From NCBI GenBank assembly GCA_913049555.1, contig CAJWYM010000019.1, positions 1-46,748 of the forward strand: a DNA stretch of 46,748 nt, read 5' to 3'. Numbering within the stretch: the stretch's first letter is position 1; every line of letters begins with the position of its first letter. Source of the DNA: an uncultured Opitutia bacterium. Lineage in GTDB: Bacteria > Verrucomicrobiota > Verrucomicrobiia > Opitutales > CAJWYM01. The position numbers and the translations under genes were made by a program. This document shows positions 1-46,748 of this stretch, in pieces. Under the pieces are notes generated by a model. That model was not told where the DNA came from. It saw only the letters and a list, made by a program, of their open reading frames with translations, and made no database searches.

Positions 1-114
1 TTCCCTATTTTAGTTTATTTTTAAATTATAATCAGTCATTTTACCTACCGCAGTCACGCTATAAACTTTTTTAATTAGTTTGATTGCTTGTACTAACCAT
101 AGAACATATAAACC

Positions 115-954
115 GTGAAAATTAAATCAATAACTCTAGTTATTATAACCCTAATGCTATCCTCTCTTTTTGCATTTGGCGATCACCATGCTACTGACGG
201 CAAAGTGGTTGAAACTGTTGTAGAAAAATCAGCCGAAGCTAGTTTCGGTGGATCCTTGCATCCTAGTGATTTTGTGGGTGTTAGCTTTTGGCTTGCAACA
301 GCAATGATGCTTGCAGCAACCGTATTTTTCTTCCTAGAGCGGGATCGCGTTTCTGGAAAATGGAAAACTTCGCTCTCGATTGCTGGATTAGTAACGGGAA
401 TTGCTTTTTGGCACTATCTCTACATGAGAGATGTTTGGGTATCTACCGGAACCAGTCCCACTGTATATAGATACATTGATTGGTTGATCACGGTTCCCCT
501 TCAAATTATTGAATTTTACATTATTTTGGCAGCAGTTACCAAGGTAAGTGGTAAACTTTTCTGGAAACTTTTAATTGCTTCTCTTGTTATGTTAGTCGGC
601 GGTTACGCTGGCGAAGCTGGATATGCAAGTCCAGGACCTGCATTTGTAGTTGGTATGGCAGGATGGATATACATCATTTATGAAATCTTTAAAGGGGAAG
701 CTTCTCAAATCAATGCCAGTAGCGGAAATGCCGCTTCACAGCAAGCATTTAGAACGATACGAGCCATTGTAACATTCGGATGGGCGATCTATCCAATTGG
801 ATACTACATGGCATACCTTGGTGGTGGAACCAATGACAGTGCAACTTTAAACATCGTCTACAATCTTGCAGATCTTGTTAATAAAGTGGCATTTGGTTTA
901 GCTATTTGGGTAGCTGCAACCAGCGACAACGAGAAAAATTCCGTTTCTTCCTAG
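115..954 (+). CDS. Proteorhodopsin, blue-tuned light-driven proton pump
   Basis: Seven-helix retinal protein of the inner membrane that pumps protons outward in light. A signal peptide covers about residues 1-22, as in many proteorhodopsins. Helix C reads RYIDWLITVPLQIIEF and gives the proton acceptor Asp122, Thr126 and the donor Glu133 (the DTE pump motif). Gln130 sits at the spectral tuning site (position 105 of the SAR86 protein), where Gln goes with blue and Leu with green absorption. His100 matches the conserved His75. Lys257 in NLADLVNKVAFG is the retinal Schiff-base lysine. The start is GTG, the only one that keeps the whole signal peptide. An isolated TATAAT at 27-32 is a possible -10 box, but no convincing -35 was seen. 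The gene heads the carotenoid/retinal cluster; its stop is 24 bp before crtE. Family and pump assignment are very secure; colour tuning is inferred. Confidence 0.97.
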   Translation: MKIKSITLVIITLMLSSLFAFGDHHATDGKVVETVVEKSAEASFGGSLHPSDFVGVSFWLATAMMLAATVFFFLERDRVSGKWKTSLSIAGLVTGIAFWHYLYMRDVWVSTGTSPTVYRYIDWLITVPLQIIEFYIILAAVTKVSGKLFWKLLIASLVMLVGGYAGEAGYASPGPAFVVGMAGWIYIIYEIFKGEASQINASSGNAASQQAFRTIRAIVTFGWAIYPIGYYMAYLGGGTNDSATLNIVYNLADLVNKVAFGLAIWVAATSDNEKNSVSS

Positions 955-978
955 TCCAATGGCCCAAAGGCCTTCGCT

Positions 979-1890
979 ATGGAAACCAATTCTATAGATT
1001 TGAGCCGCTTCACAGAGCGGCTCAAATTTTATTTCTCCCAAGATCCAATTCTCTCTAGTTTTCTAGATGAAAATTATTTTTGGTCTGGTCAAGGAATGCG
1101 CGGCAAGCTTTGTTTGAAAGTGGGCCAATTTTTTGATTTAGAGGATGATGTTCTTTTAGACATCGCAGCCTTCACTGAATTTCTTCACAATGCGAGTCTC
1201 ATCCATGACGATCTCATTGACAAAGATGTTGAGCGGAGAGGACACCCAACAATTTGGGCAAAGTATGGTAAGAGTAAGGCTTTGCTAGTAGGAGATTTGC
1301 TGATTGCAAAAGCTTTTAAGATTGCGTCTACAGCTGGGGTTGATTCTTCAGTCAAGTCTCAATGGATGTTTGAAATATCAGACACAGTTTCTCATGCAGT
1401 CAGAGGCGCCTTAAATGAATTAGAATTTAAGATCCAAGACAACGATTCCCTCTATGATCAGTACTTCAAAGTAGCTGCTGACAAAACAGGGGTTTTATTT
1501 TCTCTACCGGTTCGATGTCTAGCTATTGCTTCCCAATCGGACGCAACTATTCTGGACAGTTTATCAAATATATTCTCTAACCTCGCGGTTGCCTACCAAA
1601 TTAAAGATGATCAGGCTGATTTTTTGGGAGCTAAGGCAGGCAGGTCTCATTCTTCAGATATTTTGAACGGCCGTCCCAACCTCTATCATTTATTGGCTTC
1701 TTCCGATCGGCCTCTATCTGAAACTTTTACTGCAATCTCAAAATACCAAAGCAAACTGATCGAGTCTGCAACTGCCTCCTCAGCATCTTTACCCATTCAA
1801 GTTAGATTAACCTTGGAAAAACTTCTTTTACCTTTTGTTGAATTAAAGCCCTATCCAGCTTCCCATCCTGAAATTTCTTTGACGACTTGA
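979..1890 (+). CDS. crtE: Geranylgeranyl diphosphate synthase (polyprenyl synthetase)
   Basis: Condenses IPP with allylic diphosphates to C20 GGPP, the substrate of phytoene synthase; cytosolic. Both aspartate-rich motifs are present: the first (IHDDLID, Asp77-Asp81) and the second (IKDDQAD, Asp210-Asp214). GMRGKLCLKVG at about 39-49 corresponds to the usual GGKRLRP substrate-binding region. The 303-residue length is normal. The ATG at 979 is preferred because the next Met (40) would cut into that region. A modest AAAGG lies about 10 nt upstream. The first codons contain a complete terminator-like hairpin (999-1034), so expression is probably attenuated relative to the opsin. Product chain length (C20) is inferred from the neighbouring phytoene synthase. 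Confidence 0.93.
   Translation: METNSIDLSRFTERLKFYFSQDPILSSFLDENYFWSGQGMRGKLCLKVGQFFDLEDDVLLDIAAFTEFLHNASLIHDDLIDKDVERRGHPTIWAKYGKSKALLVGDLLIAKAFKIASTAGVDSSVKSQWMFEISDTVSHAVRGALNELEFKIQDNDSLYDQYFKVAADKTGVLFSLPVRCLAIASQSDATILDSLSNIFSNLAVAYQIKDDQADFLGAKAGRSHSSDILNGRPNLYHLLASSDRPLSETFTAISKYQSKLIESATASSASLPIQVRLTLEKLLLPFVELKPYPASHPEISLTT
999..1034 (+). terminator. Intrinsic terminator/attenuator hairpin inside the start of crtE
   Basis: A perfect 11-bp inverted repeat (TTTGAGCCGCT at 999-1009, AGCGGCTCAAA at 1016-1026) has a 6-nt loop (TCACAG) and is followed by TTTTATTT at 1027-1034. This is the form of a Rho-independent terminator. It begins 45 bp after the proteorhodopsin stop but lies at codons 7-18 of crtE, counted from the ATG at 979. 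It probably ends most opsin transcripts and lets a fraction read into the carotenoid genes. Ribosomes starting crtE could disrupt the stem, making it an attenuator. Confidence 0.75.
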
Positions 1891-1929
1891 AACCTCAAAT
1901 GGAATTTCAATTGAAGTTTGTGTCTTTAA

Positions 1930-4239
1930 ATGGATATGCAGCCTCAAAATTCTAGAAAAGCATTGGTAGTTGGTGCAGGTTTTGGAGGCCTCGCAATGAG
2001 TCTTCGTCTTCGCAGGATTGGGTATGAGGTGACTGTGATTGACAACAACCCAAAAGCCGGAGGTCGGGCACAAGTTTACAATCTTAAAAATTATAAATTC
2101 GATGGGGGTCCGACTGTGATCACTGCCCCATTTCTTTTCGACGATCTTTTTGAATTGTTTGGAAAGAAACGTTCCGATTACGTTGATTTTCTTCCTGTTG
2201 AGCCTTGGTACCGCTTTCAATTTGCAGATGGCTCTAAATTGGATTATGGTGGAAGCTTAGAAGATACGATAACTGAAATCAATCGACTTTCTCCTGGTGA
2301 GGGCGAGGGTTATTTACGTCTGGTTGATTTTTCCAAGCGCATCTTTACTGTAGGTTTTGAAAAACTAGCGGATCAATCTTTCCACAAGTTCGGGACCATG
2401 CTTCTACAGGTTCCTTCATTGTTAGCTTTGAAGAGTTATTTGTCTGTGTACGCCTTGGTGAGTAAATTCCTAAAAGAGGATCGATTGCGTAGAGCATTCA
2501 GCATTCACCCATTACTCGTGGGTGGCAATCCTATGCAAACCACCTCTATTTATTGTTTGATTCACTTTTTGGAACGTAAGTGGGGGGTTTGGTTTCCTAA
2601 GGGAGGTACCGGTGCTTTAGTTCAAGCGCTGGTTCAATTGATGAGGGAAGTAGGGATTACACTAGAACTTAATAAACAAGCCACTCAAGTTTTGGTGACC
2701 GACAAAAAGGCTACGGGGATTCGGTTAGAAAGTGGTGAAGAATTGCACGCAGATTTAGTGGTTTTTGATGCAGACCCTCCTAAAGTTTACCGGGACCTTA
2801 TTCCTGAAGAACATCGTCGTAAATGGACAGATAATAAAATCAAGAGGCTTTCTTTTTCTATGGGATTGTTTGTTTGGTACTTTGGCACAAATAAGGCTTA
2901 TCCTGATGTTGAGCACCACACAATTATTATGGGAAATGTATTCAAGGAGTTGCTTGAGGATATTTATGATCGAAAAGTGCTCTCAGAGGATCTAAGCTTG
3001 TATTTGCACCGACCCTCTGCAACGGATCCTGATATGGCTCCGGACGGTGGCGACGCTTTTTATGTTCTAGCCCCGGTTCCAAATCAATTGAGTAAAATTA
3101 ATTGGCAGGAGGCTGGGGAGCGAATTCGCGTTCAAATCCAAAACCAACTGGAAGAATCTCTTCTTCCAGATTTGTCTGAATGTTTGGAAGTTTCTCATTT
3201 TGTTACGCCGGATGATTTTGAAGGTCGTTTCAATACGCTTTGGGGGAGTGGTTTTTCAATTGCTCCTCTATTTAGACAATCTGCTTGGTTTCGTTTTCAC
3301 AACCAGTCTGAAGACCTTAAAAACCTCTACTTTTGCGGAGCAGGCACGCATCCAGGTGCTGGGGTTCCAGGGGTTCTTTCTTCTGCCAAAGTAGTGGAAA
3401 AGTTAGTCCCTCCTTCACAGATTGGTAATGAAAATGAGTTTGAGAGAATTTTTCGCTCTAAGAGTCGCACCTTTTCAATGGCTTCTTTACTTCTTCCTAA
3501 AGAAAGGGCGGATGCGATTTTTAGACTTTATTACATTTGCCGTACTTTAGATGATTGGGCGGACGAAGGACAGAGCGAAAAATTGGTAGAAGCTTTGGAT
3601 TGCTGGACCAACCATCAGCCTCATAAACTATTGGATCATTATCGATTTCTTCAGGCTCGTTGGGGTTTGGATTCACTTCCTTTGACAGAGCTTATGGAGG
3701 CCATGGTAAAAGAACAATCAGGAGTAAAGATTGTTTCTGAATCGGAGTTGATACAATACTGCCACGCAGTTGCAGGAACTATTGGCCTCATGGCTTGTCC
3801 TATATTTGGAGTATCAGATCCAAAAGCTCTCAAACATGCCGACGATCTTGGAATCGCTATGCAACTGACCAATATTTGCAGGGATGTTAGAGAGGATGCC
3901 GAAAATGGTAGGATTTATTTGCCGTCCACTTTTTTTAAATCGGCACCCTCTACCTCGAATCTAATTTCGAACGATCCTTATTGGCTAAAAGAGACCACTG
4001 CCGTTAAGAAGCGGCTTCTTGATTTAGCGGACAAGAGATATGCAAGTGGTGAGGATGGGATTCGGTATTTGCCTTTTAGGGTTCGAATTGTAGTGCGCTG
4101 GGCGGGTAGAATGTATCGAGATATCGGTCAGGTTATTCGAGACGATCCCACTCTCTATTACCATCGAAGGGCTGTTGTTAAAAGTCGAAAAAAGTGGGTA
4201 TTCCTATTGCCGAGTCTTTATCGTGCCTTTATTTCTTAG
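1930..4239 (+). CDS. crtIB: Phytoene desaturase-phytoene synthase fusion (CrtI-CrtB)
   Basis: A single 769-residue chain carries two consecutive carotenoid enzymes. Residues 1 to about 490 are a bacterial-type phytoene desaturase: the N-terminal FAD-binding motif VVGAGFGGLAMSLRLRR, then NPKAGGRA, and the C-terminal signature FCGAGTHPGAGVPGVLSSAK at about 466-486. From about 500 onward it is squalene/phytoene synthase: SKSRTFSMA, first Asp motif DDWAD (541-545), YCHAVAGTIGLMACPIFG, and second motif NICRDVREDAENGRIYLP (648 onward). It would convert GGPP to phytoene and then lycopene. The reading frame is continuous with no stop or restart at the join. ATG at 1930 is used; an in-frame ATG at 1936 is an alternative. 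The gene lies 39 bp after crtE and 6 bp before crtY, in one operon. Both activities are secure; the degree of desaturation is inferred from the cyclase that follows. Confidence 0.94.
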   Translation: MDMQPQNSRKALVVGAGFGGLAMSLRLRRIGYEVTVIDNNPKAGGRAQVYNLKNYKFDGGPTVITAPFLFDDLFELFGKKRSDYVDFLPVEPWYRFQFADGSKLDYGGSLEDTITEINRLSPGEGEGYLRLVDFSKRIFTVGFEKLADQSFHKFGTMLLQVPSLLALKSYLSVYALVSKFLKEDRLRRAFSIHPLLVGGNPMQTTSIYCLIHFLERKWGVWFPKGGTGALVQALVQLMREVGITLELNKQATQVLVTDKKATGIRLESGEELHADLVVFDADPPKVYRDLIPEEHRRKWTDNKIKRLSFSMGLFVWYFGTNKAYPDVEHHTIIMGNVFKELLEDIYDRKVLSEDLSLYLHRPSATDPDMAPDGGDAFYVLAPVPNQLSKINWQEAGERIRVQIQNQLEESLLPDLSECLEVSHFVTPDDFEGRFNTLWGSGFSIAPLFRQSAWFRFHNQSEDLKNLYFCGAGTHPGAGVPGVLSSAKVVEKLVPPSQIGNENEFERIFRSKSRTFSMASLLLPKERADAIFRLYYICRTLDDWADEGQSEKLVEALDCWTNHQPHKLLDHYRFLQARWGLDSLPLTELMEAMVKEQSGVKIVSESELIQYCHAVAGTIGLMACPIFGVSDPKALKHADDLGIAMQLTNICRDVREDAENGRIYLPSTFFKSAPSTSNLISNDPYWLKETTAVKKRLLDLADKRYASGEDGIRYLPFRVRIVVRWAGRMYRDIGQVIRDDPTLYYHRRAVVKSRKKWVFLLPSLYRAFIS

Positions 4240-4245
4240 TCGTTT

Positions 4246-4944
4246 ATGACTTACTTAGAATTCCTCATAATTTTTGTGGGTGTTCCTATTGTTTGCTTTT
4301 TCTTTTTTGCTCTTAAAAGAAAAAGTTTAGATAAGAAAACAAGGACAGGAATTTTATTGATGGGTATCATTGCACTCGTCTATACAACTCCTTGGGACAA
4401 TTATCTTATTATGCGAGGCGTTTGGAATTATCCATTGGGAGTTGTGATTGGAACCATTGGTTTTGTTCCAATAGAGGAATATGGCTTTATGGTTTTGCAA
4501 ACCATTCTTGCGGGGATTCTTTGGTCTTTGATTGCTAAGAAAGAGAACTCTCCAGGTTTAGGATTTTCTCCTACAGGGATTGTTTTAGCGTTAGGAATCG
4601 GTCTCTATGGAGCTTATTGTTTGCGTTCAGATTCTGGAACCTATTTGGGATTGATTTTAGTCTGGGCGGCTCCTCCACTCGCATTGCAGTGGGGTCTTGG
4701 GGCAGTTGTTTTAAAAGAATCTATGAGCAGTTGGTTGCCTATTTGGATTGGTTTGACATTCTATTTGTGTTTGGCGGATGCTTTTGCGATTTCTGAGGGT
4801 ATTTGGTCTTTGGCGCTTTCGACTCGCACGGGTTTTGAATTCGGGAACCTGCCCATCGAAGAAGCTTTGTTTTTTGCAGTGACGAATCTTTTTGTAATTC
4901 AAGGACTTTGTCTTTGGCAGTCTTGGAGGAGGGAAAGAGTGTGA
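4246..4944 (+). CDS. crtY: Lycopene cyclase, two-domain CrtYcd type
   Basis: Integral membrane lycopene beta-cyclase of the heterodimeric/fungal type, with both halves fused in 232 residues. Each half carries the family glutamate motif: PWDNYLIMRGVW with PIEEYGF (Glu77, Glu78) in the first, and LPIEEALFF (Glu205, Glu206) in the second. Hydrophobic segments fill most of the rest. It would close both ends of lycopene to give beta-carotene, the substrate of the next gene. It is unrelated to the flavin-dependent CrtY of many marine phototrophs. It starts 6 bp after the fused desaturase-synthase. Its TGA overlaps the GTG start of blh, so the two are translationally coupled. The family assignment is firm. 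Confidence 0.92.
   Translation: MTYLEFLIIFVGVPIVCFFFFALKRKSLDKKTRTGILLMGIIALVYTTPWDNYLIMRGVWNYPLGVVIGTIGFVPIEEYGFMVLQTILAGILWSLIAKKENSPGLGFSPTGIVLALGIGLYGAYCLRSDSGTYLGLILVWAAPPLALQWGLGAVVLKESMSSWLPIWIGLTFYLCLADAFAISEGIWSLALSTRTGFEFGNLPIEEALFFAVTNLFVIQGLCLWQSWRRERV
4925..4933 (+). promoter_or_regulatory. Shine-Dalgarno that fixes the blh start
   Basis: GGAGGAGGG lies inside the end of crtY, about 8 nt before the GTG at 4941. That GTG overlaps the crtY stop as GTGA. This strong site makes GTG 4941 the likely start of blh rather than the upstream in-frame TTG at 4908. Confidence 0.7.
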
Positions 4945-6023
4945 AGTGGGTGGAATGGAATCCTATGCCCTTGGATGGGTCTTCTGCTTTTTTTCCAAAA
5001 AACTATTCCAAGGGCTTGACTCAAATCACATTGGTTTTACTCATACCCATGGCGATTTTGGGGTTTTTGAGTTCCGATTGGCCTCTTGCGTACCAACTAT
5101 TGCCTATCTATTTGAGTCTATTTGTTTTTGGAATGCCTCACGGCGGAGCCGATCATTTAATTATATGGGGGATGATTCGCCAAAGTTCTTTAATTTTCCG
5201 TATAGGAACCCTTTTAGTCTATCCAACTTTATCTCTTCTCTATTTGGCTTTGTGGCACCATCAAGCGATCGTTTCTGCAATTTTCTTTCTGGCCATGACT
5301 ATTTTTCACTGGGGTCAAGGAGATCGGTATTTGAGCGTTAAGTTGCATCAGGCGCTCTATTTAAAACGTTCTGTTTTGCTGGGAGCTTTGCATATTCTTT
5401 CTAGAGGCAGTTTGCCTATCTTATTGCCAGGATATCTGGGGAATGAGACTTATAAAATGTTTTTGGAAGCAATGATTCGTCAGGGAGGATCCGTAGAGTA
5501 TGATTTGTCTTTAATCTCTCAATTTTCATATTGTTTTCTGTTAATCCCATCGGTTTTGACTGTGCTTCAATTGCTTCTTTCAAGCCGGAAATTAAAAGAG
5601 GGAGAGGGTAGAGCTTTTGCGTTGGACTGCTTAGAAAGCTTATTTTTATTTCTTTGGTTTTTGTTGGTACCGCCTTTATGGGCCTTGGGATCCTATTTTT
5701 CACTTTGGCATAGTTTGCGCCATGGACTCCGAATCCTATGGATGGATTCTGTGGGTCAGCAATATTTACTCGAAGGATCCTATTTCCGATTGAAAGGCAG
5801 ATGGTTGCAGATTACTGGTTTGATGACTTTCATTGCCTTAGTTGGAATGTGGTTTATGCTATCCCTACCCCTTTCTTTTAAGGGGATAGAGCTGGACTGG
5901 CTTGGCAAAGCAATGTTAGGGATCTCCGTTCTAACTCTTCCGCACACAGTCGTTGTTTGTTTGATGGATCATTTTCAGTTAAGATCCCTAAAGCCAGAGG
6001 ATACTCTCACGGCTTCCTTGTAG
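4941..6023 (+). CDS. blh: Beta-carotene 15,15'-dioxygenase, Brp/Blh family
   Basis: Membrane-bound, iron-dependent enzyme that cleaves beta-carotene centrally into two molecules of retinal, the proteorhodopsin chromophore. The conserved His clusters of the family are present. Numbered from the GTG, they are FGMPHGGADH (His67, His72), IFHWGQGD (His123), SLWHSLRHG, and near the C-terminus LPHTVVVCLMDH. Several hydrophobic helices surround them. With the GTG start the protein has 360 residues; an in-frame TTG 33 nt upstream would add 11 residues but lacks the strong ribosome binding site. It is the last gene of the cassette and completes a path from isoprenoids to retinal. No carotenoid hydroxylase or ketolase is present in the cluster. 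Confidence 0.93.
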   Translation: MKWVEWNPMPLDGSSAFFPKNYSKGLTQITLVLLIPMAILGFLSSDWPLAYQLLPIYLSLFVFGMPHGGADHLIIWGMIRQSSLIFRIGTLLVYPTLSLLYLALWHHQAIVSAIFFLAMTIFHWGQGDRYLSVKLHQALYLKRSVLLGALHILSRGSLPILLPGYLGNETYKMFLEAMIRQGGSVEYDLSLISQFSYCFLLIPSVLTVLQLLLSSRKLKEGEGRAFALDCLESLFLFLWFLLVPPLWALGSYFSLWHSLRHGLRILWMDSVGQQYLLEGSYFRLKGRWLQITGLMTFIALVGMWFMLSLPLSFKGIELDWLGKAMLGISVLTLPHTVVVCLMDHFQLRSLKPEDTLTASL

Positions 6024-6044
6024 TTGAATCAAAGGCTTCTTTCT

Positions 6045-6425
6045 CTAGATGGATCCATCTACACTGAACTCCTCAAGTATATTTTTGGGTATATAAAGCA
6101 AAGCCTTCTCATGGGTAGAATGTCCCTTGATTGGGGGTGCAAAACCATCCCTATAAGCCTCTAGCCAACGATTGGCGCACAAACACCAGCCATCCCCTTC
6201 TTTTAAACCAGGAAATTCATACTCTGGCACTGGAGTGCTTAGATCATTTCCCTGAGATTTCGTGTAATCTAAAAACTTTTCAGTCACAATTGCACACACC
6301 ACATGAGAACCTTGGTCCATCTCATTTGTATTGCAATACCCATCGCGTAGAAATCCTGTTTTAGGGTTCATACAGCAAGGTTTTAGTTTTTCTCCAAATA
6401 TATTTTTTCCTGATATTTTAGACAT
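6045..6425 (-). CDS. DUF2237 family protein
   Basis: A 126-residue soluble protein matching the DUF2237 family (COG3651) along its whole length. Recognisable blocks are GFLRDGYCNTNEMDQGSHVVC, with the block split here as GFLRDGYCNT then DQGSHVVCAIV, followed by SQGNDLSTPVPEYEFPGLK, GDGWCLCANRWLEA and APPIKGHSTHEKAL. Several cysteines (CC near residue 17, CNT, CLC) are conserved in the family and suggest metal binding or redox chemistry, but no function is established. It converges on blh with only 21 bp between the stops, and no clear terminator is visible there. It appears monocistronic. Confidence 0.85.
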   Translation of the reverse strand: MSKISGKNIFGEKLKPCCMNPKTGFLRDGYCNTNEMDQGSHVVCAIVTEKFLDYTKSQGNDLSTPVPEYEFPGLKEGDGWCLCANRWLEAYRDGFAPPIKGHSTHEKALLYIPKNILEEFSVDGSI

Positions 6426-6590
6426 GTATAATAGAGTATTAAAAAGTTTAACGGTTAAGAGAACTTAATATTAGCTGGGATTGTTTCAAGATACTAGCTT
6501 ATAAAGCCCTAATTTTTCATAGAAACAATGGATTTGTGGTTGGATTTAACTAGATGGTCTAATGAAATCCGTGGCTCTTTTTGTAGTTTT

Positions 6591-6624
6591 AAACTTAGAA
6601 ATTCTTCCTTGAATTTCTAAGTTT
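6591..6624. repeat. Perfect 14-bp inverted repeat in the 6426-6722 gap
   Basis: AAACTTAGAAATTC (6591-6604) and GAATTTCTAAGTTT (6611-6624) are perfect complements around a 6-nt TTCCTT loop. The element lies about 100 bp beyond the proline-dehydrogenase stop, read on the minus strand, in a 297-bp gap with no other recognisable content. It may be a weak AT-rich terminator, but no T-tract follows it on either strand. Confidence 0.45.
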
Positions 6625-6722
6625 TGTGAATCTAATCTATGGATGCACATTCGATTGCATAGGTTGTGGATGTCTTTTGCTCTTTTAAGAAACGGGGATC
6701 TTTTAACTCTGAATTTATAAAT

Positions 6723-9700
6723 CTATGATTTTAATAGATTGCCATACCTATGAGTTGTTTGAGAAATGCTTTGTTCCAGATAAAAATGCCTCAATTCTTG
6801 GTAGGGATTTAAAAGGATAGGTCCCTCTTGAATTTGAAAATTGTATCTATTGGCTTCTTTCCATGTATTTTTAGAGAGTTTGTGGTCTGTTCGTATCAAT
6901 ATGTTTTGGTTTTCATAATGATTTAAAAATGCGCTGAATTTCTTTTCAGTTTCGAGGACAATTGGCAGACCGGTTGTTTTAACAGTCGTTGAGGGAGACT
7001 GACTCATTATGAATGGAATTTTTGTTATTTTTGAAGCAAAAATGAGTATCAGAATGGATTTCTTTTGGCTTTTGGGTCCTATTCGAAATAATATTCTACT
7101 CCTTTTGACGAAGCGCGTGCAATTGTTCTCTCCAAGAACAGATGCGGATGGTTTTGTGAGGCTAAAGTGATTTTTATTTACATCATAGAAAAATTCGAGT
7201 GACTGGATGATTGGATCCGACTTTTCAATACCCATAAGATCAATTTGCTCCTTGATTTCTGTTGATGATCCTTTGTTGGGTGGATCCTTTTCTTCTATGT
7301 TATGAAGGGTGCCAAGTGAAGACACGTAATGAGGACCTCCAGTTTTTGAACTGCACCCAATCGCAGATTTTTTCCATCCTCCAAAAGGTTGCCTACCAAC
7401 AATGGCTCCAGTAATCGTTCGATTTATATAGAGATTGCCCGCTTGGATTTTCTCGGACCAGATGGATTGTTCTTCAGGATCCAAACTTTCTAATCCAGCT
7501 GTTAGAGCGTATTCGTTGTCGTTTGCCCAATCCAATGCCTCTTGTAAGCTTTCTGCTTTCATAATTCCTAGAACCGGGCCAAAACATTCAGTTCTATGCA
7601 GGAATGAACCTGGTTTTACATGAAGTCTAATCCCTGGTGACCAAAGATTCTTTTTCCCGTTTATTTTTCGAGGCTGTAGCAACCATTCTTCATTTTTTTC
7701 AAGGACTGTAAGCGCTTTTAATAAATTCTCATCGGGTTCTTTGATCAAAGGAGTTACTATATTTTTTAGTGTGAGAGAGGATCCGCATGGCAAACTTTCG
7801 GTTGCCTCTTTTAGCGTGGAAAGGAATGCGTCATATTTGAATCCCACTAAAATAAGCAAGGAACATGCGGAACATTTTTGACCAGAGTGAATAAATGCAG
7901 ATTCAATAATATCTTTAATAGCCAATTCATAATCCGCATTTGGAGTGACTATGATGCTATTATTGCCACTTGTTTCAGCAAGAAGCTTTAAGGTGGGTCG
8001 CCAATCTAAAAATTTTTGAGCGGTTTGATAAGAACCGGTCAACAAAACCCCTTTAAGCCGTTTGTCTGAGATTATGGATTTACCGATTTCATCTTGAGCG
8101 GGAATAAATTGAAGTGCTTTTTTAGGAATACCAGCCTTCCACAAAATATTGATTAATTCCCAGCCGACCCAGATAGCCTCATGGGAGGGCTTAAAAAGCA
8201 CTGTGTTTCCAGCCATTAGCGAGGCAAATATACCCCCTGCTGGAATCGCTAGAGGAAAATTCCATGGCGATGCAATCAAGGTAGGGCCTAGAGGAATAAA
8301 CTGAGTATTTTCGTAAAGTTTTTTTGAATCCCAAGATCTTGCATAATAATTTGCAAAGTCGATACATTCATGGATCTCTATGTCTGATTGATGAATTGAT
8401 TTTGCAGTATCAGATCTCATTGCTTCTAAAAATTTAGAGCGGTTTTTTTGTATCAAAACAGCCGATTTTATTAGAACTTCTTTTCGATATTCGACGCAGG
8501 TTTCTTTCCAATCCTCAAAAGCCTCCTGAGCTGCTTGGATGGCTGAATCCCAATCTTTTAAGGTGATAGAACAGTACTTGTAAATCATTTGACCTGTGTT
8601 AGGACTGTATCCTTGGTTCATTTTAGTATGAATAATTTCTTTTCCATTCACTTGAATCGGAAGAATAAGGTCCAATTTGCAAGTCCAAGATGCCAGATCC
8701 TTTTGTAAATTCTTTTGATTGCTTGGCAAAGACCAATCAGTGTTGGGGATATTTTTGAATGATTTGGAATGCAATGCATCCTTCCATAATTTTTGTTGAT
8801 TTCTCAAGGGCTTGCTTGTTAAGTAAGGAATTTCATCTATGGAACTCTGAAACGCTCGAACTTGAAGATTCCATTTTTCTGAACCAACGTTTAATTGGAA
8901 ACTGTCCCTCAAGAAATTTCCTTCTGTTGTATTTTCCTCTAGCCTTCGAATTAAGTAAGCGATTGCATGTTTAAAATTTTCTTTTTTTACAATGGGGGTA
9001 TACAGCAAAAGAGACTTGTGAAATTTCAGAATTGCGTTGGATTGATTTTCTGCCATCCCATGCAGCATTTCAATTTCGCAGAAGGGTTGAATAGACTCTT
9101 TTTGGATCAAAATAAGTGCATAAGCCAAGTCGAACAGATTGTGCGATGCAATTCCAATATTGGCTGCAATCGCATGGGTCTTAGTGAGTGAGAATTGAAG
9201 CATTCGCTTGTAATTGGCATCTACCAATGTTTTTGTTTTATATATAGGGCAATCCCATCCCTCTAGAGAGCTTGTGACTCGCTCCATGGATAAGTTAGCT
9301 CCTTTTACAATCCTCACTTTAATCGGAGCACCGCCTTGTTTATTTCGAATCCTTGCCCAAGCTGTCAATTCTTTTAGTAAATCGAAAGATTCTGGAATGT
9401 AAGCTTGTAAAACAATTCCGGCTCGGAAGTCTTTAAACTCCTCTTCGTCTAAAACCTCTTTAAATGCTTGAATACTTAAATGAAGATCTCGATTGGCCTC
9501 CATATCAAGATTAACAAATTTATTTCCAACTTGGATTGCAATTTTAAATAAATATCTGAGACGATTTTTAATAATCTTCAAGGAGCTTTGATGAGCAATT
9601 GGGTTTATTTGACTGTAGAGATTGGAGATTTTTATCGATACGTAGTTAACCTCAGGTTTCTCTAGTAATTCTTTAAATTGTTGGATTTTCTCATGCGCTT

Positions 9701-10211
9701 CTTTTTCACTTAAAATGGCTTCTCCAAGCAGATTGAAATTGAGGCTTTTGTTTTGATTCAGAGAGTTTCTTGTTCTTCTAGAGAGCTCCGTAAAAGGAAG
9801 AATTACTTGTCGACTGTCTCGCTGAATTTTATATCTGATGATTTGGAGTATCACTTCAGGGAACCAATTAGTAACAAATGCTCCTATTTTCAGCATAAAG
9901 ATCTCAAATGTGGAAAAGAAATTTGGAATTCGCGAATGTTTGACTAATTTTCTGAAAGATTGAATTTCTGAGGAAGATTCATTTCTATATATGGAGTCGG
10001 TTAAAATAAATAAGAATTTTTTTGCTTCCTGACTTTCGACCAACCTGCTCATTTTCGAATGATAGGCATTCCTTTTTGAGTTGAATTCATGTTTGGAACA
10101 ATGGAGGATCTTGGATGCGAGTTCGATTGCTTCGGAACCAATCCTATTTGCTGGTTGATTCAAGGTATCCTCAAGATCAGATTTTGTTTCTCTGGATTCA
10201 AAAGATTTCAT
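6723..10211 (-). CDS. putA: Bifunctional proline dehydrogenase / L-glutamate-gamma-semialdehyde dehydrogenase
   Basis: Oxidises proline to P5C (flavin-dependent) and then to glutamate (NAD-dependent). The N-terminal half contains the proline dehydrogenase barrel, with VRIVKGANLSMERV near residue 300. The aldehyde dehydrogenase domain follows from about residue 510, with ASPWNFPLAIPAGG, the general-base Glu746 in LAETSGNNS and the nucleophile Cys780 in SGQKCSACS. A C-terminal region ends LRHFYLEQSISQTTHRYGN, a tail seen in other long PutA-like enzymes. An N-terminal DNA-binding domain like that of the E. coli protein is not evident. The start is placed at 10211 because this ATG overlaps the ald stop as TGATG; an in-frame ATG at 10274 lies inside ald. 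The two genes are evidently coupled, so alanine and proline are probably used together as carbon and nitrogen sources. Confidence 0.9.
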   Translation of the reverse strand: MKSFESRETKSDLEDTLNQPANRIGSEAIELASKILHCSKHEFNSKRNAYHSKMSRLVESQEAKKFLFILTDSIYRNESSSEIQSFRKLVKHSRIPNFFSTFEIFMLKIGAFVTNWFPEVILQIIRYKIQRDSRQVILPFTELSRRTRNSLNQNKSLNFNLLGEAILSEKEAHEKIQQFKELLEKPEVNYVSIKISNLYSQINPIAHQSSLKIIKNRLRYLFKIAIQVGNKFVNLDMEANRDLHLSIQAFKEVLDEEEFKDFRAGIVLQAYIPESFDLLKELTAWARIRNKQGGAPIKVRIVKGANLSMERVTSSLEGWDCPIYKTKTLVDANYKRMLQFSLTKTHAIAANIGIASHNLFDLAYALILIQKESIQPFCEIEMLHGMAENQSNAILKFHKSLLLYTPIVKKENFKHAIAYLIRRLEENTTEGNFLRDSFQLNVGSEKWNLQVRAFQSSIDEIPYLTSKPLRNQQKLWKDALHSKSFKNIPNTDWSLPSNQKNLQKDLASWTCKLDLILPIQVNGKEIIHTKMNQGYSPNTGQMIYKYCSITLKDWDSAIQAAQEAFEDWKETCVEYRKEVLIKSAVLIQKNRSKFLEAMRSDTAKSIHQSDIEIHECIDFANYYARSWDSKKLYENTQFIPLGPTLIASPWNFPLAIPAGGIFASLMAGNTVLFKPSHEAIWVGWELINILWKAGIPKKALQFIPAQDEIGKSIISDKRLKGVLLTGSYQTAQKFLDWRPTLKLLAETSGNNSIIVTPNADYELAIKDIIESAFIHSGQKCSACSLLILVGFKYDAFLSTLKEATESLPCGSSLTLKNIVTPLIKEPDENLLKALTVLEKNEEWLLQPRKINGKKNLWSPGIRLHVKPGSFLHRTECFGPVLGIMKAESLQEALDWANDNEYALTAGLESLDPEEQSIWSEKIQAGNLYINRTITGAIVGRQPFGGWKKSAIGCSSKTGGPHYVSSLGTLHNIEEKDPPNKGSSTEIKEQIDLMGIEKSDPIIQSLEFFYDVNKNHFSLTKPSASVLGENNCTRFVKRSRILFRIGPKSQKKSILILIFASKITKIPFIMSQSPSTTVKTTGLPIVLETEKKFSAFLNHYENQNILIRTDHKLSKNTWKEANRYNFQIQEGPILLNPYQELRHFYLEQSISQTTHRYGNLLKS

Positions 10212-11323
10212 CAAACCACAGTTCGCCAATCTACGTGCTTGTAATTGAATGCTGCGGCTACTTGGGGACAACAAACATGTCCAAGGTGAGTGCTCAAGCC
10301 CATAGCGAGATAGGGATCGAGAGAGAGGGCTTTTTTGATGCCTAGGTTTGCAATGCTTTCTGCGTAGCGAATGGTTGCATTTGTCAGTGCGATCGTGCTC
10401 GTTAGAGGCATAGCTCCTGGCATATTAGCCACACAATAATGGATGATTTCATCGACTTTGTACGTTGGACGGGCGTGGGTAGTAGGTTTTGAGGTTTCAG
10501 TACTCCCCCCTTGATCAATAGCAACATCTATGATCACAGCCCCCGATTTCATACTCTTAAGCGTCTTTTTTTTGATTAATTTGGGGGCCTTAGCTCCTGG
10601 GATTAAGATGCTGGATACAACAAGGTCGGCATTTTTCAAAGTGTTGCGAATATTGAGTGGATTGGATAAGAGGGTAATCACGTTGTTTGGCATGAGATCG
10701 CTTAGATATCTTAAACGCTCTAGGTTGGTATCTAAAACATACACGAGACTCCCGAGACCTGCGGCCATTTTTACGGCATGAGTACCAACGACTCCAGCCC
10801 CTAATACTACCACAGTGGCTGGAGCTACTCCTGGAACTCCGCCCAATAAAATCCCACGACCTCCATGTGCTTTTTCAAGATATTTCGCGCCTTCCTGTAT
10901 CGACATTCTACCAGCGACCTCGCTCATCGGCTTCAAAAGAGGCAAAGAACCATCCCTAGCTCGAACGGTTTCATAAGCGATTGCTGAACATTTTGATTGA
11001 ATCACAGCATTCGTTAATTTTTTTGAAGCAGCAAAATGAAAATAAGTTAATAAAATTTGGCCCTTTCTGATAGATAAATACTCAATTTCCTGCGGTTCTT
11101 TGACTTTTATGATCATATCACATTGCTCCCAAACTTCCTTAGCATCCTTTAGAATGATCGCTCCAATTTCAGCATAATCTTGATCCATAAATCCACTATT
11201 AAGACCCGCTTCACTCTGAATGTAGACGGAATGCCCTTGTTCCATCAAAATTTCTGCTCCTGAAGGAATGATTCCAACTCTGCTCTCATCCATCTTGAGT
11301 TCTTTAACGGTACCAATTTTCAT
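10211..11323 (-). CDS. ald: Alanine dehydrogenase
   Basis: NAD-dependent interconversion of L-alanine with pyruvate and ammonia; cytosolic, normally hexameric. The 370-residue length is typical. The N-terminus (MKIGTVKELKMDESRVGIIP) and KPMSEVAGRMSIQEGA are characteristic of the AlaDH/PNT family. The substrate-binding Lys is in VKEPQ and the catalytic His in YFHFAAS. The nucleotide-binding motif is VVVLGAGVVGTHAVKMA, and HYCVANMPGAMPLTST is near the C-terminal third. AAAGGAC upstream of the ATG is a possible ribosome binding site. It is first in a two-gene unit with putA. Upstream lies an AT-rich region with a nested inverted repeat at 11409-11467 that could serve in regulation. Confidence 0.94.
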   Translation of the reverse strand: MKIGTVKELKMDESRVGIIPSGAEILMEQGHSVYIQSEAGLNSGFMDQDYAEIGAIILKDAKEVWEQCDMIIKVKEPQEIEYLSIRKGQILLTYFHFAASKKLTNAVIQSKCSAIAYETVRARDGSLPLLKPMSEVAGRMSIQEGAKYLEKAHGGRGILLGGVPGVAPATVVVLGAGVVGTHAVKMAAGLGSLVYVLDTNLERLRYLSDLMPNNVITLLSNPLNIRNTLKNADLVVSSILIPGAKAPKLIKKKTLKSMKSGAVIIDVAIDQGGSTETSKPTTHARPTYKVDEIIHYCVANMPGAMPLTSTIALTNATIRYAESIANLGIKKALSLDPYLAMGLSTHLGHVCCPQVAAAFNYKHVDWRTVV

Positions 11324-11408
11324 TTTCGTCCTTTTTTAGAAGTCGTTATTCACGGATCGATAAATGTGAGGGCTCAGGGGCTCTAAACATTTAGGTTATT
11401 ATCAATAT

Positions 11409-11467
11409 ACTCATAAAGCATAAAATCTCAAGTTATTGTTGGTTAATATCTAACCTATTTTATGAGT
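11409..11467. repeat. Nested inverted repeat upstream of ald
   Basis: The outer arms ACTCATAAA (11409-11417) and TTTATGAGT (11459-11467) are perfect 9-bp complements. Centred inside the right half, GGTTA (11441-11445) and TAACC (11451-11455) form a second pair. It lies about 90-140 bp upstream of the ald start. It could be an operator or a folded leader; no regulator can be assigned. Confidence 0.4.
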
Positions 11468-11570
11468 GCTTTTATATTGGGTGAATAATCACGGATAAGT
11501 GAGCAAATAGACTTTTTGGGATTGTATAAAAAAGAGAGAGTGATCCCTTGGGTTCTTTCTCTATATTATT

Positions 11571-11990
11571 ATGAATAAAAGCTTCTCATTTTTAATTGTC
11601 GAAATTCTTATTGGAGCAGTTATGTCTTCCCTTTTCTATGTTAACTTCTCTAGGAACCGGGGGATCTTCAACCCCAGCTCCTTGGGGCGATTTTTACTCT
11701 GCTTTAAGCAAGGGGTCGTGAATGATGCAGAAAATAATCCTCGGAGTATTGTATCCTCAAAGCACAGCGAAATTTGTAAATACATCCCTGATGCTCACAC
11801 CCGGATTTCTGACTTGGTAAAAATCAGTCAAAGATTTTTGTAAAATTTATCCAAAAGAGAATAGGGTGGGTCGCAAACAGCGATGAGAAAAGCATCTTAC
11901 CTTCAACGTAATTTATGGGAGATTACAACTGTAGAGGCCCTTAAAAATATGGAAGCTGAAGGGGTTTAAATCTTAAAAATTGAAGCTTAA
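11571..11990 (+). pseudogene. Decayed TRAP-transporter solute-binding protein (DctP)
   Basis: Fragments in more than one frame align in order with the C-terminal half of DctP-type periplasmic binding proteins. From about 11637, frame A reads MLTSLGTGGSSTPAPWGDFY, then SAL. After a frameshift near 11700, frame B continues KQGVVNDAENNPRSI and SSKHSEICKYIPDAHTRISD up to a stop at 11841-11843. Remnants then follow: NLSK, an in-frame TAG at 11862-11864, and ASYLQRNLWE with EALKNMEAEGV, stop, ILKIEA. A hydrophobic MNKSFSFLIVEILIGAV at the start (11571) may be the old signal peptide, with most of the N-terminal domain deleted. No DctQ or DctM membrane component is nearby. It looks like the relic of an organic-acid or sugar-acid uptake system. 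Confidence 0.78.
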
Positions 11991-12075
11991 GAATTTCGAT
12001 AAACATTCTTACCTGTAGGTACAATATATTCTCAAGGTGAAATCCGCGTATTTTTAAGATTCACTGAGTGTCTAT

Positions 12076-13509
12076 TTATATTCCTTTGGCTTTTTTGGCT
12101 TTTTTTCCTTTTTTAACGCTTCCTTTTAGATTTTTGTAGAGGTTCCCTTCTTGTGCTTTTAGTTTGAGAAGTTCAAAACGTTTTCGCATTTCCGAAAGAA
12201 CCATAGAGAACTCAGGGTTTTCAACCACATCCTTTTCTTCATCAGGATCTGATGTCAAATGAAACAACTGTTCCACCTGATGCTGAGGCCAAAAAATATA
12301 CTTCCAATCTTTACGAACCAAGGCTTCTGAGGCAGGAATAAAATCAGCTCCTTTGATGGATGCATGCTCATAAAAGAATTCTTGTCGCCACTCGGGTCTT
12401 GTCTCAGAGAGATACAAGGGAGCCAAATCTTCACCTTGCATATTTTGGGGAATCTGCAAACCTGCCGCATTTAAGATTGTCGGCGCTAAATCCACACTCA
12501 AAGTAAAATCATCTTGAATTTTACCTTTTTTGGATTTTTCTAAACGAGGATCTAAAACAATCAGTGGCACTCGAATGCTTTCTTTATGAGGGTACCATTT
12601 ATCTCCTAATCCATGCTCTCCGTGATAGTAACCATTGTCAGTAGTAAATATAACTAGGGTGTTTTTGAGTAAGTCCTGTTTCTTGAGCTCGTTTAGAATT
12701 TTGCCACAGGTTGTATCGACCTCCGTTGCTAAACGATAATAATTTTTCATCATGCGCTGGTATTTTTCTGGTGTATCAAAGCGCCAACTCCAGCGATTAC
12801 GACCTTCATTTTTTGAAGTAAAGAAATGAGGAAGGCGTTCCCATGAATCCGTAGACATATTTTCAGGAACTGGGATCGTAAGCTCTTGGTAGAGTTTCAT
12901 ACTTTCCGGTTGAGGTAAAAATTGATCTGGATTGCGGTCCACCGCATGGGTTGCAAAAAAAGCGACGGTCAAACAAAAGGGTTTCTCTTTTGGACGTGTT
13001 TTTAAAAAATCAAGCGCATCGATTTCATTCTTTTTAGTAACATGGATGTTTTTTTTATCTTTCGTCTTCAGCCAATGCGAACCTTTGTAAGAACGACCAA
13101 AATCAAATTTGTCTGTCGGAAACTTGGAGTTGTGCCACTTTCCCACATGCCCCACATAAAAACCATTTTCCCGGAGGGCTCCAGGGTAAGTTTCCTCCCA
13201 TGGGGTTTTAAACATACCGAATGAACCACTGTTATTTCGTGACAACCATTGCCCTGTGAATAGATTGGCTCGACTCGCACCGCAAACAGAGGTGGTAACA
13301 CAATTTTCCGTAAAATAAACTCCTTCTTTAGCTAAAGCGTCGAGGTGTGGTGTTTTGACAATTGGATTTCCGGCAATACCCAAGGTGTCATAGCGCCAAT
13401 CATCCGCATAAAGAACAAGGATATTCATCGGTTTTTCTTGAGAATGAAGCAGGGACAAAATGATGACCAAGATTCCTAAAGATAGAATTAAAGGTTTGCT
13501 ATTCTTCAT
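12076..13509 (-). CDS. Exported sulfatase, CxASR type (last gene of operon)
   Basis: Type I (formylglycine) sulfatase of 477 residues, predicted to be exported by an N-terminal signal sequence (hydrophobic residues 7-22). Metal ligands Asp36-Asp37 lie in [11 protein letters not shown]. The active-site motif is CGASR (Cys76-Arg80), in the CxASR variant that maturases accept. HVGKWH supplies the family's Lys/His pair, and [12 protein letters not shown] the second metal site. The C-terminus is a lysine-rich tail ([14 protein letters not shown]). It overlaps the preceding sulfatase gene by 4 nt (ATGA), so the two are co-translated. The substrate cannot be read from sequence; a sulfated algal polysaccharide is the likely setting. 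No maturase gene (FGE or anSME) is in this window. Confidence 0.9.
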
Positions 13510-14981
13510 TGTGCGGCAGTTGAAATGAATGGGCTTTTTTCATTTTTAAAACTTAAGATTCCTTCTTTATGTTTTTTCTTTATGAGCAAATATTCTGGAT
13601 TTTGACTTAAATTGAGCCACTCATGGGGGTCGTTCTGATGATCATACAATTCCTCGGATCCATCCTCATACAAAATATATCGAAAGCGTTCACTTTGGGC
13701 TGCAATATTTTCTGGACCATAATTTATGAAAGAAAAATCTCTCTTATTTACTGGATTGTCCAAAAGGGGTTTTATGGATTTTCCCTCTAAATGGGTCGGT
13801 TTTGAAATTCCTGCAAAATCACACAAACTAGGATAAATATCTACATGAGAAATGGGTTGGTGGTTTTGACGATGCATGTCCTGTTTCCTTGAATCGTAAA
13901 CAATGAATGGAACTCTTGTGGTGTTTCTCCAAAGTGCGGCTTTGCACCAATGTTCTTTTTCTCCCAGATTCCATCCATGATCACTTGTAAGGACAATCAC
14001 AGTATCACGGTCCCTTGGGTTGATTTTAAGGGCGTTTAGAAAAAACCCGATTTGTTCGTCAACATAATGGACACAGGCTAGATAGGATTGAACCATAAAT
14101 TGCCACTCTTTAACACCGCCTCCGCCTCTATGTAATATCTCTTGATGAACAGTTCTCGGATTAAAATTATTTTTGTGAGCATTTGAGTGTGCCAAAGCTT
14201 TTCCATACTCAGGTAAATCTTCTAAATCACTGAATTCAGGCAATGCTGGCAATTGTATGGATGCTAACGGAAATTTATCAAAGTAAGCTTTGGGTGCATT
14301 AAAAGGTCGGTGCGGGCGATAAAAACCAACAGTCATGAAAAGAGGTTTCTCGGACACTTGCTTCCATTCACTGATTGCCCACTTTGCCACTTTATAATCA
14401 CCGGTTTTTTCAACGGGATGAAAATGAGCTCCACCTTCTTTCCATAGATTTTCTTTTTCATCGACCCAATTGCCCGTCAAATCATCCGGACGTTTGAAGC
14501 TTGCATGGAGATTTCTAGGAATCCCTGCATGAGCCACCTTCCCACCGCTTACCACTCGATAATTTTGTTTTTTAAAGTGTTGGTGCAAATCCAAGTATTT
14601 TCCTTTCCCTTTTTTGACGGATCGAACTCCTTGCATGGCCTGTTCCTTAAAAAACGATGGTCGTTTGGTGCTATTGAAATATTTCCCAGTGCTTTTTGGG
14701 TAGAGTCCAAGCAATAAACTGGCTCGGGAGGGTCCACATTGAGGGGCATTGCAATGAGCATTGGTAAATAGTGCTCCCTTTGAGGCTAAAAAATCTATGT
14801 TGGGGGTATTTGCTTGAGGGTGTCCGCCCATCACCCCGATCCAATCATTGAGATCATCTACAATGATAAAGACCAAGTCTGGTTTTTTACCTTCTGCGAG
14901 AACAGAATGAGAAACAAATAAACTTACTAGAAGTAAAAAAAATATGAATAAAATTCTCAAAATACAGGCTTTTGGCATCAT
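13506..14981 (-). CDS. Exported sulfatase, iduronate-2-sulfatase-like, CGPSR
   Basis: Sulfatase of 491 residues with a clear signal peptide (about residues 1-29, ending VLA). Asp42-Asp43 in [10 protein letters not shown] and the modified-cysteine motif CGPSR (Cys82-Arg86, in [13 protein letters not shown]) match the iduronate-2-sulfatase-like branch. [11 protein letters not shown] and [16 protein letters not shown] are further hallmarks of that branch. The start overlaps the upstream sulfatase stop (ATGATG: either the first or second ATG is coupled), and its own stop overlaps the next start by 4 nt. It is the middle gene of three tightly coupled sulfatases. Iduronate specificity should not be assumed; relatives act on various sulfated glycans. 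Confidence 0.9.
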
Positions 14982-16408
14982 GCTGGAAGTTGAGTGGGTT
15001 TAGGCAGCTTCCCTTTGAGTGGAATCGATTCATCCAAATCTTTCCTCAATGACTTTAATTCCTCTTTCAAGATATTTTTTTGAGCTTGGTAATCTGGATG
15101 GTCAATTAGGTTGTGAAGCTGGTATGGATCATTTTTTAAGTCATACATGAGCCAATCCCCTAAATGATGATGGGCATAACTCCATTCTTTGGTGCGAATT
15201 CCACGCCAATCACAACCAGAACCAGTCTTGCCTTTGTTGACGTTAAACAAAAAGGCATGGTCTCTTTCTTTTTGGGACTCCCCTTGGAAGGTTGCTGAAT
15301 AATCCATTCCATCAACTTGAGAGGGAATTGGAGCATTGCACATTCCTAATAATGTTGGCATCAAATCTACCGATGAAACAATGCAGTCACGAACTTGTCC
15401 TTTCTTAATTTTTTCTGGATAACGAATAATGAATGGAACGTTGATGGATTCTTCCCAGGGACGTTGTTTCTTTTCATGTCCTTGGGAACCCAGCATATCT
15501 CCATGATCGGAAGTAAAAACTAGAATTGTATTTTCTGAGATTCCAGCTTCTTGAACACAATCGTTGATTCGACCCATGCAGGTATCGAGGCTTGTCACCA
15601 TCGCGTTGTAGGCATGCAAAGTCTTTTTTTTCCAAAAAGACTTTGAATCTTTTTTCTTTTTTTTATCTTTTTCTTCCACAGAAGAATCAAACTCGGGTAC
15701 ATTGGGGCGATTGCGCAATTTTTTTGCATTGAACAGATCTAGATATTTCTTTGGAGCTTTATAAGGATTGTGTGGGGGCCCAAATGATAAAAAGAGGCAA
15801 AAAGGTTCTCCTTTTTTCTTTTTGATATACTCTATAGCGAGATCTGTCTGAACTTCTGGTTCCCACCCAGGAACTTCAATGGGCTCTTTAGATTCGTTGA
15901 GCCAATAAACTGGATTTGAATGATCATGCGAGCAGTTTCGAACGGCCCAAAAATCCCAACCACGGCGACTTTTGGCATCGACTGGATCTTCTCGATAACC
16001 ACTCAGATGCCATTTCCCGATGTAGCCGGTGTGATAACCTGCCTTTTTAAATTGCTCGGAAATCAGGACTTCGTTGTCTGGCAGTCTAATGTCATTGTGA
16101 ATAACACCTGTCCTATGGCTATAACGCCCGGTTAATAGTTGGGCACGGTAAGGAGTACAGACGGGCTGGGACGAGATCGTGTTCGTCAGCAACAAACCCT
16201 CACTCGCCATTTTATCCAATGCAGGCGTAATTGCTTGTTCATCCCCCATACAGCCTATGGATTGAGCTCTCAATTGGTCAGCAAAAACAAAAACGACATT
16301 GGGTTTTCTCTCTTTTTTATCATCTGCTTTCAATGAGCTCCCCAAACCAGCTGCCGAGATGAATAAGGCAGCTCTCTTTATAAATTCTTTTCTATTCATA
16401 GTTTTCAT
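14978..16408 (-). CDS. Sulfatase with CTPYR active-site motif
   Basis: Sulfatase of 476 residues, first of three overlapping sulfatase genes. The N-terminus (NRKEFIKRAALFISAAGLGS) resembles a Tat signal but has Arg-Lys where twin Arg is usual. Metal ligand Asp44 lies in FVFADQLRA. The cysteine motif is CTPYR (Cys84-Arg88), with Tyr in place of the canonical Ser. Such CxPYR variants occur in PVC-group sulfatases, and modification is likely but unproven here. YIGKWHLSG and TSDHGDMLGSQGHEKK complete the site. A Lys-rich insertion (EEKDKKKKKDSKSFWKKK) sits near residue 250. MNRKEF at codon 4 is an alternative start. It lies 67 bp after the heme-binding propeller gene, and all four genes probably form one transcript. 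Confidence 0.9.
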   Translation of the reverse strand: MKTMNRKEFIKRAALFISAAGLGSSLKADDKKERKPNVVFVFADQLRAQSIGCMGDEQAITPALDKMASEGLLLTNTISSQPVCTPYRAQLLTGRYSHRTGVIHNDIRLPDNEVLISEQFKKAGYHTGYIGKWHLSGYREDPVDAKSRRGWDFWAVRNCSHDHSNPVYWLNESKEPIEVPGWEPEVQTDLAIEYIKKKKGEPFCLFLSFGPPHNPYKAPKKYLDLFNAKKLRNRPNVPEFDSSVEEKDKKKKKDSKSFWKKKTLHAYNAMVTSLDTCMGRINDCVQEAGISENTILVFTSDHGDMLGSQGHEKKQRPWEESINVPFIIRYPEKIKKGQVRDCIVSSVDLMPTLLGMCNAPIPSQVDGMDYSATFQGESQKERDHAFLFNVNKGKTGSGCDWRGIRTKEWSYAHHHLGDWLMYDLKNDPYQLHNLIDHPDYQAQKNILKEELKSLRKDLDESIPLKGKLPKPTQLPA

Positions 16409-16475
16409 TTTTTAGTTTGTTTTTAAACGGATTTTATCTTCTTGCTCTATATTTGGGATGCAATGACTGCAACAA

Positions 16476-19085
16476 TCAATGATTGGATCCTAATAGTGGA
16501 TTGGAGGAGGATCGGCCCATGGATGTCAGGTAGGCAAGTAAGTCTAATAGTTCATCACTATTTAGCATGTTGATTAGAGAGGGGGGCATCGGTGAATAGC
16601 TAGAAGCTTCAATAGATTTGATTTTTTTTCTTTTGACAACAGTCGTTGCTTCTAAGTATGGATTTTCTCGAAATTCAATTTGTTTTTTGTCACTCTTTAG
16701 AATACGACCGAAATAAGTATGACCACTGTGAAGGTGAATGGTGCTGTTTTCATATTGGTCGGAAATCACCTCACTTGGGTGTATGATGGATCGGGCTAGA
16801 TCTCGTAAAGAGAACTTGCCGCCTGCGAGTGTGAGATCGGGTCCAATATCTCCGCCCTCTCCGCTAAATCGGTGACATTGAGAGCACAAAGCAGCTTTAT
16901 ACATTTTGGCACCATTGGTTAGGTCTCTATTTTTGAGTTTATTATCGGCTAATTGTTCAACACTTTCGACGGTCCAAGATCTCCCTGGTCCTTTGGCCTT
17001 GGGTAATTCCATTTCTTTGCGAACTATTTTTTCTTCTATTTTACTAAATAGTTCATAAATCTGTGATTTTTCTAGTTCGTCTTCAATACGAACCAGTGCA
17101 AGCTTTTCAATTTGCTCCAGATAAGGTTTGAAGCTTTTCCCCCCAGCAATATCGCTTTTAATATGCGTTCTGGTCCAAGTGAAAAATCGATTTCTTAGCT
17201 CAGTAGTCCAACCTGTTTCGGCGAAGCGCAATAACAAAGCATAATGGATCTTTTCTGTTTCGGGTGGTTTTTCCAAAATCTCTTGGATCACCTTTCCGTA
17301 ATTACGTCCACGATTTAAGAAATCTGGATCTATTTTTTCTATTTTGTTTTCGGAATCTTGATAAAGAAGTTCTACAAGTTCTTCAGTAATGAATGGATCT
17401 TTTAGGAAAACCAGCAGAGCTCTTGCCTCTCGGTTGACTCTGTAGTCTTGAGAAGGGTAGAGGTCTCTAATCGATTGAATGAGTTTAAGGTTTTCAGAGG
17501 GGTCGGGTTCTCCAAGCCTTTTTATAAGGAGTTGTAAGGATCTCATCCAATCCAATTGAAGATTTTTTTCAATTTGCGATGGCTTGAAACGTAGGAGTTG
17601 TAAGAGGGCTTCATTTTTGTCTTCAGGATTTGCTTTTCGAGCAATTAAAGTGAGAGCATTGAATGCCGCTTGCGGTTCGAGCTCAGCAAATGCTTTCTCT
17701 TTCCAAAGTTTGTAGGGCTGATGTTCTATGGCTACTCTTGCAGCGTGACGGATAAAACGATCTGAGTGATTGAGGTGGGGCCAAGCTTGATCGATCGCAT
17801 TTGGCATCCGTTGTCCATGAAAGGATTCTAAATGTTTTCGAAGATCCTGAAGCTTAGTTTTCACAGTTTCACTTTTATCTAACTCTTTTGCGATGGGTTT
17901 TTTATAGGAAATTCTAAATAAATGAGAACCTGTTTTACGTCCGCCCGTAAGAAAATACATATTTCCATCCATTGCGGTTGTGATATCTGTTACGGGTAAA
18001 GGAAGGCTGTATATAAAAGATTCTTTTGTAGCTTTGTAAGAAGCCCCGTGCTTCTCCAGATGGATGGCATAGATCGTTCCATAGGTCCAGTCGAGTGCAA
18101 ACAAGGCATTTTGATATTTTTCAGGGAAATTGTATGCGCCTCTTCCGAAAGCCAAACCTGTGGGGGATCCTGGGCCCATATTGATCACCGGTGGTAAGCT
18201 GTCTATATACCAGTCTGGCCATTTTCCAGAACCTGTTCTCCAGCCATAATCAGATCCAGAAACTGCGTGAACAATACGAGTAGGACGATACCAAGGCATT
18301 CCCATATCCCACTCCATATCGGAGTCGTAAGTAAAGAGGTCGCCTTCGTCGTTGATGGCTAGGTCATAAGCATTGCGGTAGCCTGCAGAGATGAAATCCC
18401 ATCGACTGCCTTGTAAATCAGTTTTGGCGATTGAGCCAGCGGGGAGTTGGACATTGTGTGCATGCCCTCGAGGATCTTTAATAGAGGGGAAAAGATTGTC
18501 CTCTTTAAACGGTAAAATAAGGGGACTTGATTTTAGAGGAATTGTTTTAGGACGAGTGAAGTTTCCCCACACAACGTAGAGGCTTTTTTTGTCTGGAGAG
18601 GCTACGACACCATGGGGACCGTGCTCTCCTTGACCGAGTAATTCTTGCAGTAAGGTGATCTCATCAAAATGATCGTCTTGGTTGGTATCCCGTAGGCGAT
18701 AAAGACCATTGGGTCTTTGAGTGAATTTGGCTGCTGCATCTGTTTGATGCTTCGTTTGGTTTACAACTGCAAACAGATCGTTTTCTACAAAAACCATCCC
18801 TTGGGCGTAACCAAAGTCCATCTTTAGTTTTTCAACCACAGTTTGATTCTTATTCGAGATGGAGATTCTATACAAATGACCGGATTGGTCGGATGCGATG
18901 AGACGACCTTTAGGGTCGGAAGTAATACAAACCCAAGATCCTTGAGTTTTAGGGATGGAGTAGATTTTATCTACGGCAAATCCTTCTTGAACAAAGTCAA
19001 AATGGTCATCACTGCTTTCACTCCATAATAAGATAGGAAAGATGGAAAGGAAAAAGAAGAACGGAATAGAGGATATTTTCTTCAT
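16476..19085 (-). CDS. PVC-type heme-binding CxxCH beta-propeller protein (putative membrane-bound dehydrogenase)
   Basis: Exported 869-residue protein of the family typical of Planctomycetes and Verrucomicrobia. After a signal peptide (1-22) comes a beta-propeller resembling sugar/sorbosone dehydrogenases (to about 400; landmarks HGPHGVVASPDKKSLYVVWG and GYRNAYDLAINDEGD). Helical HEAT-like repeats occupy about 420-690, and a cytochrome c domain has the heme motif CSQCH (Cys734, Cys737, His738) in a GGDIGPDLTLAGG context. It probably oxidises a sugar or alcohol in the periplasm and passes electrons to a c-type heme. Its position ahead of three sulfatases suggests a shared task in sulfated-glycan breakdown. 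The substrate is unknown. The gene is preceded by a possible regulator binding site at 19120-19136. Confidence 0.88.
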   Translation of the reverse strand: MKKISSIPFFFFLSIFPILLWSESSDDHFDFVQEGFAVDKIYSIPKTQGSWVCITSDPKGRLIASDQSGHLYRISISNKNQTVVEKLKMDFGYAQGMVFVENDLFAVVNQTKHQTDAAAKFTQRPNGLYRLRDTNQDDHFDEITLLQELLGQGEHGPHGVVASPDKKSLYVVWGNFTRPKTIPLKSSPLILPFKEDNLFPSIKDPRGHAHNVQLPAGSIAKTDLQGSRWDFISAGYRNAYDLAINDEGDLFTYDSDMEWDMGMPWYRPTRIVHAVSGSDYGWRTGSGKWPDWYIDSLPPVINMGPGSPTGLAFGRGAYNFPEKYQNALFALDWTYGTIYAIHLEKHGASYKATKESFIYSLPLPVTDITTAMDGNMYFLTGGRKTGSHLFRISYKKPIAKELDKSETVKTKLQDLRKHLESFHGQRMPNAIDQAWPHLNHSDRFIRHAARVAIEHQPYKLWKEKAFAELEPQAAFNALTLIARKANPEDKNEALLQLLRFKPSQIEKNLQLDWMRSLQLLIKRLGEPDPSENLKLIQSIRDLYPSQDYRVNREARALLVFLKDPFITEELVELLYQDSENKIEKIDPDFLNRGRNYGKVIQEILEKPPETEKIHYALLLRFAETGWTTELRNRFFTWTRTHIKSDIAGGKSFKPYLEQIEKLALVRIEDELEKSQIYELFSKIEEKIVRKEMELPKAKGPGRSWTVESVEQLADNKLKNRDLTNGAKMYKAALCSQCHRFSGEGGDIGPDLTLAGGKFSLRDLARSIIHPSEVISDQYENSTIHLHSGHTYFGRILKSDKKQIEFRENPYLEATTVVKRKKIKSIEASSYSPMPPSLINMLNSDELLDLLAYLTSMGRSSSNPLLGSNH

Positions 19086-19119
19086 TGAATACTTAATTGA
19101 TAATACACAATAATACTGT

Positions 19120-19136
19120 AGCAGAAAATAAGCAGA
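19120..19136. promoter_or_regulatory. Candidate AraC-type operator (11-bp phased direct repeat)
   Basis: AGCAGA occurs twice (19120-19125 and 19131-19136), one helical turn apart, about 35-50 bp upstream of the heme-binding gene and directly after the AraC regulator gene. AraC-family proteins commonly bind phased direct repeats. The assignment is by position and form only. Confidence 0.3.
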
Positions 19137-19179
19137 TTACTATTAGGTTTTGATCTTCTTTTATTGGATTTTCGTCAAA

Positions 19180-19920
19180 TTAGATTTTTTTCTTTCGAAA
19201 CTTAGAAGGAGAAATCTTCATTGATTTTCTAAATTCACTCGTAAAATAGCTCTGATCGCAAAAGCCTACCTCTAAGGCAATTTCAGAAACAGGTTTAGAA
19301 GTGCTCTCCAAAAGATCACAAGCTTTATTGATTCGCATACGACGTATATATTTTAATGGAGTCATTTGAAAGTGGGATTTGAATTGCCTCTCAAAAGAGC
19401 TTGTCGATAAGCCAGACATCTTTCCTAGATCAGGAATATTGATTTTCTCCATATAATTATTTCGGATGAAATCGATTGCTTCGTAAATTTGTGGATAAGG
19501 AAGCGCTTTGATGTTTGCAGGTTCAATAAAGAGAGTGATCCCTTGGAGCCCAATGATTTTTCCCTCATAGGAGAGGATCGGTATTTTGTGGGTCAGGTGC
19601 CAATCCACTGAATAATCGATATGGGTGATAAGTTCCATTCGATTTTTTAGGTTTTTTCCTGTTTCGAAAACAAGTTGATCATCTGCGAGAAATCTTTCGA
19701 CGATGTAATGAGGGAAATAATCGTAATCATTTGTCCCAGTAATATCAGATTTCATTTGAAGGCCTAATTTTTGAATCAAGGCTGGATTGGCTGTAATAAA
19801 CTCACTTTCAGTATTTTTTATGAAGTATAAAAGATTTGGAGTATAATCAAAGAGTAGTCCTTGGTTTTTAGCAGGATCTAATTGAGCAAAAAATTCTTCT
19901 TTTTTGTAATTTCTCTTCAT
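19180..19920 (-). CDS. PAS-domain AraC-family transcriptional regulator
   Basis: A 246-residue DNA-binding regulator. The N-terminal part (about 20-130) resembles a PAS sensor domain (NLLYFIKNTESEFITANPAL; GKIIGLQGITLFI). The C-terminal 100 residues are the AraC double helix-turn-helix (INIPDLGKMSGLSTSSFERQ; RINKACDLLESTSKPVSEIA; VGFCDQSYFTSEFRKSMKIS). Regulators with this architecture often sit beside sulfatase and glycan-use genes in this phylum. It lies immediately upstream of, and in the same direction as, the heme-binding/sulfatase operon, with a 94-bp gap holding a candidate operator. It probably activates that operon in response to a small ligand; the ligand is unknown. Confidence 0.88.
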   Translation of the reverse strand: MKRNYKKEEFFAQLDPAKNQGLLFDYTPNLLYFIKNTESEFITANPALIQKLGLQMKSDITGTNDYDYFPHYIVERFLADDQLVFETGKNLKNRMELITHIDYSVDWHLTHKIPILSYEGKIIGLQGITLFIEPANIKALPYPQIYEAIDFIRNNYMEKINIPDLGKMSGLSTSSFERQFKSHFQMTPLKYIRRMRINKACDLLESTSKPVSEIALEVGFCDQSYFTSEFRKSMKISPSKFRKKKI

Positions 19921-19992
19921 TCATGGAGGGGTTGGTTTTTAGGTCATGAGTTGTATTTTTATTAGTCTATTTAATAGGACCAGTTACCCACT

Positions 19993-21417
19993 TTATTTTA
20001 CACTTTCCTCTTTTGAGAATAAAAGAGTGTATTGAATTTTCACTTTAGAATTGGCAGAGACTGGAACTTTAAATTCTAATGTTTTATTGTCTATTTTTTC
20101 AAACGGATGGGAACTCTTGGTTACTTTCCAATTTGAGTTTCCTGCTCGTATCGGTTCTAGAACTTGAATCTCTATCTTTTCTTTCTTTCGGTTGGTCAAT
20201 TGAATTTCTATATTTTCCGTCCTTGTTCTTTCTAATTTTGAAGAATTCGAAGATAGGATCGACCTTTTTCCTAAAATATCAAAAGCATCACCAGTGTAAA
20301 TCGATACAGATTCATTTTTAGGGGTATGATTCATAATGTTTTCCCCAATAAATTCAAGTTGATGATCTTGTAGATCTTTTTTATAAAAACGAACTTTTCC
20401 AGCGGGCAAGGGCATTCCTAAATGGTTTTCTTCAGTATTCTGAAATTCTCTATAGATTTGAATGGCAGAATTGGATTTTAAACGGTTGAATTGATACACT
20501 TTTTTAGATTGAACTCCATCTGAATAGAGCAACTCAATTTGCTTTTGCTCATTGTGACGGAAATTTAATAAAAAAGGTACAGAATATATGTGATATTCAT
20601 CTAAGGATTTTTCTTCAACTCTTGGAGCTGAAATTCTCATGGATGCAACTGCTACATCCCCAAAAGGATCTACTGCGTAGTTTGGTTTTTGAATTTTACT
20701 TACTTCACCGGCAACAAGCTTGATCTTAGTATCTTTGAAATTAGCACCACTTGTATTTTTTAAGGTAATCCAAGCATGCAATTTCATAACATTGCTATTT
20801 TCCGGAGATACTAAATTGTAGCTAGCTTCCCAAGCAAATCCTTTTGATAGATAAGCCAACTCAATGGACATTTTTTGGTTTTCTTTGGATTGAATTTTCC
20901 AGAGCAGGGTAGGTTTGAGTAGAGTCGTATCTTGTAAAGGAGGGAAGATCGGGGTTCCAGGTAGAGACGTATGCCATTGACCATTCAATTCTATAATTGG
21001 GGGTATAAATTGATCGATCGCGCGGTTCTCAAAAGGGTCTAGTATGCTTAGCATGGAGGGAGCTCGAATGATTTTGCCATTTAACTTATGGGGATGTCCA
21101 TCGATCTCAGTTTGGAATTTTATTTGTTGACCCTCATAATGTTTTAATAGGGATTCTTCATTGATTGGGTCGTTGCGATAGTTTTGCTCCAAAATATAAA
21201 AATTCGAGGCATCGTTTTTTTCACGAAAAATAATGGAGTCCGTTTCGAGCATACGTGTAACTCCATCAAATTGGACTTGGTTCATTCCTTTCTTTAATGA
21301 AATATCTATGTTTTCGCGAATGACCCCAAATCCCTGATTGTATAAAGTGATTGCTGTGGAACTGAAAAGAGAATGAATTAGAAATAAACTAGAAAGCGTT
21401 AAAATTTTAAATTTCAT
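19993..21417 (-). CDS. DUF4139 domain protein, exported
   Basis: A 474-residue protein with a signal peptide (about 1-20) and the beta-rich layout of DUF4139 (mucoidy-inhibitor-A-like) proteins. Landmarks are ITLYNQGFGVIRENIDISLK near the N-terminus, LAYLSKGFAWEASYNLV, LHAWITLKNTSGANFKDTKI and LVAGEV in the middle, and LTNRKKEKIEIQVLEPI toward the C-terminus. Function in the family is not established; a cell-envelope role is plausible because it is exported. It lies 72 bp upstream of the AraC regulator in the same direction, and co-transcription is possible. No catalytic residues could be recognised. Confidence 0.8.
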   Translation of the reverse strand: MKFKILTLSSLFLIHSLFSSTAITLYNQGFGVIRENIDISLKKGMNQVQFDGVTRMLETDSIIFREKNDASNFYILEQNYRNDPINEESLLKHYEGQQIKFQTEIDGHPHKLNGKIIRAPSMLSILDPFENRAIDQFIPPIIELNGQWHTSLPGTPIFPPLQDTTLLKPTLLWKIQSKENQKMSIELAYLSKGFAWEASYNLVSPENSNVMKLHAWITLKNTSGANFKDTKIKLVAGEVSKIQKPNYAVDPFGDVAVASMRISAPRVEEKSLDEYHIYSVPFLLNFRHNEQKQIELLYSDGVQSKKVYQFNRLKSNSAIQIYREFQNTEENHLGMPLPAGKVRFYKKDLQDHQLEFIGENIMNHTPKNESVSIYTGDAFDILGKRSILSSNSSKLERTRTENIEIQLTNRKKEKIEIQVLEPIRAGNSNWKVTKSSHPFEKIDNKTLEFKVPVSANSKVKIQYTLLFSKEESVK

Positions 21418-21724
21418 TTTTATAGGAGTTTGTGATTTATTCTTATTATTTGGAAATTTTTATTCAATTAAAGTATTAGAATCCAGTCTCCGCGAAAATA
21501 CATTTTGTTGAATACTCCATAACATTTGAGTTAAGAATGAATGGATCTGTTAGACAAGAGATTGTGAAAATGAAAGTTTTCATCCTTTAGGAAGGACCGA
21601 TATGAAAGAGACAATTTTAATAGATTCAATAAATGGTGTGAAAAATGTAAACCATCCATTAAAAAATTAGCAATTTAAATGCAGTAATTGTATCAAAGAG
21701 GTAAAATCTTTTGGAATCTAAGAT
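21418..21724. other. Gap between tRNA-Gly and the DUF4139 gene
   Basis: About 300 bp, AT-rich. It must hold the promoter of the DUF4139 gene, but no convincing -10/-35 pair was identified. A strong ribosome binding sequence AGGAAGG (21589-21595) stands 6 nt before an ATG (21602-21604) that opens a 22-codon ORF ending at 21670. This is recorded only as a possible peptide. Confidence 0.4.
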
Positions 21725-21800
21725 TGGTGCGGGCGGTGAGGTTCGAACTCACAACATCCACCTTGGCAAGGTGGCACTCTGCCAATTGAGCTACGCCCGC
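21725..21800 (-). tRNA. tRNA-Gly (GCC)
   Basis: On the minus strand the acceptor GCGGGCG (from 21800) pairs with CGCCCGC, followed by A and an encoded CCA (21725-21728). The D arm contains TAGCTCAATTGGCAGAG. The anticodon arm is CCACC-TTGCCAA-GGTGG, giving anticodon GCC. The T arm is GTGAGTTCGAACCTCAC. All arms fold with normal lengths and the total is 76 nt including CCA. Confidence 0.96.
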
Positions 21801-22102
21801 TCAATAATGCTTAATAACATTAATTTTTGAATCCTTTGTCAACTCGTTTCGATGATTCTTAGAACAAAAAATGAGATTAGGGTTCCTCTATTTTAAAAAG
21901 CTCTCATTCACTGCATTCAAACCGATAGTTAATAAATTTCTTTTACTAGATGGTTCTTAAAGCTAAAAAAATAAATTGTGGGTGATTTTTTTAAAATCAA
22001 TCCGATGCAATCAAAAACCCAAAAATTCAGGATGGTTAATCCAAATTTGGTTTGTTGGTTTTTTATCTAGCAAGTTGCATAATGAAGTAAAAACAAATCC
22101 TT

Positions 22103-22273
22103 TTAATTCTGGTCGGGAGCTTGAAGCATATCAAAAATTTTTGTGTTGGATTCTCTGATTTTTTGAGAATCTTTTCCCATTTTTTCACTCATAGAATTGT
22201 GTTGTTTTAAGAGAGCAAAGATTGCAAGGATCAAAAACGCAATGACGCCAATCGTTATTTTTTTATTTTGCAT
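22103..22273 (-). CDS. Small membrane-anchored protein (56 aa), unknown
   Basis: A short gene easily overlooked. It starts MQNKKITIGVIAFLILAIFA, a lysine-rich start plus a single hydrophobic segment (about residues 6-22). A polar tail follows (KQHNSMSEKMGKDSQKIRES, then TKIFDMLQAPDQN). It is preceded by a near-consensus promoter whose -10 box ends 4 nt before the ATG, so the mRNA would be leaderless or nearly so. The polar tail looks helical. No family was recognised. It is oriented away from the next small ORF (22360) and lies just outside the integrated element. The good promoter and typical membrane-anchor pattern argue that it is real. Confidence 0.6.
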   Translation of the reverse strand: MQNKKITIGVIAFLILAIFALLKQHNSMSEKMGKDSQKIRESNTKIFDMLQAPDQN

Positions 22274-22277
22274 TCAA

Positions 22278-22306
22278 ATTATAGTGATTTTGTTTAGAAG
22301 TGTGAA
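22278..22306 (-). promoter_or_regulatory. Near-consensus sigma70-type promoter for the 56-aa gene
   Basis: On the minus strand TTCACA (22306-22301; 5 of 6 consensus) is separated by exactly 17 bp from TATAAT (22283-22278; 6 of 6). Transcription would begin about at the ATG (22273), predicting a leaderless message. Confidence 0.65.
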
Positions 22307-22359
22307 ACTTCTCTCATTTAAAAATAAATTAAATCGTAAGACAAATTTCTTTTCGAGTT

Positions 22360-22518
22360 ATGCTCACAATCCTAGTAGGCATCCTCTACTTTGTAATCAA
22401 AGCCGCTGACTCTTCAGAATTTCAATATGGATTGACTCCAATCGGATGTAAAATCTATATTAGTCTCTTTGTTTTGATAAATACCCGAAAGGATTATTTA
22501 TCTCGTCATTATCATTAA
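22360..22518 (+). CDS. Possible small protein (52 aa), unknown
   Basis: An ATG-initiated ORF reading MLTILVGILYFVIKAADSSE, then FQYGLTPIGCKIYISLFVLI and a basic end (NTRKDYLSRHYH). It has two hydrophobic stretches and resembles a tiny membrane protein. No strong ribosome binding site is visible. The ORF ends 2 bp before the displaced tRNA-Arg 5' half, and its last third overlaps where the original tRNA promoter should lie (TTGATA at 22474-22479). That overlap makes it doubtful. Confidence 0.3.
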   Translation: MLTILVGILYFVIKAADSSEFQYGLTPIGCKIYISLFVLINTRKDYLSRHYH

Positions 22519-22520
22519 GC

Positions 22521-22561
22521 AGTCCCCATAGTTCAACGGATAGAACAATAGTTTCCTAAAC
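22521..22561 (+). repeat. Left attachment site: displaced 5' half of tRNA-Arg
   Basis: Identical over 41 bp to 27105-27145; the flanking bases differ at both ends (c versus t before, g versus t after). It contains the tRNA 5' acceptor strand, D arm and anticodon loop but no 3' half, so it cannot make a tRNA. It marks the left end of the element. Confidence 0.88.
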
Positions 22562-23063
22562 GACATCCATATACCCCGAATCCCGCAAAGCCCCTAAAAC
22601 AGGCATACTAAAAAAATATTTTTTTTGCAAAGTCGTTTATTTGTTCATTTTATAGCGTTTATTCTTGCCTTATCCTTGCCTTCTATCAACAGTACAAACT
22701 ATTCTATGTATACCCCACTAGCACGCCCGCTATGTTTTTCAGAATACGCATTTATGTCCATAATAAAAAAAGCCATGGGGGGCTTGAGATCTTACTCTAA
22801 TTATACTTTTGATTTACAAGTAGAGCGACTGCATGAAAAGAGGCTCAATTCTTTCTTAGGCTCTATAATCATTATTGCTTAAGAGGCGACAAAAAGAACT
22901 GATTTTATCTCATTTTCTTTATTAAGGGGTTAAGTGGTCTTTAAGTTACTATCTTTATTGAATATACGAAGTATAAAATGTATTTTGCACCCCTAAGAAT
23001 GAACATTTCTCATCATGTTAAAGATTTCACTAGAAATTTCTAACTTTCCGTTGAGAATAATAG
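22562..23063. other. Left non-coding end of the element
   Basis: About 500 bp without a convincing gene. An 85-codon ORF at 22625-22882 starts with TTG and has no ribosome binding site or family resemblance. The stretch holds the left arm-type octamers (22664-22682) and a short hairpin AAGCC-ATGGGG-GGCTT (22770-22785). It also holds an AT-rich leader before the rep GTG. A replication origin would be expected here but could not be identified. Confidence 0.4.
22664..22682 (+). promoter_or_regulatory. Left arm-type recombinase binding sites (tandem CTTGCCTT)
   Basis: CTTGCCTT occurs at 22664-22671 and 22675-22682, spaced 11 bp, about 100 bp inside the left core. The same pair with the same spacing and orientation, again preceded by ATT and followed by TATCA, occurs near the right core. 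Paired arm sites are typical of lambda-type integrases. Confidence 0.6.
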
Positions 23064-23711
23064 GTGAAGAAGAAAGCACCTAAAGCATATTGTCCCAGAA
23101 CTGAAAAAAAAGTCATTGAGACAATAGAAGATTTTATTTCGAGGGATTACTGGAAAAACTACTATCATTTCTGCCTTACAACAAATCTGGACGCAAAAGA
23201 AGTCGATTATGTTAATGCAGTGTCAAAGTCATTTAGAGATAGTTTCAGGCGTTACTGTAACAAAAAGAAGAATAGATTTGTTTGTGGTGTTTATGTGACT
23301 GAGTTCTCAGAAGGGCAATCAAAGGTTCATTATCATTATTTATTGAATTTTGGGGGCAAGATAAGTGATAGCAAACTTAGAGAATACAAGACATATATAA
23401 GAAGCTCTTGGCATAACAGGTTTATTGATGATTTTGGTAATTGTAGTTTAAACAAGAAGTTATCCCTTCATTGGAAGATAGAAAGTAAAGACCATCTATT
23501 TAACCTACCTGCTTACTTTGCAAAGTCTGGAGATAATAGAAAAGTAACTCAAAAACGTCCGAAAATTCCGCTCAAGTCACATATTCATTATGTAAGCTAC
23601 TTGAATAAATCTCGCTTCAGTGAAGTCGGGCAATCTGGAACTTATAAGAAAAACAAAAATCATCAACTTGCCTTTTTAGTAGATACTAACTTTGAAGAAT
23701 TGCCTTTTTAG
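23064..23711 (+). CDS. HUH-family Rep-like endonuclease (rolling-circle replication initiator)
   Basis: A 215-residue protein starting at GTG. Three motifs typical of rolling-circle initiators appear in the right order. Motif I is YHFCLTT (36-40). Motif II is the metal-binding HUH pair VHYHYLL (His89, His91). Motif III is AYFAKS with a single catalytic Tyr151 and Lys154. It would nick one strand at an origin and form a 5'-phosphotyrosine link. A relaxase or inovirus Gp2-like function is an alternative reading, because the size and layout also fit those. It is the only plus-strand gene in the element and opposes the others. AT-rich inverted TTATAATT/AATTATAA at 23731-23757 follows the stop and may end transcription. 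The motif pattern is clear; the exact family is not. Confidence 0.65.
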   Translation: MKKKAPKAYCPRTEKKVIETIEDFISRDYWKNYYHFCLTTNLDAKEVDYVNAVSKSFRDSFRRYCNKKKNRFVCGVYVTEFSEGQSKVHYHYLLNFGGKISDSKLREYKTYIRSSWHNRFIDDFGNCSLNKKLSLHWKIESKDHLFNLPAYFAKSGDNRKVTQKRPKIPLKSHIHYVSYLNKSRFSEVGQSGTYKKNKNHQLAFLVDTNFEELPF

Positions 23712-23897
23712 TGAGCATCATTCTTTAAGTTATAATTTTTTTTAAAGTTAATTATAATTACAGAGAAATTGTTTTAAATTCCATATTACACCTTATTACG
23801 TGAAGAGCATGACAGTATGATTCATTTTTGAAGCTATATAAAGCCCCCTCAAGCACCCTAAGATCTCTCTTTATGCAATATCAAGCATTTACTGGCT

Positions 23898-24305
23898 TTA
23901 AACATATACTTTAAAGTATCCGTCTATTTTTCCAGCTCCGTAATCGTCATTAAATGAACCTGAAATTTTTAATGTTGGGAACTTTTCAAGAAGAAATACA
24001 AGTTCCCCTTCTTCACCACTTACAGCTATATTATTGATGTTTTCGTTTGCATAAGTCGTCAAACGGACAAAGTATTGCTTTCTCTTATTAACTTTTTTGA
24101 TACGACCATAAGTAAACCCCCATGTAGATATTTTTGCCCTATCAGGATTTTCCCTCCAGAATTTGCTCCAATCGCCCGCCTCATTCATTTCCTTACAAAC
24201 CTCCTTAAAATGAAATTCTTTATCATCTAAGTAGTCTAAGACCTTATTAAGGTAAATTTTACTTTTATGAGTAAATGTGAGCTTATAAGTAGTATCGTTG
24301 GACAT
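23898..24305 (-). CDS. Unknown element protein (135 aa)
   Basis: No family recognised. The protein begins MSNDTTYKLTFTHKSKIYLN and is rich in charged and aromatic residues (DWSKFWRENPDRAKISTWGF). It ends in a beta-like segment (GELVFLLEKFPTLKISGSFN followed by DDYGAGKIDGYFKVYV). No signal peptide or membrane segment is seen. A second, internally deleted copy lies at 25548-25642, and the upstream regions of both are also similar, so the gene was once duplicated together with its promoter region. The segment VRLTTYANENINNI...LVFLLEKF loosely resembles LRFSVNSTHNATCY...LLFLLDNF in the neighbouring 306-residue protein, suggesting a shared domain. The function is unknown; it is cargo or a replication/maintenance gene of the element. 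Confidence 0.7.
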   Translation of the reverse strand: MSNDTTYKLTFTHKSKIYLNKVLDYLDDKEFHFKEVCKEMNEAGDWSKFWRENPDRAKISTWGFTYGRIKKVNKRKQYFVRLTTYANENINNIAVSGEEGELVFLLEKFPTLKISGSFNDDYGAGKIDGYFKVYV

Positions 24306-24328
24306 ATTTTCACATTGATTTTAAAAAA

Positions 24329-24430
24329 TTCGTAAGACATTCATTAAAAATGCATTGCGAGCAAATATTCTTTTTTTTTACAAAATTATAATTATTGATT
24401 ATCAATGATTCACAAGCCCTAAATTACGAA
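24329..24430. repeat. Repeat copy R1 bounded by TTCGTAA/TTACGAA
   Basis: Lies directly upstream of the 135-aa gene. It is bounded by inverted TTCGTAA (24329-24335) and TTACGAA (24424-24430). Its sequence is collinear with R2 (25663-25756), sharing TCGTAAGACATT near one end and ATCAATGATT(C/T)AC near the other. It probably holds the promoter and operator of the gene. Confidence 0.6.
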
Positions 24431-24558
24431 CAATAAAAGTAAGGCATTAAATGAAAGTGATTTAAGAATTCATTTAAAGTATTCAAAAAAACTACTTTTA
24501 CTGATAATCAACATCTTGCAGTTTTAAGGGCATTATTTAACATTAGATTCTGCAAGTA

Positions 24559-25479
24559 TCAGTAAGACCAGTCCGTGTTTTTAGCGTCTTCTCTTATGTA
24601 GATTTCTTTTAGTTCCTGCCTTGTCTTTCCAAACTTTGCTTGAGCGGCTCTAAAAACTTGATTTTCTGATTCTACAGGATCTTTACCTGAATCCATCATT
24701 CTCATTTGTCTTTCGAACATATAGCGGAATATTTTATAGTCCTCTGATTGACTTGAAGTATGGCTTTCAGTTGTTGAATAGCCATAATCGTCACTCGGAC
24801 TGCTTGAAGAATAACTTAAAGTGCCGTGAATCACTGCAATGAATAATGCACCAAAGATTATTAAAGCTGAAACTATAGTAAATTTTTCCTTTAACGTATA
24901 TTCATCTTCATGTTTATTATTAGATTTGTGGCTGTTGTTTTGTGGAGGAATATTATTAGTATGACTTTTTGAATTTTTTAAGTTTAACAATTGAATATCT
25001 ATTCTCAAGTCTCCTATTTTATATTGCTTTCCTTTTTCTGGGTAAGATTCGCTGACATCTTTAACTACAAGAGTAAAGTCATCAGGCATCGAAAAGTTGT
25101 CGAGTAAGAATAAAAGCGCCGCATCTTTATGGCATGTAACACTATGAGTTTCATTAGTGTAGTAGCAAGTTGCATTATGAGTGCTATTCACACTAAATCT
25201 CAAGCTAAGTTTTTTCTTTTTTTCAGGGATAAAACTAGACTCATTTTCTTGTGGCTTATATGTATTTTTAGCACTATTCAGTTCTTGAATTGAAAACGAG
25301 TACGCAGATGAAAATTCTCCATCATCATAAGCTTCTCGAACTTCAATTATTTCATCATATTGAAGATTTTTTACCATGCTAGAGTTCTCATTGATAAACT
25401 TTATTGCAGAACCTAAGTGGTCTAAGGCATCTTCAATTATAAAACTAGATCCGTCAGGTAGAGATACTTTAAAATTCAT
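24559..25479 (-). CDS. Unknown single-pass membrane protein of the element (306 aa)
   Basis: No family recognised. Residues 1-170 form a soluble domain (MNFKVSLPDGSSFIIEDALD at the start; LSLRFSVNSTHNATCY near 91; DAALLFLLDNFSMPDDFTLV near 119). A low-complexity Asn/Ser/His linker (about 170-195) follows, then one membrane helix (about 200-222, FTIVSALIIFGALFIAVIHG). A Ser-rich stretch and a charged C-terminal helical region (about 245-306) come last. The middle of the soluble domain resembles part of the 135-aa protein next door. The stop overlaps an inverted repeat (CTTGCAG at 24515-24521, CTGCAAG at 24550-24556, with outer ACTGATA/TATCAGT). Role unknown; the topology would suit an envelope or sensing protein. 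Confidence 0.7.
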   Translation of the reverse strand: MNFKVSLPDGSSFIIEDALDHLGSAIKFINENSSMVKNLQYDEIIEVREAYDDGEFSSAYSFSIQELNSAKNTYKPQENESSFIPEKKKKLSLRFSVNSTHNATCYYTNETHSVTCHKDAALLFLLDNFSMPDDFTLVVKDVSESYPEKGKQYKIGDLRIDIQLLNLKNSKSHTNNIPPQNNSHKSNNKHEDEYTLKEKFTIVSALIIFGALFIAVIHGTLSYSSSSPSDDYGYSTTESHTSSQSEDYKIFRYMFERQMRMMDSGKDPVESENQVFRAAQAKFGKTRQELKEIYIREDAKNTDWSY

Positions 25480-25547
25480 GTTAATAGTGTTAATGAGGTT
25501 TCTTATTTATTACCATTTAATTCTACTGATAATTCTTATAACATTGA

Positions 25548-25642
25548 TCAATCAATCAATCCTTGCTCGCATTCATCCGTAACAGACCCTGCAATTTTCA
25601 TTGAAGGGTAAATCTTAGATTGTATTGAGTGGCATTTGACAT
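25548..25642 (-). pseudogene. Internally deleted relic of the 135-aa gene
   Basis: From ATG 25642 the minus strand reads MSNATQYNLRFT, matching MSNDTTYKLTFT at the start of the 135-aa protein, then stops in that frame. In another frame it continues KIYPSMKIAGSVTDECEQGL before a stop at 25550-25548, matching KFPTLKISGSFNDDYGAGKI at the C-terminus of the same protein. About 90 central codons are missing. The upstream region (R2) matches that of the intact gene (R1). Confidence 0.75.
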
Positions 25643-25662
25643 TTAACATACTTTCGAGGTAA

Positions 25663-25756
25663 AAGTTTCGTAAGACATTTATTTAAAACTATATAACAAA
25701 CAAATGCTAGATTTTTACGAGATTATTTTATTAAAAATCAATGATTTACGAAACTT
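25663..25756. repeat. Repeat copy R2 with perfect 11-bp terminal inverted repeats
   Basis: AAGTTTCGTAA (25663-25673) and TTACGAAACTT (25746-25756) are perfect inverted repeats enclosing an AT-rich core similar to R1. It lies just upstream of the deleted relic and about 180 bp upstream of the 306-aa gene. It could be a regulatory region duplicated with the gene, or a short mobile repeat. The rest of the 25480-25838 gap holds a (GATT)n run near 25541-25560 and nothing else recognised. Confidence 0.65.
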
Positions 25757-25838
25757 CTAATCACCCCACTCAATCAATTGATCCTTAAAACAAGCATAAG
25801 CTTTCAAGTTAGTAAAAAAGGGAAAGAAAACTCATAAA

Positions 25839-26987
25839 CTATCCAATACTAAAGAATTGTTCTGCTTCTTGTTTTGTTGCTAAAGCTCTATAGTGTGACT
25901 GTATCACATCAGGACTATTACCCATAGTATCTGCGGTTAAATTCTCACTACTAATTAACGCAAGGTAGTATGTTCCAAAACTGTGACGCAATATATCATG
26001 TTTCCACTCAATTTTTGCTTTCTTTTTTAGCTTATCAAACATCTTGCGCAAGTTTTTTGGTCTTACAGGTGAATCCCTGCAAGATTCGAGCAATTTTTTC
26101 GCATTTGGTGGAATGACCGCAATTCGCATCTTTCTTTTCTTGGCAATAGTTTCTTCAATTCTCACGCAAGGTTTATCAGAGTCGAGGTCTATCTTGTTCC
26201 ATGTTAATTGTTCAGCCTCAGACGGTCTAATTCCACAAAACAAACAAAGTGTTAAGTATGGCAACAAGAGACCGCTTTCTTCTGATTTCGCAAGTGACAC
26301 AATTCTTTCAGACTCTTCTATTGAAAGTATGTGTGCAGAACTCCAATCCAGCTTAATTTTATTAAGATTCTTTGCAGGGTTCAAAGCAGTCCAACCTTTT
26401 CTTATACAGTAATTAAAGTACGCATTAAAAATCCTAAGGGCGTTGTTTTGTGTTTGGTGGCTATATTTTTTATTATAGATATACGGCTTGATGTTTTCTT
26501 CTGAAATTGAGCTTACATGCTTATAGCCATGCTTTTTAAGAAAGGCTTTCATCATGCTATTATATTCATTTATTGTTCCCGCTCTTAATTTGTCTCGTTT
26601 CTTTGAAGTAATTAAGTCTTCAAAGGCTAATTGAACACGAATCTCTTTCCTTGGGGAATGCTGGAGAAAGAAATCGACAACAGAACTTAAGGATACATTT
26701 GGAGGGAGTTTGTCAAAAGCACTTGAAGCATCATTGATTTGTGTTTGAGTTAAAACAGTAGTAACAAAGTTTTGTTTTATTGATAAAGATTTCTCTTTCG
26801 CTTGTAACTCTTCTATGAATCTTTCTGCTTGCCAACGTTCAGGGAACTTTTTTGAAAACGGTTTCTTCTCTATAGTAGCTGTTACTCTAAAGTAAGTCGT
26901 GCCACTCTCATATTTTTCACGCTTACAAGTGAACTTAATCTTCTTGCCATCCCTATAGGTGATTTCATACTTTAAAGGCTTTCTCAT
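25839..26987 (-). CDS. Tyrosine recombinase (integrase) of the element
   Basis: A 382-residue site-specific recombinase that would integrate and excise the element at tRNA-Arg. The N-terminal region has an arm-binding-like beta segment (about 1-60), followed by a SAM-like core-binding domain (about 95-200; AGTINEYNSMMKAFLKKHGY). The catalytic domain has Arg254 in CGIRPSEAEQL, a Lys in the beta-hairpin near 282-287, His330 and Arg334 in HDILRHSFG, and the nucleophile Tyr366 in SHYRAL. The second His of the usual RHRHY set is Asn357 (MGNSPDVIQSHY), a substitution I associate with Verrucomicrobia integrases. The gene ends are intact. It starts 118 bp from the right attachment core and reads away from it. 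Confidence 0.9.
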   Translation of the reverse strand: MRKPLKYEITYRDGKKIKFTCKREKYESGTTYFRVTATIEKKPFSKKFPERWQAERFIEELQAKEKSLSIKQNFVTTVLTQTQINDASSAFDKLPPNVSLSSVVDFFLQHSPRKEIRVQLAFEDLITSKKRDKLRAGTINEYNSMMKAFLKKHGYKHVSSISEENIKPYIYNKKYSHQTQNNALRIFNAYFNYCIRKGWTALNPAKNLNKIKLDWSSAHILSIEESERIVSLAKSEESGLLLPYLTLCLFCGIRPSEAEQLTWNKIDLDSDKPCVRIEETIAKKRKMRIAVIPPNAKKLLESCRDSPVRPKNLRKMFDKLKKKAKIEWKHDILRHSFGTYYLALISSENLTADTMGNSPDVIQSHYRALATKQEAEQFFSIG

Positions 26988-27031
26988 GTCTTATTTAAAA
27001 TAAAATCTTTTTTTATAAGAATCAACATATT

Positions 27032-27050
27032 CTTGCCTTTAGCTTGCCTT
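27032..27050 (+). promoter_or_regulatory. Right arm-type recombinase binding sites (tandem CTTGCCTT)
   Basis: CTTGCCTT at 27032-27039 and 27043-27050, with the same 11-bp spacing and strand as the left pair, lies about 55 bp before the right core and upstream of the integrase start. Binding here could also repress the integrase promoter. Confidence 0.6.
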
Positions 27051-27104
27051 TATCATTTCATTAAAAACTGCCAATATAACACAAGTCATTGCCTTAGAAT
27101 ACTT

Positions 27105-27145
27105 AGTCCCCATAGTTCAACGGATAGAACAATAGTTTCCTAAAC
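27105..27145 (+). repeat. Right attachment site within tRNA-Arg
   Basis: Second copy of the 41-bp repeat. It runs from one base before the tRNA to tRNA nucleotide 40. The crossover must lie in this interval, plausibly near the anticodon loop (TTCCTAA). Confidence 0.88.
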
Positions 27146-27180
27146 TGCAGATCTGGGTTCGATTCCCAGTGGGGGCACCA
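27106..27180 (+). tRNA. tRNA-Arg (CCU)
   Basis: Acceptor GTCCCCA pairs with TGGGGGC, with a G-T wobble at position 2, followed by A and an encoded CCA. The D arm is GTTC-AACGGATA-GAAC, the anticodon loop TTCCTAA (anticodon CCT) and the T arm TGGGT-TCGATTC-CCAGT... The anticodon stem ATAGT/ACTGC has a weak base (A-C mismatch and T-G wobble). The 5' half up to nucleotide 40 lies in the element's attachment repeat, so the gene is a junction product. A possible -10 TAGAAT (27095-27100) lies in element DNA. Confidence 0.9.
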
Positions 27181-27336
27181 GATTCTTTTAAAGCAATCTT
27201 GGCTGAGAGGTTAAATGAGTTGAAAGGAAAATTTTTTTGGAATAATTCTATTTTTCTGTTATCTTATATTTATCTTTCTACAATTTTAGTCTGATACTCA
27301 GTTTTTCCTCAAATTAATTATAAAACACACATTATT

Positions 27337-27504
27337 ATGAATATTACAAAAAAAATTGGTCTTGGTATTTTAATTTCAATGCTAACATTTGCTGGCTCTC
27401 TTGTTGCTGCTACTAGCACCTCTTCTTCAGACCCAGTTGTACAAAATGAAGAAGGCGAAAAGTCTGATGAAAAAGGCAAAGGCGGTTGTTGTAAGAAGAA
27501 ATAG
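27337..27504 (+). CDS. Small exported protein with Cys-Cys tail (55 aa), unknown
   Basis: A short gene encoding a signal-peptide-like start (MNITKKIGLGILISMLTFAG, then SLVAA). A Ser/Thr/Asp/Glu-rich mature part follows (TSTSSSDPVVQNEEGEKSDE) and a basic end (KGKGGCCKKK). Mature length is about 30 residues. The adjacent cysteines followed by lysines could bind metal or form a disulfide; this is inference. No family recognised. TATAAA at 27319-27324 is a possible -10 box. A textbook intrinsic terminator lies 19 bp downstream, so it is transcribed as a single short unit. The signal peptide together with the terminator makes it convincing despite its size. Confidence 0.7.
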   Translation: MNITKKIGLGILISMLTFAGSLVAATSTSSSDPVVQNEEGEKSDEKGKGGCCKKK

Positions 27505-27523
27505 TATTTTTATTTTTTAATCC

Positions 27524-27557
27524 AAGCTCAATCCAATTAGGATTGAGCTTTTTTTTT
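27524..27557 (+). terminator. Intrinsic terminator of the 55-aa gene, overlapping the convergent gene end
   Basis: AAGCTCAATCC (27524-27534) and GGATTGAGCTT (27540-27550) form a perfect 11-bp stem with a 5-nt AATTA loop, followed by a run of T to 27557. The stop codon of the convergent PII-like gene (27537-27539) lies in the loop. The flanks favour termination on the plus strand only. Confidence 0.9.
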
Positions 27558-28712
27558 GCCTAAAAAAGTTTTAGCCATGGAAGCTTTGTATGAAAATATA
27601 CAGCATTCTTTTAAATCCAATTCTTTTACGGAGATTTGAATAAATCTTATCAGCCCGTCCACTTTTTCTTTGTTCGTTATAAATAAAATACAACCAAACT
27701 CCCGATTTACTCGTCTACCCCCTTTAGTGATTTGACAGTTGGACTCTGTAAACCTCCAATTTTGAATACTGGCACCCGATACTCCAAAGTTCATTGCCTT
27801 GTGCACGACAGTCTCGGTATCTTTCCGATGACACAATACATTGATTACAATAGAGTCTCTAGTTTCACTCTTACTAGAATTTTTAAATTCATTGGAGTTT
27901 GAATCATGAACGATGAGTGGATTGGCTCTCCATTGAGTGTCTCCATTCATTTGATCGATGGCTCTTACGATTTGCTGAATACTTGCAGAGTGCTTTGCTG
28001 AGTTAAATACACTCGCGAGGTTGATTAAGCCTCTTGAAATAGGGACTTGATAGAGTAAGCCTCGCCCGGGTTGATCGACTCGACCTGCTTTGGCCATGGC
28101 TTCAAATACTGCTTGCGCATCGTATGGATCCACGATGACTGCAATCAACTCTTTTTCATGCTGTTTGGTAATTCTTAATAAGCCTAATCGGTCCCGTAGT
28201 CCGTATCCTTGAATGTATGAAACGGTGGGTCCTTGACTTCCTGCTTTAATAGCGGCCCGTAAAATACTGCTGGATTCATCCTTATCTGCTATATGAAATA
28301 AGGCCACCAAATCATTTTTGAAGCGTATATCAAAAGAGTCTGATTTGTAACGATATTTACCTAGTTCCCACAAAGGAAAATCATCCGCTGCCAGCATGTG
28401 TAAGCATTCAGTTACAAAGATAGATCCTGAACCGAAGGAGCTTAAATTACCGGTCATAGCAATTTGTTCCATCAATGAATCGGCCTCCGAGTTCGGAACT
28501 AAAAAATGTAAGATTTCTTGTTCAGGTGAGAGGGTGGGCAGAAAGAATTGATACCATTTTTCTTTTATTAAACTGCCTCTTGCATCTACGGTAATTACAT
28601 GGGGAGCGCCAAAATTTAAAATTTCATCTAAAACAGGGGAGACACTTTGTCGTGGCAAAATGGCAGTTACGACAGAGAAATTCTCATTTTCCTTAAAATT
28701 CTTCATTCTCAT
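27537..28712 (-). CDS. PII-like multi-domain protein partnered with DUF1538
   Basis: A 391-residue soluble protein that appears to consist of repeated PII-like (ferredoxin-fold) units. FSVVTAILPRQSVSPVLDEI opens the first (about 10-110). DLVALFHIADKDESSSILRA and ELIAVIVDPYDAQAVFEAMA form a second region (about 130-240). SIVINVLCHRKDTETVVHKA with CILFITNKEKVDGLIRFIQI forms the last (about 285-375). PII-like proteins bind nucleotides or small molecules and gate membrane partners. The gene overlaps the DUF1538 gene by 20 nt in the same direction, so this one probably senses for that one. An alternative start is the ATG at 28706. The ligand is unknown. Its 3' end overlaps the terminator of the convergent 55-aa gene. 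Confidence 0.72.
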   Translation of the reverse strand: MRMKNFKENENFSVVTAILPRQSVSPVLDEILNFGAPHVITVDARGSLIKEKWYQFFLPTLSPEQEILHFLVPNSEADSLMEQIAMTGNLSSFGSGSIFVTECLHMLAADDFPLWELGKYRYKSDSFDIRFKNDLVALFHIADKDESSSILRAAIKAGSQGPTVSYIQGYGLRDRLGLLRITKQHEKELIAVIVDPYDAQAVFEAMAKAGRVDQPGRGLLYQVPISRGLINLASVFNSAKHSASIQQIVRAIDQMNGDTQWRANPLIVHDSNSNEFKNSSKSETRDSIVINVLCHRKDTETVVHKAMNFGVSGASIQNWRFTESNCQITKGGRRVNREFGCILFITNKEKVDGLIRFIQISVKELDLKECCIFSYKASMAKTFLGKKKAQS

Positions 28713-30639
28713 TTAAATTGGATTCCAAGTTTATGCTGGTTCGATTGACAATTAACCCAACAATTAAAACCGATAGAATTGGACCAACAGAGGCCAATGC
28801 CAAAATGCCAAAACCATCAATAGAACCAGGCACGTTCGATCCAACTCCCAATCCCATTGCTAGAACTAAAGGAACTGTAATTGGGCCTGTCGTCACTCCA
28901 GCACTGTCCCAAGCAAAGTTAACGAATTCTTCTGTAGAAATCAGAGTGATTATCAATAGAATCAAGTACGGAGGCACTAATAAAAGAGTGAGCGACAGGG
29001 ATGGAAAAGTCACTTGTGCCACTCCAGTTGCAATGCCAATACCCACTCCAAAGGCGACGGTATGCATCAGTAGTTTTTTCTTAAAAACACCGATCGTGGT
29101 TTTTTCAATAGTCTCTCCAAGTGCATTCAAAGCAGGCTCTGCCAACGTGGCTCCATATCCGAGAAAAAATGCAAATAAAATGGCTACCCATTTGCCGTGA
29201 TCAGGGTTTTTAAAAAGAGACTCTGCAGTTCCCTCAATTCCCCAAGGCATAATATTAGTAAATGTCACTGGCAAATTGCTTCCCACTTGAGTGCCAAGAG
29301 GGATCAGGCCAAAACTAAGACCTAGTCCAAACAATGCCATTCCAAAGATGGAAAATAAGATTCCAATAGCGATCTCGTCCGCTCTTTTAAGCGGTTCTCT
29401 CAGTAAAGCCAATAAGGTAATAAATAAAAACAGACACAGGGGTAAAATAGCCTGAAATGCAGTTAAAATGGACCCTTTAAGTTCTTTAAGAAATTCAATA
29501 CGGGGATCCCATGGCTTCTTGGCCTGTTCTTCCAATAAAGTTTCCAGTTTGTTTCTAGTATCCACTTTTTCTAAATGGATTTCCATGTTTCGATGAATGA
29601 TTTTACCCTCTAAGAATATCAGTTCTCCTCCTTGATAATTGGTTTTAAAAGCCCCTTCTCCTCCTGGGATCAAGCCGGTTTCTTTGTATATTTGAAATTC
29701 TTTTTCGGTAAAAGCAAGAGAGGGGATTTTAAGGCTGGCATTTTTGTTTGAAATTTCTAGATCTATCTCAGAGGCAGATTCAAAAGTTGTTTTTCCTTTT
29801 TTATAATGCTCAGCTCCGTAATAATCTTGTGAAAAATAATGATAGAATGAGAGGAGTAAGACTGCTAAAATTGGAAACAAGGATGCAAGAGTAACAATCC
29901 CAAAGCCAGCTCCAGGATTGTTATCATCATTTATAATCCGGCAAACTCCGATTCCTAATGCAAGCACTAAAGGCACGGTAACCGGTCCAGTCGTCACGGC
30001 TCCACAATCCCATGCAAGGCCAATGACTGGATTTAGGATTGGATGGAAAAAGGCAAAAAGAGTCATGGATAACAACGACAAAATGATTGGGATGATTAAG
30101 ATTTTTAGGGACCATCCATAAAAAAACCGAATCACTCCAATGGTTACTGCAATCCCGACACCCACTCCAACACAAGAGACTAATTGGCCTGGGAAATCAT
30201 TCAACAAACTATAAAGCAGGGGAGCTACTTCTGCTTCAACTCCGCTTCCTGCCTTTCTTAAAACCGCAATAGCGGGTTCAGCAAAAGTAGCTCCAATTCC
30301 TAAAATAAATGCAAACCCAACGATTGCGGGGAGATTGGAATTTCTGGGCAAAATGGCACCTATGGTCTCTCCAAGTGGCATCAATCCCAATCTTAGGCCC
30401 TCCATAAAAAAAGCTAGGCCAATAACAATTACTAAAACCCCTAATGAAATTGTCGCACTATAAATGATTGGAAGATCCAAAAAAAAGATTTGAAAAAAAA
30501 TCAGATAAAAAATGATAAACCAAACACTTTTTAATTGTTCTAGTGCTTTTTCACGAAAATATCGCCACAAAATGGAAAAAACTCCTCCAATACCGATTTT
30601 GGATAAAACAGATTCTCGACCGTGATCTGATGTTTTCAT
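28693..30639 (-). CDS. DUF1538 membrane protein with internal duplication, putative transporter
   Basis: A 648-residue polytopic inner-membrane protein made of two homologous halves. Each half has a long Gly-rich helix set with LRLGLMPLGETIGAILPR / LSFGLIPLGTQVGSNLP, then GATFAEPAIAVL / GATLAEPALNALG. Each then has the block AWDCGAVTTGPVTVPLVLAL / AWDSAGVTTGPITVPLVLAM. The repeated TTGP and AEPA elements in an inverted-helix style recall transporters with two re-entrant gates, but no substrate is known. A soluble insert (about 270-370) separates the halves. It is followed, with overlap, by a PII-like protein. It is probably a small-molecule or ion transporter controlled by its partner. Confidence 0.85.
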   Translation of the reverse strand: MKTSDHGRESVLSKIGIGGVFSILWRYFREKALEQLKSVWFIIFYLIFFQIFFLDLPIIYSATISLGVLVIVIGLAFFMEGLRLGLMPLGETIGAILPRNSNLPAIVGFAFILGIGATFAEPAIAVLRKAGSGVEAEVAPLLYSLLNDFPGQLVSCVGVGVGIAVTIGVIRFFYGWSLKILIIPIILSLLSMTLFAFFHPILNPVIGLAWDCGAVTTGPVTVPLVLALGIGVCRIINDDNNPGAGFGIVTLASLFPILAVLLLSFYHYFSQDYYGAEHYKKGKTTFESASEIDLEISNKNASLKIPSLAFTEKEFQIYKETGLIPGGEGAFKTNYQGGELIFLEGKIIHRNMEIHLEKVDTRNKLETLLEEQAKKPWDPRIEFLKELKGSILTAFQAILPLCLFLFITLLALLREPLKRADEIAIGILFSIFGMALFGLGLSFGLIPLGTQVGSNLPVTFTNIMPWGIEGTAESLFKNPDHGKWVAILFAFFLGYGATLAEPALNALGETIEKTTIGVFKKKLLMHTVAFGVGIGIATGVAQVTFPSLSLTLLLVPPYLILLIITLISTEEFVNFAWDSAGVTTGPITVPLVLAMGLGVGSNVPGSIDGFGILALASVGPILSVLIVGLIVNRTSINLESNLNENEEF

Positions 30640-30819
30640 TTTGCAGCTATTGAATTTAAAATAAATTTGGGCTTCAGGTGCAAGCTTGGATCCATGAATT
30701 CTTGATCTTTTATTTCAATGATCGACCTCGGCTTTAAGTTTAATTTTCAAGAGGATCGATTGTATGTTCAGGGGTTCAGCAAAATGAGAGACAAGAGGAG
30801 AGGGTTTCGTGAATAAGAA

Positions 30820-32079
30820 TCATGCACAAAAATCTTTTATGATCTTACAAAGTCTTTCGGTAGCAGTAACTAACTTGTCGGGAGTCAGAGTGCCAAAAGA
30901 AAGACGCATAGCATTTTTAGGGGTTTTATTTGCAAAGCAGAGTGAGCCTGGAACATAAAGAACTCCAGCCTTTAAGCAGGCGTTGCAAAATTCAGATCCC
31001 ATGTCTGTATCCACTCTTTCTTGGGGGTCGATCAACCAAATCAATAGACCTCCCCTAGGTTCTTGCCAAGTCCAACCTAATTCTCGGATTCCCGAGGCTT
31101 CCATGGCATTGGACATAATTCTTGATTTTTCAAGATAGTGAATTTGTTGTTTTTTTAAAAGACCGAGATACAAATTTTTTGCTAAAATTTGTTCTATTAG
31201 AGCTTGATTGAAGTGAGCGCTTCCAAAATCATGATGCCCTTTTGCATAGGTCATTTTTTGTATCCATTCTTCCGAGTTAGAAATAGCATAGCCAACTTTT
31301 AATCCGGTGGCCAATGGTTTGGTAAAAGTGCTGGTATAAAGAACTGGGTGTTTCTCGGGATGGGCAATGTTTAAAATTGAGGGAGCCTCATGAGGATTTT
31401 CATAATACAGGTCTCTATACGCTGCATCTTCGATAATTGGAATTTCTAGTTGGAATTCCTCTAGCAGGGATAGAAAGGCCTCTTTTTCATGGAGAGGCAA
31501 GGACCGCGAACTTGGATTGGAGTAATAACTCACTAAATAGAGACCACGAATCCGATCCTTTTTTCCTTGTTTTTTTAGATCACCTAACAAAGCCCTAGAT
31601 TTCTCAATATCAGTTTTACCACTATGATCACTGGGCAAACCAATCGCTTGAATATTCAAACCTCTTAACATTTCGAGAAACACAAAATAGGAGGGGTCTT
31701 CGACCAGAATAATGTCTCCGGGGTTGCAGAGAACTTGCATGGCCAGATATAAGGATTGTTGAGATCCGTTGCTGATTAAAACTTGGCTGATGGGCAAAGA
31801 TCTATTTTCATCGGGAAAACTTTGCAGGTGTTCTAAAATTAGGGTTCTTAGTTTTTCACGTCCTTTGGTCGTTCCGTATTGTAGAACATCGTTCGATTTG
31901 TTGTTTTGCAACAATGCTTGAATTTGGTCCGATAAAAGTCGATTCGGTAAAATTGCATTGTCAGTAAAACCCGCTGCAATGGATAAAATGTCAGGGTTTT
32001 TAATGGCTTGAGCCATCAAATCACTGATTATCGGTGGTTCTAAATTTTCCCCTAACCTTGAGTATTTAGTTTCAGCCAT
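30820..32079 (-). CDS. PLP-dependent aminotransferase, class I/II (2-aminoadipate aminotransferase-like)
   Basis: A 419-residue fold-type I aminotransferase. The PLP lysine is Lys254 in STFTKPLATGLKVGY. Asp218 in IIEDAAYRDLYY pairs with the cofactor ring nitrogen, and SYYSNPSSRSL supplies the conserved Asn-Pro. QYGTTKGREKLR near the N-terminus and ISNGSQQSLYL belong to the LysN/MocR-like subgroup that acts on aromatic, 2-aminoadipate or branched amino acids. No helix-turn-helix domain precedes it, so it is an enzyme and not a MocR regulator. The substrate cannot be fixed from sequence. It stands alone, with a 180-bp gap to the DUF1538 gene and a 242-bp gap to the next gene; neither holds a recognisable feature. 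Confidence 0.88.
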   Translation of the reverse strand: MAETKYSRLGENLEPPIISDLMAQAIKNPDILSIAAGFTDNAILPNRLLSDQIQALLQNNKSNDVLQYGTTKGREKLRTLILEHLQSFPDENRSLPISQVLISNGSQQSLYLAMQVLCNPGDIILVEDPSYFVFLEMLRGLNIQAIGLPSDHSGKTDIEKSRALLGDLKKQGKKDRIRGLYLVSYYSNPSSRSLPLHEKEAFLSLLEEFQLEIPIIEDAAYRDLYYENPHEAPSILNIAHPEKHPVLYTSTFTKPLATGLKVGYAISNSEEWIQKMTYAKGHHDFGSAHFNQALIEQILAKNLYLGLLKKQQIHYLEKSRIMSNAMEASGIRELGWTWQEPRGGLLIWLIDPQERVDTDMGSEFCNACLKAGVLYVPGSLCFANKTPKNAMRLSFGTLTPDKLVTATERLCKIIKDFCA

Positions 32080-32321
32080 AATTCCCCAAACCGGAGCAAA
32101 TTTTAAAATGAATGGATTAAAAGTTTGTTAATACAATTAAGTGCTTCTAGCAAGAGAATCTCTTTCTTATCCCCAAATTTCTCCTTGAAGTCTCGGATTT
32201 ATATGGGTCTCGTTGTTTGCAATTATTCAACTTACTGGGTTCATACTTATTAAAGCTGTTATCAATTATGAAGCTTCTATCGCATGTAATCGAGTCATCT
32301 CTACTAGAGTTTCCATGGAGT

Positions 32322-32672
32322 TTATGAATGGCCTGAATTTTCGAAACCATATTCATTTAAGAAATCTTCCACGGCATCCGATAGGGAACAAAATTGTCTG
32401 TCTGATTGGATCGCTGCCTCGCAACAAGAAATAAAGCCCAGCATCGTTGAAAACTTAAAATCAACCTCAGCATTGTATTCGTAGAAAAAGTAAATGGCAT
32501 CCACCCAATCGGTAATCCCGTAATCAGAATCGTCCATTCGATTGAGCAAATCTTTGCAAGTGTTGTCTGGATAAGAATCCAATCCTAACTGAGAAATCAA
32601 AAAATCTAACTTCTGAGGAGTCGCTGAAGCCCGTTTGATTTTTTGAATATAAGTTTCAGACAGAGAGGTCAT
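32322..32672 (-). CDS. Hypothetical acidic protein (116 aa) coupled to the M48 protease
   Basis: No family recognised. It is soluble and acidic (DDSDYGITDWVDAIYFFYEY; LSDAVEDFLNEYGFENSGHS) and probably mostly helical. Its ATG overlaps the stop of the M48 protease by 4 nt (ATGA at 32672-32669), so it is co-translated with that gene and may act with it. There is no signal peptide. No ribosome binding site beyond the overlap was noted. The 242-bp gap downstream to the aminotransferase has no recognisable content. Confidence 0.65.
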   Translation of the reverse strand: MTSLSETYIQKIKRASATPQKLDFLISQLGLDSYPDNTCKDLLNRMDDSDYGITDWVDAIYFFYEYNAEVDFKFSTMLGFISCCEAAIQSDRQFCSLSDAVEDFLNEYGFENSGHS

Positions 32673-33910
32673 TTTTCTGCCAGTAAAGCGGCTTCTCTTT
32701 CTTGGATGGTTGGGTGAGAATAATGAAACGCACTGTAGAGTGGATGGGGATTTAAATTGCCTAAATTCTTAGTTTGTAATTTCCTCAACGCAAAGATCAA
32801 AGGCATTGGGTCGTTGAGACCTTCCTTGGCAAAATGATCGGCTTCAAATTCATTTTTACGCGACCAAAAATTCATCATTGGGCTGATCCAGAAGGTAAAA
32901 TAACCAGCAATAATCATAAATACAAGCAATGCGGGTATAATCCCTTGATCGGATGGAAGGTTAAAATCTTGAGTAAACCATGGACTTCCAGACAGTAGAT
33001 GAATCAAATAGAAACCACTCAACATGAATACGCAGGTCACTGCCAACATTTTGGGAATATGCTTCATTTGGTAATGACCAATTTCGTGGGCTAAAACAGC
33101 CTCAAGCTCTTCGGGTGTCAATTGATCGATCAGAGTGTCGTACAAAACGATCCTTCGAAATTTGCCAAAACCTGTAAAATAAGCATTCGAATGCCCAGAT
33201 CTCTTACTGCCATCGATTACCTGAATCGTTTGGGTCTTAAAGCCAGTTCTCTCAGACAACTGCATCAAGCGGTCCTTCAATTCACCCTCTGGCAAAGGGC
33301 TTAATTTGTTAAACAAGGGTAAAATAAGAATTGGATACAAAACCATCATTAAAAGTTGAAAGCTGAAAAAAGCAATGAAGCCCCAAAACCACCAAGTATC
33401 AGGCAATGCTTCAAAGAATTTAAGCAATAGTGCGAGGAGTGGAATTCCTAATACCAGTCCAACCGCGGTACCTTTGAGTTTGTCAGAAATCCATAGTTTA
33501 AAAGAAGATTTATTAAAACCAAACTTTTCTTCGATCACAAATTGACTGTACAATTCAAAAGGGATTCCCACAAGACCTAGGATTGTGGTTAAAACTAGAA
33601 CAAGTCCGGCTTGCCCCCAAATAGAAGTTCCAAAAATGGGCTGAAAGTAGTAATAAAGTTGAGGCAAAAGAAAAATGAGAGTCAAGATCGCATAAATAGA
33701 ATCCCAGAGAAGCTCCACCTTACCAAATTTATTTTTTTCAAGGGTGTAGTCGTTTGATTTTTGATAGGTATCATAATCCATATCCTCCACATAGGCTTCA
33801 GGGATCTTGTCTCTTTTTTCGATCACATTTTTGGCATTTAAAGAACTTAAGACCCATTCAATCCCTAATTTTAAAGCAATGAAAAAAATTGTTATATAAA
33901 GAACGCTCAT
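32669..33910 (-). CDS. M48 family membrane metalloprotease (Ste24/CAAX-protease type)
   Basis: A 413-residue polytopic zinc protease of the inner membrane. The zinc motif is HEIGH (His275, Glu276, His279 from the chosen start) in AVLAHEIGHYQMKH. The third ligand Glu is in RKNEFEADHFA, and SGHSNAYFTGFG is typical of the Ste24 branch. Several hydrophobic helices flank the catalytic domain. The ATG at 33910 is chosen (MSVLYITIFFIALKLGIEWV) because family members begin this way. An in-frame ATG at 34120 would add 70 low-complexity residues and run into the divergent xseB start. It probably takes part in membrane protein quality control. It is co-translated with the 116-aa protein. Confidence 0.88.
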   Translation of the reverse strand: MSVLYITIFFIALKLGIEWVLSSLNAKNVIEKRDKIPEAYVEDMDYDTYQKSNDYTLEKNKFGKVELLWDSIYAILTLIFLLPQLYYYFQPIFGTSIWGQAGLVLVLTTILGLVGIPFELYSQFVIEEKFGFNKSSFKLWISDKLKGTAVGLVLGIPLLALLLKFFEALPDTWWFWGFIAFFSFQLLMMVLYPILILPLFNKLSPLPEGELKDRLMQLSERTGFKTQTIQVIDGSKRSGHSNAYFTGFGKFRRIVLYDTLIDQLTPEELEAVLAHEIGHYQMKHIPKMLAVTCVFMLSGFYLIHLLSGSPWFTQDFNLPSDQGIIPALLVFMIIAGYFTFWISPMMNFWSRKNEFEADHFAKEGLNDPMPLIFALRKLQTKNLGNLNPHPLYSAFHYSHPTIQEREAALLAEK

Positions 33911-33973
33911 AATTAATTTAAAAGATATTTGATATTTAAAGGGATACTTAGATAAAGATCGAAGCCTTAGTCT

Positions 33974-34043
33974 AAAGTTTTTATAGTTTCCGTAACTACA
34001 AACTTTCTTTATTTTTGATTTACAATTCGTTGTACTCAACGAA
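33974..34043 (+). promoter_or_regulatory. Two hairpins in the M48-xseB divergent region
   Basis: The first pairs AAAGTTT (33974-33980) with AAACTTT (34100 minus 100 to 34006, i.e. 34000-34006) and TAGTT (33984-33988) with AACTA (33994-33998), followed by CTTTATTTTTG. The second is TTCGTTG-TACT-CAACGAA (34026-34043), 23 nt before the xseB ATG. They could shape the xseB leader; the function is unproven. Confidence 0.4.
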
Positions 34044-34066
34044 AAAGAGGTTTTAAACACAAATAA

Positions 34067-34306
34067 ATGAATATGAGTAATAAAAAGAGCACAGATATTC
34101 CTTTTGAAGAGGCCATGCAAGAACTAGAAATTCTTGTGGAGTCTATGGAATCCGAGAAAATTTCACTGGATAGTTTGATCAGTAAATACGATCGGGGTTC
34201 TCAATTGCTGAAGTATTGTCAAATGAAGCTTGGGGATGCAGAGCTTCGAATTGAAAAAATCAAAAAGAATCATGAAGGAGACCTTGAAATTTCGGTCGTG
34301 GAATAA
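34067..34306 (+). CDS. xseB: Exodeoxyribonuclease VII small subunit
   Basis: A 79-residue helical protein with the family hallmark near the N-terminus (IPFEEAMQELEILVESMESE) and LDSLISKYDRGSQLLKYCQM. It complexes with XseA to degrade single-stranded DNA; xseA is not in this window. It may start at the ATG at 34067 or 34073 (MNMSNKK). It leads a plus-strand run xseB, reductase-like gene, ispE, glk, with only 3 bp to the second gene. Small size and the conserved EEA...LE..V..LE pattern make the identification firm. Confidence 0.9.
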   Translation: MNMSNKKSTDIPFEEAMQELEILVESMESEKISLDSLISKYDRGSQLLKYCQMKLGDAELRIEKIKKNHEGDLEISVVE

Positions 34307-34309
34307 ACT

Positions 34310-35266
34310 ATGAAAATTCTTGTTTTTGGAGCGTCGGGATTGTTGGGATATGCAGTCAGTCAAGTTTCTCTAAGAAGAAATCATAAAACCACGGCTATTT
34401 ATCATCGAAACCCAATAAAACTCCAAGGATTGGAGCAAATTCATTCATTGGATCTTATGGAGGAGGATGCGGTCCAAAGAATTCTCTTTGATGAATGGCC
34501 GGATGCCGTGGTCAATGCTGCTGCAATTTCTCAACCAGATCTTGTGGATTCTGATCCTCAAAAGAGTTTTAAGATTAATGTCTCATTTTCGAAGAAATTA
34601 GCGCAACTAACCAATCACATAGGCGCAAAACTAATCCACATCTCTACCGATATGGTTTTTGATGGTGAAGATCCTGAATATCGTTCTACCTCGATGCCGA
34701 ATCCGCTTACTACTTATGGGCAGCAAAAGCTTTTGGCAGAGAAGGAAGTTTTGAAACATGGAGGTCAGAATGTAGTGGTGCTTCGATCCACTATTTTAAA
34801 TGGAAATAGTATGACTGGACAACGGAGTTTGCATGAATCCCTAATTCGGGCTGCAATGAGCGGTAAGAAAGTGAATCTCTTTACAGATGAATTCAGACAA
34901 CCTTGTCATGCTTCTAATCTTGCTGAAATTATTGTTGAGCTTATTGAGAGATCTCAATTACATGGGATTTTTCATTGGGGAGGCACGGAACTCGTGAGCC
35001 GTTATCAAATGGGAATCGCTATTATGAAGCGTTTCGCTTTGCCGACCGATTGTATTGTAGCTTCTACACATAAAAATCTGCCTCCGGGTATCAAGCGTCC
35101 CAAATCGTTGAGATTAATCTTAGATCCCTTAATGAGTAAAGTGAAAACAAAACCTCAAAATTTTTATGAACAACTTCAAGAGCTTGAGCTTAATTGGGAT
35201 TTGTATCAATGGTTCAAAAAAAATACTCGAGACCCAGAATCCTATGTTTTTAAGATTGTTTTGTAG
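34310..35266 (+). CDS. SDR-family sugar-nucleotide reductase (RmlD-like)
   Basis: A 318-residue extended short-chain dehydrogenase/reductase. The N-terminal NAD(P) motif is VFGASGLLGYAV. VVNAAAISQPDLVDSDP, the Ser in HISTDMVFDG and the catalytic YGQQK (YxxxK) match the RmlD group, which includes dTDP-4-dehydrorhamnose reductase and the MAT2B-like proteins. No rhamnose pathway genes are present nearby, so the exact substrate is open. It follows xseB after 3 bp and precedes ispE by 48 bp, so it is probably co-transcribed. Cytosolic. Confidence 0.8.
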   Translation: MKILVFGASGLLGYAVSQVSLRRNHKTTAIYHRNPIKLQGLEQIHSLDLMEEDAVQRILFDEWPDAVVNAAAISQPDLVDSDPQKSFKINVSFSKKLAQLTNHIGAKLIHISTDMVFDGEDPEYRSTSMPNPLTTYGQQKLLAEKEVLKHGGQNVVVLRSTILNGNSMTGQRSLHESLIRAAMSGKKVNLFTDEFRQPCHASNLAEIIVELIERSQLHGIFHWGGTELVSRYQMGIAIMKRFALPTDCIVASTHKNLPPGIKRPKSLRLILDPLMSKVKTKPQNFYEQLQELELNWDLYQWFKKNTRDPESYVFKIVL

Positions 35267-35314
35267 GGGGATAAAAAGGATCGCCTTTGCTTATTAACTC
35301 TTTTTCAAAATTGG

Positions 35315-36190
35315 ATGCTTTTAAAAACTCCTAGTAAGATCAATTTATTTTTAGCAATTCATGGCCCTCGTTTGGATGGCTTTCATGAATTAAGCTCTCT
35401 TGTTTGTCAATTGGACTTGTTTGATGAAATGGAGCTTGAATGGAATGAGAACGGGGGTTGTTGTGAGATTACTTGCAATCTAAAAGAAGTCCCCTGCAAT
35501 TCGGATAATTTGATACACAAAGCTTGGGCATTGTTTTGTCAAGCCTCCAAGATTGAATGCGGTCTCAGTTGTCGATTGATTAAGAAAATCCCTCCTCAAA
35601 GTGGCCTGGGTGCTGGAAGCAGCAATGCGATGAATTTATTGACTTGGTTGAATAAGCGATGTGGAAATCCTTTAAACCAAGAGTCATTGTTGTCGATCGG
35701 GGCTCAAATAGGATCAGATGTTCCCTTGTTTATCAATCAAGAAGCTAAAATTGTTCGAGGACGCGGGGAACAACTCGAATCTTTGCAACAATCGACTTTA
35801 AATTCACTCTCAGGACTCAAATTAGTATTGTTTCGTCCAGAATATGGGATTTCAACGCCTTGGGCATTTCGATATTTTAAGAAAAAACCAGAAAATTTCT
35901 TAACTCGTGAAAAAGCGGGCGATCTTTTAAGAAAGTTTGAAGAGCCTCTTTTTTCCATTGGAGACATTCTTTATAACACCCTTGAAATTGCAGTATTTTC
36001 TAAGTATATACCGATGAAATTGCTCATCGAGCATTTAAGAAAGAATGAGAATATTCCAACCTTGATGACCGGGAGTGGGAGCACTGCATTTTCAATTTAT
36101 AAAACGGAATTTGAACTGGAAACAATTCTTAAAAATATTCATAAATACTATGGTCCAAATTGCTGGATAGAGACTTGCGTTAGTATTTAG
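35315..36190 (+). CDS. ispE: 4-diphosphocytidyl-2-C-methyl-D-erythritol kinase
   Basis: GHMP kinase of the MEP (non-mevalonate) isoprenoid pathway; it phosphorylates CDP-ME with ATP. SPSKINLFL-like start (PSKINLFLAIHGPRLDGFHE, active-site Lys8), the glycine-rich ATP loop PPQSGLGAGSSNA (93-105), Asp135 in GSDVPLF and the C-terminal MTGSGSTAF are all diagnostic. The 291-residue length is normal. The pathway supplies IPP and DMAPP for the carotenoid and retinal genes at the other end of this window as well as for quinones. It lies between the reductase-like gene and glk. Confidence 0.95.
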   Translation: MLLKTPSKINLFLAIHGPRLDGFHELSSLVCQLDLFDEMELEWNENGGCCEITCNLKEVPCNSDNLIHKAWALFCQASKIECGLSCRLIKKIPPQSGLGAGSSNAMNLLTWLNKRCGNPLNQESLLSIGAQIGSDVPLFINQEAKIVRGRGEQLESLQQSTLNSLSGLKLVLFRPEYGISTPWAFRYFKKKPENFLTREKAGDLLRKFEEPLFSIGDILYNTLEIAVFSKYIPMKLLIEHLRKNENIPTLMTGSGSTAFSIYKTEFELETILKNIHKYYGPNCWIETCVSI

Positions 36191-36224
36191 CTATGATAGT
36201 TTAAAAATCATTCAAATGTAACCT

Positions 36225-37295
36225 ATGAAAGAAATTTGGCACCTATTAGACTTTGAGCATAACAAAATCTACTTGGCTGGAGATATTGGTGGAACGAACA
36301 CCAACCTCGCACTTGTTGGAGAGACGGATCAGGGCTTTGATATTATTTATCAAGCAGATTTTGTCAGTTCTGAGCTTCATAATTTGGCAGATGCGATCGC
36401 TCTTGTTTTGGATATGACCAAAGAAAAACTCAAAGGGGTGAAAATTATTGCCGGGTGTATTAGTGGAGCGGGTCCTGTGAAAGACAACGATTGCACTCTG
36501 ACTAATTTAGATTGGAATATCAACGGAAATGCACTGACGGAACAATTTAATTTCCCAATCCGGGTGATCAATGACTTTATTGCAATCAGTTATGGGGTTC
36601 CTATTTTAGACTTAAACAATACGAATGAAATTGTTCCTCTCTCTCAAAGTGTTCCGGGCAGTCGAGTTCCAAATGGAAATGTTAGCTTGGTGATCGGGGC
36701 TGGAACTGGTCTTGGCGTAAGCTTTTTAATCAACGATGGCGATCGATTTATGGCATTCCCCTCTGAAGGAGGCCATGCAAGTTTCGCTCCTTTTGATACA
36801 GAAACGGTCGAGTTGATCGATTATATGAATCGGCAGAACAATTATGCCTCAGAAATCGAGCAGTTTGTCTGTGGCAATGGAATCGGAAATATTTTCAACT
36901 TTTATAAAGATGTTAAAAAAGTAAGTTTCGATTCAGATCTTCAGCGAATAGCTGATGCGAAGCATTCTGACAAAGCGGGTCTTATTTCTCAAATGGCTGA
37001 TAAAAATCCAGTTTGTCGAGACATCATGAGAACTTTTATTAAGATTTATGGAAGAGTTGCCGCCGATTTTTCAACAACGCTTCTTCCCTTTGGTGGGATT
37101 TATTTAGCAGGGGGCATCGTCTCAAAGAATCTTCAGTTTTTTCTAGAAGGCAGATTATTTATGTACTATTTCGAGAAGAATTTCCGCCCCAATATTGAAG
37201 ACATTTTAAGAACGATTCCTATTTATGTGATTAAAGATTACAATGTATCTCTCTATGGTGCCGCGAATGCAGCCAAGATGGGATTGATCCGCTAG
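36225..37295 (+). CDS. glk: Glucokinase
   Basis: ATP-dependent glucose phosphorylation, Glk family (bacterial type), 356 residues. The phosphate loop is GDIGGTNTNLALV (19-31) and the catalytic base is Asp117 in VINDFIA. GAGTGLG lies near residue 162, and PSEGGHASFAP is the typical sugar-binding block. YLAGGI follows near 296. It differs from the polyphosphate or ROK kinases in having the SEGGH segment. It lies 34 bp after ispE and is last in the plus-strand run; the gene beyond is convergent with a 57-bp gap. Glucose from polysaccharide breakdown would enter glycolysis here. Confidence 0.9.
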   Translation: MKEIWHLLDFEHNKIYLAGDIGGTNTNLALVGETDQGFDIIYQADFVSSELHNLADAIALVLDMTKEKLKGVKIIAGCISGAGPVKDNDCTLTNLDWNINGNALTEQFNFPIRVINDFIAISYGVPILDLNNTNEIVPLSQSVPGSRVPNGNVSLVIGAGTGLGVSFLINDGDRFMAFPSEGGHASFAPFDTETVELIDYMNRQNNYASEIEQFVCGNGIGNIFNFYKDVKKVSFDSDLQRIADAKHSDKAGLISQMADKNPVCRDIMRTFIKIYGRVAADFSTTLLPFGGIYLAGGIVSKNLQFFLEGRLFMYYFEKNFRPNIEDILRTIPIYVIKDYNVSLYGAANAAKMGLIR

Positions 37296-37352
37296 TTCTC
37301 TTAGAATTTCTATATTTAGACTCTATTGATCCTATTTGTCCATTCCTACTTT

Positions 37353-39068
37353 TTAAGAATCTTTCTCAGAAATCGGAACAAATATCTTAAAAGTAGTACC
37401 TTCTGAACTAGAATCAATCAGTTTTACATCTCCATCATGATCTTTGAGAATCCGTCTTACAATAGAGAGTCCAAGTCCATTGCCTTCGACTTTGCTCGTT
37501 AAGAAGGAATCAAAGATTTTATCTCGCATCTCCTCAGGAATACCAGTTCCGCTGTCTTTGACATAAATACAGCCCATGTCTTTTCCATTTCTATTTTCTA
37601 TGGAGTTGCGGATGGAAATTTTACCCCCTCTGGGCATGGCTTGAGAGGAATTAATAATCAAATTCAACACACTTTGTTGGATCTGTCCTTTATTCGCATG
37701 GATGAAAATGGAGTTCTGAGAATGCTTAAAATCCACTTCTATATTTTGCTGCTTCAATTTCAATCGAATCAAGTGCAAAGTACCCTCTAAAAGTTCATTG
37801 ATGCAAATAAAACTTTTCAGGGTGGAATTGGATTTCCCGAACTCTAAAACTTTACTCACGATTTCCTCTAGGTGCCCTAGCTTCTCATCTATGATTTGAA
37901 GGTCTTTTTTATGAATATCTTCAGAGGGGAGATCCAATGATAAAGAATCAAACAGTAATTTAATGACCGTCAAGGGATTCCTAATTTCGTGGGCAATTTC
38001 TGCTGCCAACAAACCGAGCGTAGTCAATCTCTCATTTTTTCTTAGTATGTCCTCCGTGTTGAAAACTCTTTCATACAATCGGGCATTTTGAATCGCTACG
38101 GCTGCTAAACTTGAAATGGTTTGAAATGCATTTTTTTCATCATTATTGAAACGATGAAAATGATCCGTGTAAAGATTGATGACTCCTAAAATCTTATCCT
38201 CATAAATGACTGGAGTGCAGAGCATACTTTTTAACTTTCTGTCCGCTATAATATCCATCATATGATACTGCTCCGTCTTCACTAAGCTACTGACTTCGAT
38301 TTGTTTTTTTCTTTGGATCGCTACTCCGATTGACGAATCCGCAATCGACAAGGTCTCTTTATAATCAATCAATCCTCTTTTTCCAACGATCGTATGGGGA
38401 GAAACCGTTTGAGATTCCTCATCGAAGGTGTAGAAAGCGGCAATTCTGCATTGGACCATTTTTCTTGCTTCTTTGGCAGCTCTTTCGATCACGGCATTGG
38501 CATCCAACTTAGAAATCATTTTGCCACTTAAATTGATAATTCCTTGGAGTAGACGAGCCTTGGTCTTCAATTGATTTACGAACCACACTCGGCTGACAAC
38601 CCTGCCTGCCTCGCTCGCTATCAGGGTCAGGAATCGCAAATCATCTAAATTATAGGCTCCAACCTCATCACTATCCACATTGATGACCCCAATCACTTCA
38701 TCCTTTTCTTTCAAGGGAACTGCCATTTCAGATCGAACCGAATCTTTGAGTGGAAAATATCGGGTTTCCAAACTCACGTCTTTTGCAAGGAGTGGCTTCC
38801 CTTGTAAAGCCACCCACCCAGTGATTCCCTCTCCTAAAAACATGTCATGTTGGGCTTCTTCTTCATCCAAACCATAAGAGGCCTCAATTTTTAGACTTTT
38901 ATTTTCTGCGTCTATAAGAGCAATGGAAGCGCTGCTCACTTTTAAGACTCGAACTGTTTCATTCAAGATTTCATCAATAATCTCAATGGGATTGTCCTTC
39001 TTGCCAATTAAACTGGAAATCCTATATAGGGCGTGAATGTGGGCCGAATGATTGGAACTAGTTTGCAT
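37353..39068 (-). CDS. GAF-GAF sensor histidine kinase
   Basis: A soluble two-component kinase. Two GAF domains (about residues 18-165 and 185-335) are followed by a HisKA dimerisation domain with phospho-acceptor His360 in [15 protein letters not shown]. An ATPase domain completes it, with N box [19 protein letters not shown]1 [10 protein letters not shown] and G2 [10 protein letters not shown]. It has no membrane helix, so it senses a cytosolic signal. The start is placed at the ATG at 39068, which overlaps the glnD end by 11 nt; an ATG at 39092 is also in frame. No response regulator is adjacent. Its coupling to glnD hints at nitrogen control, but this is inference from position. Confidence 0.85.
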
Positions 39069-41898
39069 TGCGAACGTTCTTGAACAATCCAAGGATTAAC
39101 AACAAACTATCTTTAAGAAATACTAATTTTTCCTCGGTCACTTTCGTCTCTTTCAGTGGAGTGATATAAAAGGAATCCATTGCAATTTTGTTTTCAGTTT
39201 CGATTCTGGCAAAAGAGATATCAAACCCATGTTCATAAATTGTTTTTCCAATTTGATAAAGCAATCCAACATTGTCCATCGCCTCTACCTCCACAATAAA
39301 CTGCCCTATTGAAGAATCGTCATAAACTTGAACGATTCCTCGTGGGTTGACTCCGAGCTTTTCAGTGTCCGATTTAAAGAGGGCTTTAGAGTCGGCTTTC
39401 ATCTGGTTCTTGATATCTGGCCAAAGATCTTCATTTTTCATCAAAGCCTTCTCCACTTTGTCCGCAAATAAAGCCTTTGATTTATCTGAGATCACTCCAG
39501 AATCCGATTCAACAACATAAAATGTATCGATAGAAATGTTATCACTTCTTGTAACGGCTTTGGTAGTTAAAATATTGAGACCTGAAACACTTAGAGCCCC
39601 TGCAAGCTTGTAAAACAACCCAGCACGATCCCAGGTTACCACATTTACTTTGGCCAATCCCTCATTGATGTCGGTGCTCCAATCAAAAATAGGTTTTAGA
39701 ACCTCTGACTTTTCGGAATTGTGAATAGAATGAAAAAGTCTGTGGGCCATTTTTATATGCAGCAAGATCTCGTCCGCTTCAATATTGATGAAGTAGCGAG
39801 CTGGCAAACTGTCAAAATGGGCATCGATCTCATCATGAGACAAATCTTCATGTTTTTTCTGCTTGAGCTTCTTGCGAAAGAAGTGGATCTTTTCGAGCCG
39901 ATTTTTCTCTACTAACGAGCTGTCTTGTAGGGTTCCCATTACATTGTCGAAAAGTTGAGAGTGAAGGAGCTTTTTGTAATCACTCCATAAATTTTCCGAA
40001 GTGCCTTTTGAATCACAGTAATTGTGAACAAAAAGATAGCGTAGAAGGTTTGGATCTTTAATAAAGGTGGCAAATTTGCTGATAGTAACTGGATCATCTA
40101 TGTCATACTTTTGCCAGAAGCGTGCCATTTCTAAATGATATTGAACAATGAAACAAATTTGATCCTTGTCTCTTCCAGTGATTTTCCAGCGCCGACACAA
40201 TTTTTTAGCAATTGGCACTCCGTTTTTCGCATGCCCTTTAATCCCCTTTGATTTTCCTAAGTCATGCAATAACAACATGATATATAGCATAGATGGGTCA
40301 TCTGTAGAACGAATTGCTTCATTGAATTTTGCATTTTCGGGATTCTTGTTTGAGAAGATAATATCCAGTTCACGTATGGTGTTCAAAACATGTACATCCG
40401 CTGTGTAGCGATGATAAAATTCATGCTGAACCAAGCATTCAATCGCTCCGAACTCAGGTAAAATTTTACCTAAAATGCAGAGCTCATGCATTAAAAGCAA
40501 AATTTCAAATACGTTTCCAACCTCTCTCAGAATGCTCAGTAAAATCTTACTACACTTTTGGCTTTTAGTAATTTCATTAGTGATGACATTGGTGCTTTCT
40601 TGAATCAAGCAGCGAAGTTCAAAATCAATTTCCAGTCCTGTTTGCTGGACCAAGCGAAAGACTCGAATTATCCTAAACGGGTCCTCTTGGAAAATTTCTC
40701 GGTTTTCAAAGTAAATCTGACTGTCTCCTAAAATAAAACCATCGACTTGTTTCCTGTTTTTACGGGGGTCTTTTTTGAATAGATTTACAAGTCGTTTGTT
40801 TTCATATTTTTTGTTTTCCTGATACCGAAATAGACGGGCTATATTTTTGCTGATCCGATAGATCGTTCTAGCATTTTCATAATAGTTCCGCATAAAGTGC
40901 TCGATCCTATGCAGGACATCCTCTTCTTTATACCCCAATCCTGTAGCTACTTCTGCTTGAGTTTCTAAACTCAATACATCTCTCGGTTTTTTTAGAGTAA
41001 AGTGCAGTTGATTTCTGGCTTGTAATAAAAAATCATAAGCTTCAATCAGTTTCTTTTGGTCTGCTGTGCTGAGGATTCCCTTCTCAACGAGCGCACTCAT
41101 ATGGTAGGTGCCAAACTTTGCGCGAGCCATCCATAAAATGGTTTGATAATCTCTCAAACCTCCTGGACCATTTTTAATGTCTGGGGCTTGTAAGAAAACA
41201 GTGTGTGAAAATTTGCTGTGCCTTCTTTTTCTCTCATCTATCTGTTGTAAAATACAACTCCGTATATTTTGCTTGTCGAAAAAAGCATGAAATTGCTTTT
41301 TAAAATCTAAAAATAACCTTTCAGCACCTACGATTCTACGAATCTCTAAAAGAGAGTTCATCGTAGCCAGATCCGCTGCAGCTTCCTCCATTACTGAATT
41401 TATATCCCGAAACGAATGGCCTACCTTAAGCCCTAAATCCCAAAGTGGATACAACATTTCTTCAATGAGAATTTCTTGAAATGATTGGAGTTCGGTTTCA
41501 GGCAAGCCGGTTGAGAACAAAAACATTATGTCCACATCCGAATAGGGGTTGAGTTCGCTTCGTCCATAGCCACCAGATGCAATGACTGAAACTTCCAAAG
41601 GGGGCTTGCCTGTCTTACGGTTGTAAACGGCAATCGATTCGTTGAAAAGATTTTGAATCAATACATCAATCACTACAGCCCGAGCAAGGGTAACCTTAAG
41701 ACCGGAATCTCCATTGCGGTGATAGCGCATGAGCATCTCATTTTCAAGACGCAAGAAATCCTTATAGGCTTCTGTTTTTTGTTGTTTGTTGGTTTCAGAA
41801 CTAAATTGAAATCGTCTTGAGGCATGTTGACGAACTCTTCTAAACAAGGCTGCGTTTTTAATTTGTTCTTTATTTTCTACAGGTATATCAATTGGCAC
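39058..41898 (-). CDS. glnD: Protein-PII uridylyltransferase/uridylyl-removing enzyme
   Basis: A 946-residue nitrogen-status sensor that modifies PII. The nucleotidyltransferase site is ASGGYGRSELNPYSDVDIMF (Gly109-Gly110, Asp121, Asp123). The HD hydrolase domain has LLLHDLGKSKGIKGH (about 545-560). Two C-terminal ACT domains (WDRAGLFYKLAGALSVSGLN and AMDNVGLLYQIGKTIYEHGF) sense glutamine. All four domains are intact, so both uridylylation and removal are expected. A classical PII (glnB/glnK) gene is not in this window; the PII-like protein at 27537-28712 is unlikely to be its substrate. The histidine kinase gene overlaps its end. It starts at an ATG preceded by a 380-bp gap. Confidence 0.94.
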   Translation of the reverse strand: MPIDIPVENKEQIKNAALFRRVRQHASRRFQFSSETNKQQKTEAYKDFLRLENEMLMRYHRNGDSGLKVTLARAVVIDVLIQNLFNESIAVYNRKTGKPPLEVSVIASGGYGRSELNPYSDVDIMFLFSTGLPETELQSFQEILIEEMLYPLWDLGLKVGHSFRDINSVMEEAAADLATMNSLLEIRRIVGAERLFLDFKKQFHAFFDKQNIRSCILQQIDERKRRHSKFSHTVFLQAPDIKNGPGGLRDYQTILWMARAKFGTYHMSALVEKGILSTADQKKLIEAYDFLLQARNQLHFTLKKPRDVLSLETQAEVATGLGYKEEDVLHRIEHFMRNYYENARTIYRISKNIARLFRYQENKKYENKRLVNLFKKDPRKNRKQVDGFILGDSQIYFENREIFQEDPFRIIRVFRLVQQTGLEIDFELRCLIQESTNVITNEITKSQKCSKILLSILREVGNVFEILLLMHELCILGKILPEFGAIECLVQHEFYHRYTADVHVLNTIRELDIIFSNKNPENAKFNEAIRSTDDPSMLYIMLLLHDLGKSKGIKGHAKNGVPIAKKLCRRWKITGRDKDQICFIVQYHLEMARFWQKYDIDDPVTISKFATFIKDPNLLRYLFVHNYCDSKGTSENLWSDYKKLLHSQLFDNVMGTLQDSSLVEKNRLEKIHFFRKKLKQKKHEDLSHDEIDAHFDSLPARYFINIEADEILLHIKMAHRLFHSIHNSEKSEVLKPIFDWSTDINEGLAKVNVVTWDRAGLFYKLAGALSVSGLNILTTKAVTRSDNISIDTFYVVESDSGVISDKSKALFADKVEKALMKNEDLWPDIKNQMKADSKALFKSDTEKLGVNPRGIVQVYDDSSIGQFIVEVEAMDNVGLLYQIGKTIYEHGFDISFARIETENKIAMDSFYITPLKETKVTEEKLVFLKDSLLLILGLFKNVRNAN

Positions 41899-42279
41899 GG
41901 ATTGATTGTACGATAGATCCTAGATTCTGTAAATACCGATCCGTTTTAAATAGATTTCAAGTGGACCTCTCATTTTCTATCCTAAAGAGAGGATCTAAAG
42001 AGGGATATCCACCAATAGTTGTGAGTGAAAATCTTGAGTAAATAGAATCAAGTCTCATTTTGAAATTTGAAGAATTCTGAAAACGATTGCTATGAATCCT
42101 TCTTAAATGAAGATTCATACCCACATACTTGATTTGTATTTACACTCTCATGAGAACCATAGAATTTGCCGGTAAGTTTCAATGATCGAAGAGACCAGAC
42201 TCTAATTATTGGGGAATTTTGAGTAAAGGAACTACTCTTAGAATACGCCCTACAATTATAATTTCTTATTTAAATAAAA
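41899..42279. other. Divergent intergenic region between glnD and the DUF2007 gene
   Basis: 380 bp without a recognisable gene. It must hold promoters in both directions. TATAAT at 42257-42262 lies 18-23 bp before the DUF2007 ATG and is a good -10 candidate, though no matching -35 was found. A small inverted repeat CCTCTC...GAGAGG (about 41965-41995) is of doubtful meaning. Confidence 0.4.
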
Positions 42280-42495
42280 ATGAAAACGGTCGCTAGGCAC
42301 AACACTCTCATTGAAGCACAAGCTCAAAAATCCTTATTGGAAGGGAGTGGAATTCCTGCGTTTCTTCCAGATGAAAACACGGTTCAAATGAATTGGATGT
42401 ATACCAATGCCATTGGAGGGGTTCGCGTTCAAGTGAATGAAAATGACTATGAACGAGCCATGGAACTTATTCATCTTAAGAGCGAGGAAATTTAG
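42280..42495 (+). CDS. DUF2007 family protein (putative signal-transducing protein)
   Basis: A 71-residue protein that matches the DUF2007 pattern. VARHNTLIEAQAQKSLLEGS places the conserved helix after a beta-strand, GIPAFLPDENTVQMNWMYTN follows, and GGVRVQVNENDYERAMELI is the closing ferredoxin-like half. Members are PII-like small proteins of unknown role, often fused to or found near other signal genes. It stands alone with a candidate TATAAT box upstream. It converges on the DUF4202 gene with a 15-bp gap. Confidence 0.85.
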   Translation: MKTVARHNTLIEAQAQKSLLEGSGIPAFLPDENTVQMNWMYTNAIGGVRVQVNENDYERAMELIHLKSEEI

Positions 42496-42510
42496 AATTT
42501 TGAAGATCTT

Positions 42511-43140
42511 TTATCCAAACGCTTTTTTCAAAAGGTCTTGGCATCTCGGGGTGAAAGAAAGGCTGCTTATTTTCTCAATTCCATTTTGACTCATTTTTTT
42601 TGCTGTTTTTTGAAGAATTGGTACCATTTTTTCTTCAGGATATTTTTTAGCAAGGTCATCAAACTGTTGCTCAAGAAATACTAGGCAGAGAGAATCTTCG
42701 AGGATTTGGCATTCTAAATTAGATTTTATATTTTTTTTAAGATTAAGCTTTTTGACAATTTCTATTTCAGGATCTGTGTAGCCTATTTCTCTTAAAATCT
42801 CTGCACATTTATTGGCATGAAAAACCTTTAAATCTGCACGCCATTTTAAGTAACCGACTCGACCCTCAGGATAATCTTTTCTTAAACTCATCCAACGAGC
42901 GATGTGTTGACCTCTAGCAGCTATAAGCAGCAATTCACTTGCATTAGGATCAAGATCAATTACTTGATTGAAATGATAAATACCAAAAATCCATTCGCGA
43001 GGATACTGAATCTTTCCAAGTTTCCAAAGATTTGGGTCTTTTTGATTGATGGAGTCAATTTTTTCAATCGCTTTTTTAAATCGTTTTGGAGATTTAATGT
43101 TTTCAAAATTAGCGGATTTTTCTAGATCTCGAATATTCAT
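42511..43140 (-). CDS. DUF4202 family protein
   Basis: A 209-residue soluble protein matching DUF4202. The family blocks SELLLIAARGQHIARWMSLR, YPEGRVGYLKWRADLKVFHA and AEILREIGYTDPEIEIVKKL are clear, with FLEQQFDDLAKKYPEEKMVP toward the C-terminus. His residues in QHIARW and FHAN suggest an HD-like helical metal site, but no activity is known to me. It lies 22 bp after lpxB in the same direction, so it may be transcribed with rsmD and lpxB. Confidence 0.82.
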   Translation of the reverse strand: MNIRDLEKSANFENIKSPKRFKKAIEKIDSINQKDPNLWKLGKIQYPREWIFGIYHFNQVIDLDPNASELLLIAARGQHIARWMSLRKDYPEGRVGYLKWRADLKVFHANKCAEILREIGYTDPEIEIVKKLNLKKNIKSNLECQILEDSLCLVFLEQQFDDLAKKYPEEKMVPILQKTAKKMSQNGIEKISSLSFTPRCQDLLKKAFG

Positions 43141-43162
43141 AGTCAGGAAAATTTTGATTCAA

Positions 43163-44338
43163 TTACAAGTCTTTAGTGATCCAATCTTCAGCAGATACTC
43201 CATCTTTATGATGCAACTTTCTTTTTAATTCTAAGGTGCCTTCTTTTATACTTGGATTGATTTCAAGATTTTTGAAAACCCATTGAGCAATTTTTTTTGG
43301 ATCTGCATCGTTTTGGATAAACTCAGGGTAAAAATCTTTTTGTAGTAAAATATTTGAAATGCCTAAATACGGAATCTTTACCAATCGTTTTCCAATCCAA
43401 TAGGTAATGGGATGAGCTTTGTAGACAATCGCTCCGGGGATTCCTGCAAGCGCACATTTTAAAGACATGGTTCCTGATGAAGTAAGGACTATCGATGCGG
43501 AGAGATTGGAGGATGTATTGTGAAAATGAATTTTTTTTTCAATTTCTTTAGAGATGTGGCTCGACTGTATCTCCTCCAACAAACTTTTTATTTTGCTATC
43601 CGGGTAAACAACATTGGCTTCCATTTGAGGATTTTTTTGAAGGACCTTTTCAAAACTTTTTAATAAAATTGGGTAGATCCTAGTTACAGCTTGAATTCTA
43701 CTCCCTGGCAGTAGAAGAATTGGAGCGGAGTGATCGTAAACCAAGTGTATTTTAAATCCATTCTGAACAAAAGGGTGGCCGACAAAATGAGTCTGGAGTT
43801 TCGTGTCAGAAAAAACTTCGATTTCAAAAGGAAAAATAACCCCCAATGAATCTATATGCTCAGCCATTGAAAAACGTCTTTTTGCTTTCCAAGCCCAAAC
43901 TTGCGGTGCAATGTAATAATACAGTTCAACCTTACCTCCTGATGCTTTGCTTATTCCAGCTTGAAAGAGCGACTTTGCGATCCGTAAGTTGAATCCTGGA
44001 TAATCAATGAAAACAATCCTTTTTGGGGAATGAAAAGAAATCCATTCCATCAAGTCATCAAAAATCTTTTTAAAAAAATTGTAATTCCTTAAAACCTCTA
44101 CAAATCCAACCACCGAGGAATCCGCCAAATTGAAAAGAAACTGGGCCTGTTTTAATTTTTCCATGGCAGGACCGCCAATCATACAGATCTTCTTATTTGG
44201 ATCTTTCTGGAGGATTTTTTCAATAATTTCAGCTCCATGTTGATCCCCAGAATGCTCTCCAGCAATAAAGAGTACATCCACCTTATCAAATTTTGGTGAA
44301 TCAAAGCGATTTGCATCTATTTGCAGATAATTATTCAT
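43163..44338 (-). CDS. lpxB: Lipid-A-disaccharide synthase
   Basis: GT19 glycosyltransferase that joins UDP-2,3-diacylglucosamine and lipid X to form the lipid A disaccharide, a peripheral inner-membrane step. FIAGEHSGDQHGAEII near the N-terminus, ADSSVVGFVEVLRNY, VFIDYPGFNLRIAK and YYIAPQVWAWKAKR are diagnostic, with LLLPGSRIQAV and LTSSGTMSLKCALAGIPGAI in the C-terminal domain. The ATG at 44338 is chosen because it overlaps the rsmD stop as ATGA; an upstream in-frame ATG at 44416 would extend 26 residues into rsmD. The gene shows that the organism makes lipopolysaccharide. Confidence 0.93.
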   Translation of the reverse strand: MNNYLQIDANRFDSPKFDKVDVLFIAGEHSGDQHGAEIIEKILQKDPNKKICMIGGPAMEKLKQAQFLFNLADSSVVGFVEVLRNYNFFKKIFDDLMEWISFHSPKRIVFIDYPGFNLRIAKSLFQAGISKASGGKVELYYYIAPQVWAWKAKRRFSMAEHIDSLGVIFPFEIEVFSDTKLQTHFVGHPFVQNGFKIHLVYDHSAPILLLPGSRIQAVTRIYPILLKSFEKVLQKNPQMEANVVYPDSKIKSLLEEIQSSHISKEIEKKIHFHNTSSNLSASIVLTSSGTMSLKCALAGIPGAIVYKAHPITYWIGKRLVKIPYLGISNILLQKDFYPEFIQNDADPKKIAQWVFKNLEINPSIKEGTLELKRKLHHKDGVSAEDWITKDL

Positions 44339-44910
44339 GAGGAGAAGGAAGCCATTTGATACTTTAAGATACTTGGACTGCCTCGTTTGCCCCCTTTCTT
44401 TTTCAACAATACCCAACCGTCTGGGATGAAATCATATTCTCCTGGAGCCTCCAACCAGAGGATTCCTTCTTTTTGAAGTGAGTTTCTGGCCAGTTCAAAA
44501 AGCCCATCTTGGATCTCTACCAAAATCGAGTAGGGAGGGTCGGCAAAGACATAGTCAAAACTGTTAGGTAAAATGGGTTGCCACTGAAGAACATTGCAAC
44601 AATGGATAGTGACATCTACCTCAGGAGTACTTAGTTGCATGGACTTCTGAACAGCAATTAGGTTTGTTCTAATGGTTTGGGTCGATTGTTTCTCAAGCTC
44701 AATCATAGTCACCGACCGAGCCCCTCGACTGAGTGATTCTAGACCATATGAACCCGTTCCTGAAAATAAATCTAAAACCACTGCATTTTCTATACTGGCT
44801 CCAATTGAAGAGAAGATACTCTCGCGGACTTGGTCGAGCGCAGGACGAATTCTTTTATCTTTTGGGATTTTCAGAGGAATCCCACGAGCTCTACCGCCAG
44901 TGACCCTCAT
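44335..44910 (-). CDS. rsmD: 16S rRNA (guanine(966)-N(2))-methyltransferase
   Basis: SAM-dependent methyltransferase of 191 residues acting on G966 of 16S rRNA. MRVTGGRARGIPLKIPKDKR and RPALDQVRESIFSSIG form the conserved N-terminus. VLDLFSGTGSYGLESLSRGA (45-64) is the SAM motif, and DPPY (124-127) is the catalytic motif for exocyclic amine methylation. It is translationally coupled to lpxB through a 4-nt overlap. A 145-bp gap separates it from purB; it shows an open frame without a start codon and nothing I can name. Confidence 0.94.
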   Translation of the reverse strand: MRVTGGRARGIPLKIPKDKRIRPALDQVRESIFSSIGASIENAVVLDLFSGTGSYGLESLSRGARSVTMIELEKQSTQTIRTNLIAVQKSMQLSTPEVDVTIHCCNVLQWQPILPNSFDYVFADPPYSILVEIQDGLFELARNSLQKEGILWLEAPGEYDFIPDGWVLLKKKGGKRGSPSILKYQMASFSS

Positions 44911-45055
44911 TCGATCGATCTGAATGTAAGTGATGAAAGGTAGTTTTTAACCATAAGGATTGAACAAGCTCCATTTGATTGCGAGAAGCCTCTTATTTTT
45001 ATAACTTATGAAGCTTTGAAACATGTTAGAGCTCGCTTAGAAAAGGATTATAACT

Positions 45056-46474
45056 TCACAATATGGACCCAGGAGTGTAATTTTTGGCATCTGGAAACTT
45101 TTGATCCCACAAACGGACTTTATCAGTGAAAAGATCCACTTGTCTGTTGGCGGTACCGACTTCTCCTGCTTTTTCATTGAATACTTTTTGTAGTTTTTCA
45201 CGAGACAGGCCGAGTCTCTTATCCTCTGCCAAGCGATCTAGAAGATTATTCTTGGTAATATTTCCTTGCCGTAAATCGAGAACAGTCGCCACTGCATGTT
45301 CCTTGATCGATTCGTGGGCAGATTCTCTGCCAGCACCGTTTTTCACGGCTTCCATCATGATGGTTGTTGTGAGTAAAAAGGGTAAGTAATGTTGGTTTTC
45401 TTTGTCAATCACAGCCGGAAAAACTTCAATCTGGTTGAGAATGGTCAAAAAGGTTTCCAACAATCCGTCTGCAGCAAAGAAGGCGTCTGGTAGGGCTACT
45501 CTGCGGACTACAGAGCAAGATACATCCCCTTCGTTCCACTGATCTCCTGCTAAACCTGTAACCATATTTAAGTAGCCGTTCAGAATCGTTTGGAACCCAT
45601 TCAGTCGCTCGCAACTGCGGCTATTCATTTTGTGGGGCATTGCAGAGGAACCTACTTGACCTTTGGCAAAACCCTCGGATGCTAGCTCATGACCCGCCAT
45701 CAAACGAAGCGTTTTAGCAAAGCTTGAGGGTCCAGATCCCAATTGGACAAGAGAGCTAATGGTTTGAAAATCCAAGCTGCGACCGTACACTTGACCGACT
45801 GCATCCATCTTACGTGCCATACCTAGGTGTTTAACAACCGAACTCTCAAGTTCTTCAACCAGAGAATGGTCTCCTTCGAAAAGGGTGATTTGGTCTAATT
45901 GAGTTCCGACGGCACCTTTAAGACCTCGGACTGGATAATTCTCAACGAGTTGATTCAGGTTTTCGATGCCGTAGAGAAACTCTTCTCCAAACATAGCTAA
46001 TCTTTTACCAAAACTGGTCGATTGAGCAGCTACATTGTGAGTTCTACCGGTAATGATTAAATGTTCAAATTCTTTTGCTTTTTCAGAGATTTTTGTCAAA
46101 GCAGTCACTGATTTTTCAAGAATCACTTGGAGGGATTTGTAAACCTGTAACTGTTCCACATTCTCTGTGAGGTCTCTGCTAGTCAATCCCTTGTGAATAT
46201 GCTCTTGGCCAGCTAAATCGCAGAATTCTTCAATCCGAGCCTTTACATCATGTCGAGTCACTTTTTCACGAGCTTCGATGGCGTCTAGGTTTACAGTGTC
46301 TTTCACACTTTCGTAGGCATCTATGGCTTCTTGTGGAATATCGAGGCCCAATTCTTTTTGAGCCTTTAGGATTGCGATCCAAAAATCTCTTTCTAATTTA
46401 ACTTTTCCTTCACCAGACCAAATATCGCAGATGGATGAAGAGGCATAACGCTGTGCTAAAACATTTGTAATCAT
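45056..46474 (-). CDS. purB: Adenylosuccinate lyase
   Basis: Fumarase-superfamily enzyme catalysing two steps of purine synthesis (SAICAR to AICAR; adenylosuccinate to AMP). The signature loop GSSAMPHKMNSRSCERL (from 275) carries the catalytic Ser. His146 in TGRTHNVAAQ and HKGLTSRDLTENVEQLQ are further family blocks. The 472-residue length and overall layout match the longer PurB branch rather than argininosuccinate lyase. It is a single gene, with a gap of 145 bp to rsmD and 274 bp to the window edge. No terminator was recognised. Confidence 0.95.
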   Translation of the reverse strand: MITNVLAQRYASSSICDIWSGEGKVKLERDFWIAILKAQKELGLDIPQEAIDAYESVKDTVNLDAIEAREKVTRHDVKARIEEFCDLAGQEHIHKGLTSRDLTENVEQLQVYKSLQVILEKSVTALTKISEKAKEFEHLIITGRTHNVAAQSTSFGKRLAMFGEEFLYGIENLNQLVENYPVRGLKGAVGTQLDQITLFEGDHSLVEELESSVVKHLGMARKMDAVGQVYGRSLDFQTISSLVQLGSGPSSFAKTLRLMAGHELASEGFAKGQVGSSAMPHKMNSRSCERLNGFQTILNGYLNMVTGLAGDQWNEGDVSCSVVRRVALPDAFFAADGLLETFLTILNQIEVFPAVIDKENQHYLPFLLTTTIMMEAVKNGAGRESAHESIKEHAVATVLDLRQGNITKNNLLDRLAEDKRLGLSREKLQKVFNEKAGEVGTANRQVDLFTDKVRLWDQKFPDAKNYTPGSIL

Positions 46475-46624
46475 ATAAGGGATTAAATTAGCAGGCTACC
46501 GATAAATATCCAATGTTTTTTTAAAGCTTTGCTAAATGGATGAATGGTTCTAAATTTTGATGATTTGACTTTGAGTTGTCATTGAAGATGGAATTTAAGA
46601 CCTGAAATCCAGTAGGATTCAACC

Positions 46625-46748
46625 ATGGTTTTAGGGGTTGAAATCTGCAGGGGGATTGAAGTTGCAGAATTTTATTATCAGCTGCTTAAAGGAGAATTAA
46701 GAAGACATGTAGTGGTTCGGAAACAAATAAACCAGCGTCCTAAAGCAA
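46625..46748 (+). CDS. Possible partial CDS running off the window
   Basis: An ATG preceded by AGGA (46613-46616) opens a frame that stays open to the window end (MVLGVEICRGIEVAEFYYQL, then LKGELRRHVVVRKQINQRPK). The 41 visible codons resemble no family I recognise. The rest of the 46475-46748 gap shows nothing recognisable. Confidence 0.3.
   Translation, partial: MVLGVEICRGIEVAEFYYQLLKGELRRHVVVRKQINQRPKA

Follow-up and report, generated by a model that had tools for sequence, protein, structure and literature searches.

A 4.58-kb element between two copies of the 5′ half of tRNA-Arg(CCU) in an uncultured Opitutia bacterium: a candidate tRNA-5′-half integrator

Introduction

Elements integrated at tRNA genes usually share the 3′ half of the gene with their target, so that the gene keeps its promoter. 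Use of the 5′ half is seldom met in bacteria, according to a review citing Williams 2002 (PMC8371274), and in the Islander survey 159 of 3919 islands have a 5′ tDNA fragment (PMC4383910), which agrees with the premise of the original prediction that most tRNA-targeting elements use the 3′ half; the 5′ type is thus rare, with precedent. One precedent is pTN3 of Thermococcus nautili, which has a 41-bp block in common with its tRNA-Leu target, anticodon included, and whose integration rebuilds the tRNA-Leu gene away from its original promoter (PMC5495485).

Here we describe an element at a tRNA-Arg(CCU) gene which, like the 5′ type of Islander, carries an integrase and lies between a displaced 5′ fragment and the intact gene, with an anticodon-centred site and the correct order and orientation. 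It differs in being small (4.6 kb), in encoding a probable Rep and in having no recognised phage or conjugation genes; Islander gives counts, and not the host group of this element. As in pTN3, the shared block is 41 bp long and includes the anticodon, and the rebuilt tRNA would be parted from its original promoter. In contrast, pTN3 is an archaeal plasmid that targets tRNA-Leu and carries attP within its integrase gene, which is split on integration, whereas the integrase gene studied here is whole and divergent from the tRNA. Ordinary 3′-half islands are the mirror image of the present element, since in them it is the 3′ half that element and target have in common, and the tRNA retains its own promoter; they have in common with it a tyrosine integrase and an anticodon-loop boundary, and homologous integrases of the same phylum use the 3′ mode. 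In the tRNA-dependent lysogeny of actinobacteriophages, host tRNA function likewise depends on element sequence after integration, but the core measures about 10 bp, no tRNA is rebuilt, and a complete tRNA gene comes with the phage (PMC10865867); in our case the gene would be rebuilt by the 41-bp block, and ARAGORN finds no tRNA gene inside the element. The kind of element is therefore known but uncommon, and its assignment as a tRNA-5′-half integrator is well supported.

Results

The window (the whole stretch of 46,748 nucleotides analysed) contains two plus-strand copies of a 41-bp block, at 22521..22561 and 27105..27145, which are 100% identical and spaced 4584 bp apart, as stated earlier. 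The block corresponds to nt 1-40 of tRNA-Arg(CCU) plus one upstream A, and identity breaks off within the anticodon stem-loop, in its 3′ part. The right copy, on the attR side, forms the 5′ half of an intact tRNA-Arg(CCU) gene called by ARAGORN (27106..27180, plus strand). The left copy, on the attL side, with the old chromosomal upstream region still attached, is best read as the displaced 5′ half; its match to the tRNA (E = 5e-15 in a 3.1-Mb genome) is far beyond chance. The exact copies and the ARAGORN call bear out the original prediction that the direct repeat is the 5′ half of the tRNA and that the element lies upstream of the intact gene. The host genome is a draft (3.10 Mb, 102 contigs, 95% complete), throughout which the only good matches to tRNA-Arg(CCU) are 22521-22561 and 27106-27180; the second tRNA-Arg(CCU) for which a search had been proposed was not found in this draft, and the intact gene is the sole such copy detected. 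As in Islander-type calls of the 5′ class, the fragment lies upstream of the intact tRNA on the same strand and the same replicon, with a non-Xer PF00589 integrase between them and a length within 2-200 kb.

Left to right, the 4584-bp interval encodes a 215-aa protein, two orphans of 135 and 306 aa and a tyrosine integrase of 382 aa. The integrase gene (25839..26987, minus strand) is divergent from the tRNA, its start lying 118 bp from tRNA-Arg(CCU), and its product matches PF00589 (E = 6e-9) and PHROG_1 (E = 7e-25) while scoring far under every Xer and integron-integrase cut-off. The reading frame is intact; Arg is conserved in boxes I and II, as is the Tyr. Where box II should have His/Trp the protein has Asn, which counts against the integrator reading; the same residue is found in 31 of 56 homologues. 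The frame does not overlap the 41-bp block, and attP is accordingly not inside the integrase gene.

The 215-aa protein (23064..23711, plus strand) is a probable HUH-type rolling-circle Rep, assigned from the ordered motifs FCLTT, VHYHYLLN and YFAK read from its translation. No match was found in family profiles, plasmids, phages, PDB, PF11726 or IMG/VR, and its AF2 model (pLDDT 38) was too poor for a fold search. The 135-aa orphan (23898..24305) and the 306-aa orphan (24559..25479; possible membrane segment), open reading frames on the minus strand, gave no significant family match, and the idea that they are paralogues was unsupported. No excisionase was recognised in the element. Two diverged copies of a block of about 90 bp (24318-24417 and 25656-25763) precede the two cargo genes of the minus strand. 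The copy at 25656-25763, which includes an IHF-like site, forms a strong imperfect palindrome (z = -3.5 for the ssDNA fold). Possibly, these blocks are a Rep origin, a regulatory region or a cassette boundary.

Near each end of the element lies a tandem pair of CTTGCCTT on the plus strand, at 22664..22682 on the left (copies at 22664 and 22675) and at 27032..27050 on the right (copies at 27032 and 27043), the copies being 11 bp apart in both pairs. A tandem word common to both ends was produced by none of 20000 dinucleotide shuffles and by none of 5000 random window pairs. Arm-type integrase sites of lambda-type att sites resemble such tandem words near both ends. The CTTGCCTT pairs flank the core on both sides, as would arm-type sites, and are putative binding sites of the integrase. 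Between the right pair and the tRNA there is a weak IHF-like site, CAAGTCATTGCCT (27082..27094, plus strand; 2 mismatches), which alone is not significant; stronger sites occur at the matching position in sibling elements (see below), and the host genome has two HU/IHF-family genes. In a lambda-type attP the core is likewise flanked on either side by arm-type direct repeats, with, as in the siblings, an IHF-like site between; in contrast, the arm words differ between the elements studied here, and the likeness is one of sequence symmetry only.

A search of 388 genomes of the phylum yielded 56 integrase homologues, and the comparison took in as much as 10 kb of flanking DNA on each side. Two layouts dominate: the ordinary one, in which the integrase lies 3′ of a tRNA on the same strand (19 cases), and a 5′ layout, in which it lies 5′ of the tRNA on the opposite strand (10 cases, including the window). 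An integrase 2.6 kb from tRNA-Arg(CCU) in G002, behind other genes, was not counted. In a maximum-likelihood tree, seven of the 10 5′-layout integrases fall in an 11-row clade (support 92/90), with the window integrase on a long branch outside it; the tree requires six state changes, which implies repeated gain or loss of the 5′ layout.

Whole-genome searches revealed a separate 40-45-nt copy of the 5′ half of the adjoining tRNA in eight of the nine other 5′-layout genomes, against about 3 of 90 other genome-tRNA combinations, the latter count being made by reading the listed matches (Fisher p = 8e-9). The tRNA concerned is Arg(TCT) in G384, G326 and G308 (the last with two separate copies), Arg(CCT) in G110, Thr(TGT) in G162, Ser(CGA) in G167, Leu(TAG) in G179 and Ser(TGA) in G406, and every fragment runs from tRNA nt 1 to the anticodon loop. 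Tandem words are found upstream of the intact tRNA at about -70 (-85 in G406), and in the window, G384, G308, G326, G167, G179 and G406 the same words recur, again in tandem, 100-131 bp beyond the displaced fragment on its downstream side. Almost each element has its own word: seven of eight own pairs (window included) match at both ends as against two of 56 cross pairs, and none of 3000 shuffles per element gives an arm word at both ends. These matches link element ends found on separate contigs, and they show that the sequence immediately upstream of these tRNA genes belongs to the elements. Moreover, an IHF-like site is found at -22 to -24 in G384, G308, G110, G167 and a G116 fragment, perfect in G384, G308 and the G116 fragment and near-perfect in the others. 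Not all siblings conform. In G110 a single arm-word copy is followed by the contig end. Against the integrator reading, the G162 fragment has no matching arm word, and it therefore probably bounds another element; also against it, no fragment was found in some 70 kb read upstream of the tRNA of G179, which has about 97 kb upstream on its contig, so that this element would be very large or rearranged. Attempts to join sibling contigs by their ends found no overlaps, and the use of mismatches between fragment and intact gene (G326, G167) to place the crossover was rejected, the positions being too variable among relatives.

Discussion

We consider it very probable that the 4.58-kb element bounded by 22521 and 27145 is a tRNA-5′-half integrator, with an attP that carries nt 1-40 of tRNA-Arg(CCU), and that its integrase made the insertion. 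The tyrosine integrase would bind the tandem arm-type sites on either side of attP and recombine attP with the host tRNA gene, strand exchange taking place at the anticodon loop or close to it. On the left, the chromosomal 5′ half would remain joined to the old upstream region, and the 3′ half would be joined to the identical 5′ half of the element and to element upstream DNA, so that the gene would be whole and yet begin from element sequence. The sibling elements, with the same anatomy, back the earlier view that the left copy is the displaced half of an integrated element; they also favour the proposal that loss of the element restores the gene, as precise excision would do. The excised circle may replicate, as the probable HUH-type Rep suggests. 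Because the two 41-bp copies are identical, we infer the crossover point and, with it, the physical origin of the tRNA 5′ half from where the identity stops and from the sibling elements.

The empty site that had been expected, joining 22521-22561 directly to 27146, was not found by flank synteny. The collections searched contain no genome of the family of the host and no close relatives, and the order-level relatives share no flanking genes around tRNA-Arg, so that an empty site could not be seen; a synteny search within the family of G326 likewise gave none. IMG/VR contains neither attP/attB junctions nor homologues of the integrase, and no excised circle was seen in the junction search. It is therefore conceivable, if somewhat unlikely, that integration was site-specific but that the element can no longer move, for instance because it has lost an excisionase or its integrase has become inactive, and that the Rep is a relic. 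The absence of the junctions from IMG/VR, of a recognised excisionase and of detectable relatives of the Rep would fit such a history. In contrast, all frames are intact and the two 41-bp copies do not differ, which means that the insertion is either recent or maintained, and Asn at box II is frequent in the integrase family.

The reading of the element as a 5′-half integrator has consequences for expression of the tRNA. It had been proposed that every tRNA-Arg(CCU) must use a 5′ half and a promoter that came with the element. By topology, the upstream flank of the intact gene is certainly element DNA; as the copies are identical, it is the only part of which this is certain, and the claim for the 5′ half was too strong. 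The integrase gene points away from the tRNA, into which no gene on the plus strand runs, a geometry that makes capture of the tRNA by an element-borne promoter likely. No consensus promoter match of at least 9/12 occurs in 26988-27105. The promoter-like sequence TTGACT-N18-TATATT (22432..22461, plus strand; 10/12 consensus bases) lies upstream of the displaced half and may be the original tRNA promoter. A stronger proposal is that the tRNA is under the control of the element: the 118 bp that separate the integrase and tRNA genes would drive both, and bound integrase or a host factor would alter the supply of tRNA-Arg(CCU). This region is element DNA, is common to the divergent integrase gene and holds an arm pair; the best promoter-like match, near the left copy, is now severed from the intact gene; and separation of a tRNA from its original promoter is documented for pTN3. 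We regard such control as unlikely all the same, because promoter-like matches are as frequent in shuffles as in the real sequence, and because tRNA-Arg(UCU), also present in the host genome, may read AGG, so that dependence on tRNA-Arg(CCU) is not certain.

It is highly improbable that the left copy arose when part of the tRNA gene was duplicated by chance, and that the integrase region between the copies is unrelated or dead: the missing empty site and the deviation of the integrase at one catalytic position could be read in its favour, but the repeat has tRNA nt 1 and the anticodon loop as its exact boundaries, the arm-type pairs are symmetric relative to the ends, sibling elements at other tRNAs have the same anatomy, and the integrase frame is intact.

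In the open literature we found no description of repeated 5′-half use by related integrases of one phylum, and this use, together with the shared att architecture, appears to be new. The window element and at least six others with homologous integrases have the 5′ half in common with their target, so that the transcription-start region of the tRNA would be element-derived. A broader proposal, rather doubtful at present, is that the phylum harbours a lineage of tyrosine integrases specialised on the 5′ half of many tRNAs (Arg, Leu, Ser, perhaps Thr), each rebuilt tRNA being placed under an element-owned control region that overlaps the integrase sites, which would couple tRNA supply to element maintenance. 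The window element and its siblings are natural cases in which to test element control of host tRNA supply, as well as how integrases switch between tRNA halves.

Several other loci deserve mention. The two 5′-half copies in G308 (L158, G308:C52, and L159, G308:C38) are both of the same tRNA-Arg(UCU); upstream of one of them is what looks like an element end, suggestive of tandem insertion. At L089 (G116:C72, 3374-3419), an integrase lies beside a tRNA-Ser(CGA) 5′ half with no 3′ half, chromosomal-looking genes following directly; secondary-site integration or decay is possible. At L047 (G040:C8), a tRNA-Arg(CCU) 5′-half copy (3368-3411) lies 5.3 kb upstream of the intact gene (8639-8713); large genes fill the interval, and since neither an integrase nor arm repeats were seen there, we count this locus as no more than a possible decayed case. 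In G035:C2 (L048/L049; near 555107, 582183 and 598496) two tRNA-Arg(CCU) genes, both intact, are separated by 27 kb, and an inverted 5′-half copy lies 16 kb beyond them. Finally, at L096, L098, L129, L136, L137 and L115 the integrase is not beside an intact tRNA and adjoins instead the displaced 3′ fragment that marks the opposite end of a 3′-type element.
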